Source of the DNA: Corallococcus sp. NCRR
GTDB lineage: Bacteria; Myxococcota; Myxococcia; Myxococcales; Myxococcaceae
NCBI RefSeq assembly: GCF_026965535.1
Contig: NZ_CP114039.1
Location: forward strand, 2,294,001-2,358,000
DNA length: 64,000 nucleotides
Direction of reading: 5' to 3'
The position numbers and the translations under genes were made by a program. How positions within the stretch are numbered: the stretch's first letter is position 1; each line of letters starts with the position of its first letter. Of the stretch, positions 1 to 64,000 are shown in pieces. The notes beneath the pieces are model-generated. The model was not told where the DNA came from. It saw only the letters and a list, made by a program, of their open reading frames with translations, and did not search any database.

Positions 1-57
1 GTCGCGCAGGTCGCTGTCGTCCTCGACGAGGAGGAGGGTAGGGGGCGCGCGGCTCAT
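1..57 (-). CDS. Response regulator, N-terminal fragment (cut by window start)
   Basis: Only the first 19 codons are inside the window. Read on the minus strand from ATG at 57 they give MSRAPPTLLLVEDDSDLRD, the typical first strand and acidic pocket (E-D-D) of a two-component receiver domain. The phosphorylated aspartate and any output domain lie outside. Its operon partner cannot be seen. The receiver assignment rests on the LLLVEDDSDLR signature alone, which is characteristic but short. Confidence 0.75.
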   Translation of the reverse strand, partial: MSRAPPTLLLVEDDSDLRD

Positions 58-136
58 GGGCCCCCGACGCATAGGGCAAGCCCGCCGGGAGTGACAGGGA
101 ACATCTGCCGGGTGCGACCGGCACCGCGGGCGCGCC

Positions 137-520
137 TCAGCCTTCGTCGAACATGGCCTGGAGCACGCGCCAGGCGAGCTTCAGCTCGGAGCCGGAGCGG
201 CCCGCGAGGAAGTCGCAGATCTCCGCCACGCCGTCCGTGCGCTCCAGGTCGAAGGAGTGGAAGAGCGTCTTGAGGGACACGTCCAATCCCACGGACAGCT
301 TGCCCAGCGTGTCGAGCGAGGGAGAGAAGGCGCCCCGCTCGATGCGGCGGATGGCGTCCACGGACAGGTCACTGCGTTCGGCGAGCGCCTCCTGTGTGAG
401 CGCGCGGCTGTTGCGCATGCGGCGCACGTGGTCGCCAAATCGCCGGTGGAGCTTCGTCCACGTTGTGAGCCGGTTCTTCGCCATATTCGCGGCGGATAAT
501 TTGGGGGCGCGCCGCGCCAT
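137..520 (-). CDS. XRE-family helix-turn-helix transcriptional regulator
   Basis: A 127-residue protein with a helix-turn-helix of the Cro/C1 (XRE) type over about residues 25-85: RRMRNSRALTQEALAERSD, then SVDAIRRIERGAFSPSLDTL. A helical C-terminal tail (about 85-127) may dimerise or sense a signal. The start is uncertain: ATG at 520 (MARRAPK) and ATG at 484 (MAKNRLT) are both possible and neither has a strong Shine-Dalgarno; upstream sequence does not look coding. It faces the SGNH gene divergently across about 200 bases, so it may regulate that gene or itself. No cofactor domain is visible. Confidence 0.8.
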   Translation of the reverse strand: MARRAPKLSAANMAKNRLTTWTKLHRRFGDHVRRMRNSRALTQEALAERSDLSVDAIRRIERGAFSPSLDTLGKLSVGLDVSLKTLFHSFDLERTDGVAEICDFLAGRSGSELKLAWRVLQAMFDEG

Positions 521-602
521 GTGAAGGGACCATGTTCGCGGCCGGACCCTGCATTTGCGCTGGGGTCCGGGAAACCGGCCCTTTCCCCGGGGAGGTCTGG
601 CC

Positions 603-617
603 TGGACGTACGGTCCA
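603..617. promoter_or_regulatory. Short inverted repeat in the divergent XRE/SGNH spacer
   Basis: TGGAC and GTCCA flank a five-base centre, a size usual for operators of XRE repressors. It lies between two divergent starts (520 and 726). Short repeats arise easily by chance in GC-rich DNA, so this is a weak call. Confidence 0.2.
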
Positions 618-725
618 AAACGGATGCGATGTCCGGGATGCCACGCCGGGGCGGCTCGCGAGGCGGCCGAGCGTGGGGTCCAGAACATGCGTGTCCCCGG
701 GCTTTCGTCTACGCTCGCGGGCCAC

Positions 726-2306
726 ATGACGGTTCTCGATGTCTCGCGCGGGCTCCGGCGGGCGGGGTTGCTCGCTCTCCTGGCGGGGGCCCTGCTCCCC
801 GGGTGCGAGTCCCGCACACCCCCTCACCGTTTTCCCCTGACGACGACTCCCGCGACGGACTCCGTGCCGGAGCCGGGGGCCGCGCGGCCCGTGTCCGCGG
901 AAGCCGGGCACGCCGTGACGGGCGAGGGTTCCGCCCGGGTGGTGCCCACCGCCGTGAGCCTCCCCGCGCCGCCTCCAAGCCTGCCGCGCCCGGTGGCGCG
1001 CTCCGCGTTCCGCGCGCTGCCGCCCACCACCGCGCGTGCCGGACAGCTGCACGCGCTGGCCACGCGGTTGAAGGCTCCGGGCGGCACGGTGGAGGACCCC
1101 TGTCTGGAGCCGGGTGACACGGGCTGCGCGCGGTCCGCGCTGTCGCCGTTCTACGCCGCGCTGGATGGGCTCATGCGGACGCCGGGGACGGCGCCCACCG
1201 TCATCGCCGCGTTCGGCAACTCGCTCATCGCGGGGGACCGCATCGTGGACGTGGTCCGCGACGAGCTGGTCGCGGGCTTCGGTGGCGCGGGCCGGGGCGT
1301 GCTGCTGGTGGACCGCATGGCGCCCTACGGCGGACGGGGGCGCACGGCCGCCGTGAGCAACGGCTGGCAGCCGCGCACGCTGGGCGAGCTGAAGGCGCCG
1401 CCGCACCCGTTCGGCATCACCGGCGTGTACCACCTGGCCACGGAGAGCCGGGCCCGGGGCCGCTTCAAGCTGGAGGGCGAGCCGCGCGGGACGCTGTGGT
1501 GGAAGGACGTGAAGGGCGCGGGCCGCCTGGTCGTGTCCGTGGACGGCGCGGTGCTGACGCGCACGGAGCCCCAGGAGGACGGGGCCCACCGCACCACGTC
1601 CTTCGACCTGCCCGAGGGCGCGAAGTGGCTGGACATCACCGCGGAGGGCAAGGGCGCCATCGTGCAGGGCGTGGTGCTGCAGAAGGCCGGGTCCGGCATC
1701 GTGCTGGACATGCTCGGCGTGCCGTCCGCGGACGCGACGCTGTATGCCCGGATGGAGGAGGACGCGCTGAAGGCGCAGCTGTCGCAGCGCGACCCGAAGC
1801 TGCTGCTCTTCTTCCTGGGGGGCAATGAGTCCAAGCGCCTGGAGTGGAAGCGCACGGACCTGCCCACCGTGCGCCAGGACCTGGCCGCGCTCTTGCGCCG
1901 CGTCCGCGCCGCCGCGCCGGGCAGCGCGTGCATGGTGGTGGGCCCCATGGACGCGGTGCAGGACGGGCACGCGAAGGGCAAGCCCCTGACGCAGCGGCCG
2001 TTCCTGCAGGCCGCCATCCAGGCCGAGCGCGAGGTGGCGCTCGCCGAGGGCTGCGGCTTCTTCGACCTCTACTCGGCGATGGGCGGCGCGGGTTCGCTCG
2101 CGCGCTTCAACCAGGCGGGGTTCATGCACGACGACCTGGTGCATCCGCGCGGTCAGGGATTGGACCTGCTGGGGCAGCTCGTCTCGGACGCGCTGCTCGC
2201 GGGCTGGGTGAACGAGGGCGTGGTGCCGGCGCCAGCGCTCACGAGCTCGCGTGAGGAAGCACCGGCCACCGGTGCGAGCCGTGAGACGGCGGAGGCGGTG
2301 CCATGA
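726..2306 (+). CDS. SGNH/GDSL-like hydrolase lipoprotein
   Basis: A 526-residue predicted lipoprotein: hydrophobic leader ending LLAGALLPGC, then a low-complexity Pro/Ala/Thr linker. The SGNH fold is indicated by block I AFGNSLIAGD (nucleophile Ser, but Asn where GDSL proteins have Asp), a GGNES block (GGNE, the usual Asn site), and a C-terminal DDLVHPRG carrying the catalytic Asp-x-x-His. It likely acts as an esterase or carbohydrate deacylase in the periplasm or at the outer membrane. Start: ATG 726 gives the cleanest signal peptide; ATG 687 is in frame too. The stop overlaps the next start (ATGA), so the two are translationally coupled. Substrate unknown. Confidence 0.75.
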   Translation: MTVLDVSRGLRRAGLLALLAGALLPGCESRTPPHRFPLTTTPATDSVPEPGAARPVSAEAGHAVTGEGSARVVPTAVSLPAPPPSLPRPVARSAFRALPPTTARAGQLHALATRLKAPGGTVEDPCLEPGDTGCARSALSPFYAALDGLMRTPGTAPTVIAAFGNSLIAGDRIVDVVRDELVAGFGGAGRGVLLVDRMAPYGGRGRTAAVSNGWQPRTLGELKAPPHPFGITGVYHLATESRARGRFKLEGEPRGTLWWKDVKGAGRLVVSVDGAVLTRTEPQEDGAHRTTSFDLPEGAKWLDITAEGKGAIVQGVVLQKAGSGIVLDMLGVPSADATLYARMEEDALKAQLSQRDPKLLLFFLGGNESKRLEWKRTDLPTVRQDLAALLRRVRAAAPGSACMVVGPMDAVQDGHAKGKPLTQRPFLQAAIQAEREVALAEGCGFFDLYSAMGGAGSLARFNQAGFMHDDLVHPRGQGLDLLGQLVSDALLAGWVNEGVVPAPALTSSREEAPATGASRETAEAVP

Positions 2307-4639
2307 AGCGGCTCTTCGTCGCGCTGTGGGTGTTGGTGGAGGCGGGACCCGCGTTCGCGCAGGCCTCCGCCGGGTCCGTCGCGAAGCCCGCGTCCGTGGC
2401 GCAGGCGTCCGCCGCGGCGCCGAAGCCGGAGGCCGCGCCTTCCGGGGCGGGTGAGAAGCCCTCGTCCCCGCCGGAGTCCAGCGCGAAGGTGGCGCCGGAG
2501 CCGGACGCGAAGGCCTCCGAGTTCCCGCCGGAGGTTCAGCGCGCGCTGGACGCGTTGGTGCGCGCGGACCTGAAGCAGGGGCCCACCGCGGGCCTGTCCG
2601 TGGGCGTGATGCGGGGCGGCCAGCGGTGGATGAACGGCTACGGCTACCGCGACGTGGCGAAGAAGCTGCCGGCCACGGTGCGCACCACGTACCGCATGGC
2701 GTCCATCACCAAGTCCTTCACGGCGGTGGCCGTGATGCAGTTGGCGCAGGCGGGCAAGCTGGACCTGGACGCGGACATCCACACGCTGGTGCCCGAGTAC
2801 CCGGTGAAGCAGTGGCCGGTGACGGTGCGCCAGCTGTTGGGCCACCTGGGCGGGGTGCCCACCTACGACAGCCCGAGCGCCGGCAACAACACGAAGCCGG
2901 TGACGACGAAGGAGGCCATCGGGCTGTTCGCGGACCGGCCGCTCGTGTCGGAGCCGGGCACGCGCTACCTGTACACGACGTGGGGCTTCAACCTGCTGGG
3001 CGCGGCGGTGGAGACGGCCTCCGGCCAGTCCTACCGCGAGTACCTGCGCGACCACGTCTTCGGCCCCGCGAACATGAGCCACGCGGACGTGGATGAAATC
3101 AGCACGCGCGACGCGCAGCAGGCGGTGGGCTACCGCGTGTCGGGCGCGACGCTGAAGACCTCGCGCTTCCTGGATGTCACCAGCCGCTTCGGCGGCGGCG
3201 GCACGCGCGCGACGGTGGAGGACCTGCTGGGCTTCGCTCGCGCGGTGCTGGACCACAAGCTGGTGACGCGCGAGACGATGGGCCGCATGCAGGCGACGAT
3301 GGTGACGCGCGACGGGCACATCACCGACTACGGCATGGGCTTCGCGACCTATCCGCTGCGGGGCCACTACATCGTCGCGCACGCGGGCGGGCAGCCGGAG
3401 ACGACGACGCTGCTGGTGCTGCTGCCGGCGGAGGACACGGCCATCGCGCTCGCCACCAACGTGGAGGACGAGGCGAAGCGGCTGCGCCGGCTGTCCATCC
3501 GGTTGATGGAGACGGTGCTGGACGAGGGCGCGCCGGCCCGGGGCGGCCACTTCACGGACCCCGTGGACGCGGTCGTCTACGAGGGCATGGGGCGGCTGGC
3601 GAGCTACGGGCTCGCGTACCACGACTGGGCCACGCGCGGGCCGGGCACGCTGCCGGCGGAGACGGACCTGGCGGGGGCGTTCGCGAAGGTGTCGTCGCTC
3701 TTCGAGCGGGCGGCGATCGCAAGGGATGGCCGCGGCGCGATGGAGCGGATCCGCGGCGCGCACGAGCCGCGCGCCGAGTCGCTCTTCATCCGCGTGGGCG
3801 CGCACATGGCGGCCACGGTGGAGAAGGCGATGGGCGCGGAGCGGCTGCGCGCGTACCGGACGCAGGGCGCGGCGGGCTTCTTCGCGGACTACCTGGCGGC
3901 GTGCGAGACGCTGAAGTGTCCGGAGGCGGAGCGCTTCAGTCCGTCCGTGCGGAGCGACGTGGCGCGCTTCGTCGCGGGGTGGAAGCGCGCGGAGGTGCCG
4001 GCGCTGAAGCGCACGCGTCTGGAGGCGACGAAGGACCCGGAGAAGCTGTGGCCCTCGTTGAAGGAGGCGGCGGTGCGCGCCCCCGCGGTGCGGCCGGACT
4101 ACACGGATGAGCTGCTGACGCTGGCGGACCGCGCGAAGCGCAAGCCGGTGGACCGGATGCGCTGGCTGGAGCGCGCGACGGAGCTGCATCCGGAGTCGAT
4201 GGACGCGCACCTGGCGCAAGCGGTGGGGTTGATGGAGGCGAACCGGGAGCCGGAGGCGATTCCCCACGTGCGCGAGGCGTTCGAGACGCCGGAGGGCTCG
4301 CTGGTGCTGTCGCCCACGGGCTTCCTGAAGCGGCTCCTGGACACGCGTTCGCTGAAGGTAGCGCGAGGCCTCTTGCGCGCGGCGGTGACGCTGCATCCGG
4401 ACGCACCGGAGCTGTGGGACGCGCTGGCGAAGCGCGAGCGGGCCCTGGGTGACGCGGGCGCGGCGAAGGCGGCGCTGGCCCAGGCGAAGCGGGCCCGTCA
4501 GGTCCGGGCCGCGCAGGAGGCCCGGGCTCCGAAATCCCAGGGCGTCGTGGCCCCGGCGGGCAACGCACCGGCGCAGGACAAGGCCGGGAGCACGTCCCCC
4601 ACGGTGCCGGTGGATCCGGAGTCCGCGCCGGAGCCGTAG
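2303..4639 (+). CDS. LACTB-like serine hydrolase (beta-lactamase/PBP fold) with TPR-like tail
   Basis: 778 residues with a signal peptide (MKRLFVALWVLVEAGPAFA), an Ala/Pro/Lys-rich linker to about residue 75, then a class C beta-lactamase-like domain. The SxxK motif is S134-I-T-K137. The second motif reads YTTWGFNLLG, so the usual YxN is Y-T-T, a variant I associate with the LACTB branch (Y-S-T). The third box is HAGG. After about residue 430 the chain is helical and repeat-like, with TPR-like helices near the end (AHLAQAVGLMEANREPEAI). Probable extracytoplasmic peptidase or esterase; beta-lactam hydrolysis is not implied. Its start overlaps the SGNH lipoprotein stop, suggesting the two act on related envelope substrates. 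Confidence 0.8.
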   Translation: MKRLFVALWVLVEAGPAFAQASAGSVAKPASVAQASAAAPKPEAAPSGAGEKPSSPPESSAKVAPEPDAKASEFPPEVQRALDALVRADLKQGPTAGLSVGVMRGGQRWMNGYGYRDVAKKLPATVRTTYRMASITKSFTAVAVMQLAQAGKLDLDADIHTLVPEYPVKQWPVTVRQLLGHLGGVPTYDSPSAGNNTKPVTTKEAIGLFADRPLVSEPGTRYLYTTWGFNLLGAAVETASGQSYREYLRDHVFGPANMSHADVDEISTRDAQQAVGYRVSGATLKTSRFLDVTSRFGGGGTRATVEDLLGFARAVLDHKLVTRETMGRMQATMVTRDGHITDYGMGFATYPLRGHYIVAHAGGQPETTTLLVLLPAEDTAIALATNVEDEAKRLRRLSIRLMETVLDEGAPARGGHFTDPVDAVVYEGMGRLASYGLAYHDWATRGPGTLPAETDLAGAFAKVSSLFERAAIARDGRGAMERIRGAHEPRAESLFIRVGAHMAATVEKAMGAERLRAYRTQGAAGFFADYLAACETLKCPEAERFSPSVRSDVARFVAGWKRAEVPALKRTRLEATKDPEKLWPSLKEAAVRAPAVRPDYTDELLTLADRAKRKPVDRMRWLERATELHPESMDAHLAQAVGLMEANREPEAIPHVREAFETPEGSLVLSPTGFLKRLLDTRSLKVARGLLRAAVTLHPDAPELWDALAKRERALGDAGAAKAALAQAKRARQVRAAQEARAPKSQGVVAPAGNAPAQDKAGSTSPTVPVDPESAPEP

Positions 4640-4769
4640 CGCCCGCGAACCGGGCTTCCCGGGAAGGCACGGCGCCCGAACCTCCCTCCGGACACGGAGG
4701 CGGTCCCCATGCCTGAGAAGGTGAGAGCCGCGCGGGAGCCTCCCCGGCGGCGGCGGGCCGGAAAAACCA

Positions 4770-4784
4770 GTCCGACAGTCGGAC
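4770..4784. promoter_or_regulatory. Perfect 15-bp palindrome upstream of the Yip1-domain gene
   Basis: GTCCGA-CAG-TCGGAC, 51 bases before the start at 4836, preceded by a short A-run (gaaaaacc) that stands out in this GC-rich spacer. CAGTC recurs within and around it. It could be an operator, or a dispersed intergenic palindrome that also folds as a small hairpin. No T-run follows, so I do not call it a terminator. Confidence 0.4.
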
Positions 4785-4835
4785 AGGTTCAGGACGACCG
4801 GGGCCGGGGGCCGAGCCGTGCGAGGATGCCCGGCG

Positions 4836-5720
4836 ATGACGCCTTCCTGTCCCTCCTGTCAGGCCCCCTTCACCCCCGGCGCGGAGACGTGCGCGCGGTG
4901 CGGGGCCTCGCTGCTGGTGTCCCCGGCTCCCGGTGGCGCCGAGCCTGTCTGCGCCGTGCACCCCGAGTGGCGCGGCGTGGCCACGTGTCCCCGCTGTGGC
5001 GCGTTCGCCTGCGCCCGCTGTCTGCGCCAGGGCCCCGAAGGCACCGTCTGCGCCAGCTGCCTCGAACGTGAACCGCTGGGGCAACTGCCGTGGGATCAGC
5101 GCGCGGAGCTGGGGACGCTCAAGGCGTTCTGGCGGACGTGCTTCGGCATGTTGATGCGGCCCACGGAGACCCTGAAGGGCGTCAACCCCGACGCGCCCGT
5201 GAGCAGCTCCATGGGCTTCGTGATGCTGTCCGCCATCTCTGGCTTCCTGACGACAGGCCTCGTCTACACCGCGCTCATCGGCGTCATCATGGGGTTCGTC
5301 CCCGAGACGGAGACGAGCGGCGCGGATCCAAAGGACGTGAAGCTGTGGATGACCATCGGCATGGCGGCCTGGACGGTGCTCATGCCCATCTTCAGCACCG
5401 GCATGACCCTGGTGAACGCGGGCATGGACCACCTCGTCCTCCGCATGGGCGGCGTGGAGCGCGGCTTCTCCGTGACCCTGCGCGCGCACGCCCTCTCCCA
5501 GGCGCCGTACATCGTCGGCGTGATTCCCTTCGTCGCCGTGTACGCCGCGCCCTTCTGGGCCATGGGCCTGCGCGCCTTCACCTACCGCACGCTGCACCGC
5601 ACCAGTTGGGGCACGGCGCTCGCGGGCGCGCTCCTGGTGCCCGTGCTCTCCTGCTGCCTCTGCGGCGGCGTCTACGGCGCCATCGTGTTCGCGGCCCTCA
5701 AGAGCACGGGTCAGGTCTGA
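4836..5720 (+). CDS. Zinc-ribbon/B-box-like and Yip1-domain membrane protein
   Basis: 294 residues. The N-terminus has paired Cys motifs of a zinc ribbon (CPSCQAPF and CARCGASL), then a Cys/His-rich B-box-like segment (CAVHPEW, CPRCGAFACARCLRQ, CASCLE). From about residue 105 four or five hydrophobic segments follow, resembling the Yip1 domain (PTETLKGV...SSMGFVMLSAISGFL). ATG 4836 is preferred because GAGG lies about 11 bases upstream; an in-frame GTG at 4818 would add six residues. Found widely in myxobacteria; function unknown, perhaps membrane organisation. It stands alone, with a palindrome upstream and a convergent neighbour. Confidence 0.75.
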   Translation: MTPSCPSCQAPFTPGAETCARCGASLLVSPAPGGAEPVCAVHPEWRGVATCPRCGAFACARCLRQGPEGTVCASCLEREPLGQLPWDQRAELGTLKAFWRTCFGMLMRPTETLKGVNPDAPVSSSMGFVMLSAISGFLTTGLVYTALIGVIMGFVPETETSGADPKDVKLWMTIGMAAWTVLMPIFSTGMTLVNAGMDHLVLRMGGVERGFSVTLRAHALSQAPYIVGVIPFVAVYAAPFWAMGLRAFTYRTLHRTSWGTALAGALLVPVLSCCLCGGVYGAIVFAALKSTGQV

Positions 5721-5738
5721 GGCGCGTCCCGCGCGCCT
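5720..5738. terminator. Bidirectional GC-rich hairpin between convergent genes
   Basis: AGGCGCG pairs with CGCGCCT around a five-base loop, spanning the stop codons of the two convergent genes. Seven perfect pairs, no T-run, so efficiency is uncertain. Confidence 0.4.
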
Positions 5739-6807
5739 ACCGCTGTCCGGTCGCCGCCGTCGCCCCGCGCGGCACCAGTGACGACGGCTCCGGCCAGAAG
5801 CGCGCGCTCCGGACGCCGTCGAAGGACGCCGCCAGGCGCCTCGTGCCCAGGTCGTAGACGCGCGCCTGCGTCTCGCCCGCGAGCATCAGCAGGTCCCCGC
5901 GCGCCAGCGCCCGCACGGGGCTGCGGGCGGGCAGGGCGAGTCCCTCGGGTTCGCCCAGGTGGCCGTCCTCCGCCTCCCAGCGCACCGGCATCATCAGCGC
6001 GGTCTGCTCGCCCGCGGTCTGCCACGCGAACAGCGGGCCTCCGCGCGACTCCATGCGCGCCCAGCCGCCGAACACGTCGTGCCCCCGGCGGGACACCACC
6101 GCGTCCAGCCGGACCGCGTCCTGGCTGCCCTCGTCCAGGCCCTGCGCCACCAGCGCGTCCAGGTCCCCGGCCACCGTGGAGGACACCAGCATCTCCGTGC
6201 TGGTGAGCGCGAACACCGCGTCCCAGTCACCGCGCGTGGCCACCGTCTCGATGCGCTTCCACGCCCCCGCCTCCAGCCGGTATGCGTGCGCGAGCCCCGC
6301 GCCCTCGTCCAGCTCCGGGATGGGGATGCGCCGGCCCTCGAAGAGGAAGACGTCGTCGCGCCGCACCAGCTCGCCCGTGTGCGCCGTCAACGCCACCAGC
6401 CGCCCCACCGAGTCGAACCCCACCGCGCCCGTCAGCCCCTCCTCCGGCAAGAGCTGCGCGAAGCCCTGCCCGGACGTCAGGTCCACCGTCCACACGCGCC
6501 CGGGCCCCCGCGCGCTGCCAGCCGGGTCGCGCACCGCCGCGTGCTTCCCGTCCGGGCTCCACGTGAGCTGCAACCCGTCACACGCCGCGTCCACCGTGAC
6601 GAGCGCCCTGCGTCTGCCGTCTGACTCCAGTCGCAGCCAGGTACAGCCCGACGGCGCCGCGTCCTGGAGCACCGACAGTGAGAACGGCGCCACCTTCACC
6701 GGCGCGGCCACCGGCACGGCGGCGGCCACGGCCGGAGCGGCCTCCGGGGGCTTCTGGCAGGCGCTCACGAGGAGCAGGGCGCTGAAGAGGCTCGAGGTGC
6801 GGACCAT
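5737..6807 (-). CDS. Lipoprotein of unknown function, possible beta-propeller
   Basis: 356 residues. The leader MVRTSSLFSALLLVSAC fits a lipoprotein signal, followed by an Ala/Pro/Val linker. The rest is beta-rich with WD40/TolB-like phrases (LQLTWSPDGKHAAVRDP, RVWTVDLTSG, GVRSARFWPEP), suggesting a propeller that may bind a protein partner. ATG 6807 is chosen because GGTGGAG sits about seven bases upstream; GTG 6819 is also in frame. It is the last of three minus-strand genes (sigma factor, phosphatase, this one) with gaps near 100 bases, so co-transcription is possible but unproven. Confidence 0.65.
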   Translation of the reverse strand: MVRTSSLFSALLLVSACQKPPEAAPAVAAAVPVAAPVKVAPFSLSVLQDAAPSGCTWLRLESDGRRRALVTVDAACDGLQLTWSPDGKHAAVRDPAGSARGPGRVWTVDLTSGQGFAQLLPEEGLTGAVGFDSVGRLVALTAHTGELVRRDDVFLFEGRRIPIPELDEGAGLAHAYRLEAGAWKRIETVATRGDWDAVFALTSTEMLVSSTVAGDLDALVAQGLDEGSQDAVRLDAVVSRRGHDVFGGWARMESRGGPLFAWQTAGEQTALMMPVRWEAEDGHLGEPEGLALPARSPVRALARGDLLMLAGETQARVYDLGTRRLAASFDGVRSARFWPEPSSLVPRGATAATGQR

Positions 6808-6927
6808 GTTGAACTCCACCCGGAAAAAGATGACCTCAAAGGAATATGTCAGAGCCCCGGGTGCGAGCGGAAGTCACTCGGGGTCCACATGGTCCTGAAG
6901 TGTCGGGTGGATCAGCCCGGCCCGCGC

Positions 6928-7584
6928 CTACAGCGTCATGTACGCGCGGGCCGCCGGCACGGAGTAGAAGCGCCCCTCCGGCAGGACGTACGCGGTGAGC
7001 TTGCCGCCGTAGACGCAGCCGGAGTCCAGGCCCACCGCGAAGGGGTGCTTCTGCAGGCCGCGCATGGCGTCGTGGCCGAAGATGACCAGCTCCGGGCCCT
7101 GCCACAGGCTGCCCCACGGCTCGCCCGCCTCCAGCCGCTTCGACGGCGTCCCGTCCGCCGCGATGCTGCGCAGGTTGAAGAGGAACTCCTCCCGCTGCTC
7201 CTCCAGCGGCACGCCCGGCACCAGCCCCGCGTGCACCGCCAGCGCGTTCAGCTCCGGGAAGCGCAGGTAGGAGGGCAGCCGCTCCATCCAGGCCCAGTCC
7301 GCCGCGCTCAGCGTGTCCAGCACCTGCCGGTGCTCCGGCTTGAGCTTCTTGCCCTTGGACGCGTGGCCCCCGTGCCAGCGCAGCACGTGCGCGTCGTGGT
7401 TGCCCTTCACCGCCTGGAAGCCGTGCTCGCGCGCCCGCCGCACCACGCCCGCGGAGTCCGGCCCCTTCGCCACCAGGTCGCCCACCAGCACCACCCGGTC
7501 GCCGGGCGTCCAGTCACACGCCTTCAGGAGCGCGTCCAGCTCACTGGAACAGCCGTGGACATCTCCGATGAAGAGCGTTCGCAT
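6928..7584 (-). CDS. ApaH/PrpE-like metallophosphatase
   Basis: 218 residues with the full metal-binding set of calcineurin-like phosphoesterases of the PPP branch: GDVHG (7-11), GDLVAKGPDS (35-44), GNHD (61-64), HAG near 118, and GHDA near the end. The small size fits symmetrical diadenosine tetraphosphatase or Ser/Thr phosphatase relatives, which cannot be told apart here. It acts in the cytoplasm (no signal peptide). Start ATG 7584 begins directly with the first beta strand (MRTLFIGDVHG). It lies downstream of the sigma factor on the same strand. Confidence 0.85.
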   Translation of the reverse strand: MRTLFIGDVHGCSSELDALLKACDWTPGDRVVLVGDLVAKGPDSAGVVRRAREHGFQAVKGNHDAHVLRWHGGHASKGKKLKPEHRQVLDTLSAADWAWMERLPSYLRFPELNALAVHAGLVPGVPLEEQREEFLFNLRSIAADGTPSKRLEAGEPWGSLWQGPELVIFGHDAMRGLQKHPFAVGLDSGCVYGGKLTAYVLPEGRFYSVPAARAYMTL

Positions 7585-7670
7585 CCTCCACCCTCTTTAA
7601 CGCACTGGCCCCGAATGCCCCGCCCGGAATCTCCGGAACCTCGCGCGGCGACGAGGCGTCGCGCGCCGCG

Positions 7671-8531
7671 TTACTCGGAGGGCGTGCGCAACAGCCGGCT
7701 CAGGCTCACGTCCAGCTGGCTGGAGATGAGCCGCAGCACGCTGTCCAGCTGGGAGCGCGTCAGCCGCAGCCGCTCCGTCAGCCGCTGCCGCGTCCCGTCC
7801 AGCAGCTCCTCCTGCGCGCCCACCACCCACCGCGCCGCCGTGGAGCGGTGCACGCCGTACAGCGCCCCCAACTGGTCGATGCCCAGCCCGTCCAGGTACT
7901 TCAGCCGCAGGAAGTTGCGCTGCCGCGCGGACAGGGCCGCCAGCGCCGCCTGGAACGACGCGCTGAACTCCGCGCGGTACGTCTGCTTGAGGTACGCCAG
8001 CTCCGGGTCGTCCCCCGGCGCCACCAGCATGGACAGGTCGCCGTCCTCCGACTGCGCCTGCCCCGAGCGCTGCCGCTGCCAGTCCAGCGCCAGCCACAGC
8101 GCCGCCGCGCGCACCCAGCCCGCCAGCGGCCCCGTGCCCGGGTACGCCGCCAGCCGCGCCGGGGCCTCCGCGCTGCCCACCAGCATCCGCTGGCGCAGCG
8201 CCTGACGGACCTCATCCAGCCCGGCCGCGGGCAGCTTCAGCCGCGCCACCGCCGCGTCCACCTCCGGCATCAGGCGCTCCTCGAAGGTGGCCAGCGCCGC
8301 GGGCACGCCGTCCGCCGCCGCCCGGGCCAGGTACACGTCCGCCATGTGCAGCCGGCCCCAGGCGTCCTCGTGGCCGTCCGCGGGCACCAGCCGGGCCAGG
8401 TGCGCAGCGAAGCGCGGCCCCTCCAGGGGGATGCCCGGCCAGGACTGCCGGGCCGCTTCCAGGGCCTGGGCCAGCCGCTCCTGGAGGACGGAGAGGGCGC
8501 CTGCCGGCTCCGTCTTTCCTCGGGCGGTCAT
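7671..8531 (-). CDS. Myxococcales-family sigma-70 factor (Sig-70_gmx1-like)
   Basis: 286 residues, too divergent for housekeeping sigma. The C-terminal half has sigma region 4 character: ALSARQRNFLRLKYLDG, then GIDQLGALYGVHRSTAARWV, a helix-turn-helix for -35 recognition. A region 2-like segment (PLAGWVRAAALWLALDWQR) precedes it. It matches what I know of the lineage-restricted Myxococcales sigma family (TIGR03001). ATG 8531 is preferred: the in-frame extension to ATG 8618 has many A/T third positions, unlike the gene body. No anti-sigma factor is visible next to it. Such factors are often paired with Ser/Thr kinases elsewhere in myxobacteria; none is here. Confidence 0.8.
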   Translation of the reverse strand: MTARGKTEPAGALSVLQERLAQALEAARQSWPGIPLEGPRFAAHLARLVPADGHEDAWGRLHMADVYLARAAADGVPAALATFEERLMPEVDAAVARLKLPAAGLDEVRQALRQRMLVGSAEAPARLAAYPGTGPLAGWVRAAALWLALDWQRQRSGQAQSEDGDLSMLVAPGDDPELAYLKQTYRAEFSASFQAALAALSARQRNFLRLKYLDGLGIDQLGALYGVHRSTAARWVVGAQEELLDGTRQRLTERLRLTRSQLDSVLRLISSQLDVSLSRLLRTPSE

Positions 8532-8851
8532 GAAAGCCTGGGCTAGGGGCAATTCAGGTGCGGCCACGGCAGGGGACACTACCACCGGCCCCTGTCGCGC
8601 CGCCGGGTCACCCGACATGTCGCGCGGCGGCTCCCACCTGTCAGGTGTCCCCCGGGACACGCTCCCGGGCCGCGCGTGTCCACCCGAACACGCCCCCCTG
8701 GCCGTGCGGGGCGGCCCCCTCCCGCCCTCGTCCGCCCGGGTGGCATCCGGCCGGTGTCCCACCCTCCGTGGCCCTCCGGCCACGGCCGCCCATGGCCTGC
8801 GCTTTGCTGGTAGAGCCTTGTCGGGACGTGGGCTGGTGCGGAGGTGTGAAC
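8532..8851. other. 320-bp divergent spacer between sigma factor and alanine racemase
   Basis: Contains promoters for both directions by position. Open frames here have poor third-position bias and I see no gene. The notable content is a pair of abutting palindromes at 8635-8660 (separate entry) and the GGAGG at 8840-8844 that sets the racemase start. Confidence 0.6.
8635..8660. promoter_or_regulatory. Two abutting palindromes, possible operator
   Basis: CACCTG-T-CAGGTG at 8635-8647 is followed, sharing three bases, by GTGTCCC-CC-GGGACAC at 8645-8660. Both are perfect, and they lie within the divergent spacer, about 105 bases upstream of the sigma factor start. Tandem sites like these could bind a dimeric regulator or form alternative hairpins in a leader. 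Confidence 0.35.
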
Positions 8852-10069
8852 GTGGAAGAAGTCGGTGTGGGGCTCGGAGCCGGGCCTGGTGACGCGGTGT
8901 ACTCCTCGTGGCTGGAGGTGAGCGCGTCCCACCTCAGGCACAACGTGGCGGCGTTCCGCGCGTTGGAGTCCACCGGCCCCACACCCCGGGCGCTGGGCGC
9001 GGTGCTCAAGGGCAACGCCTACGGCCACGGCCTGGCCCAGGTGCTGCCGCTGGTGCACGCGGGCGTGGACGTCCTCTACTTCATCGCGCCGCAGGACGCG
9101 CTCACGGTGCGCGCGCACGAAGCCCGGCACGGCCTGCCCGCGCGGCAGGTGGTGGTGCTGGGCGCGGTGGCCCCGGAGGAGGCCGTGGTGCTGGCGCACC
9201 AGGGCATCGACGTGGTGGTGGCGGACCGCTCCTGGGCGGACGCGGTGCCTTCCTTGCGCGCGGCGAAGCTGGTGCGCCCCCTGCGCGTGCACGTGCACAT
9301 CGACACGGGCCTGGGCCGCGAGGGCTTCACGTTGGATCAGCTTCCGCGCGACACGGCGTTCCTCGCGGAAGCCGCGGACGTGTTCGAGCCGGTGGGCGTG
9401 CTCAGCCACTTCGCCAACACGGAGGACGTGACGGAGCAGGCGTACGCGCTGGCGCAGTTGGACGCGTTCGAGACGGCGCTGGGGCACCTCACGGCGCAGC
9501 TGAAGCCCGCGAAGCCGTTGCAGCGGCACATCGCCGCGAGCGCCGCGGCGCTGGTGCTGCCCCGGGCGCGCTACGAGGCGGCGCGGGTGGGCATCTCGCT
9601 GTACGGCCTGTGGCCCTCGCCGGAGACGCGGCTGTCCGCGAGGCTGGTGCTGGGGGAGTTGCCGGTGCTCAAGCCGGTGCTGTCGTGGCGCTGCAAGAGC
9701 CAGGTGGTGAAGTGGCTGCCCGCGGGCGCGTACGTGGGCTACGGCTGCACGTACCGCTGCCCGGAGCCCACGCGCATCGCCGTCCTGCCGGTGGGCTACT
9801 ACGACGGCTATCCGCGCCTCGCGTCCGGCAAGGCGCACGTGCTGGTGAACGGGCGGCGGTGCGCGGTGCTCGGCCGCGTGATGATGAACCACCTGATGGT
9901 GGACGTGACGCGCGCCACGTCCGACGAGCGTCCGGTGACGGCCACGCTCCTGGGCCGCGATGGAGAGGAGTCCGTGTCCGCCGAGTCCCTGTCCGGCTGG
10001 GCGCAGACCATCCACTACGAGTTGGTGACGCGCCTGGGCGCGCACCTGCGCCGCGTCGTCGTGGAGTAG
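8852..10069 (+). CDS. alr: Alanine racemase
   Basis: PLP enzyme that interconverts L- and D-alanine for peptidoglycan. 405 residues, slightly longer than the usual 360-380 because of a short N-terminal extension. PLP lysine K53 in AVLKGNAYGHG; phosphate-binding RVGISLYG; the catalytic Tyr region VGYGCTYR; and the C-terminal domain signature GYYDGYPR with VLGRVMMNHLMVDVT. The start is GTG 8852, seven bases after a clear GGAGG (8840-8844); ATG 8792 would put that site inside the gene. It converges with the acyltransferase gene, with only six bases between stops. Confidence 0.92.
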   Translation: MEEVGVGLGAGPGDAVYSSWLEVSASHLRHNVAAFRALESTGPTPRALGAVLKGNAYGHGLAQVLPLVHAGVDVLYFIAPQDALTVRAHEARHGLPARQVVVLGAVAPEEAVVLAHQGIDVVVADRSWADAVPSLRAAKLVRPLRVHVHIDTGLGREGFTLDQLPRDTAFLAEAADVFEPVGVLSHFANTEDVTEQAYALAQLDAFETALGHLTAQLKPAKPLQRHIAASAAALVLPRARYEAARVGISLYGLWPSPETRLSARLVLGELPVLKPVLSWRCKSQVVKWLPAGAYVGYGCTYRCPEPTRIAVLPVGYYDGYPRLASGKAHVLVNGRRCAVLGRVMMNHLMVDVTRATSDERPVTATLLGRDGEESVSAESLSGWAQTIHYELVTRLGAHLRRVVVE

Positions 10070-10075
10070 CGCGGG

Positions 10076-11125
10076 CTACTTCGACGGCGTGCCCTCGGTG
10101 AGGCCGGGCGACGGCGCCGTCGTGAGCGCCGGGGGCTGCACCTTCCAGCGGCGGTGCAGCCACAGCCACTGCTCCGGGTGCCGGCGGATGGCGCGCTCCA
10201 ATGCAGCAGTGACGCGCGCGGTGTGCTCGGTGATGGGGTCCGCGCACTCGCCGGGCCTGGGCGGGAGGATGGGGCCCTCCACCTCCAGCCTGTAGCGCGC
10301 GCCCGGACCCGGAGGCCGCACGCCCATCACCACGAACACCGGCACGCCCGTGCGCTCCGCGGCCACCGCCATGGCGGGCGTCGTGGACGCGAGCCGGCCG
10401 AAGAAGGGCACGAACACCGCGGACTTCGCGGGCAGCGCCTGGTCCAGCAGCATGTACGCGGACTCGCCGCGGTTCACCGCGTCGGTGATCTCCTGGATGG
10501 CGCCCTTCGGGTAGATGAGCCCCGCGCCCGCGCCCAGCCGGTTCACCGCGATGCGCGTGTTCAGCGCGCCCTTGAGCGGACGCACCAGCGCGTTGAGCGG
10601 GATGCCCCAGCGGATCAGCATCTGGCCCACCAGCTCCCAGTTGCCGAAGTGCGCCGTCACCAGCAGCGCGCCCTTGCCCGTGGCCACGTGCGCCTTCAGC
10701 GCCGCGAACGCCTCCTCGCCCTCGATGCCCTGCTGGTCCCAGTCCGGCGTCATCCGGTCCCCGGACGGCAGCGACTCCACCACCACGCGCGCCATGGTGA
10801 GGTACGCGCCTCGCGCGATGTCGTGGCGCTCGGCTTCACTCTTCTCGGGCATCGCGTGCGCCAGGTTGTCCAGCGCCACCTTGCGGCGGATGCCCAGCGA
10901 GTAGGCCAGGCTCGCCACGAAGCGAGCGAGCGCATCCCGCGCCTTCGGCGACAACGCGGTGAGCAGCGCCCAGACGCCGCGCGTCAGGAACGCCACGAGG
11001 GGGCCCGGCGGTGAGCCGATGATGCGGCGCAGGTGCTCCGGCGGTCTTTTCCCCTCGGGAGGGGTGTTGGTTTGCGGTGGCAGCGGATGCGAGGAGAGGG
11101 GAGCGGACACGGCGGCGCACTCCAT
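10076..11125 (-). CDS. LpxL/HtrB-like lysophospholipid acyltransferase
   Basis: 349 residues. Carries the catalytic HX4D/E motif of lipid A late acyltransferases as HFGNWE (about residues 160-165), and downstream MLLDQALPAKSAVFVPFFGR, matching the family's second conserved block. One hydrophobic N-terminal segment (PLVAFLTRGVWALLTAL) anchors it to the inner membrane. It probably adds a secondary acyl chain to lipid A or acylates another lipid. Ends with a Pro/Thr-rich tail. Start ATG 11125 is 83 bases from the divergent M1 peptidase start, so both promoters share a short region. Confidence 0.85.
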   Translation of the reverse strand: MECAAVSAPLSSHPLPPQTNTPPEGKRPPEHLRRIIGSPPGPLVAFLTRGVWALLTALSPKARDALARFVASLAYSLGIRRKVALDNLAHAMPEKSEAERHDIARGAYLTMARVVVESLPSGDRMTPDWDQQGIEGEEAFAALKAHVATGKGALLVTAHFGNWELVGQMLIRWGIPLNALVRPLKGALNTRIAVNRLGAGAGLIYPKGAIQEITDAVNRGESAYMLLDQALPAKSAVFVPFFGRLASTTPAMAVAAERTGVPVFVVMGVRPPGPGARYRLEVEGPILPPRPGECADPITEHTARVTAALERAIRRHPEQWLWLHRRWKVQPPALTTAPSPGLTEGTPSK

Positions 11126-11208
11126 CGCGAACAGGACCTGACAGCAAGGCCACGCGTCGCCCGCTCGTCGCTACCTTGCCAGGCTGCTCTGGTCCACACT
11201 GCGCGGCC

Positions 11209-13962
<2,754 letters not shown>

Positions 13963-13980
13963 TCCCCGGCTGAAACGACA

Positions 13981-14012
13981 CCGGGTCCGCGCGCACGTGC
14001 ACGCGGACCCGG
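13981..14012. terminator. Strong bidirectional hairpin terminator
   Basis: CCGGGTCCGCG pairs perfectly with CGCGGACCCGG (11 bp) around a ten-base loop that is itself mostly palindromic (GCACGTGC). It sits between the convergent M1 peptidase and enoyl-CoA hydratase genes. No T-run, as is common in GC-rich genomes. Confidence 0.7.
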
Positions 14013-14043
14013 GAGTGCTACGGACGTCGCGAAGCGAGCGGGG

Positions 14044-14796
14044 CTACTTCCGGCCGCGCGACATGAAGGACATGAAGGCTTCCTTCGCTTCGTCGGACGC
14101 GAGGCGCTGGACGAACTCGGCGCCCTCGCGCTTGAGGGCCGCGTCCACCTGCTCCCGCAGCGGGCCTCGGATGAGCGCCTTCGTCACCTTCAACGCCTGG
14201 GCGGGGCGCTGGGCCAGGGCGCGGGCGCGCTCGGTGGCCACGTCCTTCAGCTGCGCCTCCGGGACCGCCTTGTTGATGATGCCGGCGCGCAGCGCGGTGG
14301 CCGCGTCGAACGGGTCTCCGAAGAGCAGCAGCTCCGACGCCAGCGCGAAGCCCGCCGCGCGCGGCAGGAGCAGGCTGCTGGCGCCTTCCGCGCACAGGCC
14401 CAGGTTGACGAAGGGCATGCTGAAGCGCGCCTTCTCCCCGGCCACCACGTAGTCGCAGTGCAGCAGCATGGTGGTGCCAATGCCCACCGCCGCGCCCTCC
14501 ACCGCCGCGAGCACGGGCTTCGTCAGGCCGGCCAGGGCGCGCAGGTACTGGAACACCGCGCTGTCCTCGCCCGTGGGCGGGTGCTCCAGGAAGTCGCCAA
14601 TGTCGTTGCCCGCGGTGAACGCGCCGCCCGCGCCGGACAGGAGCACCACCCGGACGTCCTCGCGGCGCTCCGCCTCCTGGAGGGCGGCGGTGGCGGCCTC
14701 GTACATGGCGTGGGTGAAGGCGTTCTTCTTCTCCGGCCGGTTGAAGGTGACGGAGAAGACCCCGGCGTCGAGCTGCGTCAGAAGCGTGTCGGACAT
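14044..14796 (-). CDS. Enoyl-CoA hydratase/isomerase family protein
   Basis: 250 residues, normal for the crotonase family. The first oxyanion-hole region reads GGAFTAGNDIGDFL and the second GAAVGIGTTMLLHCDYVVAG. The usual hydratase glutamates are not obvious at either site (after GIGTTML and near CAEGASSLLLPR), and the arrangement is closer to delta3,delta2-enoyl-CoA isomerases, so the exact reaction is open. It acts in the cytoplasm on fatty acyl-CoA. It lies 11 bases downstream of the PRPP synthetase gene on the same strand, so the two are probably co-transcribed although functionally unrelated. Confidence 0.8.
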   Translation of the reverse strand: MSDTLLTQLDAGVFSVTFNRPEKKNAFTHAMYEAATAALQEAERREDVRVVLLSGAGGAFTAGNDIGDFLEHPPTGEDSAVFQYLRALAGLTKPVLAAVEGAAVGIGTTMLLHCDYVVAGEKARFSMPFVNLGLCAEGASSLLLPRAAGFALASELLLFGDPFDAATALRAGIINKAVPEAQLKDVATERARALAQRPAQALKVTKALIRGPLREQVDAALKREGAEFVQRLASDEAKEAFMSFMSRGRK

Positions 14797-14807
14797 GGCC
14801 GGGCAGA

Positions 14808-15728
14808 CTAACGCGCGTCGGGCCGCAGTGCGCGCAAGAGCAGCGGGGCCAGCGTCACCACCTGGTGGGGGAAGGGCAGGTTCTCCCGGTGCTCCACACT
14901 GTCCGTGCTGAACAGCCGCTTCACGGGCACGCCGCGCAGGCGCTCCAGCGCGGGGCCCACCAGCAGGGCGTGCGTGGTGGCGAGGATGAAGTCGTCCACG
15001 CAGCCCTCGCCCTTGAGCTCCTTCGCCGCCGCCGCCAGCGTGCCGCCGGTGGACACCATGTCGTCCACCAGGATGGGGCGCATGCCGCGCACGTGGCCCA
15101 GGAAGCCGAGCGTTTCCACCTCATTGCCGCTCAGCCGCGCCTTGTGCACCACCGCCCACGGGCGGCCGAGCAGCTTCGCCAGCGCCTCCGCGCGCTTCAC
15201 CGCGCCCAGGTCCGGCGCCACCACCACCGTCGTGTCGGTGACGTGGGGGCGCAGCGCGTCCGCCAAGAGCGGCAGCGCGGACAGGTGCTCCAGCGGCGCG
15301 CCGAAGCAGCCCTCCAGCGCCGGGTTGTGCAGGTCCACGGTGAACACCCGCGCGAAGCGGCCGTGGGACACCATGTCGGCCACCAGGCGTCCGCCCAGGG
15401 GCTCACCCGGCCGGGCCCGCCGGTCCTGGCGCGCGTAGCCGACGTAGGGAATCACCGCCTCCAGCGAGGCCGCGCCCGCCCGCCAGCACGCGTCCGCGAG
15501 CAGCAGCAGCTCCATCAGGTTCTCACCCACGGGCGGCGTGGAGGACTGGAGGATGACGACGCGGCGGCCCCGCACCTCCTCCGGGGGCACCTCGATGTGC
15601 AGTTCTCCATCCGGGAAGCGCTCCCGCTTCACTCCCACCGGCTCCGCGCCGAACGCCTGGGCGAGCGCACGGCCGAGGTGGGGACTGGCACTGCCGACGA
15701 CGAGGGCGATGGGCGTCATGGGCATCAT
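14808..15728 (-). CDS. Ribose-phosphate pyrophosphokinase (PRPP synthetase)
   Basis: 306 residues; makes PRPP from ribose 5-phosphate and ATP. Visible motifs: the RERFPDGELHIEV loop, YARQDRRARPGEP (ATP region), and the PRPP loop ILVDDMVSTGGTL. The signature usually read as DLHAxQIQGFF is here DLHNPALEGCF, so this may be a divergent or second copy rather than the housekeeping enzyme. The ATG at 15728 or 15719 fits; upstream reading has no family similarity. It is divergent from a phosphoribosyltransferase gene 133 bases away, linking PRPP supply and use. Confidence 0.82.
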   Translation of the reverse strand: MMPMTPIALVVGSASPHLGRALAQAFGAEPVGVKRERFPDGELHIEVPPEEVRGRRVVILQSSTPPVGENLMELLLLADACWRAGAASLEAVIPYVGYARQDRRARPGEPLGGRLVADMVSHGRFARVFTVDLHNPALEGCFGAPLEHLSALPLLADALRPHVTDTTVVVAPDLGAVKRAEALAKLLGRPWAVVHKARLSGNEVETLGFLGHVRGMRPILVDDMVSTGGTLAAAAKELKGEGCVDDFILATTHALLVGPALERLRGVPVKRLFSTDSVEHRENLPFPHQVVTLAPLLLRALRPDAR

Positions 15729-15861
15729 GGGTCCGCACCCTAGCGCGGGAGGCACTCGCGGTGCCCTGGCCCCCCGGGCATGCCGCCAGGAGAGCCACTG
15801 AACGTGCCTCCGCCGACACACTCCGGAGCGAAGAGCACCTTCCGGGGGTGGAGGTGGGCCC

Positions 15862-16548
15862 ATGCGTTTCCGGGACAGGGCGGAGGCGGGACAGAAGCTC
15901 GCGGGGGTGTTGACGCCCTACCGCTCCGGGGACGTGTGCGTCCTGGGGCTGACACGCGGCGGGCTGCGCGTGGCGTACGAGGTGGCCCGGGCCTTGAGGG
16001 CTCCCCTGGACCTGTGGGTGGCGCGCCGGCTGCGCGTGCCGGGGGGCCGCCTCACCCTGGGCGCGGTGACGGAGGGCGGCGGGCTGTACCTGGATCCCCA
16101 GGCAGCGGTCCAGGCGAAGCTGCCCGGAGAGACGCTCGAGCGCTTCGTGCACGAGGAGGTGGACGACGTGGAGCGGCAGGCCCGGCAGCTGCGCGGCGGC
16201 CTCACGCCGCGCATTCGCGGGTGCATGGCGCTGCTGGTGGATGACGGGATGGTGACGGGCGCCACCATGGCCGCGGCGCTCCTGGCGCTGAAGCAGCAGG
16301 GCGCGCGCCAGCGCATCGTGGCGGTGGGCGTGGCGACGCCGCGCTCGCTGGAGCTCATCCGGAGCCGCGCGGACGCGGTGCACGCGCTGACGCTGGACCC
16401 CACGCTGCGCGAGGTCTCCGACGCCTACGACACCTTCCCCGCGCTCAGCCAGGACGAGCTGCGGCGCTGGCTCACGCGCGCCCGGGAGGCCAGCCCCGCA
16501 CAGGCGGAGGGCCCGGCGCCGGACGTGGCGGGCGGGTGGTGGTTCTGA
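15862..16548 (+). CDS. Phosphoribosyltransferase family protein
   Basis: 228 residues. Type I PRTase fold: LTRGGLRVAYEVARAL near the N-terminus and the PRPP-binding loop LLVDDGMVTGATM (about 120-132). The segment GGGLYLDPQ and the helical middle resemble the stand-alone PRTases with unknown base specificity often seen near dienelactone-type hydrolases. Substrate cannot be named. GGAGG lies shortly before ATG 15862. Divergent from the PRPP synthetase; followed 37 bases later by the archease-like gene. Confidence 0.8.
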   Translation: MRFRDRAEAGQKLAGVLTPYRSGDVCVLGLTRGGLRVAYEVARALRAPLDLWVARRLRVPGGRLTLGAVTEGGGLYLDPQAAVQAKLPGETLERFVHEEVDDVERQARQLRGGLTPRIRGCMALLVDDGMVTGATMAAALLALKQQGARQRIVAVGVATPRSLELIRSRADAVHALTLDPTLREVSDAYDTFPALSQDELRRWLTRAREASPAQAEGPAPDVAGGWWF

Positions 16549-16585
16549 CGGGAAGCGGATGACGACGAGGACATGAGGAGGACGT

Positions 16586-17041
16586 ATGGATGTGGAAACC
16601 GTGCACGCGGAAGACCGCCGGCCCCGGACGCACTGGGAGCACTTCACCCACGATGAGCTGCTCGGGGTGCGGGGCGTGGGCCGCTCCATGGAGCAGGCCT
16701 TCGAGATGGCGGCGCTGGGACTCTGCGCGTTGGTGACGGACCCTCGGAGCGTGGAAGCGCACGAGGAGCTGGAGGTGGACTGCCAGTCCGCGGACCATGA
16801 CCAGCTGCTCGCGGACTGGCTCCGCGCGGTGGTGGGCGCGATGGCCGGACGGCGCCTGCGCTTCCAGTGCTTCGTGGTGCGGCTGGACGGGCTGAACCTC
16901 TTCGGCCACGGCTTCGGCGAGCGCGCGGGACAGGCGCGCCATGGCACCCACGTGGCGCTGACGGGCGCGTCGCTCACCCAGGTGTCCGTGCGCCAGGGGC
17001 CGGAGGGCGTGTGGACCGCCGAGGCGCTGGTGGACTTCTAG
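16586..17041 (+). CDS. Archease-like protein with altered metal-site residues
   Basis: 151 residues, archease size plus a short extension. Family features: WEHFTHDELLGVRGVG (compare H-x-A-D-I-G-[IV]-R-G), SMEQAFEMAALGL, LLADWLRAVV, and a terminal beta strand ending ALVDF. Archease activates the RtcB RNA ligase. Here the Asp of the first motif appears as Leu (HDELLGVRG) and the usual Lys-Ala-x-Thr block is THVALTGASLT, so ligase activation may be lost or changed. No rtcB is adjacent. A very strong GAGGAGG precedes ATG 16586. Lies between the PRTase and oligoribonuclease genes on one strand. Confidence 0.7.
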   Translation: MDVETVHAEDRRPRTHWEHFTHDELLGVRGVGRSMEQAFEMAALGLCALVTDPRSVEAHEELEVDCQSADHDQLLADWLRAVVGAMAGRRLRFQCFVVRLDGLNLFGHGFGERAGQARHGTHVALTGASLTQVSVRQGPEGVWTAEALVDF

Positions 17042-17147
17042 GGCGCCAGGCGGGCGCGGCGGGCGGATTCGTCCACGCGAGGGGTGCACCGGGGCGCCGG
17101 GCTGCTATAGGGACGTTTCCCTCTTCGCGACCAGGACCCTTCCGGAC

Positions 17148-17699
17148 ATGGCTTCCCGTGACATCCGCTTCGTGTGGCTCGACCTGGAGATGACCGGGCT
17201 GGACCCCAATACCTGCGGCATCATCGAGGTGGGCATCATCGTCACCGGCCCGGACCTGCGCCCCCTGGGCGAGTTCGAGCGCGTCGTCTGGCAGCCGGAG
17301 GAGATGCTCCAGCGCATGGAGCCCGTCGTGCGCGAGATGCACACGAAGAACGGCCTCCTGGAGAAGGTGCGTGCGTCCACGTCGTCCCTGCGCGTGGTGG
17401 AGCGCGAGGTGACGTCCTTCATCGCGGACTACTGCGACCTGGGCGAGGGCATCCTCGCGGGCAACTCCATCCACACGGACCGGCGCTTCCTCATCGACCA
17501 CATGCCCATGGTGGACCGCTACCTGCACTACCGCATGGTGGACGTCACCAGCCTCAAGGTGATTACCCGCGCCTGGTATCCGGCGCTGGTGGAGCCGCGC
17601 AAGCCGCCCAGCGGGCACACCGCGCTCGCGGACCTGCGCTCCAGCATCAGCGAGCTGCAGTACTACCGGGACGTCCTCTTCCGCGCGACGCCGGGCTGA
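17148..17699 (+). CDS. orn: Oligoribonuclease
   Basis: 183 residues, the normal Orn length. DEDDh exonuclease that degrades 2-5 nt RNAs, including pGpG from cyclic-di-GMP turnover. Motifs: ExoI WLDLEMTGLD, ExoII GNSIHTDRRFL, ExoIII with catalytic His in GHTALADLRSSI. The C-terminus ELQYYRDVLF is also typical. Cytoplasmic. It converges with a receiver-only response regulator nine bases away. Confidence 0.95.
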   Translation: MASRDIRFVWLDLEMTGLDPNTCGIIEVGIIVTGPDLRPLGEFERVVWQPEEMLQRMEPVVREMHTKNGLLEKVRASTSSLRVVEREVTSFIADYCDLGEGILAGNSIHTDRRFLIDHMPMVDRYLHYRMVDVTSLKVITRAWYPALVEPRKPPSGHTALADLRSSISELQYYRDVLFRATPG

Positions 17700-17708
17700 A
17701 CGCCGGCT

Positions 17709-18077
17709 TCAGGCGAGGGCCCCGTCCGCGGGCAGCTGCTTCTGGATGGTGCCCAGCAGGTCGTCCAGCTCGAAGGGCTTGGCGAGGAAGTGGGAGCTGG
17801 CGCGGCGCTCCTCGTCCGTGAGGCGGCCCGCGCTCATCACCACCACGGGCAGGTCGCACAGGTCCGGGTGGGCGCGGATGCGGCGCAGCAGCTCTCCGCC
17901 GTCCATCACCGGCATCATCAAATCCAACAGCACCAGGTCCGGCTTGGACGCCAGGAGCCGCTGGAGGCCCTCGTCGCCGTTGTACGCGGTGACGATGTCG
18001 TAGCCCTCCAGGGACAGGATGTCCTCGAGCGCCTCCACGATGGCGAGCTCGTCGTCCACGATGAGCAACCGCTTCAT
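17709..18077 (-). CDS. Single-domain response regulator (receiver only)
   Basis: 122 residues: a complete CheY-like receiver and nothing else. Acidic pocket D8-D9, phospho-acceptor D52 in LVLLDLMMPVMDG, Ser/Thr switch in VVVMSAG, and lysine in FLAKPFE. It must act through protein-protein contact with a kinase or target elsewhere. ATG 18077 begins exactly at the first strand (MKRLLIVDD). No kinase is adjacent. Confidence 0.88.
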   Translation of the reverse strand: MKRLLIVDDELAIVEALEDILSLEGYDIVTAYNGDEGLQRLLASKPDLVLLDLMMPVMDGGELLRRIRAHPDLCDLPVVVMSAGRLTDEERRASSHFLAKPFELDDLLGTIQKQLPADGALA

Positions 18078-18254
18078 GCGCGGTCCCCCTCCGCCGCGCG
18101 CGCACGGCCCGGGGCCCCTGTCGGCCGGGAGGCCGGAGGCGGATGGGACGGGATGCGGGCGGGGTGGGACTTCACGCGGTGGCTCCATTTTCTCTCGCCG
18201 GAGAAGGTAGGTCCGCGCGCCAGTTCGGCCAGGGGCCGATGTGGGTTCTGTTGG

Positions 18255-19814
18255 TCAGGTGGCGGTGGATGTGTCCTGGGAGGCGGCCAGGCGCTCCTTG
18301 AGGATGTGTTTCTGGACCTTTCCGAGCGCGTTGCGGGGAAGGGCGTCGGTGAAGACGACGCGGCGGGGCTTCTTGAAGGCGGCGAGCCGTTCCCGGCACC
18401 AGTCCACCAGGGCCTGGGCGTCGGTGGTGGCGCCGGGGTGGGGGACGATGACGGCGACGACCTGCTCCCCGAAGTCCGGGTCGGGCAGGCCCAGGACGGC
18501 GGCCTCGGCGACGGCGGGGTGCGCGGTGAGGACCTCTTCGACTTCGCGGGGGTAGATGTTGAAGCCACCGCTGATGATGAGCTCCCGGGCGCGGCCGGTG
18601 ATGCGCAGGAATCCGTCCGGATCCCATTCGCCCAGGTCGCCGGTGCGGAACCAGCCGTCCGCGTCGAAGGCCTCGGCGGTGGCGTCCGGGCGGCGCCAGT
18701 AGCCGGTGAAGACGTGGGGGCCGCGGACCTCGATTTCGCCCGTCTCGCCGCGAGGCAGGGGCTGACGGGAGCGCACGTCCACGACGCGGGCCTCCTGGCC
18801 GGGGAAGGGCATGCCCACGGTGCCGGGGCGGCGTTCGCCGTCGTAGGGCTGGGTGGTGTTCATGATGGTTTCGGTCATCCCGTAGCGCTCCAGGATGCGG
18901 GCGCCGAAGCGCGCCTCGATGTCCAGGCACAGCTGGGGGCTCAGGGGGGCGGAGCCGGAGACCCACAGGCGCAAGGGGTGCGGCGTCACGCCGGTGCGGC
19001 GGGACTCCTCCAGCAGGCGGCCGTACATGGTGGGCACGCCGAAGAAGAGGGTGAGGGACGCGTCGTCATGCAGGGCGGTGAGCGCTTCGGAGGCGACGAA
19101 GCGGCGGCGCAGGTCCACGCTGGCGCCGGTGAAGAGGGTGCCGTGCAGGCCCACCATGAGGCCGTGGGTGTGGAAGAGCGGAAGGGTGAGCAGGAGCCGA
19201 TCCGCGTCGGTCCAGCGCCAGGCTTCGGTGACGGCGCGCACGTTGGAGAGCAATTGCAGGTGCTGGAGCATGGCGCCCTTGGAGCGGCCGGTGGTGCCGG
19301 ACGTGTAGCCCAGCACGGCCAGGTCCTCCGCGCGGGGCAGCGGCAGGGACGCGGTGGACGCGGCGCCGAGCGCGAGCACGTCCGCGAACGCCACGGAGGG
19401 CAGGGACGCGGGGAGCCCGGGCTCCACGGTGATGAGCCATTGGAGCGAGGGCAACTGGTCGCGCAGCGGAGCAAGCTCCGAGGCGCCAGAGGTCCCGGTG
19501 ACGCAGACCTTCACCTCCGCGTCGGAGAGGATGTGGGCCAGCTCCACCTGGCGGTAGGCGGTATTGACGAGCACGGCGACGCAGCCCGCGGCCTGGACGC
19601 CCAGCCAGGTGACGACGAACGCGTCGCTGTTCTCCAGGAAGAGCGCGACGCGGTCACCCGGAGCCAGCCCCCGGGCCTTGAGTCCGCGAGCAAACGCGGT
19701 GACCCGCTCCGCCAACTGACCGCGCGAGTACGTGGTCCCCTCGAAGGAGAGCAACGGGCGCGAGGGCTCGTGACGGGCATGGTCCAGGAACACTTCAAGC
19801 AGGGAGGCCGGCAT
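18255..19814 (-). CDS. MatB/ACSF3-like acyl-CoA synthetase
   Basis: 519 residues of the ANL adenylating superfamily. P-loop YTSGTTGRSKGAM, A5 motif ERYGMTETIMNTTQPYDGER, A7 GWFRTGDLG, hinge GRARELIISGG, and the C-terminal catalytic Lys in LPRNALGKVQK. The A5 extension (M-N-T-x-x-P-Y-D-G-E-R) is a mark of malonyl/methylmalonyl-CoA synthetases, so I favour a dicarboxylate such as malonate as substrate. That could feed extender units to polyketide synthases; none are in the window. Stands alone on its strand. Confidence 0.8.
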   Translation of the reverse strand: MPASLLEVFLDHARHEPSRPLLSFEGTTYSRGQLAERVTAFARGLKARGLAPGDRVALFLENSDAFVVTWLGVQAAGCVAVLVNTAYRQVELAHILSDAEVKVCVTGTSGASELAPLRDQLPSLQWLITVEPGLPASLPSVAFADVLALGAASTASLPLPRAEDLAVLGYTSGTTGRSKGAMLQHLQLLSNVRAVTEAWRWTDADRLLLTLPLFHTHGLMVGLHGTLFTGASVDLRRRFVASEALTALHDDASLTLFFGVPTMYGRLLEESRRTGVTPHPLRLWVSGSAPLSPQLCLDIEARFGARILERYGMTETIMNTTQPYDGERRPGTVGMPFPGQEARVVDVRSRQPLPRGETGEIEVRGPHVFTGYWRRPDATAEAFDADGWFRTGDLGEWDPDGFLRITGRARELIISGGFNIYPREVEEVLTAHPAVAEAAVLGLPDPDFGEQVVAVIVPHPGATTDAQALVDWCRERLAAFKKPRRVVFTDALPRNALGKVQKHILKERLAASQDTSTAT

Positions 19815-19852
19815 GGCGCGCGAGCCTACCCGGGACGGGATACGCTGAGCGC

Positions 19853-20422
19853 ATGTCCGTGCGGAGGACCTATCTCATCTTGATCTCCGCGCTCATGCTG
19901 GCGGGCTGCATGCGAGCCGCAACGCCGTCTCCTTCGGCTTACGAGGAGGACCCCTCCATCACCTTCCCGCCGTTCTTCGCGCAACCCGCTGTCTCACTGG
20001 GGACCGAAGGCACGGTGTACGAACTGGATGGAGACACCCTGCGAGCGCTCACCGTCGCTGCCCGGGACCTGCTTCCACCGCAGGACGCCGCCGTGTCCTG
20101 TGGAAGCCGCTGGGCGTCCCAGCAGTACCGCGTCGTCCGGCAGGGCGATGTCATCTTCATCCGCATCGATGAAGACCCGAAGGCGTGTGGCGGCACGCAG
20201 CCCGCGCTGGACTCGGGGGCGAGCTACGCCATCCACCGGGATGGCCGGATCCTCCGGCGGCTCATCGACGGTCAGCCCGATACCGCGAAGCCCGAGGATG
20301 CTGGCGTGTCCGCCACGCCCGGCGAGCCCGGGACCACGTCCCCGGATGCGCTGGGGGACGGGCCCTCTCCGTTCCTGCCACTCTCCTGGCAGGACGCGGG
20401 CTCACCGTCGCGGCTGCCCTGA
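19853..20422 (+). CDS. Hypothetical lipoprotein
   Basis: 189 residues. Lipoprotein leader MSVRRTYLILISALMLAGC, then a mature part with two Cys (SCGSRW, KACGGTQ) that might form a disulfide. The C-terminal 50 residues are Pro/Gly/Asp-rich and probably disordered. I recognise no family. It ends one base before the stop of the convergent outer-membrane protein gene. Confidence 0.65.
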   Translation: MSVRRTYLILISALMLAGCMRAATPSPSAYEEDPSITFPPFFAQPAVSLGTEGTVYELDGDTLRALTVAARDLLPPQDAAVSCGSRWASQQYRVVRQGDVIFIRIDEDPKACGGTQPALDSGASYAIHRDGRILRRLIDGQPDTAKPEDAGVSATPGEPGTTSPDALGDGPSPFLPLSWQDAGSPSRLP

Positions 20423-21508
20423 TTAGAACAGCGACATGCCCAGCGTGACGCTGCACAGGAAGCCGCCGTGCTGGCTGGTTCCGATATCGAGCGCGTCGAG
20501 GAGGTTCGGGTCGCGGCCGTCCGACGTGTTCCAGTTGTCCTCACGCAGGCGGAAGCCCCAGCCCGCGCGCAGACCCAGGTACATGGGGCCCATCGACTGG
20601 CGCATGCCCACCGCCAGCGTCGCCACCGGCGTGAACAGCTTCTCCGTCGTGTACACCTCGGACTCGTCGCCAAACGTGAGCGTGGTCGTCGACGTCGTGC
20701 CCATGTTGAAGCTCATGCCCGCCTCCAGGAACGGGCTCGTGCGCACCTCGCCCAGCGGATACAGGCGCGCCACCGGACCCACGCGGAAGCCCCAGGCCCC
20801 CGTGCCCGCGCTCAGGTTGAGCCCCAGGATGGGCGCCACCCGGTACTCCAGCTCACCGCCAAAGATGCCGGACGGGCTGTTGAATCCCAACGCGAGGCCC
20901 AGGTCCAGGTTCGTCCGGCCACCGCGCCGGGGAGGCAGCCGCGGGCTCTCCGTCTCGCGCCCCATCGAGTCCCCCTCCATGCCCTCATAGCGGGACGCAT
21001 CGTTGCTCAAACGCTCCGACACCAGCGAGTCAGAGCCCGCCGCGGCGGGCACCTCCGCCGCCACCGGCGTCTCCTGGCTCGCGGCCTCCAGCTTCTGGGC
21101 CTCGGACAGCACCGCCTGCGCCATCGCCACCGAGCCCTTGTCGCTCAGGCTGGGATTGACGAACTCATACGCCAGCGTCTTGGTGCGCACTGGCGCGTGC
21201 GTCGTGGCCAGTTGATACGTCAGCCGATACTTCTCCCCGGCCCGCGTCACCTTCGCGCTCACCGTCACGTCGGGCGAACCCTCGTGCTGCGGGTCCATCA
21301 GGATGGCTTCCGTGGTGGCGCTCTTCAGCGCCTCCTCGATGCCGTAGCGCGTGCGCTCCGCCACGGTGCTCGCGGTCAGCCCGCTGGCGTCCACCTCACT
21401 GCCCACGTCCGTGAGCTGGAGGTACAGGGCATCCGCGAACGCGGAGAAGGGCAGAAGCGTGGCGGCCAGCAGCATGCCGGCGCGCGTCCGCAGGGCGGTG
21501 GAGCGCAT
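20423..21508 (-). CDS. Outer-membrane beta-barrel-like protein with N-terminal soluble domain
   Basis: 361 residues. Signal peptide MRSTALRTRAGMLLAATLLPFSAFA. Residues about 25-140 form a mixed domain (TRYGIEEALKSAT, EKYRLTYQLAT) resembling proteins that compute activity of a complex; the middle (150-200) is low complexity. From about 205 alternating strands with Gly/aromatic pattern (LDLGLALGFNSP, FRVGPVARLYPLGEV, FLEAGMSFNMG, YLGLRAGWGFRL) and a C-terminal Phe (TLGMSLF) suggest a small beta-barrel. GAGGAA before ATG 21508 supports the start. Divergent from the export operon. Confidence 0.6.
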   Translation of the reverse strand: MRSTALRTRAGMLLAATLLPFSAFADALYLQLTDVGSEVDASGLTASTVAERTRYGIEEALKSATTEAILMDPQHEGSPDVTVSAKVTRAGEKYRLTYQLATTHAPVRTKTLAYEFVNPSLSDKGSVAMAQAVLSEAQKLEAASQETPVAAEVPAAAGSDSLVSERLSNDASRYEGMEGDSMGRETESPRLPPRRGGRTNLDLGLALGFNSPSGIFGGELEYRVAPILGLNLSAGTGAWGFRVGPVARLYPLGEVRTSPFLEAGMSFNMGTTSTTTLTFGDESEVYTTEKLFTPVATLAVGMRQSMGPMYLGLRAGWGFRLREDNWNTSDGRDPNLLDALDIGTSQHGGFLCSVTLGMSLF

Positions 21509-21714
21509 GGGGTGTTCCTCGAAAGTGTGTGGGAATTGAATCGGGCAGGCAGACGGCCTGACGCTGTTTCTATTCACCCCCAGCACACTTCTTCGCGGTG
21601 TCCGTTCCTGGGACGCGCCCTTCGCGCAAGCGGTCAACGCGCCCGCGCATCCCTCCACCGCCCTTGTGTTTCCGGGTGCTTGGCCCGGCTCGAAGCCCTG
21701 GCACACGGCTCGCT

Positions 21715-22971
21715 ATGGCCCGGGGCGTGGACATCCCGAAGGCCAAAGCCCCGCGCCGCAAACCCTACCTCCTGGCCGCCCTGGGCCTCGCCGCGCTCGT
21801 GGCGGTGACGGTGGGACTGTCCCGGCTGCGCCCCGCGGCGCCCACCGTGGACAAGGCCTCGGTGTGGCTGGACACCGTGAAGCGCGGCCCGCTGGTGCGC
21901 CAGGTGAAGGGCACCGGCTCCCTGGTGCCCGAGTCCATCCGCTGGCTCACCGCCGACACCGCCGGCCGCGTGGAGCGCATCCACGTGCGGCCCGGCGCCA
22001 CCGTCACCGCCGGCACGGTGCTGCTGGAGCTGTCCAACCCGGACGTGCAGCTCCAGGCCCTGGAGGCCGAACGCCAGCTCGCGAGCGCCGAAGGCGACTT
22101 CCTGGAGCTGCGCGAGCTGCTCCAGACGCAGCGGCTGTCCCAGCAGGCCACCGTGGCCACCCTCACCGCCGAGTCCGCCGACGCCACCCGCCGCGCCCAG
22201 GCCAACGCCGCGCTCTTCCAGAAGGCCTTCGTCGGCGACCTGGAGACGCGCCAGGCGCAGGAGAAGGCACAGGAGGCGGGCCAGCGTCTGGACCTGGAGC
22301 GCCAGCGCCTGGACGTCATGTCCCAGAGCCTGCGTCAGCGCCTCGCGTCCCAGCAGGAGCAGGTGGAGCGGCTCAAGGCCGTGGCGCGCTTCCGCCGCCA
22401 GCAGGTGGAGTCCATGAAGGTGCTCGCGGGCGAGGACGGCGTCCTCCAGGAGCTGCCGCTGGAGCTGGGCCAGTGGGTGACGCCCGGGGTGCTCCTGGCC
22501 AAGGTGGTGAAGCCGGAGCGGCTCAAGGCGGAGCTGCGAATCGCGGAGACGCAGGCGCGCGACATCCTCCCGGGCCTGAAGGCGCAGGTGGACACGCGCA
22601 ACGGCGTGGTGGAGGGCACCGTCGCGCGCGTGGCCCCCGCGGCCAGCCAGGGCACGGTGCGCGTGGAGGTGTCGCTGCCGGACACGCTGCCCAGGGGCGC
22701 CCGGCCGGACCTCACCGTGGAGGGCACCGTGGAATTGGAGCGGCTGGACGACGTGCTGTCCGTGGGCCGTCCGGCGGGCGCCCAGGCGGAGAGCACGCTG
22801 GCGCTCTTCCGGCTCCTGCCCGGAGGCGACGAGGCGGTGCGCATCCCCGTGAAGCTGGGCCGCGGCTCGGTGAACGCGGTGGAGGTCGTGCAGGGACTTT
22901 CGGAAGGCGATCAGGTGGTGCTGTCGGACATGACCGCGTGGGATGCGGTGGAGCGCGTGAGGCTGCGATGA
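21715..22971 (+). CDS. Periplasmic adaptor (membrane fusion protein) of an ABC exporter
   Basis: 418 residues. One N-terminal transmembrane segment (about 20-36), then a lipoyl-like strand ([23 protein letters not shown]), a long alpha-hairpin coiled coil (about 105-235, Gln/Glu/Leu/Arg rich), the second half of the lipoyl domain ([20 protein letters not shown]), and a beta-barrel region. HlyD/MacA family. The stop overlaps the start of the ATP-binding gene (ATGA). With the next two genes it forms a MacAB-like exporter; the outer-membrane channel is not encoded here. ATG 21715 chosen because the leader begins just before the membrane segment. Confidence 0.85.
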
Positions 22972-23714
22972 TGACGACGATGACGAACGACCGCGACGCG
23001 AAGGCCGTGGCCCCGGGCGCGGTGCCGGGCAAGACGCTGCTCCAACTCGACGGGCTCACCAAGGTGTTCGAGACGGAGGAGGTGGAGACGCACGCCCTCT
23101 CCAACATCCAGCTCACCATCCGCCAGAACGAATGGGTGGCCATCGTCGGCCCGTCCGGCTCCGGCAAGTCCACGCTGCTCGCGGTGCTGGGGCTTTTGGA
23201 CACCGCCACGCGCGGCAGCTACCTGCTGGATGGACGGAGCGTGCTGGAGCTGTCGCCCACGGACCGGGCGAAGGTGCGCAACCAGCACATCGGCTTCATC
23301 TTCCAGAGCTTCAACCTCATCGGAGACCTCACCGTCTTCGAGAACGTGGAGCTGCCGCTCACCTACCGGGGGCTGCCCGCGCAGGAGCGCAAGCAGCGCG
23401 TGGAGCGGGCCCTGGAGCGCGTGGGCATGGCGCACCGGGCGCGGCACCTGCCGGGGCAGTTGTCCGGCGGTCAGCAGCAGCGCGTGGCGGTGGCGCGCGC
23501 CGTGGCGGGAGACCCCCTCATCCTCCTGGCGGACGAGCCCACCGGCAACCTGGACTCGAAGAACGGCGAGGCGGTGATGCAGCTCTTGTCCGACCTGCAC
23601 AAGGCAGGCTCCACCATCTGCATGGTGACGCACGACCCGGCGCACGCGCGCATCGCCACGCGCACGGTGAGCCTGTTCGACGGCCGCGTCGTGCAGGACG
23701 AACAGCTTCGCTGA
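22968..23714 (+). CDS. ABC transporter ATP-binding protein (LolD/MacB type)
   Basis: 248 residues. Walker [10 protein letters not shown] (61-69), Q-loop FIFQSFNLI, signature [15 protein letters not shown], Walker [14 protein letters not shown], and switch His in VTHDPAHA. The [10 protein letters not shown] and EPTGNLDS phrases are those of the MacB/LolD/FtsE branch, which drives mechanotransmission rather than classical transport. Start ATG 22968 overlaps the adaptor stop by four bases. Works with the ADOP permease that starts 17 bases downstream. Confidence 0.93.
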
Positions 23715-23731
23715 AGGACGGGGACACGGCC

Positions 23732-26152
23732 ATGGAACACCTGCTCGGTGACTTGCGCTACGCGTGGCGCTCCCTGAAGAACGCCCCCGGCTTCGTGGCG
23801 GTGGCGGTGCTGACGCTGGCCCTGGGCATCGGCGCGAACAGCGCCGTGTTCAGCGTGGTGAAGGGCGTGCTGCTCACCCCGCCGCCGTTCACCCAGCCGG
23901 AGCGGCTGGTGCTGCTGGCCCCGAACTTCGACGCCTTCGGCCTGAAGGAGGTGTCGAACTCCCTCCCCGAGTACCGGGACATGACCACGCACACGAAGGC
24001 CTTCACGGCGCTGGCGGCCTTCCGGCCCGACGACATGACGCTCACCGGCGAGGAGTCACCCCGGCGCCTGCGCGTCGTCATCGCCACGGCGTCCTTCCTG
24101 CCCACGCTGGGGGTCGCGCCGGTGCTCGGTCGGGGCTTCACGCAGGAGGAGGAGACGCCGGGCCAGGACAAGGTCGTCGTGCTCACGGACGCCGCGTGGC
24201 GCACCCACTTCGCGAAGGACCCGGAGGTGCTGGGGCGCGTGCTGCGATTGGACGGCGTGCCGCGCACGGTGGTGGGCGTGCTGCCCCCGGGCGCCGTCTA
24301 TCCGGAGGACACGGAGGGGGTCGTGCCCCTGGCGCCCACGCCCGAGCAGCAGGAGGAGTCCCGGCGCGGCAACCGCTTCCTGAGCGTGATGGCGCGGCTC
24401 AAGCCGGGCATGACGCTGGACGCGGCGCGCGCGGACCTGGTGCGCATGGGCAACGCCCGCCCCACGGACCTGGTGGCCGAGTACCAGCGGTGGGGCTGGT
24501 CCATGAGCGTGAAGTCGCTGGAGGACCAGGTGGTGGGCAGCGTCCGCGAGACGCTGTGGCTGCTCTGGGGCGCGGTGGGCTTCGTGCTGCTGGTGGCGTG
24601 CTCCAGCGTGGCGAACCTGCTGCTCGCGAGGGCGGTGTCGCGGGGCCGCGAGGTGTCCATCCGCGCGGCGCTGGGCGCGGGCCGGCCGCGGCTGGTGGCG
24701 CAGTTCCTCACGGAGAGCCTGGTGCTGTCGCTGGTGGCGGGCGCGGTGGGCTTGCTGCTCGCGCTGTGGGGCACGGACGCGCTGGTGGCCACGGTGGGGG
24801 ACAGCCTGCCCCGGGCCCAGGGCGTGAAGCTGGACGTGGCCTCCGTGCTCTTCACGTTGGCGGTGTCGGTGCTCACGGGCGTGCTCTTCGGGCTGGTGCC
24901 CGCGCTCCAGGCGAGCCGCGCGGACCTGCACGCGGCGATGCGCGAGGGCGCACGCGCCACGGGGAGCCACCGCACGGGCCGGCTGCGCGCCGCGCTGGTG
25001 GTGGCGCAGGTGTCGCTCGCGCTGGTGCTGCTGGTGGGCGCGGGCCTGTTCGTGAAGAGCTTCCTCGCGCTCCAGCGTGTGGACGCGGGCTTCGAGTCGG
25101 ACGGCGTGCTCACCGGCGCGCTCGCGCTGCCCAAGGTGCAGTACCCGGACCGGGCGAGGCAGGCGGCCTTCCTGCGGGACCTGGTGCCCCGGCTCCAGGC
25201 GCTGCCGGGCGTGGAGTCCGCAGGGCTGACGAACGTGCTCCCGCTGGGCGGCTTCATGGACAACAGCTTCGACATCGAGGGGCGCACGCGCCAGCCGGGC
25301 GAGCTGTGGAAGGCGGTGGAGTTCCGCGCCGTCACGCCGGGCTACCTGCACGCGCTGCGCGTCCACCCGTGGCAGGGGCGGTTGCTGGAGGACGGGGACG
25401 GGCCGGACGCGCCCTGGGCGGTGGTCATCAACCGCTCCTTCGCGGACCTCTTCTGGCCGAAGGGGGACGCGCTGGGGCAGCGGGTGAAGCTGCACGGCAA
25501 GGACATGCAGTGGACCACGGTGGTGGGCATCGTGGACGACCTGCGCGAGTGGGGCCTGGACGTGCCCGCGCGCCCGGCGGCGTACTACGCGCTGTCGCAG
25601 CTGCCGGACGTCTCCATGGGCCTGGCGGTGCGGGTGAAGTCCGGGGCCCCGGAGGCGCTGCGCGCCCAGGTGGAGGCGGAGGTGCGCGCGGTGGACGCGG
25701 ACCTGCCGCTGTTCGACGTGTCTTCGCTCACGCACCGGATGGACCAGTCCACGGGCGCCCGTCGGTTGTCCGCGCTGGTGATGGGCTTGTTCGCGGGCGT
25801 CGCGCTGCTGCTCGCGGCGCTGGGGCTGTCGGGCGTCATCGCCTTCTCGGTGACGCAGCGCACGCGGGAGCTGGGCATCCGCATGGCATTGGGCGCGGCG
25901 CGCGGCGACGTGCTGCGGCTGGTGCTGGCGCAGGGCCTGCGGCTGTCGCTCACGGGCGTGGCGGTGGGGCTGTGCCTGTCATTGGGGTTGGCGCGGCTGT
26001 TGGGGTCGCTGCTGTATGGCGTGTCGGCGGCCGACCCGTGGACCTTCGGCGGGGTGGCGCTGCTGCTGACCGGGGTGGCGCTGGGGGCGTCGTGGCTGCC
26101 GGCCCTGCGGGCGACCCGCGTGGACCCCATCATCGCGCTCCGGGCCGACTGA
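23732..26152 (+). CDS. ADOP-type (duplicated MacB/FtsX) ABC permease
   Basis: 806 residues. Starts with the ADOP signature ([18 protein letters not shown] then [19 protein letters not shown]), has a large periplasmic MacB-core domain, three membrane segments near 285-410, a second periplasmic domain (about 440-660), and a repeat of the FtsX block at the end ([22 protein letters not shown]). So it is the fused double permease with eight membrane helices called acidobacterial duplicated orphan permease. Unlike the orphans, it sits in an operon with its own ATPase and adaptor. Substrate unknown; candidates are peptides or lipids. Confidence 0.9.
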
Positions 26153-26184
26153 CCTTCCCCCTTTTCTGGCACAGTCCCTGAACC

Positions 26185-27603
26185 GTGGCGTCCTCCGTGT
26201 CCGAACCCACTGCTCCCCTTCCGCGTACCACCCGCATCCTCGTGGCCGACGACCAGCCGGACGTTCTGGAGGCGTTGCGGCTCTTGCTCAAGCGCGACGG
26301 CTACACGGTGGTGAGCGCGCAATCCCCCGCGGGCGTGAAGGCCACGCTGGACGCGGAGGACGTGGACCTGGTGTTGATGGACTTGAACTACGCGCGCGAT
26401 ACGACGTCCGGGCGCGAGGGCCTGGACCTGCTGGGCGAGCTGCGCGCGAGGGACGCGCTCTTGCCCGTGGTGGTGATGACGGCGTGGGGCAGCGTGGAGG
26501 GCGCGGTGGAGGCGATGCGCCTGGGCGCGCGCGACTACGTGCAGAAGCCCTGGGACAACACGCGCCTCTTGGCCACGCTGCGCACGCAACTGGAGCTGTC
26601 CCGGGCGCTGAAGCGCGGCCGGCGGCTGGAGGAGGAGAACCAGCACCTGCGCCGCGAGCAGGGCGGACGCTCTCCGCTGGTGGGCGACTCGCGGGCGATG
26701 CAGCCGGTGCGCAGGCTCATCGAGCGGGTGGCGCCGTCGTCGGCGCCGGTGCTGGTGACGGGGGAGCACGGGACGGGCAAGGAGGTGGTGGCGCGCCTCA
26801 TCCACGCGGCGAGCACGCGCGCGGACCGGCCCTTCGTCGCGGTGAACTCCGGCGGCCTGTCCGAGGGCGTCTTCGAGAGCGAGCTCTTCGGCCACGTGAA
26901 GGGCGCCTTCACGGACGCGAAGGCGGACCGCATCGGCTGCTTCGAGCTGGCGGACGGCGGCACGCTCTTCCTGGATGAGATTGGGAACATGCCGCTCACG
27001 CAGCAGGCGAAGTTGCTGCGGGTGCTCCAGACGGGGGAGCTGCACCCGGTGGGCTCGTCGCGGACGCGGCGCGTGGACGTGCGCGTGGTGAGCGCGACGA
27101 ACGTGGACCTGGGCCGCGCGGCGGCGGAGGGCCGCTTCCGCGAGGACCTGCTCTACCGGCTCAACACGGTGGAGGTGCAGTTGCCGCCGCTGCGGGAGCG
27201 GCGCGAGGACATCCCGTTGCTCGCGACGCACTTCCTGGCGGCGCAGGGGCAGCGCTACGGCCGTCCCGACATCCACCTGGCGCCAGGAGCCATGGAGGCG
27301 CTCATCGCGTACCCGTGGCCGGGCAACGTGCGCGAGCTGGAGCACGCGGTGGAGCGCGCACTGCTGATGGCGGTGGGGGACCGCGTGGAGGCGGAGGACC
27401 TGCTGCTCAAGCGGATGGGGCCTCCGGGTGGAGGCAGCACGCGCCTGGAGGAGATGACGCTGGAGGAGGCGGAGCGCTACCTCATCGAGCGAGCCCTGGG
27501 CCGGCATGACGGCAACGTGAGCGAAGCCGCGAAGGCGCTGGGCCTGTCGCGCAGCGCGCTCTACCGGCGGCTCCAGTACTACGGCATCAAGGGCGCAAGG
27601 TGA
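26185..27603 (+). CDS. NtrC-family sigma-54 response regulator (GAFTDA variant)
   Basis: 472 residues: receiver (D22, D23, phospho-acceptor D66), AAA+ domain and a Fis-like helix-turn-helix (NVSEAAKALGLSRSALYRRL). Walker A is GEHGTGKE (193-200), Walker B GTLFLDEIGN. The sigma-54 contact loop reads GAFTDA (240-245) instead of GAFTGA, a change at a residue that matters for open-complex formation. Start is GTG 26185. Its stop overlaps the kinase start (GTGA), and it follows the export operon by 32 bases on the same strand, so the regulator pair may control that exporter. Confidence 0.9.
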   Translation: MASSVSEPTAPLPRTTRILVADDQPDVLEALRLLLKRDGYTVVSAQSPAGVKATLDAEDVDLVLMDLNYARDTTSGREGLDLLGELRARDALLPVVVMTAWGSVEGAVEAMRLGARDYVQKPWDNTRLLATLRTQLELSRALKRGRRLEEENQHLRREQGGRSPLVGDSRAMQPVRRLIERVAPSSAPVLVTGEHGTGKEVVARLIHAASTRADRPFVAVNSGGLSEGVFESELFGHVKGAFTDAKADRIGCFELADGGTLFLDEIGNMPLTQQAKLLRVLQTGELHPVGSSRTRRVDVRVVSATNVDLGRAAAEGRFREDLLYRLNTVEVQLPPLRERREDIPLLATHFLAAQGQRYGRPDIHLAPGAMEALIAYPWPGNVRELEHAVERALLMAVGDRVEAEDLLLKRMGPPGGGSTRLEEMTLEEAERYLIERALGRHDGNVSEAAKALGLSRSALYRRLQYYGIKGAR

Positions 27604-28973
27604 GCCGCGGTCCCGCGGAGCCGTCCGAACCGGATGCACGCGCGCCATACGACCTGCGCGTCATGTGGCTCGCGGTCCTCGCGGGCCTGCCCGCGGTGCT
27701 CGTGACGCTCGCGCTGCTCTGGACGGGGGACTTCACCGCGAAGGTGCGCTGGACGCTGTCCGTCCTCGTGGTGGGCATCCACGCCGGAGCCTGTCTGGCG
27801 CTCCGCGAGCGCGTCGTGCGGCCCCTGCACACCGTCGCGGGCCTGCTGGCCGCGCTGCGTGAAGGGGACTACTCCGTGCGCGGCCGGGGCGGACGCGCGG
27901 GGGACCCTCTCGGAGAGGTGCTCCTGGAAGTCAACGCCCTGGGGGACACCCTGCGCGAACAGCGCCTGGGCGCCATGGAGGCCGGCGCGCTGCTGGGCCA
28001 GGTCATGGAGGCCATCGACGTCGCGGTGCTCGCCTTCGACGCCTCCGGCACCCTCAAGCTGGTGAACCGCGCGGGCGCCCGGCTCGTGGGCCTGCCGCGC
28101 GCGCAGTTGCTGGGACAGCGCGCCGAAGCCCTCGGCTGGAGCGACCTGCTGGAGGGTCCCGCCCCCCGCCGCCTCACGCGCGTCTTCGCGCAGCAGGACG
28201 GCGGCCCCTACGAACTGTGGCGAGGCACCTTCCGCGAAGGCGGCCAGCCCCACCAGCTCGTCGTGCTCACCGACCTGCGTCTGGCATTGCGCGAAGAGGA
28301 GCGCGAAGCCTGGCGCCGGCTGGTCCGCGTGCTCAGCCACGAAATCAACAACTCCCTCACCCCCATCCAGTCCATCGCGGACGCCCTCCGGGACACCGTC
28401 TCCCAGGTGCCGCGCCCCGCGGACTGGGAGGAGGACACCCGTCACGGCCTGGGCATCATCGCCCGCCGCGCGGAGGCCCTGTCCCGCTTCATGTCCGCCC
28501 ACGCGCGGCTCGCGCGCCTGCCACCCCCCACCTTGGGGCCCGTGGAGGTGGAGCCCTGGGTGCGGCGCGTGGTGGCCCTGGAGCCGCGCCGCCCCGTCGC
28601 CGTGCGCCCGGGCCCCGTCCTCACCGTGTCCGGGGATGGCGACCAGCTGGAGCAATTGCTCATCAACCTGGTGCGCAACGCCGTGGACGCCGTCCTGTCG
28701 GAGGGCAGCGCGGGCGGTGTCTGGGTTTCCTGGGCGGTGCATGCGCCGGGCGCCGTGGAGGTCTGGGTGGAGGACGAAGGCCCCGGCCTCGCGGACACCG
28801 CGAACCTCTTCGTGCCCTTCTTCACCACCAAGCCCCAGGGCAGCGGCATCGGCCTGGCGCTCAGCCGGCAGATCGCCGAAGCGCACGGAGGCAGCCTGCG
28901 CCTGGAGAACCGCACGGACGGCCGGGGCTGCCGCGCGAGGCTCAGGCTCCCGCTGGACGCTCCGCGCGCCTGA
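27600..28973 (+). CDS. NtrY-like membrane sensor histidine kinase
   Basis: 457 residues. Two membrane segments (about 21-42 and 51-68) with a very short loop between, a HAMP-like stretch (VVRPLHTVAGLLAALREGDYSV), a PAS domain (about 125-230), the H-box with H247 in VLSHEINNSLTPIQ, then N, G1 (DEGPGL), F and G2 (GSGIGLALS) boxes of the ATPase. The H-box and N-box NLVRNAVDAV are NtrB/NtrY-like, fitting the sigma-54 regulator that its GTG start overlaps. With almost no periplasmic part it should sense inside the cell or in the membrane. Confidence 0.9.
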   Translation: MSRGPAEPSEPDARAPYDLRVMWLAVLAGLPAVLVTLALLWTGDFTAKVRWTLSVLVVGIHAGACLALRERVVRPLHTVAGLLAALREGDYSVRGRGGRAGDPLGEVLLEVNALGDTLREQRLGAMEAGALLGQVMEAIDVAVLAFDASGTLKLVNRAGARLVGLPRAQLLGQRAEALGWSDLLEGPAPRRLTRVFAQQDGGPYELWRGTFREGGQPHQLVVLTDLRLALREEEREAWRRLVRVLSHEINNSLTPIQSIADALRDTVSQVPRPADWEEDTRHGLGIIARRAEALSRFMSAHARLARLPPPTLGPVEVEPWVRRVVALEPRRPVAVRPGPVLTVSGDGDQLEQLLINLVRNAVDAVLSEGSAGGVWVSWAVHAPGAVEVWVEDEGPGLADTANLFVPFFTTKPQGSGIGLALSRQIAEAHGGSLRLENRTDGRGCRARLRLPLDAPRA

Positions 28974-29460
28974 AGCCCTTCTTGCCGGACGAGGACTCGG
29001 GGCCCGTGGGCGTGGCGGGAGCGGCCTCGGGCTCCGGCACGGGCGCGGCCAGCCGGTAGAGCAGCGCGGTCGCCGCCCAGAAGAACAGCACCGTGAAGCC
29101 CACGTGGATCCACCGCGCCCCGGACCACTGCTGCAGCGAGCGGGGCAACGCCTCCAGCGCGACGAAGCCGCCCATCCACTGCCCCAGCCAGCACAGCGCC
29201 GTCACCCACACCACGCGCTGCCACGACGCCACCCGCGTGCGCCCGAAGGCATAACGGTGCAGCGCCCACAACAGCCCCACGGCGCAGCCCCACAGCGCCA
29301 GACGTGTCAGGGAAAGTCCCCGGTGCGAAGGACCCCATGGGTCCAGCTCCAGCACCCCGAAGCTCGGCGCCAGGATGAGCACCTGCACCAGCAGCACCCG
29401 GCGCACCCGCTCCGTCAATCCCTTGAGGAGCTGCCCATACGTCCAGGTCAGCGCAATCAT
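28942..29460 (-). CDS. Hypothetical multi-pass membrane protein
   Basis: 172 residues, four probable transmembrane helices (around VLLVQVLILAPSFGVL, LALWGCAVGLLWALH, VVWVTALCWLGQWMGGFVAL, VGFTVLFFWAATALLYRL) and a charged, Pro-rich cytoplasmic tail. ATG 29460 has a good GAGGAGGG upstream. The end overlaps the convergent kinase gene by 32 bases. No family recognised. Confidence 0.65.
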   Translation of the reverse strand: MIALTWTYGQLLKGLTERVRRVLLVQVLILAPSFGVLELDPWGPSHRGLSLTRLALWGCAVGLLWALHRYAFGRTRVASWQRVVWVTALCWLGQWMGGFVALEALPRSLQQWSGARWIHVGFTVLFFWAATALLYRLAAPVPEPEAAPATPTGPESSSGKKGFRRAERPAGA

Positions 29461-29604
29461 CGGGGCCCTCCTCGGGCACGAATGAGCGGTGCTGCAGGAG
29501 AAGAACGGTTCGCCCTTTATTTCTTGATTTATTTGGTTGGGAAGGACTCCCGGGCTCCACCCCAGACAAGCAACTTCCAAGGGTTGGAGGGTCATCCTCA
29601 ATGA
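29461..29604. promoter_or_regulatory. AT-rich spacer, probable promoter of the 28942-29460 gene
   Basis: Bases 29512-29541 (ctttatttcttgatttattt and flanks) are the most A/T-rich stretch in this part of the window, 50-80 bases upstream of the minus-strand start at 29460. It also follows the lipoprotein gene that ends at 29605. I cannot name -35/-10 boxes with confidence. Confidence 0.4.
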
Positions 29605-30885
29605 CTATTCAAAGATGGACAATTCAGAGAGGGTATAGAACTCAGCGGGTGGGGTGGTCCCGTCGTAGGTAAGGGATTCCACGGAGAGCCGCACGAAGCG
29701 CACGGGCGCGGTGCTGGAGAGGGGCACGTCCTGGAAGACGGGCTCCCGCGAGCCCTGGGGCAGCGGACCGTCCCCATAGGGCGAGTCTCCGCCGGGCGGC
29801 TCGCTGGAGTCGTTGAACACGGTCTCGCGAAGGGTGCGCTCCTGCGAGGTCAGGTCCCGCAGCTTGACGCGCGCCAGGGATTGCCAATGCTCCGCGTCCT
29901 CGCTGCCCTCCAGGACGAGCCAATCCCTGCCACCCCAGCCCTTCAGGTAGTTCAGCCCGCGCACCACCGCGCGCCGGGGGATGACAGGCCGGGGCAGGTG
30001 GATGACGACGCCAAATGCGCGGGGGTCGGTCTCCTCCTTGAAGAAGTCCACCCGCGTGAGCCGTCCATCCGTCCATGGACAGACATCGGGGAAGGACGGC
30101 TCGCACGTCGCGCCGCGGCTGACGGGGCGCAGCGTCCCCGCCGGCAGCGGCTCCGCGCCGGTGCGCCACTCCATCCGGAAGCCCACGGAGCTGGACCCGG
30201 CGCCCAGGGGGGCGAAGATCCACTCGCCCACGCTGGCGGCGCGCAGCCGCACCTGGGGCGCGGCGAAGTCCTCCAGCACGTAGGGACCCGGGGTCCAGGG
30301 AGAGCTCGCGCCGCTCTGGCGCCAGAGCAGCTCCGCACCGGACGTGACCCACAGCAGGGGCACGGGGTCGGTGGCGAGCATGGGAATCAACTCGCCGTCC
30401 TCGGTGAGCAACTCCAGCGTCTCCGCCGTCTCCGGCTGGGTGGGGGCTGGCGGCGCGGGCGGGAAGGACACGGTCGGACCCTGATCTCCAGTGCCCACGA
30501 GCGGATGCGCGTCCCAGGGCTGGAGCGTGGGCAGCTCCACGTCGTCCTGCATGTAGAACCGCATGAAGGTCCCGCTGCCGTCCTCCTCCAGCGGCAGCGC
30601 CACCCGCAGCCGCTGGCGGGTCCGGCTGTAGGAATCCTCGAACACGGCGTCTCCGGAGAGCATCTCCAGGGTGTAGTCGCCGGAGGCCTCGGTGGTGGTG
30701 GTGATGCCCACCGGATGGAAGCGCTCGTCGTCCTCCATCCGCTCGAGGCTCAGCGACGCTCCCGCGCGGGGGGTGCCGTCCCGCTGGAGCACGCGGCCGT
30801 ACGCGAAGATGGGGTCTTCGGGGGAGCGCTCGCAGCCGGCGGCGAAGGCCAGGAGCCCCAGGGAGGTGACGAGTGCGCGTCGCAT
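29605..30885 (-). CDS. Lipoprotein with carboxypeptidase-regulatory-like and discoidin-like regions
   Basis: 426 residues. Leader MRRALVTSLGLLAFAAGC. Residues 30-110 resemble a carboxypeptidase regulatory-like beta-sandwich (GRVLQRDGTPRAGASLSLE, SGDYTLEML). The last 150 residues look like a discoidin/F5-8C-type jelly roll (KGWGGRDWLVLEGSEDAEHW, VRFVRLSVESLTYDG, YTLSELSIFE). Together they suggest a surface protein that binds a polymer or glycan. ATG 30885 lies one base after the stop of the TonB receptor gene, so it should be translated with it as the receptor's lipoprotein partner. Confidence 0.7.
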   Translation of the reverse strand: MRRALVTSLGLLAFAAGCERSPEDPIFAYGRVLQRDGTPRAGASLSLERMEDDERFHPVGITTTTEASGDYTLEMLSGDAVFEDSYSRTRQRLRVALPLEEDGSGTFMRFYMQDDVELPTLQPWDAHPLVGTGDQGPTVSFPPAPPAPTQPETAETLELLTEDGELIPMLATDPVPLLWVTSGAELLWRQSGASSPWTPGPYVLEDFAAPQVRLRAASVGEWIFAPLGAGSSSVGFRMEWRTGAEPLPAGTLRPVSRGATCEPSFPDVCPWTDGRLTRVDFFKEETDPRAFGVVIHLPRPVIPRRAVVRGLNYLKGWGGRDWLVLEGSEDAEHWQSLARVKLRDLTSQERTLRETVFNDSSEPPGGDSPYGDGPLPQGSREPVFQDVPLSSTAPVRFVRLSVESLTYDGTTPPAEFYTLSELSIFE

Positions 30886-30886
30886 G

Positions 30887-33667
30887 TCAGTAGGTCGCCT
30901 TGAGCCCGAGCAGCGGGACGATGATGGGAATGCGGATGGGCTCGCGCAGGGGACGGGAGTCCTCGTTGATGGAGCCATCCTGGCCGCCGCCCACCGCGAG
31001 GTAGTCGTAGCCCACCACCTCCTGCTGCGCGGAGAGGTTGAGCACGTCGAGCGACGCGTCCAGCGTGAAGTCCTGGTAGGCCCACGACTTCGCGATGCGC
31101 GCGTCCACGCGGAAGAAGGGCGCCAGCCGCTGCGCGCGGTCCAGGTCCTGGCGAATCCATTCCGGCGAGCCGTCGCCGTTCGTCACCCAGCGCCGCGGCT
31201 GCGAGGTGATCTGCCCCGTCTCCGGCCGCCCGGTGTTGAAGTGCACCACCGTGCCCACCGTCCAGTTGTTGCCGAATTTGTAGCTGAGCGCGGCGTTGAA
31301 GGTGTGCGCCTGCTCGAAGGCGAAGGGCAGGGTGCCCTCCACCGTCTCCAGCACGCGGTTGTCGTCGCCGATGCGGGAGAAGCGCGCCTTCCGCTTGCTC
31401 TGGAGGAAGCTGTAGGACACCCAGCCGAACCAGTGTCGGCCCAGCGGGTGGCGCGCCATCAGGTCGAAGCCGTAGGCGTAGCCGGTGGTGGCGGGGTCCT
31501 CGCCCAGGCTGCCCCGGCGGCGGCGGTTCTCCGCCACGTCCACCAGGTCGAACTCCACCGCGCGGGACAGGGGGTTGAAGAACGCGTCCGCGCTCAGCTC
31601 CAGCCCCTCGAAGGCCTTCCACTCCGCGCCCACGTCGAACTGCGCGCCGGACTGGAGGCCGTAGCGCAGGCTCGCGGTGTCGATGGCGGGCACGTGCACG
31701 AGCACCGTGGGCGGCTGGTGGAACAGGCCCGCGCCCCCCTTGAGCGTGAGGGTGTCCGTCAGCGCGTGGCGCACGGACAGGCGCGGCTCCACCGCCGTGA
31801 AGGTCATGCCCGGCACCAGGTGGTACGCGTCCACGCGCAGGCCCGGCGTCACGGCCCAGCGCTCCGAGGGCTTCCACGTGGCGGACGCATACGCGCCGGA
31901 GAAGGTGGCCAGCGCGCTGGGCCGCTTGAGCGGATCCGCGTCGTCGGAGGGCCGCCAGCCCGGAGGCCGCGCGGTGCCGGTGAGCGTGGTGGCCGAGCGG
32001 CGGTGCTCCACGTCCGCGCCCACGGCCAGGTCGAGCGACGAGGTCAGCGCGCGGCGCCATCCCGCGCGAGCGGCGACGCTCACCTGGCGCAGTCCGTACT
32101 CGCCCACCTGCTCGCGGACGAGGGCGTCCCCGGCGCTGCGCGTCTGCTCGCCGTTGAGGCCCAGGCCGTCCCAGCCCAGCGTGACGCCGACCTCGCCTTC
32201 GCCCTCCGCCACCGGGTGCGTGCCCCGCAGGTCGATGCGGTGGAAGCGCGACACGACGCCGCCGCCATCCGCGCCCGGCTCCAGCTCGGGTGAGATGCCC
32301 ACGTCGTCGGAGCTCCCCAGCGCGAACAGGCGCAGGCGGCCTTTGCCCACCTTCTGCTCGACGCGCGCCTGGTAGTCCCAGAAGCCCGCGCGCACCTGCT
32401 GCGCGTCCGGGCGCTGGAGCGCGTTGGCCGCCAGCGAGAGGAGCAGCGCGGAGTAGCTGAAGCGGCCCGCGAGGCTGACGCTGGTGCCGGTGGACTCGAA
32501 GGGCTGCTCGATGAAGCCGCCCGCGTTGAGCAGGTCCGCGTACGCGGTGAAGTGCAGCCGGTCCTCGCGAGGGCGGCTGAGGCGTCCCTCCACCGCGCCG
32601 CCCAGCACGCGGCCGTATTGCACCGGAGGCGCGCCCGGATAGAAGTCCACGGTGTCGATGAAGTCCGGGTGCACCACCGCGGGCCCGAGCAACAGGTGGT
32701 ACAGCATCGGGATGCGCACGCCGTCCAGGAAGAAGCCCGTGGCGGCGGGCTGGCTGCCGCGCACCACCGGGTAGCTGATACCGGACGCGAGGCTGCCCAC
32801 GCCCGGCATCAACATCACCACGCGGAACGGGTCGCCCAGCGTGCCGGGCACCTCGCGCAGCTCCTGCTCGTGCAGGCTGATGCGGGTGACCTCCGTGCGC
32901 GGGCGCTCATCGCGCACCACGGTCTCGTAGGGGTTCACCTCGCGAGGCTGGAGCCGGTAGATGACCTGGAGTGTCTGTCCTTGCGTCAGCGTCTCCGTGA
33001 ACGCCGTCGTCGCGTGGCCCGGAGCGCGGACCTCCAGCGTGTGCGGGCCCGGCGGCACGTCCAGCGTGAAGCGGCCCTGCGCGTCCGTGGTGGCGGCGGG
33101 CTGGAGCGCGCCGTCCAGGAAGAGGGCCGCGTCCGGCAGCGGGCGGCGCGTGCCGCGTGCGCGCACCTCGCCAGTGAGGCGCGTGGTGGAGGCGGGGACC
33201 TGCACGGGCGGCGTGAAGCGGTAGACGAAGGGCAGGCGCACGGCCACGGGGCCGCCGCCCAACGTGGCCGGGGTGAAGCGCAGGCCCGGGGCCGCGGCGA
33301 GCGCCGCGTCGGTGAGGCGCGGCTCGGAGGCGGCACGGATCACCTTCGCCTCCGCGACGCGGCCCTCCACGTCCACCAGCAGCTCCAGCTCCACCTCGCC
33401 GGCCGTACCCTCCAGGCCTTGCGGCCACGCGGCGGGAGCGTCGGCGATGAGGCTGGGCGGCACGAGCGCCAGGTCACCCGCGTCCGGGGAGAGGCCCAGT
33501 CGGACGGCGTCCTCTGAGGAGAGGGCCTGGCCCGCGTCGGTGGCGTGGACGTCCACCTCCACGGCGCGAGGCTCGCTGGTAGCGGAGGGCACGCCCTGCG
33601 CGCGGGCAGTGGCGGCGGACAGGAGCACGAGCGCCAACGCCAGGAGGACGGCACGGGGGAGGAACAT
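30887..33667 (-). CDS. TonB-dependent receptor with N-terminal TonB-C-like domain
   Basis: 926 residues with signal peptide (MFLPRAVLLALALVLLSAATARA). Residues about 70-130 match a TonB C-terminal energy-transducer fold (GEVELELLVDVEGRVAEAKVI, LTDAALAAAPGLRFTPATLGG, VRLPFVYRF). Residues 140-220 are a carboxypeptidase-regulatory-like domain, then a plug (LREVPGTLGDPFRVVMLMPG, YPVVRGSQPAATGFFLDGVRI) and a large beta-barrel to the C-terminus. Having the transducer-like domain on the receptor itself is unusual outside myxobacteria and relatives. ATG 33667 gives the signal peptide. Partner lipoprotein follows directly. Substrate unknown. Confidence 0.85.
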   Translation of the reverse strand: MFLPRAVLLALALVLLSAATARAQGVPSATSEPRAVEVDVHATDAGQALSSEDAVRLGLSPDAGDLALVPPSLIADAPAAWPQGLEGTAGEVELELLVDVEGRVAEAKVIRAASEPRLTDAALAAAPGLRFTPATLGGGPVAVRLPFVYRFTPPVQVPASTTRLTGEVRARGTRRPLPDAALFLDGALQPAATTDAQGRFTLDVPPGPHTLEVRAPGHATTAFTETLTQGQTLQVIYRLQPREVNPYETVVRDERPRTEVTRISLHEQELREVPGTLGDPFRVVMLMPGVGSLASGISYPVVRGSQPAATGFFLDGVRIPMLYHLLLGPAVVHPDFIDTVDFYPGAPPVQYGRVLGGAVEGRLSRPREDRLHFTAYADLLNAGGFIEQPFESTGTSVSLAGRFSYSALLLSLAANALQRPDAQQVRAGFWDYQARVEQKVGKGRLRLFALGSSDDVGISPELEPGADGGGVVSRFHRIDLRGTHPVAEGEGEVGVTLGWDGLGLNGEQTRSAGDALVREQVGEYGLRQVSVAARAGWRRALTSSLDLAVGADVEHRRSATTLTGTARPPGWRPSDDADPLKRPSALATFSGAYASATWKPSERWAVTPGLRVDAYHLVPGMTFTAVEPRLSVRHALTDTLTLKGGAGLFHQPPTVLVHVPAIDTASLRYGLQSGAQFDVGAEWKAFEGLELSADAFFNPLSRAVEFDLVDVAENRRRRGSLGEDPATTGYAYGFDLMARHPLGRHWFGWVSYSFLQSKRKARFSRIGDDNRVLETVEGTLPFAFEQAHTFNAALSYKFGNNWTVGTVVHFNTGRPETGQITSQPRRWVTNGDGSPEWIRQDLDRAQRLAPFFRVDARIAKSWAYQDFTLDASLDVLNLSAQQEVVGYDYLAVGGGQDGSINEDSRPLREPIRIPIIVPLLGLKATY

Positions 33668-34003
33668 GGGCGAGCGCTTCAACACCGGCCCCCCGAGAAT
33701 GTGACACTCGTGCTGGCGCCGGACGGAAGTTGGTTCACGGAGGGCATACGGATCGGGACACGAATCCTGGTGGCGCCTTTTCACTCGGAGTCTACTGGAT
33801 GAAGTGCCAGGAGCCGCCGGGCCTCACGCGTGCACCGCCATTCCCTCCGCGCCGCGCCACTCCGTCCCCAAGGGCGGCGCGCTGTGCGAACGCGCACGGC
33901 CCTCTGTCCCGAGGTGCCGCCCCCCTGGAGCGGCGACATGAGCGGTCGTTACACTTTTCCATGTCGAGCGGAAACCACGGCCAGGGTTCCGCGGGGAGGG
34001 CGC
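33668..34003. other. 336-bp divergent spacer between TonB receptor and GRAS gene
   Basis: Holds promoters for both directions by position. Open frames crossing it lack the usual third-position bias. I find no convincing inverted repeat or RNA gene. The GGGGAGGG at 33992-33999 is the ribosome binding site for the start at 34004. Confidence 0.55.
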
Positions 34004-35113
34004 ATGCGGACGCCGAAGGACGAACTGCTGCTCCGGGCGATGGACCATGCGTTGTCCGCGCGAACGATGGAGGCGGTCGAAGCGCTCGCCGCGCTCTATC
34101 GGCTCTTGGACGCGGAGCGCATCCCCGAGGACGAGAACTACGCGGTGTTCGCCACGGCCCTGTCGCGCCGGTTGGAGGGCGCGACAGGGGCCCTGCACCC
34201 GTACCGGGCGTCCGAGGTGGACGGAGGCGCGCCACAGATTGAGTTGTTCCGGCGGTTGATGAAGCACCTGCCGCTGGCGTCGGCGGCGGACGCGGTGGCG
34301 AACGCGCTGCTCGCGGAGTTCCTCCGAGGACACGCGGAGGCGACGCTGCTGGACGTGGGCATCGGGCAGGGACGTCAGGAATGCAACCTGCTGCGAGCGC
34401 TGGCGAAGGCGGGCGCGCTGCCCCGGCACCTGACGGTGGTGGGGGTGGACCCCAGCGGCACGAGCCTGGTGGAGGCGCGGGACGCGGTGCTGGCGGTGGC
34501 GGAGGAGGTGGGGCTGTCGCTCGAGTTCGTGAAGCTGGAGTCGCCGGTGGAGGACCTGGACATGGCGACGTGGGCGGCGTTGCGAGCGGTGCGCCGGCCG
34601 CTGGTGGTGAACGCGGCGTTCGCGCTGCACCACGTGGCGGAGCAGCAGACGTCGGGCATGGAGGCGCGCGACGCGGTGCTGGCGAGGCTGGCGTCGCTGG
34701 GCCCGGTGGGCGTGGTGATGTGCGAGCCCCACGTGGACCACCACCGGGCACCGGCGCGGGAGCGGTTGAAGAACGCGTGGAATCACTTCTCCCGGGTGTT
34801 CCAGCTGCTGGATACGCTGGACATCCCGGTCGCGGAGCGCCGCGCCATCAAGCGGTTCTTCGGCCGGGAGGTGGATGACATCGTGGGCACGGTGAACGAG
34901 TCGGAGCGGTGTGAGCGCCACGAGCCGGCCCTGGCGTGGTGGGAGCGGTTGCGGCGCGCGGGCTTCACGCCCAGAGGCGGGCTGGGGGCGCTGTGTCCAG
35001 CCGACGTGCACCCGGCCGTGGGGCTGTGCGTGGAGGAGGGCACGGTGGGCATCACCTTCCGGGGGGATGTGCTGGTGTCGGTGCTGGCGGCGGTGCCAGG
35101 GGAGGGCGCGTGA
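34004..35113 (+). CDS. Bacterial GRAS-domain protein (methyltransferase-like)
   Basis: 369 residues. The C-terminal two-thirds follow the GRAS pattern: LLDVGIGQGRQECNLLRALA (115-134; compare plant ID-x-x-x-x-QG), LTVVGVDPS, VNAAFALHH (202-210; compare VN-x-x-x-x-LHH), an acidic VVMCEPHVDHH block, and the end motif ERCERHEPALAWWERLRRAGF. Bacterial GRAS proteins are seen as Rossmann-fold, SAM-dependent methyltransferases, possibly acting on small molecules; plant versions are gibberellin-pathway regulators. A strong ribosome site precedes ATG 34004. The stop overlaps the pncC start (GTGA). Confidence 0.8.
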   Translation: MRTPKDELLLRAMDHALSARTMEAVEALAALYRLLDAERIPEDENYAVFATALSRRLEGATGALHPYRASEVDGGAPQIELFRRLMKHLPLASAADAVANALLAEFLRGHAEATLLDVGIGQGRQECNLLRALAKAGALPRHLTVVGVDPSGTSLVEARDAVLAVAEEVGLSLEFVKLESPVEDLDMATWAALRAVRRPLVVNAAFALHHVAEQQTSGMEARDAVLARLASLGPVGVVMCEPHVDHHRAPARERLKNAWNHFSRVFQLLDTLDIPVAERRAIKRFFGREVDDIVGTVNESERCERHEPALAWWERLRRAGFTPRGGLGALCPADVHPAVGLCVEEGTVGITFRGDVLVSVLAAVPGEGA

Positions 35114-35601
35114 GCGACCTGGAGGCGTTGGCGGCGAAGGTCATCGCGAGGTGCCGCGAGGCCGGGGTGCGGCTGGCCTTGGCGGAGGCGTGCACGGGAG
35201 GGCTGATGACGGCGGCGCTGACGGAGGTGCCGGGGGCGTCGGCGGTGGTGGAGCGGGGGGTCGTGCCGTACTCGAACGAGTCCAAGGGAGAGCAGCTGGG
35301 CGTGCCGCTGGCGTTGTTGCAGGCGCACGGCTCGGTGAGCGCGGAGGCGGTGGGCGCGATGGCGGCGGGGGCCCTGGAGCGTTCGTGGGCGGACTGGGCG
35401 GTGGCGGAGACCGGCATCGCGGGGCCCGGGGGAGGGACGGAGGCGAAGCCGGTGGGGCTGGTGTTCATCGCGGTGCAGCGGCGCGGGAGGGCCGCGGTGG
35501 TGGAGCGTCACCGGTTCGAAGGGGACCGGCGCCAGGTGCGGCGGGCCGCGGCGGCGCGAGGGCTGGCCCTCCTTCTGGAGCAGGTGGGCGTGGAGTCCTG
35601 A
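35110..35601 (+). CDS. pncC: CinA C-terminal domain amidohydrolase (NMN deamidase)
   Basis: 163 residues, the stand-alone CinA-C/PncC form without the N-terminal MoeA-like domain. Signatures: LAEACTGGLMTAALTEVPG, VVPYSNESKGEQLGV, and GIAGPGGGTEAKPVGLVFI. It converts nicotinamide mononucleotide to nicotinate mononucleotide in pyridine nucleotide recycling. GTG 35110 overlaps the GRAS stop, so the two proteins are co-translated; whether the GRAS protein uses a nicotinamide compound is an open idea. Confidence 0.88.
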   Translation: MSDLEALAAKVIARCREAGVRLALAEACTGGLMTAALTEVPGASAVVERGVVPYSNESKGEQLGVPLALLQAHGSVSAEAVGAMAAGALERSWADWAVAETGIAGPGGGTEAKPVGLVFIAVQRRGRAAVVERHRFEGDRRQVRRAAAARGLALLLEQVGVES

Positions 35602-35685
35602 ATAGGGGACTCATCCCTCGGGACGTTGGCAGGTGGGGGCCTGATGGAGGAGAAGGTTTGACGCAGTCTCACGAAGGGGGCCTCG

Positions 35686-36084
35686 ATGTATCGAATCGAC
35701 GTGGACCGAGCGGAATCCATCGTGAGCTTCGCGCTGGAGGGCTACATCCGGCTGGAGGAGATGAAGCGCTTCGTGGAGGACCTGCGCGCCGCGACGGATG
35801 AAGTGGCGGGGCAGGCCATCAAGATCGAAGCGGACCTGCGCACGTTCCGGCCGGCGTCGCCGGAGGCGGCGGACCTCATCCGGAAGGTGCAGGAGTACGG
35901 GCTGCGCTCCGGGGTGACGCGGGTGGCGGAGTTGGTGCAGAACCAGATCGTCGCGTTGCAGTTGAACCGGGTGGCCTCCGGGAGCGGCACGGACAAGATC
36001 CTCCGCCGTTTCTGGCAGGAGTCCGCGGCCAGGACCTGGCTGAAGCACGGAGACGCGGAGCTGGGCGTGGCGCTGCACGGCTGA
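35686..36084 (+). CDS. Small STAS/SpoIIAA-like protein of unknown function
   Basis: 132 residues, no signal or membrane segment. Alternating strands and helices (YRIDVDRAESIVSFALEG, YIRLEEMKRFVEDLRAAT, IKIEADLRTFRP) resemble STAS or SpoIIAA-like folds, but no phospho-Ser motif stands out. AAGGGGG lies about six bases before ATG 35686. It ends 12 bases before the SitA5-like toxin gene on the same strand, so it may share its transcript without being part of the toxin module. Confidence 0.6.
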   Translation: MYRIDVDRAESIVSFALEGYIRLEEMKRFVEDLRAATDEVAGQAIKIEADLRTFRPASPEAADLIRKVQEYGLRSGVTRVAELVQNQIVALQLNRVASGSGTDKILRRFWQESAARTWLKHGDAELGVALHG

Positions 36085-36096
36085 GCGGAAACGAAC

Positions 36097-37401
36097 ATGC
36101 CAGCGCGCGGGTGGTGCGTGCTGTGGATGTTGTTCGTGACGGGCTGCGCGACGTCACGGACGGTGAGGTTGGACACGGGAGAAGGCCGTGCGCGTGAATA
36201 CACGCCGCGCACGGACACGAGGCCCGTGGCGCTGGAGGGAGACACCTTCGAGAAGGCGGTGCGGATGCTGGCGCGCGAAGCGCCGGTGTCGCTTCGGCTG
36301 TCGAATCCCGGTGCGCAGCGTCCGCGAGCCTCGCTGGGCGTCGTGTCCGTGGACGACCCGAAGCAGGGCCGCGTCCGCGTGGCGCAAGGGAGCACGGAGT
36401 TGGAGGCCGCGTACGGACGCTGGTGCGTGCGCAAGCGGCTGTCCGGAGACTGTCTTCACCTGTTGGATAGAGGCCTGACGCTGGATGAGGAGGGCAAGCG
36501 GACGCTGGCCTTCCGCATCGCGTTGGACTCGGTGTGGGAGGAGACGGCCGAAGCGCTGGAAGGGATGGTGGACCCCGAGGCGACGGTGTCCCTGCTGGTG
36601 ATGACAGGAGCGGTGTACTTCAGCCTGTGGCTGGTGCCGGAGCCGCTGCTGTCGAAGGGCGTCGCGGCGACGCTGACCGTGGCGCTGATTGCGTACCTGG
36701 GTTGGGACACGGTGTGGAGTCTCATCCAGGGCTGGAGGGTGCTGGCGGCGGAGGTGAAGGAAGCGGAGACGTTCGACGGCATCCGGGACGCGGGAGAGAA
36801 GTACGGCGAGGTGATGGGAAAGCAGGCGGCACGGGCCTTCGTGATGCTGGCGATGGCGGCGCTGGGGAGCACGGCGCAGACGCTGTCGGCAAGAGTCGCG
36901 ACGCTGCCCGGTTCGGCACAGGCCGCGCTGGTCGGAGCGGAGCAGGGAGGCTTCCGGCTGGTGGCCGCGGCGGAGGTCTCAGCAGTTGCAGTATCCGCGA
37001 GCGGCGAGGTGACGATTGCGTTGTCACCCAACGCGGTGGCGATGTCCGCGAAGGGACCGAATGTTCCCGTACCTGTCGAAGTCCGGGTGCATCACATCGC
37101 CACGAACAAGTGGTGGGAGGCGACGCATAACGGCGGTCCGTGGTCGCCCCAGTTCCAGAGAATCTTCGACCGTGCGGGCATGTCCCTGGACGACCCTGCG
37201 AACAAGGTCCGTGTCCCGGGCCACAAGGGACCGCATCCCGAGGCGTACCATCAAAGAGTGCACTCCCGGTTGAACGAAGCAATGGAGGACTGTGGCAGCA
37301 TCCATCAATGCCGCGAGGCGCTCACCAATGAACTGCGTCGGCTCGCCAGCGACATCTTGAACACGAGCACGACGCTCAATAAGTGGGTCACGAAGTCATA
37401 G
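36097..37401 (+). CDS. SitA5-like polymorphic toxin lipoprotein with C-terminal AHH nuclease domain
   Basis: 434 residues. Lipoprotein leader with Cys17 (FVTGCATS), then the conserved trunk start VRLDTGEGRAREYTPRTD shared, as I recall it, by myxobacterial SitA5-type toxins. A hydrophobic stretch lies at about 165-208. The C-terminus from 332 is an AHH nuclease: HHIATNKWWE, FQRIFDRAGMSLDDPANK and GHKGPHPEAYH, with His 332/333, 376, 380 and 385 as metal or catalytic candidates. Sit toxins pass between myxobacterial kin by TraA/B outer-membrane exchange and kill cells lacking immunity. The predicted immunity gene follows after 17 bases. Confidence 0.82.
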   Translation: MPARGWCVLWMLFVTGCATSRTVRLDTGEGRAREYTPRTDTRPVALEGDTFEKAVRMLAREAPVSLRLSNPGAQRPRASLGVVSVDDPKQGRVRVAQGSTELEAAYGRWCVRKRLSGDCLHLLDRGLTLDEEGKRTLAFRIALDSVWEETAEALEGMVDPEATVSLLVMTGAVYFSLWLVPEPLLSKGVAATLTVALIAYLGWDTVWSLIQGWRVLAAEVKEAETFDGIRDAGEKYGEVMGKQAARAFVMLAMAALGSTAQTLSARVATLPGSAQAALVGAEQGGFRLVAAAEVSAVAVSASGEVTIALSPNAVAMSAKGPNVPVPVEVRVHHIATNKWWEATHNGGPWSPQFQRIFDRAGMSLDDPANKVRVPGHKGPHPEAYHQRVHSRLNEAMEDCGSIHQCREALTNELRRLASDILNTSTTLNKWVTKS

Positions 37402-37418
37402 CCGAGCGGGAGTCTCTC

Positions 37419-38648
37419 GTGACGATGCGGTATTTCGAGCTGATCGACGATCTGTACGTCCCCGATCGGTGGTCGCTGGGCGATCCCATCGATGCGTCCG
37501 GACGGGAGGTCGCCAATCCGTGGATGTTCAGGAAGGGTGAACCCGTCAGTCTGGAAACGCCCTTGAAGATCCCGGTCGACCATTCCGGGCAGTCATTGGG
37601 CTTCACGCTGGCAGGTATCGGTCTCGCGCCCGTCGTTCATGCGGAAGCGGCAGCCATCCTGACCCGGCTCGCCCCGGAGGATGTTCAACTGCTCTCCGTG
37701 ACGGTTGCTGCGGAGCCCGGACCGTACTCCCTCGTCAACGTGCTCCGCCTTGTCAGATGCATCGACGACGAGGCATCCGAAGAGGTGCTGTATTGGAAGC
37801 CTGAGGATGGGCGTCCAGAGAAGGTGGGGAAATACAGGGACGTTGCCGGCCTGCGCATTGATCCGACGAAGGTGGGCGATGCCAAGGTCTTCCGCACCTG
37901 GGGGTGGACCGTTGCGCTCATCGTCTCCGAGGACATCAAGGATGCGCTGGAGCACGCGCACGTCACCGGAGTGAAGTTCCGGGAAGTCACGGGCCCCTCC
38001 GAAGTCAGTCCTGAAGAGCGCGAACGCAACCGCAAGCTCCAGGCGCTCTACGACCGGACGGAAACAGCCCGTACCGCGTTCTGGCGCACCCTGGGCACAC
38101 TGGACGAAAACGCCATCCTCCCCATCGTCGTCGGAGGAGGCTGGCCCGCGAGGCGCCAGGTCTGGCGTGTCATCCACCGGCCCGAAGGACGCACCCTCTT
38201 CGTGACGGACGGTCTCTCCGACTTCTTCGTGGACACCGTGGAGCCCTCCGTGGGCTTCGGCCTGGAGCTCGCGCTGGAAACCGACGAGCCCCAGGCCAAG
38301 TGGCCCGTGACGCTGCTTGAACGCATCGCCAACGAACTCGTGGGCCACGAACACCTGCGCGAACCCGCCAGGACCGGCATCCTCTCCATGGAAGTGGACG
38401 GAGAGCGCATGCCCGAACCCCTCCTGACGAAAGAGGGCCGGGTCGCCGTGCTCCTGGGCATGGACACCCCCACGCTCCCGGATCACTTCACGATGCCAGA
38501 CGGACAGGTCCGGCTCGTCACGGTGAAGACGCTGATGCCCCGGGAGCTCACGTACCTGCTGGAGCACGGCCGGGAGGAGCTACTTCACCGCTTCAACCAG
38601 TCCCCCCCGGGCCATCTGTCCAAGGCCTGGCGCCAGCCCGTGGTGTAG
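37419..38648 (+). CDS. Fused Imm11 and SUFU immunity protein
   Basis: 409 residues, cytoplasmic. Residues 1 to about 200 match the Imm11 (DUF1629) family: MRYFELIDDLYVPDRWSLG, RCIDDEASEEVLYWKPEDG, VAGLRIDPTKVGDAKVFRTWG. From about 218 (RTAFWRTLGTLDENAILPIV) to 400 it resembles a suppressor-of-fused (SUFU) immunity domain (FVTDGLSDFFVDTVEPSVG, FGLELALETDE, RLVTVKTLMPRELTYLLEHG). GTG 37419 has GGGAG six bases upstream; ATG 37425 is the alternative. Likely neutralises the AHH toxin; the second domain may guard against another nuclease. The first half is less GC-rich than the second. Confidence 0.78.
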   Translation: MTMRYFELIDDLYVPDRWSLGDPIDASGREVANPWMFRKGEPVSLETPLKIPVDHSGQSLGFTLAGIGLAPVVHAEAAAILTRLAPEDVQLLSVTVAAEPGPYSLVNVLRLVRCIDDEASEEVLYWKPEDGRPEKVGKYRDVAGLRIDPTKVGDAKVFRTWGWTVALIVSEDIKDALEHAHVTGVKFREVTGPSEVSPEERERNRKLQALYDRTETARTAFWRTLGTLDENAILPIVVGGGWPARRQVWRVIHRPEGRTLFVTDGLSDFFVDTVEPSVGFGLELALETDEPQAKWPVTLLERIANELVGHEHLREPARTGILSMEVDGERMPEPLLTKEGRVAVLLGMDTPTLPDHFTMPDGQVRLVTVKTLMPRELTYLLEHGREELLHRFNQSPPGHLSKAWRQPVV

Positions 38649-39275
38649 CTACCGCATCCCCAACACCAGCCACACCGCCAGCGCCCCATACAGCGGCACG
38701 TTGAGCAGCAGCGTCAGCCGGTTGATGCGCCGGAACCGCTCCTGCTCGGCATCCGCGAACCACACTCCGTCCTCACCCGTCGTGCGTCCCTCCACGGCCT
38801 GATGGAACAGCGCCGCGTACGCCACCTCCACCCCCAGGCTCACCAGCACCAGCCCCACCAGCGCCAGCGCCCACACATCGCGCCCATCGAGCACGCCGGC
38901 CCACTTCTCTCCGGTGTACACGAGCCCCGCCCCCACCAGCGCGATGCACCCCAGGTCATGGCCCACGCCATATGGCGGCCGCCAGTTGCGTGACACGTAG
39001 AGCATGTAGAGCTCCGCGGCCCCGCGCAGCCACATGGACACCGCGAACGCCCCCAGCACGATGCGCGCCTCCACCGGCACGGACGCATCCAGCGCCACCA
39101 GCGGGCACACCACGAACCAGAGGAACACCGCGTACAGCAGCCACGCCAGCTTCGGCCCGGAGATGCGTCCACCCCGGCCGCCCTGCGCGTTCTGCCGGCG
39201 CCGGAACCCCACCGCCGCGCACGCGCACGCCAGCAACGCCACCCCCAGGAACACCCGCGTCGTCAAAGTGAGCAT
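38649..39275 (-). CDS. Multi-pass membrane protein next to the desaturase
   Basis: 208 residues with an N-terminal hydrophobic segment and four or five further membrane helices (LAWLLYAVFLWFVVCPLVAL, IALVGAGLVYTG, VWALALVGLVLVSLGVEVAY, LTLLLNVPLYGALAVWLVLG). No motif recognised. Its ATG shares one base with the desaturase stop (TGATG), so it is co-translated with that enzyme and may anchor or support it. It ends directly against the immunity gene on the other strand. Confidence 0.65.
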   Translation of the reverse strand: MLTLTTRVFLGVALLACACAAVGFRRRQNAQGGRGGRISGPKLAWLLYAVFLWFVVCPLVALDASVPVEARIVLGAFAVSMWLRGAAELYMLYVSRNWRPPYGVGHDLGCIALVGAGLVYTGEKWAGVLDGRDVWALALVGLVLVSLGVEVAYAALFHQAVEGRTTGEDGVWFADAEQERFRRINRLTLLLNVPLYGALAVWLVLGMR

Positions 39276-40192
39276 CAGGAAGAACGCGGGTAGTGGTGGG
39301 GAAACCGTTCGACGTACCACGCGCGAAGCCGGGGCAGGTGCGTGAGGGACACCTGCGGGTGCAGGTGATGCACCACGTGCATCCCGATGTGCCGGGGCGC
39401 CAATCCCAACCATCCCCACCACCCGAGCCCATGGTCGCGGGTGCACGCGAACACATCCCCCAGCGTCCGCCCCTGCACGGGCGAGGCGGTGTGCTCCGCG
39501 AGCAACCGGTACGCGTTGAACCCAGACGCCACCAGCAACGGCACCCCATACCCCCACAGCACCGCGGAAGGCCACCGCACCGCCAGCGCCAGCACGCCCA
39601 GATGGAACAGCACCTGCCCCACCTCCGCCCGAGCACACGCCGCCACCTCCGCGTCGCGTGAAAGCACCCGCCCGGAGCGGTCCTGAAGGAACACGCGCCC
39701 ATACGCCGTGCGCAGCGAAGGCAGCATCCAAGCGCAGAGCCCCACCGGTCCCCGCAGCACCCAGCCGGGAATCACGCTCAGGAGCAGGAACCACCGCCAC
39801 GCCGTGCGCAGCCTTCCTCCATCCGGAGGCTTGCGGTACGGATCCGACGGCAGGCCCGCATCACGATGATGTCGAAGGTGGTGGTAGCGCATCGCCGCCA
39901 GCGTGGACGCGATGGGATGACCCGCGACGGCCTCCAACAGACACAGTCTCCATTCGCGTCTTCGCGAAGGCAGGTGGACCGCGTCATGAAGCAGGACGCC
40001 CAGGGCATGCAGCCGTCCCGCGACGACGAGCACCGCCAACGGCATCAGCACCGGAGGAGCCCAAGCCATGACCGCCCACCCCAGGGCCATCCCCGCCCAC
40101 TCCACGGCCGCCAGGCGCAGCAGTCCGGAGGGCGTTGCGGGAACGAGCAGCTCGCGAGGCACCGCCGCGCGGCGAGGCAGGGAAGAGGACAT
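39275..40192 (-). CDS. Membrane fatty acid desaturase/hydroxylase family protein
   Basis: 305 residues. Three His boxes typical of di-iron membrane desaturases and carotene ketolases/hydroxylases: HDAVH (HxxxH), YHHLRHH (HxxHH) and MHVVHHLHP (HxxHH-type, near the C-terminus), plus AEH. Hydrophobic segments precede each box. It oxidises a lipid or isoprenoid chain in the inner membrane; the substrate is not evident. ATG 40192 is preferred over the upstream GTG/ATG choices that extend toward the divergent operon at 40298. It leads the two-gene minus-strand unit of the cluster. Confidence 0.8.
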   Translation of the reverse strand: MSSSLPRRAAVPRELLVPATPSGLLRLAAVEWAGMALGWAVMAWAPPVLMPLAVLVVAGRLHALGVLLHDAVHLPSRRREWRLCLLEAVAGHPIASTLAAMRYHHLRHHRDAGLPSDPYRKPPDGGRLRTAWRWFLLLSVIPGWVLRGPVGLCAWMLPSLRTAYGRVFLQDRSGRVLSRDAEVAACARAEVGQVLFHLGVLALAVRWPSAVLWGYGVPLLVASGFNAYRLLAEHTASPVQGRTLGDVFACTRDHGLGWWGWLGLAPRHIGMHVVHHLHPQVSLTHLPRLRAWYVERFPHHYPRSS

Positions 40193-40297
40193 CGGGTGCC
40201 AGGACTCCACGCATGGGGCCCGGACGCAAGCCCCGTGCGGATTGGACACCCGGAGACGGGCGCGGCACGCTCCGCGCGTGCACCGGGACGGTCAATC

Positions 40298-43135
40298 ATG
40301 AGTGTGGATGTGCCGACGCAGCCAGCCCTCGCGGGCACGCGCGTGGAGTGGGGCGGCTGGGTCTTCCCCCGCTGGAACGACCCGAGGTTGCCCTTCGCGG
40401 CGCTGCTCACGCTCTACGGCGTGCTGGGCTTCACCTTCTTCGGCTTCAACCGCAGCCCCGGGCAGATGGCCTTCCTGGTCGTCTCCGGCACGCTGCTGGA
40501 CGCGGTCCTGGGCTGGGTGCTCAAGCGGCGCAAGGAGCTGCCGCTCTCGGCGTACATCTCCTGCTGCTCGCTGGCGCTGCTGCTGAACTACTCGCACGCG
40601 AGCACGCTGCTCTGGCTGCCGGTGTGGCTGGCCATCGGTTCGAAGTACGTGCTGACCTTCCAGGGGCGCCACGTCTTCAACCCGTCGATGTTCGCGGTGG
40701 CCGTGTCGCTGCTCACCACGCGCGAGCTCATCACCGCCGCGCCCGCCTACCAGTGGGCCAACGGGGAGGTCGCGCTGTCGGCCTTCATCGTGATGGCGGC
40801 GATGGTGCTGTTCTTCTTCCGCGTGGGGCGCGGCTGGCTGGTGGTGAGCTTCCTGACCTTCTACGCGCTCCAGACGGCGCTGCGAGCGTTCATCCTCCGC
40901 CACCACCTGCCGCCGGAGGTGCTGTTCCTGGGCACGCTGGGCGCGCCGTCGTTCTTCATCTTCGTCTTCTACATGCTCACCGACCCGGCGACGTCGCCCG
41001 CGACGCCGAAGGCCCAGGTTCTGGTCGCGCTGGCCATCACCTGCGTGGACCTGGTGCTGCACCTCAAGGAGAGCGTCTACACGTTCTTCTACGCGGCGCT
41101 CACCGTGGCCACCTGCCGCTTCGTGTTCATGCACGCGCGCGAGCTGTGGCGCACGAAGGGCGCGTCGCTGCGCCGGCTCCTGGCTCCGGACATGCTCAAG
41201 CGCGTGGGGGTGGTGGGGGGACTCGGGGCGGTGCTGGCCACGGGCTACTCGGTGTCCGCGGCGCAGGGGGAGCGTCAGGCGCCGCTCGCGTTCCACCTGG
41301 ATGCGCAGGACCTCAAGCAGGCGGGTCTGGACTCCCAGATGGGGCACACGCTGGAGGAGCTGGATCCGCGCGTGGCCCACGTCGCGAAGTGGCTGGTCGC
41401 CGTAGGCGACGCGGTGGCCACCGGCGACTTCGACGGGGACGGCAGGCTGGACCTGTTCCTCACGCACCCGCTGGGCACGCCGGAGCACCACGCGGGCCTG
41501 TACCGCAACCTGGGCGGGCTGCGCTTCGAACGCGTCCCCGTGCCCGCGCTGGAGCGCTTCGCCACCCGCTACAAGGAGGAGGGCCTGGCGGGAGGCGGGA
41601 CGTTCGTGGACTGGGATGGGGATGGGGACCTGGACCTCGCGGTGGCGGTGGCCTTCGGGCCGGTGCGCCTCTTGCGCAACACGCTGCGCGAGACGGGCAC
41701 GGCGGGCTTCGAGGACGTGACGGAAGCCGCGGGCGTGACGGACCACGCGGTGAGCCTGGGGCTCACGTTCCTGGACTACGACCGGGACGGGCACCTGGAC
41801 CTGCTGGTGCTCAACGTGATGACGACGCACCTGCCGGACTACCCAGAGCCCGCGCCGCCGCTCAACCTCTTCAATCTGCCGGAGCCGGAGTCCGCGGGCG
41901 ACCGCCGCATGCTGCGCTTCATGCATGACGGCTGGCACAACGCGAGCAACGGCGGGAAGAACGCGCTCTACCGGGGCCGGGGCGACGGCACGTTCGAGAA
42001 GCAGGACGTGGACGCGCTGGGGCTGAAGGAGACGCACTGGTCGCTCGCGGTGAGCACGGTGGACCTGAACCAGGACGGGTGGACGGACCTCTACGTGGCC
42101 AACGACTTCGGGCCGGACGACATCTACCTGAACGAGGGCGGCCGACACTTCCGGCACATCGTGGGCACCCGCTTCGGGGAGATTGGCCGGGACACGTACA
42201 AGGGCATGAACGCGAGCGTGGCGGACTTCGACCGCAATGGCTGGTTGGACGTGTACGTGTCCAACGTGCACCACTCGCTCCAGGCGGAGGGAAGCCTCTT
42301 GTGGATGGTGGGGCCGGGCGAGGACGCCTTCGTGCCCCGCTTCCAGGACGAGGCCACCTTCCGGGGCGCGTTGAACGAGCGCCGCTTCGGCTGGGGCGCG
42401 GCGGCCGGGGACCTGGACGACGACGGATGGCCGGACCTGGTGCAGGCCAACGGCATGGTGGACGCGCGCCTGGACGCGGAGAAGTGGCGCATCCCGGCGG
42501 GACAGCGCAACGACTACTGGTACGTGAACCACAAGTTGATGCAGTCCGGCCCGGAGGTGCACACGTACGCGGACAAGTGGGGCGACATCCGGGGCCGCGT
42601 GCTCTACCCGAACGAGGCGCGCCGCGTGTACCTCAACCTGGGCGACGCGAGGCCGGGGCACTTCGTGGACGTGGCGAAGGAGGTGGGCATCGAGGCGCCG
42701 GACAACTCGCGAGGCGTGTTGATGGCGGACCTGGACGACGACGGCGACCTGGACGTGCTCATCACCAACCAGCACGCGCCGGTGTCGCTGTACCGGAACA
42801 CGCTGCGCGCTGGCGCCACGGACGCGCACTTCGTGGGCCTGTCACTGGTAGGGGACGGGCAGCGCACGCACCGGAGCGCGGTGGGCACGCGCGTGGTGGT
42901 GTCCTACGAGGAGAACGGCAAGCGCGTGGAGCAGGTGCGCGAGGTGGGGCTGATGGGTGGGTTCTCCGCGTCGGCGGATCCTCGGCTGCACTTCGGCCTG
43001 GGCCGTCACGCGGGGCCGGTGAAGGCGGTCATCCACTGGTATGGCGCGCAGCCGCAGGAGGTGACGTTGGAGGCGGACCGCTACCAGGAGGTGCGCCAGC
43101 CTCCCGCGCCCACGGCGCAGCGGGGAGGGCCCTGA
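40298..43135 (+). CDS. RnfD-like membrane domain fused to FG-GAP/VCBS repeats and ASPIC/UnbV domain
   Basis: 945 residues. Residues 1 to about 320 are a membrane domain like NqrB/RnfD (GRHVFNPSMFAVAVSLL, FYMLTDPATSP) with eight or more helices, but the Ser/Thr-Gly-Ala-Thr flavin-attachment motif of true RnfD is not visible. Then seven FG-GAP/Ca-binding loops, for example GDFDGDGRLDLFL, VDWDGDGDLDLAV, LDYDRDGHLDLLV, VDLNQDGWTDLYVAND. The end (YRNTLRAGA... RSAVGTRVVVS, LHFGLGRHAGPVKAVIHW) is ASPIC/UnbV. The propeller should face the periplasm. ATG 40298 starts a tightly packed four-gene operon. Confidence 0.82.
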   Translation: MSVDVPTQPALAGTRVEWGGWVFPRWNDPRLPFAALLTLYGVLGFTFFGFNRSPGQMAFLVVSGTLLDAVLGWVLKRRKELPLSAYISCCSLALLLNYSHASTLLWLPVWLAIGSKYVLTFQGRHVFNPSMFAVAVSLLTTRELITAAPAYQWANGEVALSAFIVMAAMVLFFFRVGRGWLVVSFLTFYALQTALRAFILRHHLPPEVLFLGTLGAPSFFIFVFYMLTDPATSPATPKAQVLVALAITCVDLVLHLKESVYTFFYAALTVATCRFVFMHARELWRTKGASLRRLLAPDMLKRVGVVGGLGAVLATGYSVSAAQGERQAPLAFHLDAQDLKQAGLDSQMGHTLEELDPRVAHVAKWLVAVGDAVATGDFDGDGRLDLFLTHPLGTPEHHAGLYRNLGGLRFERVPVPALERFATRYKEEGLAGGGTFVDWDGDGDLDLAVAVAFGPVRLLRNTLRETGTAGFEDVTEAAGVTDHAVSLGLTFLDYDRDGHLDLLVLNVMTTHLPDYPEPAPPLNLFNLPEPESAGDRRMLRFMHDGWHNASNGGKNALYRGRGDGTFEKQDVDALGLKETHWSLAVSTVDLNQDGWTDLYVANDFGPDDIYLNEGGRHFRHIVGTRFGEIGRDTYKGMNASVADFDRNGWLDVYVSNVHHSLQAEGSLLWMVGPGEDAFVPRFQDEATFRGALNERRFGWGAAAGDLDDDGWPDLVQANGMVDARLDAEKWRIPAGQRNDYWYVNHKLMQSGPEVHTYADKWGDIRGRVLYPNEARRVYLNLGDARPGHFVDVAKEVGIEAPDNSRGVLMADLDDDGDLDVLITNQHAPVSLYRNTLRAGATDAHFVGLSLVGDGQRTHRSAVGTRVVVSYEENGKRVEQVREVGLMGGFSASADPRLHFGLGRHAGPVKAVIHWYGAQPQEVTLEADRYQEVRQPPAPTAQRGGP

Positions 43136-43139
43136 CGCG

Positions 43140-43901
43140 ATGCTCTCCGCGATGAAGGGCACCACGGTGCGGCGGGAGGACCTGGACGCCGGCACCCGGG
43201 CGCGGATGCTCGCGCTGATGCAGTGCTGCTACGTGGGCGTGAGCGCCGAGCGCTTCCACGCGGACCTGGACGCGAAGCAGTGGGTGTTCCTGCTGCACGC
43301 CCGGCGCACGCGGGAGTTGGTGGGGTTCAGCACGGTGCGGGTGGCGGAGGAGGACGGGGTGGAGGTGCTGTACTCGGGCGACACGGTCATCCACCCGGAC
43401 TGGTGGGGCCACAAGACGTTGCAGGTGGTGTTCGGAAGGTTGTTGCTCGCGCGCAAGCTGCGCCGGCCGTGGAGGCCGCTGTATTGGCTGCTCCTGTCGG
43501 GCGGATACAAGACGTACCTGCTGGCGGTGAACTACTTCCCGCGCACGCATCCGCGCCGGGACTGGGTGCCGCCGGAAGGGCGCTCGGAGTTCCTGCACGG
43601 GCTGGCGACGCGGTGGTTCGGCGCGCAGTACGACTCGTCGAAGGGAACGCTGCGCTTCGACGGTGAGCACTACCGGGTGCGGGACGGCGTCTCGCCCATC
43701 GACCGGGACGCGGCGGCCCATCCCCACATCGCCTGGTTCGCGGAGCGCAACCCCGGCCACGCCGAGGGCGAGGAGTTGGTGTGCCTGGTGGAGATCCGCG
43801 GCTGGGACCTGGCGAGGGCGCTGGCACGAAGCGTCTGGGGCCAGCTGCGCCGCTGGGCCCGGCGGGAGCGGGATGCCTCGCGGGTCCGCATGGGGACGTG
43901 A
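43140..43901 (+). CDS. GNAT-like acyltransferase family protein
   Basis: 253 residues, cytoplasmic. The first 150 residues resemble an N-acyltransferase of the GNAT fold: MLALMQCCYVGVSAERF, VGFSTVRVAE and LYSGDTVIHPDWWGHKTLQ, the last like the acetyl/acyl-CoA pyrophosphate loop, though degenerate. A basic amphipathic part (LLLARKLRRPWRPLYWLL) may touch the membrane. GGGGAGGG nine bases upstream supports ATG 43140, four bases after the preceding stop. Within the cluster it could transfer an acyl chain made or modified by its neighbours. Substrate unknown. Confidence 0.6.
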   Translation: MLSAMKGTTVRREDLDAGTRARMLALMQCCYVGVSAERFHADLDAKQWVFLLHARRTRELVGFSTVRVAEEDGVEVLYSGDTVIHPDWWGHKTLQVVFGRLLLARKLRRPWRPLYWLLLSGGYKTYLLAVNYFPRTHPRRDWVPPEGRSEFLHGLATRWFGAQYDSSKGTLRFDGEHYRVRDGVSPIDRDAAAHPHIAWFAERNPGHAEGEELVCLVEIRGWDLARALARSVWGQLRRWARRERDASRVRMGT

Positions 43902-43902
43902 C

Positions 43903-45552
43903 GTGCTGACTTCCCGCGCGATGCTGTCCGCCACGATGGCGGCGCTGACGCCGTCCGCGCTGCGCTTCCGTCACGCGCTGCGCCAGCCCGAAGCCGCCCA
44001 GGCGGAATGCCTCATGCGCATCCTCCGAGCCGTGGAGGGAGCGGCACAGGCCGCGCGGATGCCGCACTTCGGTCGTATCCGCACGGCGCGAGAGTTCCAG
44101 GACGCGGTGCCCATCACCACACCGGACACGGTGGCGGAAGACGTCGAGCGCATCGCGCGAGGAGAAGCGCGGGTCCTCACGCGCGAGCCGGTGCTGCGCT
44201 TCGAGCTGTCCGGTGGCTCCTCAGGCGCGTCCAAGCGGGTGCCAGTGACACGGGGGCTGCTGCGCGAGTTCCAGCGTGCGCTCGCGCCCATGCTGCACGA
44301 GGTCTTCCTGCGCCGCCCCGCCGTGCGCGAGGGCCCCAGCTACTGGTCCATCTCTCCCTTGGGCCGGAGACAGCACCGGACAGAGGGCGGCATCCCGGTG
44401 GGCTCGGCCGAGGACAGCGCGTGGTTCCCGCGCCCGTTGCAGCCGCTGCTCTCGCGCGTCTTCGCCGTGCCGGGCGCGGTGGGCCAGGCTCCGCATGTCG
44501 AGCCGTGCCGTTACGTGACGCTGTGGTACCTCGTGCGGTGTTCGAACCTGTCGCTGATCAGCGTCTGGAACCCCAGCTTCCTCACGCTGCTCATGGACGC
44601 ACTGGAGCGGCACGGCGAGCGGCTCGCGGAGGACCTGGAGCGCGGCACGCTGCGGCCTCCCGAACACGACGCGGACGGCGCGCCCGTGGGCCAGGACCCA
44701 GCCTGGACGGCGCTCGTGCAGGGGCTCCAGGGCGTGCGCGACATCCCGAGCGCCCAGCGACTGCGTGACGGACTGTCCTCCACACGCACACTCTGGCCAG
44801 GGCTCGCGCTCCTGAGCATGTGGACGGACGCCCAGGCCGCGCACGCCGTGGCGGGCGCATGCCGCCGCTTCCCAGGCGTCGAGGTCCAGGGCAAGGGCCT
44901 GCTCGCCACGGAGGGTGTCCTCACGGTGCCCCTCTTCGAAGCGCCCGCACCGGTGCTCGCGGTCCGGAGCCACTTCATCGAGTTCATGGACCCGGAGCGG
45001 CCCGAAGCACGCCCACTCCTGGCGCACGAGCTGACGGCGGGCCGCACCTATGCGGTACTCCTCTCCACGTCCGGCGGACTGCTGCGCTACCGGCTGGGGG
45101 ACCTCGTCCGCGTGGAGGGCTTCGTACACGCGACACCCTGCCTGCGGTTCCTCGGCCGGGCGGATGCTGTCTCGGACTTCGTGGGTGAGAAGCTCTCCGC
45201 CGCGCGAGTGGGCGCGGTGCTGGACGCCGTGCTGGGCAACACGCGTCCCGCCTTCGCCATGCTCGCGCCGGAGTGGGGGACACCGCCGGCCTACCGTCTG
45301 TTCCTTGAGACGGATCAACCCGCCGACGCACTGGCCGCGAACGTGGAGCGAGCCCTGTGCGAAGGCCATCACTACCGCTACGCACGGGAGCTGGGACAGC
45401 TCGGTCCGGTGCGCGCGGTGCGCGTGAACCAGGGGGCCCGGCGTTACGAGGCCCGATGCATCCAGCTCGGTCAGCGCGCGGGCGACATCAAGCCCGTGGA
45501 CCTACACCGTCAGGCCGGCTGGGCGGAGTGGTTCGGAAGAGGGACGTCATGA
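43903..45552 (+). CDS. GH3-family acyl-adenylate/amide synthetase
   Basis: 549 residues. GH3 signature motifs of the ANL superfamily: ELSGGSSGASKRVPVTRGLL (P-loop equivalent, Ser/Thr-rich), GLLATEGVLTVPL (compare YGxTEG), and LSTSGGLLRYRLGDLVRV (compare YRxGDxV). GH3 enzymes activate a carboxylate with ATP and join it to an amino acid or amine; the plant members modify auxin and jasmonate, while bacterial ones are poorly known. GTG 43903 follows the previous stop directly; ATG 43921 is an alternative. The stop overlaps the Rieske gene start (ATGA). Confidence 0.82.
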   Translation: MLTSRAMLSATMAALTPSALRFRHALRQPEAAQAECLMRILRAVEGAAQAARMPHFGRIRTAREFQDAVPITTPDTVAEDVERIARGEARVLTREPVLRFELSGGSSGASKRVPVTRGLLREFQRALAPMLHEVFLRRPAVREGPSYWSISPLGRRQHRTEGGIPVGSAEDSAWFPRPLQPLLSRVFAVPGAVGQAPHVEPCRYVTLWYLVRCSNLSLISVWNPSFLTLLMDALERHGERLAEDLERGTLRPPEHDADGAPVGQDPAWTALVQGLQGVRDIPSAQRLRDGLSSTRTLWPGLALLSMWTDAQAAHAVAGACRRFPGVEVQGKGLLATEGVLTVPLFEAPAPVLAVRSHFIEFMDPERPEARPLLAHELTAGRTYAVLLSTSGGLLRYRLGDLVRVEGFVHATPCLRFLGRADAVSDFVGEKLSAARVGAVLDAVLGNTRPAFAMLAPEWGTPPAYRLFLETDQPADALAANVERALCEGHHYRYARELGQLGPVRAVRVNQGARRYEARCIQLGQRAGDIKPVDLHRQAGWAEWFGRGTS

Positions 45553-46697
45553 CGATGCTCACGGTGGACCTGGACGCGGAGGCGGACCTCGCCTGCTGTG
45601 GCGCGCTGAAGGACTTCTGGTACGTGGCCTGCCTCTCCACGGAGCTGCCTGCGAACAGACCCGTCGCGCGCACCGTGTTCGGCACGGGGCTGGTCCTCTT
45701 CCGCGGACCCGACGGCGCACCCACCGCGCTGCGAGACCGCTGCCTCCACCGCAACGCGCGACTGTCCCAGGGCGACGTGTTCGACGGCCGGCTCGGCTGC
45801 CCGTACCACGGCTGGGTCTACGACGCGTCCGGCGCGGTGGTGGAGATCCCCGCGCTGGGCCCGCCTCAACGCGGCGAGAAGCTGGACGCGCATGCCTGCG
45901 CGCACGAAGGGCTCAAGCCCGCGCCCTGTGACGTGGGGCGGCTCGCGCGCTTCCCCACGCGGGAGCAGGACGGACTCGTCTACGTCTACCTGGGCAAGGA
46001 CGTGACCCAGGCCCGCGCGGAGCCCTTCCGGGTCCCCTACTGGAACGAGCGAGGCTGGACCGTCTACTTCATGGTCACGCGCTTCGCGAACGGCGTGACG
46101 AACCTGGTGGAGAACTTCATGGACGTGCCGCACACGTCCTTCGTGCACCGGGGTTGGTTCCGCAATCCCACGCGCAAGCGCGTCCCCTCCACCGTGAAGC
46201 GTCACGCGGGCCGCGTGCGGATGACCTACCACCAGGAGGAGGACGCGCTCACCGGCCTGGGGCGGCTGTTCAACCCGCGCGGCCTGCCACTCGTGCACAC
46301 GGATGAGTTCATCGTCCCCAACGTCACGCGCGTGGACTACCAGTGGGGTGACAGCGGCTTCGCCATCAACTCCCAGTGTACGCCCATCGGGCCCACGGAC
46401 ACGCTCGTGTACACGGCCATCAGCTACCGGTTGCCGGTGGACGTGCCGGGCGCGTGGGTGGGCCGGGCGCTGACGCCGCTGGTGCGCTGGTACACGCGGC
46501 AGGTCATCCAGCAGGACGTCCGCATCATGGAGACGCAGCGCCAGGGACTGAAGGGCGGCCCCGGCGGCGGCGTGTACTCCAGCACGGAGGCGGATCTGCA
46601 CCACGCGGACATCGAAGCGTATCGCCGCTGGCTCCGCGAAGGCGCGCACGGCCCCGGTCCCGAGGACGCGGAGCGCGACGTGGTCTTCTGGGTCTGA
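45549..46697 (+). CDS. Rieske non-heme iron oxygenase
   Basis: 382 residues. [2Fe-2S] Rieske ligands C65, H67, C84 and H87 (CLHRNARL and CPYHGW), and mononuclear iron site D192, H195, H200 in NFMDVPHTSFVH with bridging-type residues E188/N189 nearby. The complete ligand sets argue for an active oxygenase. The single-chain form resembles enzymes such as cholesterol desaturase/hydroxylase or aromatic ring O-demethylases; which applies is unclear. No ferredoxin or reductase gene is adjacent, so electrons must come from elsewhere, perhaps the RnfD-like protein (inference). Last gene of the operon; ATG overlaps the GH3 stop. Confidence 0.88.
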   Translation: MTMLTVDLDAEADLACCGALKDFWYVACLSTELPANRPVARTVFGTGLVLFRGPDGAPTALRDRCLHRNARLSQGDVFDGRLGCPYHGWVYDASGAVVEIPALGPPQRGEKLDAHACAHEGLKPAPCDVGRLARFPTREQDGLVYVYLGKDVTQARAEPFRVPYWNERGWTVYFMVTRFANGVTNLVENFMDVPHTSFVHRGWFRNPTRKRVPSTVKRHAGRVRMTYHQEEDALTGLGRLFNPRGLPLVHTDEFIVPNVTRVDYQWGDSGFAINSQCTPIGPTDTLVYTAISYRLPVDVPGAWVGRALTPLVRWYTRQVIQQDVRIMETQRQGLKGGPGGGVYSSTEADLHHADIEAYRRWLREGAHGPGPEDAERDVVFWV

Positions 46698-46748
46698 CCT
46701 GCTTCAGGTAAGGTCGGCGCGTCACTCGGTTCGTGGAGACCGGCTCTC

Positions 46749-47198
46749 TTGGTGATCCTGCGCAACGTTACGGATGAAGACCTCCCGATCTTCTTCGAGC
46801 ACCAACGCGACGAAGTCGCGCTGCGCATGGCTGCATTCCCGTCGCGGGAACGCGATGCCTTCCTGACCCACTGGCGCACGAAGGTGCTCCGCCCCGAGAA
46901 CGTGACCCGCGCCATCGTCGCTGACGGCCGGGTCGCTGGGTACGTCGGCAGTTGGGAACAGGACGGCAAGCGCCTCATCGCCTATTGGGTGGGGCGCGAG
47001 CACTGGGACAAGGGCATCGCGACGCGGGCGCTCTCGGAGTTCCTCGTGCTCGAGCCGAACCGTCCGCTCCACGCGTGGGTCGCGGTCCACAACGTCGGGT
47101 CGATCCGCGTCCTCGAGAAGTGTGGCTTCCGCACGGTGGCCCAGGAGAACCCTCAGGACCCGGACGGAGTCGCCGAGGTCCTCATGGAGCTTCCCTGA
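46749..47198 (+). CDS. GNAT family N-acetyltransferase
   Basis: 149 residues, a single GNAT domain. AcCoA-binding motif A: IAYWVGREHWDKGIATRALSEF; later AWVAVHNVGSIRVLEKCGF, the classic motif B. Resembles RimJ/RimL-like or resistance-type acetyltransferases. Start is TTG 46749 with GGAG ten bases upstream, or GTG 46752. Third codon positions are slightly less GC-biased than those of its neighbours. Converges with a membrane protein gene six bases on. Confidence 0.85.
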   Translation: MVILRNVTDEDLPIFFEHQRDEVALRMAAFPSRERDAFLTHWRTKVLRPENVTRAIVADGRVAGYVGSWEQDGKRLIAYWVGREHWDKGIATRALSEFLVLEPNRPLHAWVAVHNVGSIRVLEKCGFRTVAQENPQDPDGVAEVLMELP

Positions 47199-47204
47199 AA
47201 GGGG

Positions 47205-47585
47205 TCAGACCGCGCCGGAGGCCTGCTCCTCCTCGGAGCCCGAGGCGGGAAACATCGCCAGGTAGTAGCCGGTGAGGAAGGTCGCCCCCAGGAAGAACCC
47301 GTGGATCAGTTCCTGGGTGAGCGCGAAGGGCGGCGTGGACAGGTTCTCATGCAGCCACATCAGCGTCGCGACGGAATTGGACGCATGGCATGCCGCCGCC
47401 ACGCCCAGCGCGATGCAGATGTGAACCAACAGCACCCACGTGTTGGCGGCGGAGGTCACCCACCCGGCCAGGCTCCCCAGCCGCGCGAGGATGCGCGGGT
47501 ACACGAACTTCCGGAAGAGCGCGCCACAGGCCAGCCCCAGCAGCAGCGGGCCTGCGATCTCGATGATTGAGTGGACCTGTTCCAT
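47205..47585 (-). CDS. Small hypothetical membrane protein
   Basis: 126 residues with three probable helices (IAGPLLLGLACGALFRKF, VLLVHICIALGVAAACHA, LIHGFFLGATFLTGYYLAMF). ATG 47585 starts MEQVHSII; in-frame upstream codons lack family-like sequence. Lies 43 bases downstream of the hexapeptide-repeat gene on the same strand. Function unknown. Confidence 0.6.
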   Translation of the reverse strand: MEQVHSIIEIAGPLLLGLACGALFRKFVYPRILARLGSLAGWVTSAANTWVLLVHICIALGVAAACHASNSVATLMWLHENLSTPPFALTQELIHGFFLGATFLTGYYLAMFPASGSEEEQASGAV

Positions 47586-47628
47586 GGCCGCGACCCTGCC
47601 AGAGGGCACACGGCCTGTGCAAATCCTG

Positions 47629-48684
47629 TCACCCCATGCGCCGCAGGCCCGGCAGGTCCTCGGGCCGCAGCACCCAGCGCGGCGGCTCCGGCGGTGATGT
47701 GCGCGTGCCCACCTGCGTCGCGGGGAAGCCCTCCACCAGCGCGTAGTCCGGGAACACCGCGCGCGCCTTCACCAGGCTGCCGGCGGCCACGTGGCAGCCT
47801 TTGCCCAGGTGACTGCCCTCGCAGAGGATGGCGCCGGGCTCCACCACCGTGCCCGCGCCCAGGTTGCACGCGTGCAGCACGCAGCCCGGGCCCACCACCA
47901 CGCCCTCGTCCAGCACCAGCATGGTGTCCGGCTGCAGGTGCAGCACCGTGTTCTCCAGGATCTGCACCCGCGCGCCAATGCGCACCGGACCATTCAGGTC
48001 GCCGGTGATCTTGACGCCCGCGCCGATGATGGCCCCCGCGCCGATGACCACGTCACCGGACACCTCCGCGGAGGAGAAGAGCGTGGCGGTCGGGTGGACG
48101 AAGGGGTGGCGGTCGCGAAAGGCATACAGCTGTCCCATGGGGGCGTCCTCGGCGCGGTCGCGCGCGGAGAAAGGGGTCAAAGGCGCGGCGGGCAGCGACA
48201 GGTCTCCGCCCCGGCGCTGCTGCAGGTGGGTCAGGTCCTCGGAGGATAGCATCCGCAGGACCTGTCCCGGCCGGCCCAGCACCACGGATTGATCCGGCAC
48301 CGTCATGCCGGGCGGCAACACGGTGCCCTCGCCCACCAGGCAGCGGTCGCCCAGCGTCACGCCGGGCATCAGGATGGCGCCGTCACCGACGTCGCAGAGG
48401 GACCCCACGCGCGCGCCCATCACCAGCGAGCGCGAACCGAGCACGGTCTTCTCGCCAATGGACGTGGGCCGCTCGGGCGTGCCCACCACCACCGCGTCCT
48501 CGCGCAGCGTGGAGAAGGCTCCCAACATCACGGAGCCCCCCACCGAGCGCACGACGGCGCCGCGGGAGATGATGGCCCCGGGCCCCACTTGCGTGGTGCC
48601 CAGCAGTCGCGCGGACGAGGCCAGGGTGAAATGAGGACCTACCGCGGTGGGCAGGAGAGAAGCGGTCGCGGGTAAGGGACTCAT
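47629..48684 (-). CDS. Double left-handed beta-helix (hexapeptide repeat) protein
   Basis: 351 residues. Two blocks of hexapeptide repeats ([LIV]-G-x4): about 15-130 (VGPGAIISRGAVV, SIGEKTVLGSRSLVMGARVGS) and about 200-315 (VIGAGAIIGAGVKITGDLNGPVRIGA split over several coils), separated by a linker (MLSSEDLTHLQQRRGG). The C-terminal block resembles gamma-carbonic anhydrase or YrdA-like trimers, with some His, but a full zinc triad is not clear. ATG 48684 preferred, because further upstream the codons lose GC bias. It may be a nucleotide-sugar acyltransferase or carbonic anhydrase relative. Confidence 0.72.
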   Translation of the reverse strand: MSPLPATASLLPTAVGPHFTLASSARLLGTTQVGPGAIISRGAVVRSVGGSVMLGAFSTLREDAVVVGTPERPTSIGEKTVLGSRSLVMGARVGSLCDVGDGAILMPGVTLGDRCLVGEGTVLPPGMTVPDQSVVLGRPGQVLRMLSSEDLTHLQQRRGGDLSLPAAPLTPFSARDRAEDAPMGQLYAFRDRHPFVHPTATLFSSAEVSGDVVIGAGAIIGAGVKITGDLNGPVRIGARVQILENTVLHLQPDTMLVLDEGVVVGPGCVLHACNLGAGTVVEPGAILCEGSHLGKGCHVAAGSLVKARAVFPDYALVEGFPATQVGTRTSPPEPPRWVLRPEDLPGLRRMG

Positions 48685-48908
48685 CGGGATGCAGCAAGCT
48701 ACTCCTGGCTCTTCCAAGGGCATGTTGTCCAAAGGCACGACTCCGCCGTCCAACAGCGGACGCTCGCTTGCTGAGCCGAGGAGGGTGGGTGCGGCACCTT
48801 CAGATGTCAGGAGTGGGGGACGGGAGGCGTAGGAAGCCAGCGTCGCTGGGCGCCACGTGTGGGCGTTTCGCGGTAGGAAGTCCCCTCGCTCTCGAAAGGC
48901 CTCACCCC

Positions 48909-50363
48909 GTGGAAGAGACACCGTTGGCGGACAGCCACGCCCAGGCGCCCGAGCCCGTGGCCAGCCGCGACGCCGTGGAGAAGGGGCTGTGGGCCCTGGT
49001 GAAGGAGGCCCTGCACGGCTCGGAGCAGGACCTCACCCAGTTGCCGCTCGGGAGGGCCATCTTCCTGCTGGCCGTGCCCATGGTGCTGGAGATGTGCATG
49101 GAGTCGGTGTTCGCCGTGGTGGACGTCGCCTTCGTCGGCCGGTTGGGCGCGGAGGCGGTGGCCACGGTGGGGCTCACCGAGGGCATCCTCACCATCATCT
49201 ACGCGGCCGGTATGGGCCTGAGCATCGGCGCCACGGCGATGGTGGCCCGGCGCATTGGAGAGAAGGACGCGGAGCGGGCGGCGCGCACGGCGGTGCAGGC
49301 CATTGGACTGGGCGTAGTCATCTCCACGGTGCTGGCCGTGGCGGGCATCGTCTTCGCCCGGCCGATGATGGCGGCGCTCGGCGGCTCGCCGTGGGTGCTG
49401 GAGCACGGCGTGGGCTACACGCGCGTGATGATGGGCGGCGTGGTGAGCATCCTGTTGCTCTTCCTCATCAACGCCATCTTCCGGGGCGCGGGCGACGCGG
49501 CCATCGCGATGCGCGTGTTGATGCTGGCCAACGGGCTGAACATCGTGCTCGCGCCGTGTCTCATCTTCGGCTGGGGGCCGTTCCCGGAGATGGGCGTGGT
49601 GGGCGCGGCGTGGGCCACCACGCTGGGCCGCAGCGCGGGCGTGGTGTACCAGCTCTACCGGCTGATGCGCTCCAACGGCCGGCTCCAGGTGCGGCGCGAG
49701 CACGTGTCGCTGGAGCCCGCGACGATGCTCGCGATGCTGCGGCTGTCGGGCGCGGGCATGGTGCAGGCGCTGGTGACCACGTCCAGTTGGGTGGTGCTGG
49801 TGCGCATCGTGTCGTCGTTCGGCAGCACGGCGCTGGCGGGCTACACCATCGCCATCCGCATCACGATGTTCGCGCTGATGCCCGCGTGGGGCCTGGGCAA
49901 CGCGGCGGCCACGTTGCTGGGACAGAGCATGGGCGCGGGCGACCCGGACCGGGGCGCGAAGGCGGTGTGGCTCGCGGGCAGGTACAACCTGATGGTGCTG
50001 GGCACCATCGGCGTGGCGTTCTTCATCTTCGCGCATCCGCTGCTGGGAGCGTTCACGACGGACCCGGCGGTGGTGGACACGGGGGCCACGGCGCTGCGCA
50101 TCTTCTCCTTGAGCTTCCTGTCGTGCGCGTACGGCATGGTCATCACCTCCGCGTTCAACGGCGCGGGGGACACGCGCACGCCCACGCTCATCGACCTGGG
50201 ATGTCTCTGGGCGCTGGAGCTGCCGCTGGCGTGGGTGCTGGCCCATCCGGTGGGGCTGGGCGTGGTGGGAGCCTACTGGGCGGTGCCGGCGGCCTTCGCG
50301 GTGATGTCCGTGGTGGGCATCGTCCTGTTCCGGCGTGGGCGCTGGAAGACGCGCGTGGTGTGA
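48909..50363 (+). CDS. MATE family efflux transporter
   Basis: 484 residues with twelve membrane segments in two similar halves. Family phrases: PMVLEMCMESVFAVVDVAFVG, TVGLTEGILTIIYAAGMGLS, INAIFRGAGDAAIAMRV and FNGAGDTRTPTLIDL (the two halves' GAGD loops). A 45-residue soluble extension precedes the first helix. It should export organic cations or drugs using Na+ or H+. GTG 48909 is chosen, with AAGG upstream; the divergent neighbour lies 224 bases away. Ends three bases before a convergent GNAT gene. Confidence 0.9.
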   Translation: MEETPLADSHAQAPEPVASRDAVEKGLWALVKEALHGSEQDLTQLPLGRAIFLLAVPMVLEMCMESVFAVVDVAFVGRLGAEAVATVGLTEGILTIIYAAGMGLSIGATAMVARRIGEKDAERAARTAVQAIGLGVVISTVLAVAGIVFARPMMAALGGSPWVLEHGVGYTRVMMGGVVSILLLFLINAIFRGAGDAAIAMRVLMLANGLNIVLAPCLIFGWGPFPEMGVVGAAWATTLGRSAGVVYQLYRLMRSNGRLQVRREHVSLEPATMLAMLRLSGAGMVQALVTTSSWVVLVRIVSSFGSTALAGYTIAIRITMFALMPAWGLGNAAATLLGQSMGAGDPDRGAKAVWLAGRYNLMVLGTIGVAFFIFAHPLLGAFTTDPAVVDTGATALRIFSLSFLSCAYGMVITSAFNGAGDTRTPTLIDLGCLWALELPLAWVLAHPVGLGVVGAYWAVPAAFAVMSVVGIVLFRRGRWKTRVV

Positions 50364-50366
50364 GCG

Positions 50367-51473
50367 TCAGGGCAGGCAGATTTCGAAGCCGGTGCGTCCC
50401 CCCGGGAAGGTCCTTGGGGGGCGCGAGGCGGGCGTGACGGCGTAGAGGTGGAAGTCCAGGCGCCGCTGGATGAAGCCGTCGAAGGCGGAAGACAGCGGGT
50501 CACCGGCGTCCTGCTGCACGGTGAAGAAGTGGAAGCCCCTTCCGTGGAACGCGGCGTAGACGGCATCCAGCAGCGCGCGCAGGACGGCGGGGTCCTCCGA
50601 CGGGATGCTGGTGTTGCAGAGGTAGAAGTAGCGGAAGTCGCCGCCGGGCGCGGGCAGGCGGGGCGCGCCGGTGACGGTGGCGAGCGCGTTGAAGCCCCGG
50701 CGCACCCACTTCATGCCGCCCCGGTACGCGAGCACGCGGTAGCGCTTCACGGCGTCGGGGTTCCACGCCGAAGTGCAGCCGACGAGCTGCCCGGCGGAAT
50801 CGAACGCGAGGAACGAATCCTCCACGCGAAGCCCCGGCCAGTGAGCGAGGCGATGCTCCAGTTCACCGGTGTCGAAGCGATAGCCGAAGGGGCGCGAGCG
50901 ATGGTCCGCGTTCAGCATCGCGGCCATGGCGGGCACATCCGCGGCGGTGGCCCGGCGCACGGTGTAGCGGCTGGGGCGCGGCTTGCGTCGCAGGACGAAC
51001 TGGAGCGAGATGGCGGAGAAGGCGCGCATCAGGTGGTAGTGCGGCTGCGCTTCCCGGGCCGCGCCACGACGCACGAGTGACTGGAGCGCGGCGGCGTTGG
51101 AGGCCATGACGGCGGTGAGGAACACGTCCACGCCATGGCGGCGGGAGGTCTCCTCCAGGACGGGGCCATAGAACCGGGCCAGGCCCCGGGCGCGGCGCGC
51201 GGAGAAGCGGGTGCGCAAATCGCCCAGGTAGCCCACGCGGCACGGTTTGCCGTCCAGCCAGCCGTCGCGGACATGGATGGCGCCCATGCCATCCAGGCGG
51301 GAGTTTTCGCCGTGGGCCCAGACCTCCGCTTCCCCACGCTGCATGGCGAAGAGGCCGAAGTAGTCCGGCGACCGCTGCGTGCTGAGCACCAGGTCCCCGG
51401 TCATGGGCACGTCGCCGAACAGGTCCAGCAGCGCGGCGTTGTCGTCCTGGGTGGCTCGGCGGAGGGGGCTCAT
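50367..51473 (-). CDS. Tandem GNAT-fold N-acyltransferase
   Basis: 368 residues with two GNAT-like halves. First: LRRATQDDNAALLDLFGD, MGAIHVRDGWLDGKPCRVGYLGDLRT, FLTAVMASNAAALQSLVRRG. Second: YTVRRATAADVPAMAAMLN, AFDSAGQLVGCTSAWN and YFYLCNTSIPSED. Probably modifies an unknown amine. ATG 51473 overlaps the stop of the Toprim-like gene by four bases (ATGA), so it is translated with the ATPase/Toprim pair, but its codon bias is that of the host, unlike the middle of that pair. Confidence 0.7.
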   Translation of the reverse strand: MSPLRRATQDDNAALLDLFGDVPMTGDLVLSTQRSPDYFGLFAMQRGEAEVWAHGENSRLDGMGAIHVRDGWLDGKPCRVGYLGDLRTRFSARRARGLARFYGPVLEETSRRHGVDVFLTAVMASNAAALQSLVRRGAAREAQPHYHLMRAFSAISLQFVLRRKPRPSRYTVRRATAADVPAMAAMLNADHRSRPFGYRFDTGELEHRLAHWPGLRVEDSFLAFDSAGQLVGCTSAWNPDAVKRYRVLAYRGGMKWVRRGFNALATVTGAPRLPAPGGDFRYFYLCNTSIPSEDPAVLRALLDAVYAAFHGRGFHFFTVQQDAGDPLSSAFDGFIQRRLDFHLYAVTPASRPPRTFPGGRTGFEICLP

Positions 51474-52261
51474 GAGACGGGGTGGGAGAGTGCTTCGACC
51501 AGGGCGGTGCAGGCGCGGAGGCGTTCCACGGACTCGTGGAAGGAACGCTCAGCCAGCCAGACGTCTTCTGCGGGGAAAGACTTGGCGAGCGTTTCGTTGT
51601 GATGATCGGCCACACACTTCTTCATCACGACCTTGGGCTGGTGGACTTCATCAAGGCGAGTCCGGTCCGTGGTCCATTCCTCGATGAGTTGTGTGTGCTC
51701 GTTAGAGTCGTGCTCATTCTGGCAGAGGGGGCGCAACTCACTCGTGGCTTGGTATAGCCAGGACTCCATGCTGTAGCAGGGAGAGAAGACAAGGAGACGA
51801 CTTAACGCCGCATCAGCCTCCTCTGAAGTCTGCGGAGGAGGGGCACGTGGATTTCTAGGCGACGCTCCTTCTCCCATAAGGCGACGACGCACTCGGCCAC
51901 GGATAAGGGTTTCGAATTTTCGCCTGTTGCTCTTGGGATCGGTATCCCGCTCGCTCCACACTGAGTCAGTATCGAAGTGGAAGACGACGAATCCAGCGGG
52001 CTTTTCAGTCAGACGCACTGCAATTGATTCAATCAGGCGAAGCGTGTCCTGCGTAGGAGGCTCTTCCTTCCAACTGTTTCCGCGCAACCCGAGTCGTGCA
52101 CGGTCGTTCTCTGGAAGTGGCTCGATTTTGATGCGGACAGGATTGAGATCAACGCCTTCCACAACGAGCTTGAGCGCTTCTTTCAAGATCTTCTGAAGCG
52201 TGGGATGCCCCTGACTACCTGAATCCTCGGTCAGGGCGAGGATGCGCGCACGGGCTAACAT
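51470..52261 (-). CDS. Toprim-like putative nuclease, partner of the AAA ATPase
   Basis: 263 residues, no signal. Pattern fits Toprim-like effectors (DUF4276/DUF4435/RloB type): an early acidic strand ILALTEDSGSQG (E12, D13), a D-x-D strand FVVFHFDTDSVW (D97, D99), and a later MESWLYQ (compare ExWL in these families). No exact family recognised. ATG 52261 is six bases after the ATPase stop. The middle is clearly less GC-rich than surrounding genes while the last 30 codons are host-like. Role by analogy: nucleic-acid or tRNA cleavage released by the ATPase. Confidence 0.55.
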   Translation of the reverse strand: MLARARILALTEDSGSQGHPTLQKILKEALKLVVEGVDLNPVRIKIEPLPENDRARLGLRGNSWKEEPPTQDTLRLIESIAVRLTEKPAGFVVFHFDTDSVWSERDTDPKSNRRKFETLIRGRVRRRLMGEGASPRNPRAPPPQTSEEADAALSRLLVFSPCYSMESWLYQATSELRPLCQNEHDSNEHTQLIEEWTTDRTRLDEVHQPKVVMKKCVADHHNETLAKSFPAEDVWLAERSFHESVERLRACTALVEALSHPVS

Positions 52262-53355
52262 TGCACGTCACCAGAGGCCTTTGGTGAGAAGGATGTCCGA
52301 GACGCGTTGAATCCCAGTCTGATAGGCAAGAAAAAAGGACTCGGCTTCGTCCTCAGTTAGATTGCGCCAGATGAGTTGCGCATCTGTAGCGCTTTCAGCG
52401 CGCTTGCAAATAATGAAGGTGTTGCGGACCTCTTCAATGCTCTCGAAACGCAAGAAGTCCAGGAGAAGAGGATTCTGGCTGGTAAGGATAGCCTGCCGTT
52501 CTCCGATCTCGTTGAGACATGCGGAGATCCATTCATGATGAAGCCCGTTCACGAGTTCGTCGGCGATTATTATGTCTCCGGAGGCATCTGCGTTGGCGAA
52601 GAAAGCGAGTAGGCGCTTTTGACCGTAACTAAGCAGGTCGTGAGATACCTCTTCATCCCCCCTTTTGAAAAAGAAACGGAGATTCCTTAGTTTCGTTAGG
52701 TGGCGGTCTGGCTCTGGGTTGAGTCGTTCAATGTCAAATCGGACACTGGCAGACTCATACCCAAGAACGGGTGCTACGCGTTTGAGAAACGCCAATTGGA
52801 AAGTAGCTGCAGTTCCTGGCGGAAGTGTTTCAGGACGTATTTTGGTCAGCGAATCGGGAACCTCAATAGCGTCCCATATGAATCTTCTGTTTGTTGCCTG
52901 TGCCTCCAGTTGAAACAATTTGTTGAATTGTTCGAGGCTCTCATCCATTCGTCCAGCTGATGCTGGGTAGGAGTTTAGGATTTCGAAGGCGAGACTTTGA
53001 GAATCGTCGAACGGCTTGTCGCTCCAGAGTGTGGAGATGATTGACATGAGTGGGCTCTCATGTGGTCGCTTTGGAGCTTGGTGGTGTTTGTTTGTAGTTG
53101 TTAGGATGGTTTCGTTTGGATGCAAATCTGCATGCAATGCAACCATGCCAAGTCGTTTGAAGAAAAAGCGGTCTGATTGTTCGATGCTGTAATGCTCTTC
53201 CCATGCTGGTTTTCCTGGCATCTGGGGAAGCGCAGGCGCGTTGACTCGTGTTTTGACGGTCAAGTGGTCGAAACTAAGGCCATTGGTGCTGACTACGCTG
53301 TAGCTTGCCTCCAATGGATCATTCCGAAGAGTAGCATCTGGTGCTCCAATAAGTG
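51600..53355. other. Lower-GC segment inside the ATPase/Toprim gene pair
   Basis: By eye about 45-52% G+C against 65-70% around it; a hand count gives 28 of 60 for 52621-52680 and 39 of 60 for 53401-53460. The segment starts and ends inside genes, not at gene boundaries: the N-terminus of the ATPase (with Walker A) and the C-terminus of the partner look host-like. This suggests acquisition followed by recombination, or a variable cassette within conserved ends. No integrase, tRNA or direct repeat was seen at either edge. Confidence 0.65.
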
Positions 53356-53491
53356 TCGACAACAGGCGCAGCAGCGTCGTCTTCCCGGCCGCGTTTCGCC
53401 CAAGAACCACATTGAGCCCCGGGCGGAACTCCAGCGTCGTCGGCGCGACGTTCCGGAACTTGTTGATGGTCAGCCGCGTCAGCTTGTTCAT
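52268..53491 (-). CDS. AAA family ABC-type ATPase (OLD/RecF-like), possible defence ATPase
   Basis: 407 residues. Begins LTRLTINKFRNV, a RecF/SMC-type first strand, then Walker A GRNAAGKTT (31-39). The middle 200 residues are helical and not recognised. The C-terminal part has an ABC-signature-like LLSYGQKRLL (about 286-295), Walker B DIIIADELVNGLHHEW (from 306) and a switch region TSQNPLLLDF. Single-chain size and direct pairing with a Toprim-like gene recall PARIS (AriA/AriB) and OLD-type anti-phage systems. Codon bias is host-like for the first 45 codons and distinctly AT-richer afterwards. Confidence 0.75.
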   Translation of the reverse strand: MNKLTRLTINKFRNVAPTTLEFRPGLNVVLGRNAAGKTTLLRLLSTLIGAPDATLRNDPLEASYSVVSTNGLSFDHLTVKTRVNAPALPQMPGKPAWEEHYSIEQSDRFFFKRLGMVALHADLHPNETILTTTNKHHQAPKRPHESPLMSIISTLWSDKPFDDSQSLAFEILNSYPASAGRMDESLEQFNKLFQLEAQATNRRFIWDAIEVPDSLTKIRPETLPPGTAATFQLAFLKRVAPVLGYESASVRFDIERLNPEPDRHLTKLRNLRFFFKRGDEEVSHDLLSYGQKRLLAFFANADASGDIIIADELVNGLHHEWISACLNEIGERQAILTSQNPLLLDFLRFESIEEVRNTFIICKRAESATDAQLIWRNLTEDEAESFFLAYQTGIQRVSDILLTKGLW

Positions 53492-53645
53492 CGTCGGTCC
53501 GCCCTAGGCGCCAAAGAGGGCGCAGCATCGTCGAACGACCGCACCACACGCCCCCTCCAGGGTCAAGAACACCTCCACCCGCACTTCCGCCCCTGCCTCC
53601 CGTGCTCCACACTGCGGGCCGGGCACACGGCACACGGAGGACGTC

Positions 53646-53906
53646 ATGGGGCTGTTGGGGTGGATCATCTTCGGCTTCTTCGCGGGGCTCATCGCCCGGG
53701 CCGTGCTGCCGGGGAACCAGCGCTTGGGGTGCATGGGCACGACGCTCCTGGGCGTCGCCGGGGCCTTCGTGGGCGGCTTCCTCACGTCCGTCTGGCGGGG
53801 GACCGACTGGCGCGACCCGGAGCCCACCGGCTTCCTGGGCGCCATCCTGGGCGCCATTGTCCTGCTCCTGGTCTCCCAGGCCGCCTTCGGCGGGCGCTCC
53901 CGTTAG
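53646..53906 (+). CDS. GlsB/YeaQ/YmgE family (transglycosylase-associated) membrane protein
   Basis: 86 residues, the usual size. Three short membrane helices with Gly-rich faces: GLLGWIIFGFFAGLIARAV, GTTLLGVAGAFVGGFL and LGAILGAIVLLLVSQ; LPGNQRLGCMGT is also typical. Often stress-induced; exact role unknown. GGAGG five bases before ATG 53646 fixes the start. A hairpin begins one base after the stop. Confidence 0.9.
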   Translation: MGLLGWIIFGFFAGLIARAVLPGNQRLGCMGTTLLGVAGAFVGGFLTSVWRGTDWRDPEPTGFLGAILGAIVLLLVSQAAFGGRSR

Positions 53907-53934
53907 GGATTCCCACCATCCCCGCCGGGAATCC
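53907..53934 (+). terminator. Hairpin terminator after the GlsB-like gene
   Basis: GGATTCCC pairs perfectly with GGGAATCC (8 bp) across a 12-base loop, directly after the stop codon. No clear T-run follows. Confidence 0.55.
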
Positions 53935-54111
53935 GGGGCCTTCCCGCCGGTTGGGGGGCCGGCGGCCGGTTGTCCTACCTGCATGGACCCCCATCCGGGG
54001 AAAGCACGGTTCCCAAGAGGATGCCGGGCACTTTCTGTAGTACACCGCGCCCCCAGGCATGCAGCGGGGGGCGGTCGGCCGCCGCTGAGCCAAAGGAAAG
54101 GCGACGACATC

Positions 54112-54957
54112 ATGATGAAGAAGACGATCCTGATCGCGGCGATGCTGAGCCTGACGGCCTGCCAGGGCCAGGGCGCGAAGCCGGGCGAGACCTCCGCCAC
54201 CGGCACCTCCACGGCGGGGGCCACCGCCGGCGCTCCGCAGACCGAGGAGCAGAAGACGCTGTACGCGCTGGGCCTGTCCATCGGCCGCAGCATCAGCGTG
54301 TTCGACATGACCCCGCAGGAGCTGGAGTTCGTGAAGGCCGGCCTCACGGCCCAGGTCACCGGTCAGAAGACCGACGTGGACCTGGAGACCTACGGTCCCA
54401 AGCTCCAGGACCTCGCGCGCGAGCGTTCGCTGCGCAAGGCCAACGCGGAGAAGGAGAAGTCCGCGAAGTTCCTCGAGGAGAAGGCCAAGGAGCCCGGTGC
54501 CGTGAAGACCGAGTCCGGCCTCATCTACAAGGAGACCCAGGCGGGCACCGGTCCCCAGCCCCAGCCCACCGACATCGTGAAGGTGCACTACAAAGGCACG
54601 CTCGCGGACGGCAAGGAGTTCGACTCCTCGTACAAGCGCGGTGAGCCCACGCAGTTCCCGCTCCAGGGCGTCATCAAGTGCTGGACCGAGGGCCTCCAGA
54701 AGATGAAGGTCGGCGGCAAGGCGCAGCTCGTGTGCCCCTCCGACATCGCCTACGGCGACCGCGGCGCGCCCCCGAACATCCCCGGCGGCGCCGCCCTGGT
54801 GTTCGAGGTCGAGCTGCTCGAGATCGTGAAGCCCCCCGAGCCCACCCCTGGCATGCCGGGCATGCCCGGCATGGGCACCCCGCCCCCGGGCGCGAAGCCG
54901 CCGGCTCCCGGCGCCAAGCCGCCCCCGGCCGCCAAGCCGCCCCCGGCGACGAAGTAG
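54112..54957 (+). CDS. FKBP-type peptidyl-prolyl cis-trans isomerase lipoprotein
   Basis: 281 residues. Lipoprotein leader MMKKTILIAAMLSLTAC. Residues 45-135 are the helical N-terminal dimerisation domain of FkpA/Mip proteins (LYALGLSIGRSISVF, LRKANAEKEKSAKFL). The FKBP domain covers about 140-240: VKVHYKGTLADGKEFDSS, FPLQGVIKCWTEGLQKMKVGG, and YGDRGAPPNIPGGAALVFEVELL. The tail is Pro/Gly/Ala/Lys repeats (PGMPGMPGMG and KPP units), perhaps a wall linker. It folds proline-containing envelope proteins. AGGAAAGG ten bases before ATG 54112 supports the start. A long hairpin follows. Confidence 0.92.
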   Translation: MMKKTILIAAMLSLTACQGQGAKPGETSATGTSTAGATAGAPQTEEQKTLYALGLSIGRSISVFDMTPQELEFVKAGLTAQVTGQKTDVDLETYGPKLQDLARERSLRKANAEKEKSAKFLEEKAKEPGAVKTESGLIYKETQAGTGPQPQPTDIVKVHYKGTLADGKEFDSSYKRGEPTQFPLQGVIKCWTEGLQKMKVGGKAQLVCPSDIAYGDRGAPPNIPGGAALVFEVELLEIVKPPEPTPGMPGMPGMGTPPPGAKPPAPGAKPPPAAKPPPATK

Positions 54958-54990
54958 TCACCGCCTCCCCTGACCGGGAGCGCTGAGAAC

Positions 54991-55029
54991 GAGGGCCGAC
55001 GTGAGGGACTTCCCCTCGCGCCGGCCCTC
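54991..55029 (+). terminator. Long hairpin terminator after the FKBP gene
   Basis: GAGGGCCGACGTGAGGG pairs with CCCTCGCGCCGGCCCTC around a short loop: 17 pairs, with one mismatch and one wobble. TTCG follows. Probably ends the FKBP transcript before the next promoter. Confidence 0.6.
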
Positions 55030-55134
55030 TTCGCGTCCGGGGTTCAACGCGCTGGCGCCCCCGCCTCCAGCGCGCTACGCCCCGAAGGCACGCGAAGTGG
55101 CCCGGACAGCCCGGGCCCCGAAAGGACACGGACG

Positions 55135-55980
55135 ATGAAGCCGGACATGAAGAGGCTCACGTGGGTGCTGGCGGCGGCGCTGATGCTGGGCGCCTGCGCG
55201 ACGAGCAGTCCGGCGGAGGTGGCGCGCGCGCCGTCCGCCACGGGCGCCGTCTCCGAGGAGGAGTTCAAGGCCATGCACACCCTGCGCACGGACGCCGCCC
55301 CCGAGCGCCGGGGCCAGCCGGTGGAGCTGTCCGACGGCTCCAAGGGCTACCTGAGCCTGCCCCCGGGCGCGAAGGGCCCCCTGCCCGCCGTCATCGTCAT
55401 CCACGAGTGGTGGGGCCTCAACGAGCACGTGCAGGCCTGGGCGGACCGGCTGGCGGCCGAGGGCTACGCGGCGCTCGCGGTGGACCTCTACCACGGCAAG
55501 GTGGCCACCACGCCCGACGAGGCGCTCGCGCTGGTGAAGGCCGCGGACGACGCCGAGGCCACGAAGACGCTGCTGGCCGCGCACGCGTTCCTCAAGAGCG
55601 ACCCGCGCATCCAGGCCGTGCGCACCGGCAGCATCGGCTGGTGCTTCGGCGGCGGCTGGTCGCTCCAGACCGCCATGGCCATCCCGGAGCTGAGCGCGGC
55701 GGTCATCTACTACGGCCACCCGGTGACCGACCCCCAGCAGCTCTCCACCATCAAGGCGCAGGTGCTGGGCATCTTCGGCACGAAGGACAAGTCCATCCCG
55801 CCAGAGACCGTGAAGGCCTTCGAGAAGGCGCTGGACGAGGCCGGCGTGCGCAGCCGCATCGTGGAGTACGACGCGGACCACGCCTTCGCCAACCCCTCCG
55901 GCGCCCGCTACGATGAGCGCTCCGCCGCGTCCGCCTGGGCGGAGACGTCCGCGTTCCTCGCGCGCACGCTCAAGCGCTGA
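55135..55980 (+). CDS. Dienelactone hydrolase family lipoprotein
   Basis: 281 residues. Lipoprotein leader ending MLGAC (Cys21). Alpha/beta hydrolase of the DLH branch: VIHEWWGLNEHVQAWADRLAAEGY, nucleophile Cys170 in GWCFGGGWS, Asp218 in GTKDKSIPP, His249 in DADHAFANPSGARYD. The full Cys-Asp-His triad is present. DLH relatives cleave dienelactones or act on carboxymethylene-type esters; being exported and lipidated, this one probably has another substrate. ATG 55135, with ATG 55147 also possible. Confidence 0.88.
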   Translation: MKPDMKRLTWVLAAALMLGACATSSPAEVARAPSATGAVSEEEFKAMHTLRTDAAPERRGQPVELSDGSKGYLSLPPGAKGPLPAVIVIHEWWGLNEHVQAWADRLAAEGYAALAVDLYHGKVATTPDEALALVKAADDAEATKTLLAAHAFLKSDPRIQAVRTGSIGWCFGGGWSLQTAMAIPELSAAVIYYGHPVTDPQQLSTIKAQVLGIFGTKDKSIPPETVKAFEKALDEAGVRSRIVEYDADHAFANPSGARYDERSAASAWAETSAFLARTLKR

Positions 55981-56003
55981 AGGACGCGCGGGGCCAGCGG
56001 CCT

Positions 56004-56612
56004 TCAGTAGGGACGCTGGCCCGTGAAGTTGCCCGGGGGCGCGTAGTTGCACACCCAGAAGTCCCAGGGGGAGGTGCCGCCAAAGGGAGAGTTGGTGGTG
56101 CAGCGCTTCGTGGCGCACCCCAGGCGGCGCGTGTTGCGCCACACCACCTGCGTGTAGTGGCCGCAGACCTCGCCCGCCTTGCAGGTGTTGCTCGCGTAGT
56201 CGTAGTCCGCCGCCTCGTCCACCCAGCCCTTCACCGCGCCCTTCGCGTCCCAGAGCCCCGGCGTGGCGGCGGCGATGTTCTCTCCCGCGTTGCCTCGGCC
56301 GTCGTTGTGCTTGAACTGGCACTGCTCCACCCACTTGCGCGCGGTCTCCTCCACCGAGGGGTCCCACGTGAGCGGCTCCAGCGCGGGGGACGGCGTGGGC
56401 TTCGCGGCGGCGCGGGCCGCGTTGTGGGCGTCCAGCATGTCGCGGGCGAACTGCGTCAGCTCCACACCGCCTCCATCGGGGGTGGTGGTGCCGCCGTCCT
56501 CCTGGATGCCCGCGTCCTCGGTCGCGTCGTCCGGATCCCCGTCAGGAATGCAGGCGAGCAGGAGGAACGGGCTGAGCAGGGACAGGGAGCGGAAGAGGGA
56601 AGGGCGTCGCAT
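56004..56612 (-). CDS. CAP-domain (SCP/PR-1-like) lipoprotein
   Basis: 202 residues. Leader MRRPSLFRSLSLLSPFLLLAC, then an Asp/Gly/Thr linker and a complete CAP domain (about 55-202): MLDAHNAARAAAKP, LTWDPSVEETARKW, GENIAAA, CGHYTQVVWRNTRRLGCA, WVCNYAPPGNF. The His/Glu residues of the CAP cavity (HNAAR, GEN, HYTQ) and six Cys are retained. Close paralogue of the gene at 58634-59287, sharing, for example, DEAADYDYAS and NSPFGG. Function of bacterial CAP lipoproteins is unclear. ATG 56612 is preferred. Confidence 0.88.
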   Translation of the reverse strand: MRRPSLFRSLSLLSPFLLLACIPDGDPDDATEDAGIQEDGGTTTPDGGGVELTQFARDMLDAHNAARAAAKPTPSPALEPLTWDPSVEETARKWVEQCQFKHNDGRGNAGENIAAATPGLWDAKGAVKGWVDEAADYDYASNTCKAGEVCGHYTQVVWRNTRRLGCATKRCTTNSPFGGTSPWDFWVCNYAPPGNFTGQRPY

Positions 56613-56726
56613 GGCGGGGATTATCCGCGCGCGGGTGGGTGTGCGGGCAAGCGGACAGCGGGGCGGCGAGGATGGGGAGCGGCGGAGACCCCGTGGTAGG
56701 GTCGGGGTCCGGTCAGGAGACGCGAC

Positions 56727-56939
56727 ATGAGCCACGACGAATCCCGCGCGAGGAAGATCCAGACAGCCCTCGATGGGAACGATGAGTTCAGCACCTTTTC
56801 CATCGACCCGGACCTCAAGAAGCTGAAGCAGAAGCTGGACCTCCAGTCGGAGGCGCAGCACCAGCAGTCCGGCCGCCCGGAGACCGCCCCCAAGTCGGGT
56901 ATGTTCATGCGGCTGTTCCACAAGATGTTCCGGGGTTGA
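56727..56939 (+). CDS. Small hypothetical protein
   Basis: 70 residues, soluble and charged (LKKLKQKLDLQSEAQHQQ) with an amphipathic C-terminus (SGMFMRLFHKMFRG). No family recognised. It ends eight bases before the TPR gene start on the same strand, so they likely form one transcript. Confidence 0.6.
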   Translation: MSHDESRARKIQTALDGNDEFSTFSIDPDLKKLKQKLDLQSEAQHQQSGRPETAPKSGMFMRLFHKMFRG

Positions 56940-56947
56940 GGGGCACG

Positions 56948-57625
56948 ATGGTCAAGGAGTCCTACCGCGCGCAGTGGGAACGCTCGCGGGCGTATCTGGA
57001 GACGGGGGACCTGGGGCTCGCGCTTCAGGAGCTGCGGGACGCGCTGACGCTGGCGCCGGACGACGCGGTCCTCTGGGAAGAAATCTTCAACCTGTCGCTG
57101 CTCGGGGGCCTCACGCAGAACGCCCTGGCCGCCGCGCTGCGGCTGCGCCAGCTGGCGCCGGAGAACCCCAACTTCATCGGCCTGCACGCCATGGCCGCGC
57201 TGCTCGCCGGCAAGCTGACCGAGGCCCTGCCCCTCTTCGAGGAGGTCCTCCAGCGCGACCCTGAGTCGGTGGAGGCCCGCCGGCAGCTCGCGCGGGCGCT
57301 GGACATCGCGGGCCAGCGCGGCCGGGTGCGCACGCTGTTGGAAGAGGCCGTCGCGAAGGCGCCCTCGGACACAGGCGCGCCCAACGACCTGGCGGTGTTC
57401 TACCTGGAGCACGTGCCGCAGGAGGGCCCGGCGCTCGCCGCGAGCGTCCTGGCCCCGGTGCTGGAAGCGCACCCGCAGGACCCCACCACGCACTTCAACC
57501 TGGCGCTGGCGCTGCGCCTGGGCGAGCCCACGCAGGCCCGCCACCACGCGCAGCAGGTGCTCCAGGGCGCGGACAAGGAGCTGCGCGCGAAGGCCCAGCA
57601 GCTGCTGTCCATGATCCCCGCCTGA
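56948..57625 (+). CDS. Tetratricopeptide-repeat protein
   Basis: 225 residues made almost wholly of TPR-like helical pairs: AYLETGDLGLALQELRDALTLAPDD is the first repeat (positions of W/L/G/Y/A/P fit), followed by AALLAGKLTEALPLFEEVLQRDPES and others. No signal peptide; cytoplasmic scaffold. GAGGGG five bases before ATG 56948 fixes the start rather than the in-frame TTG at 56936. Follows the 70-residue gene. Confidence 0.85.
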   Translation: MVKESYRAQWERSRAYLETGDLGLALQELRDALTLAPDDAVLWEEIFNLSLLGGLTQNALAAALRLRQLAPENPNFIGLHAMAALLAGKLTEALPLFEEVLQRDPESVEARRQLARALDIAGQRGRVRTLLEEAVAKAPSDTGAPNDLAVFYLEHVPQEGPALAASVLAPVLEAHPQDPTTHFNLALALRLGEPTQARHHAQQVLQGADKELRAKAQQLLSMIPA

Positions 57626-57662
57626 GCCGTCAGGCCGCGCCGGGGGCGCCCGTCCCCGGCGC

Positions 57663-58640
57663 ATGGATTTCCAGAGACAGACCCTGAAGACCCCGTGCGC
57701 CGTCCGCTCCCTGTGCTGGAGCGGCGACGCGCTGGTGGACCCGGTGGGTGGCCTGGTGCGCTACCACCTGGATGGCAGCACCGATGACCCGCACATCCGC
57801 TACGCCTACCGCTTCGACCGCGCGGTGATGTCCCCGGATGGCCGCTACAGCGTGCTGTACGAGTCGCTGGGGACGGCGGGGCTGCTGCTCGACGGCACGA
57901 AGGTGGTCCGGCAGCTCACGCGGGACTTCTACCACGCGGACACCCACGACTATCCCGTGGCCCTGCACACGCTGCCCAGCGGACGCACGCTGCTGGCGCA
58001 CTGCCCGGAGTCGTACTGCGTGGTGGAACTGGAGGACGCCGCCACGGGCGAGCGCCTCACGAAGCGCGACAACACCCCGGCGGACATCTTCCACTCGCGG
58101 CTCCAGTTCAGCCCGGACGGGCGCTACCTGGCGAGCGCGGGGTGGATCTGGCACCCGGTGGACGCGGCGTCGGTGTTCGACGTGCCCCGCGCGCTGGAGG
58201 AGCCCGCGTCGCTGGACAGCGCCGCGCTGATGGACGGCGTGGAGAACGGCATCTTCCTCACGTCCGTGGCCTTCGGCGCGAAGGACACGCTCGTGTTCGT
58301 CCGCATCGAGGAGTCCCGCGACGACGCGAAGTTCTTCCTGGGCACCTACTCGCTGACGGAGAAGAAGGTGCTGGCGGAGGTGGAACTGGAGGAGCCCGCG
58401 GGCCCGCTGTTGGTCGTGGACGCGGAGCACCTCGTGGACTTCTTCGGCCACCCGAAGCTCGTGTCGCGCTCCACCGGCCGCGTGGTGCAACGCTGGGAGG
58501 ACCTGGACACGGGGAAGGTGCTGGCCAGCATCCGCCGCCACCTGCCGCCCCCGCCGCACTTCGCGATGGACGCCGCGAACCGCCGCTTCGCCGTGGGCAC
58601 GGCGAACGGCATCGAGGTCATCACGCTCGCGGCTCAGTAG
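57663..58640 (+). CDS. Hypothetical beta-propeller-like protein
   Basis: 325 residues without signal. WD40/TolB-like repeats are suggested by VMSPDGRYSVLYES, LQFSPDGRYLASAG, VWHP-like WIWHPVDAASVF and RRFAVGTANGIEVITL. No catalytic motif. Third gene of the 56727-58640 plus-strand unit. The end overlaps the convergent CAP gene by seven bases. Confidence 0.65.
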   Translation: MDFQRQTLKTPCAVRSLCWSGDALVDPVGGLVRYHLDGSTDDPHIRYAYRFDRAVMSPDGRYSVLYESLGTAGLLLDGTKVVRQLTRDFYHADTHDYPVALHTLPSGRTLLAHCPESYCVVELEDAATGERLTKRDNTPADIFHSRLQFSPDGRYLASAGWIWHPVDAASVFDVPRALEEPASLDSAALMDGVENGIFLTSVAFGAKDTLVFVRIEESRDDAKFFLGTYSLTEKKVLAEVELEEPAGPLLVVDAEHLVDFFGHPKLVSRSTGRVVQRWEDLDTGKVLASIRRHLPPPPHFAMDAANRRFAVGTANGIEVITLAAQ

Positions 58641-59287
58641 GGCTTCTCGCCCACCCAGTTGCCCGGCGGCGCGTAGTTGCACACCCAGAGCTGCCACGTC
58701 TTCACGTTGCCGCCGAAGGGCGAGTTCTTCGTGCACAGCCGCGTCGCGCAGCCCACCGCCTTCGTGGTGCGCCACACCACCTGCGTGTAGTGGCCGCACA
58801 TCTTCCCGGCCTTGCACTTGCCGGAGGCGTAATCGTAGTCAGCGGCTTCGTCCGCCCAGCCCTTCACCACCTGCGCGGTGTTCCAGGTGTCCGGCGTCGC
58901 GGCGGCCAGGTTCTCTCCGAAGCTGCCCCGGTCCGGGTTGTGCTCGAAGCGGCACTCCTTCACGTAGGCCTCCGCCTTGCGCGCCGCCTCGTCGGACCAG
59001 GTGAGCGCGGGTAGCGCCGGCTTCGGCGTGGGACGCGAGGCCTTCGCCCGCGCCTGATTGTGCGCGGCCACCATGTCGCGCTTGAGCTCCGCGGCGGACG
59101 GCACCGGCTTGCGCGTGCCCTCGGAGGGCGCGGGCGTGGCCGAGGGAGCCTTGCGCGCGGCGGCGGTGGCCGCGGCCTTCTTCGTGGAGGCGGAGACGGG
59201 CCGCTGCGCGTTCGCGCTGGAGCCACAGCCGAGCAACGGGGCCAGCAGCAACACGGCGAGCCCGCGACGGAACACAGGAAGTGCCAT
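58634..59287 (-). CDS. CAP-domain (SCP/PR-1-like) lipoprotein, second copy
   Basis: 217 residues. Leader ending VLLLAPLLGC, an Ala/Lys/Thr-Pro linker (about 22-65), then a CAP domain: MVAAHNQARAKASRP, LTWSDEAARKAEAYV, GENLAAA, CGHYTQVVWRTTKAVGCA, WVCNYAPPGNW. Same motif set and Cys pattern as the gene at 56004-56612, on the same strand 2 kb away. ATG 59287 or 59299. An inverted repeat covers the region just upstream of ATG 59287 (separate entry). Confidence 0.88.
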   Translation of the reverse strand: MALPVFRRGLAVLLLAPLLGCGSSANAQRPVSASTKKAAATAAARKAPSATPAPSEGTRKPVPSAAELKRDMVAAHNQARAKASRPTPKPALPALTWSDEAARKAEAYVKECRFEHNPDRGSFGENLAAATPDTWNTAQVVKGWADEAADYDYASGKCKAGKMCGHYTQVVWRTTKAVGCATRLCTKNSPFGGNVKTWQLWVCNYAPPGNWVGEKPY

Positions 59288-59289
59288 GC

Positions 59290-59304
59290 GCGGAATCATT
59301 CCGC
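59290..59304. promoter_or_regulatory. Perfect 15-bp palindrome at the start of the second CAP gene
   Basis: GCGGAA-TCA-TTCCGC lies immediately before ATG 59287 (and over ATG 59299). It could be an operator, or a hairpin that hides the ribosome binding site. Confidence 0.35.
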
Positions 59305-59374
59305 ACCTGGGCCCCGCGCGCAGGAGAACCGAACGGGGCAGGCGGCCCCCGGGGGGCCCGAGCCCCCTCCTGCC

Positions 59375-60700
59375 CTACGCTCCCAGCCCCGGAAGCGGCC
59401 CGGTGCCGTCGTCACCGAAGGTCGTCCCGGCCACGCCGAACATGTTCAGCAGCGCGATGTAGAGGTTCGCCAGCGGCTGGCCCCCGTAGCGGATGTGCCG
59501 GCCCGGTGAGAGGGCGCCGCCCGCGCGGCCCGCGAGCAGGACGGGTAGGTTCTTGTGCTCGTGCATGTTGCCGTCGGCGATCTCACTGGAGAAGTACACG
59601 GCGCTGTGGTCCAGCAGCGTCCCGCCCTCCTCCTGCACGCCCTTCATGCGCTGGAGGAGGTACGAGAACTGCTCCACCTCCCACTTGTCGATTTTCGCCA
59701 GCGCGTCGTAGTTGGCCTGGGAGCGCTGGTGGTGCGAGTACGTGTGGTGCTCGCCGGACAGCCCCAGGAACGAATACACGCGCTGGCTGCGCGCGTTGCC
59801 CAGCATGAAGGTGCACGTGCGGGTCAGGTCGCACTGGAACGCGAGCACGATGAGGTCCAGCATCGCCTTCGTCTTCTCGCGCACGTCCTCGGTGTCCCCG
59901 GGCGTCGTGGCAGTGCCGCACGTGGGGCCGGCGGCGTCCATCGCGTTCACGCGCAGCTCCAGCTCGCGCACGCCGGTGAAGTACTCGTCCAGCTTGTGCC
60001 TGTCCGTGGTGCCCAGCTTCCCCTGGAGCGACTTCGCGTCGTCGCGCACGGCGTCGATGATGCTCAGGCCATACGCCTTGCGCTTCGCCAGCTCCGCCTG
60101 CGTGACGTTCGGGTCGAAGTCCGCGAAGAGCCGCTCGAAGGCCGCGCGGGCCTTCGTCTCCTTGGGCACGGGCGTGGACGGCCCCGCCCACGCGATGTTG
60201 TTCGCGTAGGGGCACGCGTAGCCGGAGTCGCAGTTGCCAATGCCCTTGCCCTGGTCGATGCCCAGCTCCAGCGATGGGTAGCGCGTGGCCGTCCCCACCG
60301 CGTTCGCCAGCACCTGGTCCATGGAGATGCCGGTGCGGATGTTGGTGCCCTCCGTCTTGCGCGCCTTCACGCAGGACAGGAACGCGGCCGTCGCGGCGGC
60401 GTGGTGGCCGTCGCCGTCCGGCTTGCCGGGCAGGTTGTCCAGGCCGCTCAGCACCAGCAGGTCCTCCTTCACCGGCGCCAGCGACGCGAGCGTGGGCGTC
60501 AGGGACCAGGTGGCCCCTTCGCCACCGGGCGTCCACTTGGGCATGTGGATGCCGCAGGGCGTGTAGAAGGCCACGAAGCGGCGCGGGGCCGGCGTGGCGG
60601 CGCGGGCCGTGCGCGGGCGCATGATGTCCAGGAGCGGCAGCGCCATCAGCGCGCCCATGCCGCGCAGGAGCGTCCGGCGGGAGAGGGCAGTGTGACTCAT
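59375..60700 (-). CDS. DUF1552 domain protein with Tat-type signal
   Basis: 441 residues. N-terminal SRRTLLRGMGALMALPLLD is a twin-arginine export signal. The body matches DUF1552: RRFVAFYTPCGIHMPKW, NLPGKPDGDGHHAAATAAFL, EHHTYSHHQRSQANYD, YFSSEIADGNMHEHKNLPVLL. Many conserved His suggest metal binding or a sulfatase-like fold (compare DUF1501). ATG 60700 overlaps the DUF1592 stop (ATGA). These pairs are common in Planctomycetes and Myxococcota; function unknown. Confidence 0.88.
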   Translation of the reverse strand: MSHTALSRRTLLRGMGALMALPLLDIMRPRTARAATPAPRRFVAFYTPCGIHMPKWTPGGEGATWSLTPTLASLAPVKEDLLVLSGLDNLPGKPDGDGHHAAATAAFLSCVKARKTEGTNIRTGISMDQVLANAVGTATRYPSLELGIDQGKGIGNCDSGYACPYANNIAWAGPSTPVPKETKARAAFERLFADFDPNVTQAELAKRKAYGLSIIDAVRDDAKSLQGKLGTTDRHKLDEYFTGVRELELRVNAMDAAGPTCGTATTPGDTEDVREKTKAMLDLIVLAFQCDLTRTCTFMLGNARSQRVYSFLGLSGEHHTYSHHQRSQANYDALAKIDKWEVEQFSYLLQRMKGVQEEGGTLLDHSAVYFSSEIADGNMHEHKNLPVLLAGRAGGALSPGRHIRYGGQPLANLYIALLNMFGVAGTTFGDDGTGPLPGLGA

Positions 60701-62370
60701 GGCTTGGGTCCCTCCGCTTCGCCCCGCCGCTGTAGGAACGCGTTGCTGCGGACGATGGCGAGGATGTAGTCGGTGAGCCGGCCGCCCCGGCCTTCGGCCT
60801 GCTGGGAGATGCCGCGCACGGTGCAGCGGTCCTCGCCCTCCGCGCCGCGTCCGAGCGCGTAGGTGAGCAGGTGGCGCGTCATGCACGCGGACAGGTCCGG
60901 GTCCTGCTTCACCACGGCGCGCATCTCCGCCACGCCGTTGAAGGCCTTGCCCCCGGGCAGCTCGCCGCTCGGGTCCACCAGGGCGCCGCCTTCCTCCTTC
61001 GTGCGCCAGCGGCCCACCGGGTCGAAGTTCTCCATGCCGAAGCCCAGCGGATCCATCAGCGTGTGACAGCCCGAACAGGTGGGGTCCACGCGGTGCTGCG
61101 CCATGCGCGCCTTGATGTTGAGCGTGGGGTCCACCGCCGGGGCCAGCCCGCCCGCGTCGGGTGGCGGCGGGGGCGGCCCCTTGCACAGGAGCTGCTCCAG
61201 CACCCAGACGCCGCGCTTCACCGGCGACGTGCGGTCCGGGTTGGCGGTGACGGTGAGCAGCGCGCCCTTGCCGAACAGGCCCGCGCGCTCCGGGTGGTCC
61301 TTCAGCTCCACGCGCGTCATCGCGGAGGTGCCGGGCTTGGGCAGCCCGTAGTGCGAGGCCAGCCGGTCGTTCACGTAGGTGAAGGGCGCGTCCAGCAGGT
61401 CCTTGAGGCGGTGGTCCCCGGTGACGAACTCCTGGAAGACGAGCTGCATCTCCTGGCGCATGGCCTCGCGCAGCGGCTCGTCGAAGCCGTAGCGCGACTC
61501 CGGCTGTGCGAAGTCGAGCGCGCGCGTGTAGAGCCACTGCCCCGCGAAGTTGTCCACCAGCGCGCGGGCCTTGGGGTCCGCCAGCATGCGCCGCACCTGC
61601 GCCTCCAGCACCTCCGGCTCGTGCAGGTGCCCGCCCTCCGCCGCTTGCAGCAGCGCCTCATCCGGCATGCTGCTCCAGAGGAAGTAGGAGAGGCGGCTCG
61701 CCAGCTCCAGGTCGCTGATGGCATGCGGCGCGGTGGACGTGGGGGCCGGGTCCAGCTCCACGCGGAAGAGGAAGTGCGGCGACACCAGCACCGCGCGCAG
61801 CGCCAGCTTCACGCCCACCTCCGGCGCGTCGCCCTGCCGCCGGGCCAGCGACACGAAGGCGACCAGCCGCTCCACCTCTTCCGGCGTGACGGGCCGCCGC
61901 CAGGCCCTGCGCGCGAAGGTCTTGAGCAGCTCGCGCGCGCACGTCTCCGGTTGGGCGGGGTCGAGCCCGCACGTGTTGAACGCGCCTCGCGTCCACGCGG
62001 CCTCCACCAGCGCCTCCGCCGCGTGGGAGTACTTCTCCATCAGCAGCGGGGACATGCTGAGCACGTCCGCGTTGTTGTCGAAGCCGAAGCCGTGGTCGTC
62101 CGGCGGGAAGCCGCTCGCGGGCGAGCCCGTTTCACCCAGCAGGTCGCGCACGGTGTTGTTGTATTCCGCGCGGTTGAGGCGGTGCAGCGTGACGCGGCCC
62201 GGGTCGCGCGCCGCCGAGCGGCACAGCACGTCCTGCGGATCCACGTTGCCGGGCGCGTCCGGCCCCGGCAACACCCGCGCCCTGGGAGGTGAGTCATTGC
62301 AGCTCGCGGTCAACATCGCCGCCATCGCCGCCAGGCCCACCCTCCGCCATCTCCGACCGCAGGCCGTCAC
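60697..62370 (-). CDS. DUF1592/DUF1588/DUF1585 domain lipoprotein-like protein with one heme motif
   Basis: 557 residues. Domains in order: DUF1587 (TLHRLNRAEYNNTVRDLLG), DUF1595/1592 (RRAWRRPVTPEEVERLV, ASRLSYFLWSSMPDEALL), DUF1588 (RAGLFGKGALLTVTANPDRTS; PVKRGVWVLEQLLC) and DUF1585 (VAEMRAVVKQDP; LTYALGRG). A c-type heme motif CSGCH sits before TLMDPLGFGMENFD. The start GTG 62370 follows GGAGGAGG by nine bases; the leader then ends MLTASC. Exported and coupled to the Tat-exported DUF1552 protein. Probably a redox-linked complex at the envelope. Confidence 0.88.
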   Translation of the reverse strand: MTACGRRWRRVGLAAMAAMLTASCNDSPPRARVLPGPDAPGNVDPQDVLCRSAARDPGRVTLHRLNRAEYNNTVRDLLGETGSPASGFPPDDHGFGFDNNADVLSMSPLLMEKYSHAAEALVEAAWTRGAFNTCGLDPAQPETCARELLKTFARRAWRRPVTPEEVERLVAFVSLARRQGDAPEVGVKLALRAVLVSPHFLFRVELDPAPTSTAPHAISDLELASRLSYFLWSSMPDEALLQAAEGGHLHEPEVLEAQVRRMLADPKARALVDNFAGQWLYTRALDFAQPESRYGFDEPLREAMRQEMQLVFQEFVTGDHRLKDLLDAPFTYVNDRLASHYGLPKPGTSAMTRVELKDHPERAGLFGKGALLTVTANPDRTSPVKRGVWVLEQLLCKGPPPPPPDAGGLAPAVDPTLNIKARMAQHRVDPTCSGCHTLMDPLGFGMENFDPVGRWRTKEEGGALVDPSGELPGGKAFNGVAEMRAVVKQDPDLSACMTRHLLTYALGRGAEGEDRCTVRGISQQAEGRGGRLTDYILAIVRSNAFLQRRGEAEGPKP

Positions 62371-62606
62371 CTCGCACGCCTCCTCCAGGCCGCGAAACGG
62401 CCCCGGCGAGCGCGCTCCAAAGCAAGACGCCTTCCAACCGCCGCGTGACGACAGACGGACGTCAGGCTCCGTCCCCGGGGTGGGGATGGGCACGCGCGAG
62501 GGACTGGAAGGGGAAGGGGAGTTCCGCGACCGGGCAGGGCCGTAGGTCCAGGGAGGCACCGCGCGCCGACTCCTGCCTCGAAGGGCGGGTCAGGCGGCGA
62601 GGCGCT

Positions 62607-62638
62607 CCCGGAAGCGGGCGGCAGGGCCCGCTTCCGGG
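62607..62638 (-). terminator. Perfect hairpin terminator after the M3 peptidase gene
   Basis: CCCGGAAGCGGGC pairs with GCCCGCTTCCGGG (13 bp, perfect) around a six-base loop, 14 bases downstream of the minus-strand M3 peptidase stop. No T-run. Confidence 0.75.
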
Positions 62639-62651
62639 GAGGCGACTGTCG

Positions 62652-64000
62652 CTACTTCGTTTCCTTCGCGGTGCCCGTCGTCTTCGCGGTGCCGTCGAGG
62701 TACGCGCGGTAGGCCTCGAAGCCGTACGGCCGGCCGAGGAAGTCCTTTACCTGCTCCGCGGCGGGCTTGGAGCCGCCGGGCTCCAGCACCGTCTTGCGGT
62801 AGTGCATGGCCGTGTCACGGTCCAGGTAGCCGTTCTCCTGGAACTTCGACTCCAGGTCCTTCGCGATGACGGAGGACCAGAGGTACGTGTAGTACGCGGC
62901 CGAGTACCCATCCAGGTGCCCGAAGGCGAGCTCGAAGTGGGTGCCGTCGCGGTACTCGTGGCGGAAGGGGGACAGCTTCTTCTGCAGCTCCGCGAGCACC
63001 GCGGACGTGTCGAAGCCCGGCGCGCGCGAGTAGTACTGGAGGCTGACCGCGGACAGGAACAGCTGCCGGCGCGCGTACAGGCCCTGGCCGAACTCCTTCG
63101 ACGCGCGCAGCTTCTCCACCAGCTCCGCGGGGATGGGCTCGTTGGTCTCGTGGTGCTTGGCGAAGCTCTTGAGCACCTCCGGCTGCTCCGCCCACTGCTG
63201 CAACAGCATGGACGGCGTCTCCACGAAGTCGCGCTCCATGGAGATGCCGGAGATGGGCGTCCACTTCTGGTGGCCGGAGAAGATGGTGTGCATCAGGTGG
63301 CCGAACTCGTGGAAGAACGTCCCCACCTCGTCGTGCGTCATCAGGTCGCCGGGGCGCGGGAAGTTGCACACCAGCACGGCCTCCGGCAGGCGCTTGTCCA
63401 GCTCACCGGTGACCAGGTCGAACTGCGCCGCGTGCTTGTACTTGTCGTCGCGCGGGTGCATGTCCAGGTAGATGCGGCCCAGCGGCTTGCCGTTGTCCAC
63501 GACGTCGTAGGCCTCCACGTCGGCGTGCCACGTCTTCGCGTCCTTCACCGGCTGGAAGGCCACCCCCCACAGGCTGGAGGTGATGCCCATCACGCCGTCC
63601 TTCACCCGCGCGTACTCCAGGTAGGGCCGCACCGCCTGCGAGTCGAACCCGAACTTCTCCGCGCGCAGCCGGTCCTCGTAGTAGTCCTGGTCCCAGGGCT
63701 CCACCACGGTGGCGCCCTTCACGTCCTTCTTCTTGCGCGACAGCAGGTCCGCCATCTCCTTCTTCGCGCGGGCCTCCGTGGCCTGCGCCAGCTGGTCGAT
63801 GAAGTCCGCCGCGGCCTGCTGCGTGCGCGTCATGCGCGTCTCGGTCGTGAAGGCCGCGTAGGTGTCGTAGCCCAGGAGCTTCGCCAGCTCGTCGCGCTTC
63901 TCGATGAGCTGCGCGAGCACCGCCTGGTTCTTGGGGAACGCGCGCTGACGGTAGGTGCGCCAGAGCTTCTCGCGCGCCTTCGCGTTCTTCGCGTACGTCA
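62652..64000 (-). CDS. M3 family metallopeptidase (oligopeptidase), 5' part beyond window
   Basis: The frame is open to the window end, so the N-terminus is missing; 449 codons are visible including the stop. Zinc site HEFGH in TFFHEFGHLMHTIFSG with the third ligand Glu in SMERDFVETPSMLLQQW, the thimet oligopeptidase arrangement. C-terminal substrate residues: FGHLDGYSAAYYTYLWS with GY-x-x-x-YY. It cuts short peptides. The tail is Lys/Thr-rich. The GTG at 63920 is internal, since the reading continues upstream as TYRQRAFPKNQ. Confidence 0.93.
   Translation of the reverse strand, partial: TYAKNAKAREKLWRTYRQRAFPKNQAVLAQLIEKRDELAKLLGYDTYAAFTTETRMTRTQQAAADFIDQLAQATEARAKKEMADLLSRKKKDVKGATVVEPWDQDYYEDRLRAEKFGFDSQAVRPYLEYARVKDGVMGITSSLWGVAFQPVKDAKTWHADVEAYDVVDNGKPLGRIYLDMHPRDDKYKHAAQFDLVTGELDKRLPEAVLVCNFPRPGDLMTHDEVGTFFHEFGHLMHTIFSGHQKWTPISGISMERDFVETPSMLLQQWAEQPEVLKSFAKHHETNEPIPAELVEKLRASKEFGQGLYARRQLFLSAVSLQYYSRAPGFDTSAVLAELQKKLSPFRHEYRDGTHFELAFGHLDGYSAAYYTYLWSSVIAKDLESKFQENGYLDRDTAMHYRKTVLEPGGSKPAAEQVKDFLGRPYGFEAYRAYLDGTAKTTGTAKETK

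Follow-up and report, generated by a model that had tools for sequence, protein, structure and literature searches.

What does a GRAS-domain protein do in a bacterium, and what ties its gene to the pncC-like gene whose start it overlaps? The question arises from a window of 64,000 nucleotides of Corallococcus sp. NCRR (the whole stretch of DNA that we analysed), in which an initial annotation had read the two genes as a GRAS-domain protein translationally coupled to an NMN deamidase. Bacterial GRAS proteins are already known, and we regard the gene set as the interesting part of this locus. The initial annotation had missed that the pncC product lacks its catalytic Ser.

The GRAS protein and its predicted methyltransferase core

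The GRAS reading frame starts with the ATG at 34004, and its stop codon ends at 35113. The features that we use are:

34004 to 35113, plus strand: GRAS-domain protein of 369 amino acids, a predicted SAM-dependent small-molecule methyltransferase (PF03514 and AlphaFold2 model)
34352 to 34378, plus strand: methyltransferase motif I, D117-V-G-I-G-Q-G-R-Q125, from conservation in bacterial GRAS proteins
34448 to 34450, plus strand: D149, the acid at the end of strand 2 (D in 8/26 and E in 18/26 bacterial GRAS proteins)
34607 to 34633, plus strand: VN...LHH motif, V202 to H210 (H209 in 26/26 and H210 in 25/26 bacterial GRAS proteins)
34724 to 34729, plus strand: invariant E241-P242 after strand 5 (each in 26/26 bacterial GRAS proteins)
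34913 to 34924, plus strand: ERHE motif, residues 304-307 (R305 23/26, H306 21/26, E307 23/26)

The match to relatives begins at the ATG residue in 44/44 loci of the type-1 clade described below; since the protein starts in the bacterial alignment were set by a script, the invariant Met1 is partly a product of construction. Pfam model PF03514 covered residues 7-323 with an E value of 4.6e-37 and 128.3 bits against a cut-off of 27, and the named motifs QG (Q122-G123), VN-LHH (V202-N203...L208-H209-H210) and ERHE (E304-R305-H306-E307) were all present, in agreement with the original call of a GRAS-domain protein in a bacterium. Plant GRAS domains were the best solved relatives by sequence (5hyz, E 1.4e-16), and an alignment-profile search returned DELLA protein 1 with an E value of 3.9e-38. 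The nearest named relatives belong to Corallococcus and are at most 95% identical, and we found one GRAS gene in the host genome (9.79 Mb, a single contig).

Upon comparing an AlphaFold2 model, computed from an input of 26 bacterial sequences (mean pLDDT 90.0, pTM 0.90), with solved structures, we obtained plant GRAS proteins on top (SCL3 with Z 37.7, SCL7 36.6, RGA 36.5), the fold spanning the whole domain (6kpb_C, Z 37.7, rmsd 2.7, 349 residues). The rows below them were methyltransferases that act on small molecules or are RNA-related, many of them solved with SAM or SAH: CysG (Z 18.7, rmsd 2.7, 210 residues), then CmoA, BelI and EgtD, with CysG and BelI structures containing SAM or SAH at Z 18.2-18.7. 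Foldseek added SgvM, PsoF and histamine methyltransferase. These matches of the model to SAM- or SAH-bound enzymes are what a SAM-type methyltransferase core, as first suggested for this protein, would predict.

Motif I is conserved among the bacterial proteins (G119 and G121 26/26, G123 24/26, Q125 26/26), and D149 sits at the usual ribose-binding position of SAM methyltransferases. Both plant proteins that were aligned residue-wise, OsSCL7 and SCL3, lack the acid at position 149; SCL3 has 0/3 of the motif I glycines, and OsSCL7 retains G119 and G123 and has lost G121. The class I SAM methyltransferase hallmarks, a glycine-rich motif I and a strand-2 acid, are recognizable in the Corallococcus protein. 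In nine comparisons with same-genus relatives, dN/dS was 0.12-0.41 for GRAS and 0.13-0.32 for pncC, low values that make both genes look non-decaying. Judging from the sequence and the predicted fold, the GRAS protein is probably a working methyltransferase.

A profile comparison gave a weak match to SgvM (E 1.1e-4) and, over the same span, another weak match to an SgvM-like protein of a relative (L151). In the alignment to L151, H209 falls on the His of an FVFHD motif, equivalent to H244 of SgvM by chain numbering; H244 and H296 are named as zinc ligands of SgvM in the available part of its description (PMC10502145). As to the second ligand, H261 of GRAS lies two positions off the nearest His of L151 and does not align with it. 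The model of 2-ketoarginine/SgvM-type methyltransferases, TIGR04543, scored 15.9 bits against a cut-off of 425. Of a metal site of the CysG type (HHD) or the SgvM type (H244/H296), the first His alone could be placed; H209 is a candidate ligand for a metal or for the substrate, and we treat such a metal site as no more than a lead.

Bacterial GRAS proteins have been proposed as the origin of the plant regulators. In 2012, Zhang, Iyer and Aravind reportedly predicted that the bacterial proteins methylate small molecules. GRAS in a bacterium, pointed out in the initial annotation, is not new and has been in print since Zhang et al. 2012 (as related in the accessible sections of PMC5834537 and PMC6232258). 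Among the literature matches listed, no experimental work on such a bacterial protein turned up.

The PncC partner without its catalytic Ser

The partner gene starts with the GTG at 35110 and ends at 35601. It is followed by a third gene, giving these further features:

35110 to 35113, plus strand: GTGA overlap between the GRAS stop and the pncC start, read from the sequence, an overlap type common in type-1 loci
35110 to 35601, plus strand: stand-alone PncC/CinA-domain protein of 163 amino acids with Ala in place of the catalytic Ser (PF02464, E 1.1e-51)
35188 to 35190, plus strand: codon of Ala27, which stands where the catalytic Ser would be (AtCinA Ser31, EcPncC Ser29), placed via the block P-I motif
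35686 to 36084, plus strand: SpoIIAA-like protein of 132 amino acids, the conserved third gene after pncC (PF11964, E 3e-05, 25.1 bits against a cut-off of 25)

PncC scored 175 bits with PF02464 (CinA, cut-off 23.5) and 140.4 with the broader PncC_domain model TIGR00199 (cut-off 68.9). Its AlphaFold2 model (pLDDT 93.5) matched 2a9s with Z 29.5 and rmsd 1.1 over 162 residues. With the NCBIfam equivalog for nicotinamide-nucleotide amidase, NF002975, it reached 142 bits and stayed below the cut-off of 212, and its block P-I reads AEACTGG versus the canonical AESCTGG. On the grounds of the Ser position and the equivalog score we rejected plain membership among the NMN deamidases: the protein is probably not one, and the name first given to it is probably wrong.

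We built a tree from 68 sequences, in which stand-alone PncC proteins of the Myxococcaceae carry Ala at the Ser position in 52/55 cases, Ser in 2 and Asp in 1, and the two-domain CinA paralogues keep Ser in 13/13. The tree left out seven partial stand-alone copies, which have Ala in 7/7; two further partial copies, L074 and L080, lack the motif region and are outside the counts, and of the third CinA matches in a few genomes L080 alone was looked at. Across the phylum, Ser was present in 30/30 of the best-scoring CinA matches (29 ESCTGG, 1 ESCTAG), a control by top scores that favours canonical CinA sequences. The Asp belongs to an EDCTGG block (L064, genome G115), and Ser occurs again in L015 (G114) and L019 (G109), two GRAS-linked copies that are nested inside the Ala clade and are apparent reversals. 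The host genome holds a second CinA, a two-domain protein with ESCTGG (L058). A third, partial PncC-like copy was seen in genome G074 (L080), with 65% identity to the window PncC over residues 56-162.

The residues G42, S44, Y54, K59, T101, G102 and R140 are invariant in 11/11 aligned stand-alone PncC proteins, their motif-matched equivalents in AtCinA being G46, S48, Y58, K63, T105, G106 and R145. The Cys28 position is Ser or Gly in some members. In the accessible portions of two studies, EcPncC S29A is described as having no detectable activity and still binding NMN and NaMN in the micromolar range (PMC8231969), and AtCinA S31A as having undetectable activity and a nearly unchanged melting temperature (PMC5384747). 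Because the window protein naturally carries the same Ser-to-Ala change as this laboratory-made non-hydrolysing NMN binder, it is a candidate natural NMN/NaMN sensor, and Ala27 cautions against annotating these pncC genes as NMN deamidases. Some deamidase activity is nonetheless conceivable, since a mechanism with water, not Ser, was proposed for CinA of T. thermophilus (TtCinA; available part of PMC4246079).

Occurrence of the gene set among GRAS loci

GRAS genes occurred in 45/145 genomes of the order, all in the host's own family, and in 47/195 genomes of the phylum. The 51 matches in the order comprise 44 type-1 proteins, which form one clade (support 96/90), and 7 type-2 proteins. At 44/44 type-1 loci, all in the Myxococcaceae, pncC is next downstream on the same strand (several of the pncC copies are cut at contig ends), a regularity which places the adjacency beyond chance. 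A 4-base overlap joins the genes at 34/44 loci (ATGA 19, GTGA 15), and the remaining 10/44 have no such overlap and spacings of up to ~380 bases. The GTGA overlap at 35110-35113 was correctly noted at the outset, and the check on gene-pair conservation called for in the initial annotation came out in favour of the pair. Judged from these genomes, the GRAS-pncC coupling is real and old within the Myxococcaceae.

The SpoIIAA-like gene lies 3' of pncC at 39/44 type-1 loci, or 39/39 where the stretch is long enough, the other five stretches ending 2 bases or less past the pncC match; PF11964 gave 19.5 bits, below the cut-off, for its homologue in L049. Directly past this gene, the window contains a SitA5-family polymorphic toxin with an AHH nuclease domain (36097-37401, plus strand; 318.5 bits against 160, NCBIfam), and the gene that overlaps it (37383-38648, plus strand) encodes Imm11 and SUFU domains, perhaps as an immunity protein. 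Upstream of GRAS is a large ORF (30887-33784, minus strand) that looks from its translation like a TonB-dependent receptor; in several relatives, homologues of it (cluster c6) are neighbours of the GRAS locus.

Among 38 named GRAS loci, pncC was present in 17, all of them type-1 Myxococcaceae, and was not found in the stretches examined for the other 21, some of which are short (L111 has 3580 bases). These 21 are from Gemmatimonadota (4), Streptosporangiaceae (4), Bacillota (5), Runella (3), Spirochaetales (1), other Myxococcota (1) and type-2 Myxococcaceae (3). We rejected a general bacterial GRAS-pncC link on the basis of these loci (18 non-Myxococcaceae, 3 type-2): the adjacency proposed in the initial annotation holds for the type-1 loci of the Myxococcaceae and for none of the 18 named loci outside the family, in the stretches examined. 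Likewise, no pncC was found near the seven type-2 GRAS genes in the stretches examined. The type-2 paralogues are followed by a DUF885 protein of ~600-625 amino acids (two tested; L119:7065-8942, L054:4287-6077), possibly a fixed partner. In three of four Gemmatimonadota loci, the gene 3' of GRAS is V4R-like (L104:5041-5568, L112:7548-8084, L110:1578-2120), with E values of 1e-4 to 4e-3 that are below the Pfam cut-off (three tested). V4R is a small-molecule-binding domain. The V4R-like neighbours, as well as the likeness of PncC to HcgF described below, are leads for the GRAS substrate, not evidence of it.

The dependence between the two genes is lopsided: type-1 GRAS was always found with pncC, and pncC can do without GRAS. 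Stand-alone pncC lacks GRAS in its stretch in 18/55 tree rows (Ala 17, Asp 1), and tblastn up to an E value of 1 found no GRAS remnants in 14 such stretches, one of which, L050, has just 225 bases ahead of pncC. In 11/14 of them, we found neither GRAS nor a SpoIIAA-like gene. In G120 and G044, the flanking genes are the ones that GRAS-bearing relatives have there; GRAS itself is missing, and the SpoIIAA-like gene has been retained. In G060 and G064, the pncC matches lie at contig ends, where GRAS absence is not scorable.

In G081, the GRAS slot is occupied by a 294-residue SAM methyltransferase of another family (Methyltransf_11, 8.9e-14), the stop of which overlaps the pncC start as ATGA. The neighbourhood is that of G082, with clusters c10, c25, c8, c3 and c30 upstream and c1 downstream, and c10, c25, c8 and c3 are also present in G080. 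Of 96 family genomes, only G043, G044 and G046 gave homologues of this methyltransferase at E values up to 1e-20, in each case away from pncC. Since an ordinary methyltransferase takes the GRAS slot here, the swap is independent, though single, evidence that GRAS acts as an enzyme; as the one case in 96 family genomes, it is suggestive and not proof.

Interpretation and comparison with known systems

The reading that we prefer, at a probability of about one half, is that the locus encodes an active GRAS methyltransferase and a coupled, non-hydrolysing PncC paralogue that binds a pyridine nucleotide, and that the two work together. The pair then looks like an enzyme joined by a protein that binds a small molecule, and not like two reactions in the recycling of NAD. 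This reading starts from what can be read in the sequence: a GRAS domain with SAM-binding residues, the pair with its third gene, an active site in which Ser has become Ala and the other residues are kept, purifying selection on both genes, and the methyltransferase swap. From there we infer methyl transfer, ligand binding, physical contact and the substrate in the following scheme. GRAS would be an active SAM-dependent methyltransferase of class I, with a small molecule as its substrate. Its PncC-like partner, with a CinA fold whose nucleotide pocket is kept and whose nucleophile is gone, would most likely bind NMN, NaMN or a related pyridine nucleotide without hydrolysis, and would work with GRAS, either handing it the substrate or switching its activity according to nucleotide level; the SpoIIAA-like gene probably belongs to the set. 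As regards the link to pyridine-nucleotide metabolism suggested in the initial annotation, the conserved and mostly overlapping pair speaks for it, deamidation is doubtful, and any link may be by binding. As the coupled partner is constant and its ligand class is known (NMN/NaMN), the substrate or effector of GRAS can be sought in a narrower range of compounds. We hold as a speculation, and doubt more than we believe, that the Myxococcaceae have built a module on a pseudo-deamidase, whose bound pyridine nucleotide is presented to, or controls, a SAM methyltransferase that is usually GRAS and can be swapped for another family, with GRAS perhaps using an SgvM-like His metal site. If true, this would provide the first testable substrate class for bacterial GRAS proteins, which are related to the DELLA and SCARECROW regulators of plants.

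Several observations count against the preferred reading. The retention of pncC in 18/55 rows without GRAS means that PncC must serve some purpose independent of GRAS. The loss of Ser is not tied to GRAS, as the GRAS-free copies have Ala (17) or Asp (1) as well. Given the Ser in two GRAS-linked copies, activity might be regained, or the residue at this position might not be critical for the clade. The proposed Ser-free mechanism of TtCinA, the 10/44 loci without overlap, and the singleness of the swap weigh in the same direction. The preservation of pncC elsewhere in the absence of both GRAS and the SpoIIAA-like gene, together with long intergenic gaps at some loci, would also fit two genes that are neighbours only, co-transcribed without a common function, with PncC drifting since its reaction was lost. 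We consider this unlikely, given that type-1 GRAS was never found without pncC (44/44), that both genes are under purifying selection, and that the pocket residues except Ser are invariant (11/11). PncC might instead be a working NMN deamidase, with water activated by Lys59 or with help from Cys28, and GRAS might methylate its product or a neighbouring compound in pyridine-nucleotide recycling. The other active-site residues are retained, Ser is present again in two members, and a Ser-free mechanism has a precedent in the proposal for TtCinA (same part of PMC4246079). The Ser-to-Ala mutants of two PncC enzymes, however, are without detectable activity in the portions cited (PMC8231969, PMC5384747), Cys28 is replaced by Ser or Gly in some members, and the two-domain CinA with ESCTGG in the genome (L058) may already cover the job, which makes such an enzyme improbable.

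Outside CinA, the best row for the PncC model was HcgF (Z 15.1, rmsd 2.6, 131 residues; the next family had 8.3). By analogy with HcgF and HcgC in the synthesis of the [Fe]-hydrogenase cofactor, the CinA-fold protein could hold a pyridine-carboxylate nucleotide for tailoring, with its partner methylating it. HcgF, however, has a Cys nucleophile, against Ala27 in the window PncC, and we identified no other cofactor genes beside the pair, so that we think this quite improbable. Even less do we expect GRAS to be a non-enzymatic regulator as in plants, with PncC as its ligand sensor: the fold is indeed the same as that of the plant regulators, but the glycine motif and the strand-2 acid are kept in 24-26 of 26 bacterial members, and an ordinary methyltransferase replaces GRAS in G081.

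The preferred pairing of a methyltransferase with a non-hydrolysing nucleotide binder can be set beside several known systems. The GRAS protein resembles the bacterial branch of its family (PF03514; Zhang, Iyer and Aravind 2012) in domain, fold, SAM motif, and conserved His, E-P and W residues; what differs here is that its gene stably neighbours those of a PncC paralogue lacking Ser and of a SpoIIAA-like protein, and that another methyltransferase replaces it once. Its best non-GRAS rows are the isopropylmalate O-methyltransferases CysG and BelI and the alpha-keto-acid C-methyltransferases SgvM and MppJ, CysG leading by structure and SgvM by profile. The alignment to CysG is confined to GRAS residues 80-367. 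Common to GRAS and these enzymes is a conserved His that follows strand 4 and binds the metal in SgvM; the second metal ligand of SgvM is not aligned in GRAS.

The partner, in turn, is like the PncC/CinA NMN deamidases (PF02464; A. tumefaciens CinA 2a9s, E. coli PncC) in its single domain, its fold and the site residues Lys, Tyr, Thr, Arg and G-x-S, and differs in having Ala for the catalytic Ser. Inactive CinA lineages are known: in the accessible text of PMC3855486, catalysis is lost in YdeJ and YfaY, and Ser31 has become Ala in YfaY-like and eukaryotic lineages, as here. According to the same text, the YdeJ-like and YfaY-like lineages lose G46/S48 and R145, whereas the aligned stand-alone Myxococcaceae PncC proteins lose Ser only. 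HcgF of methanogens is similar in binding a pyridinol nucleotide with a CinA-like fold and is distant in sequence (15% identity); it binds guanylylpyridinol, and its pathway also includes HcgC, a SAM-dependent pyridinol methyltransferase according to a title cited in PMC7460606.
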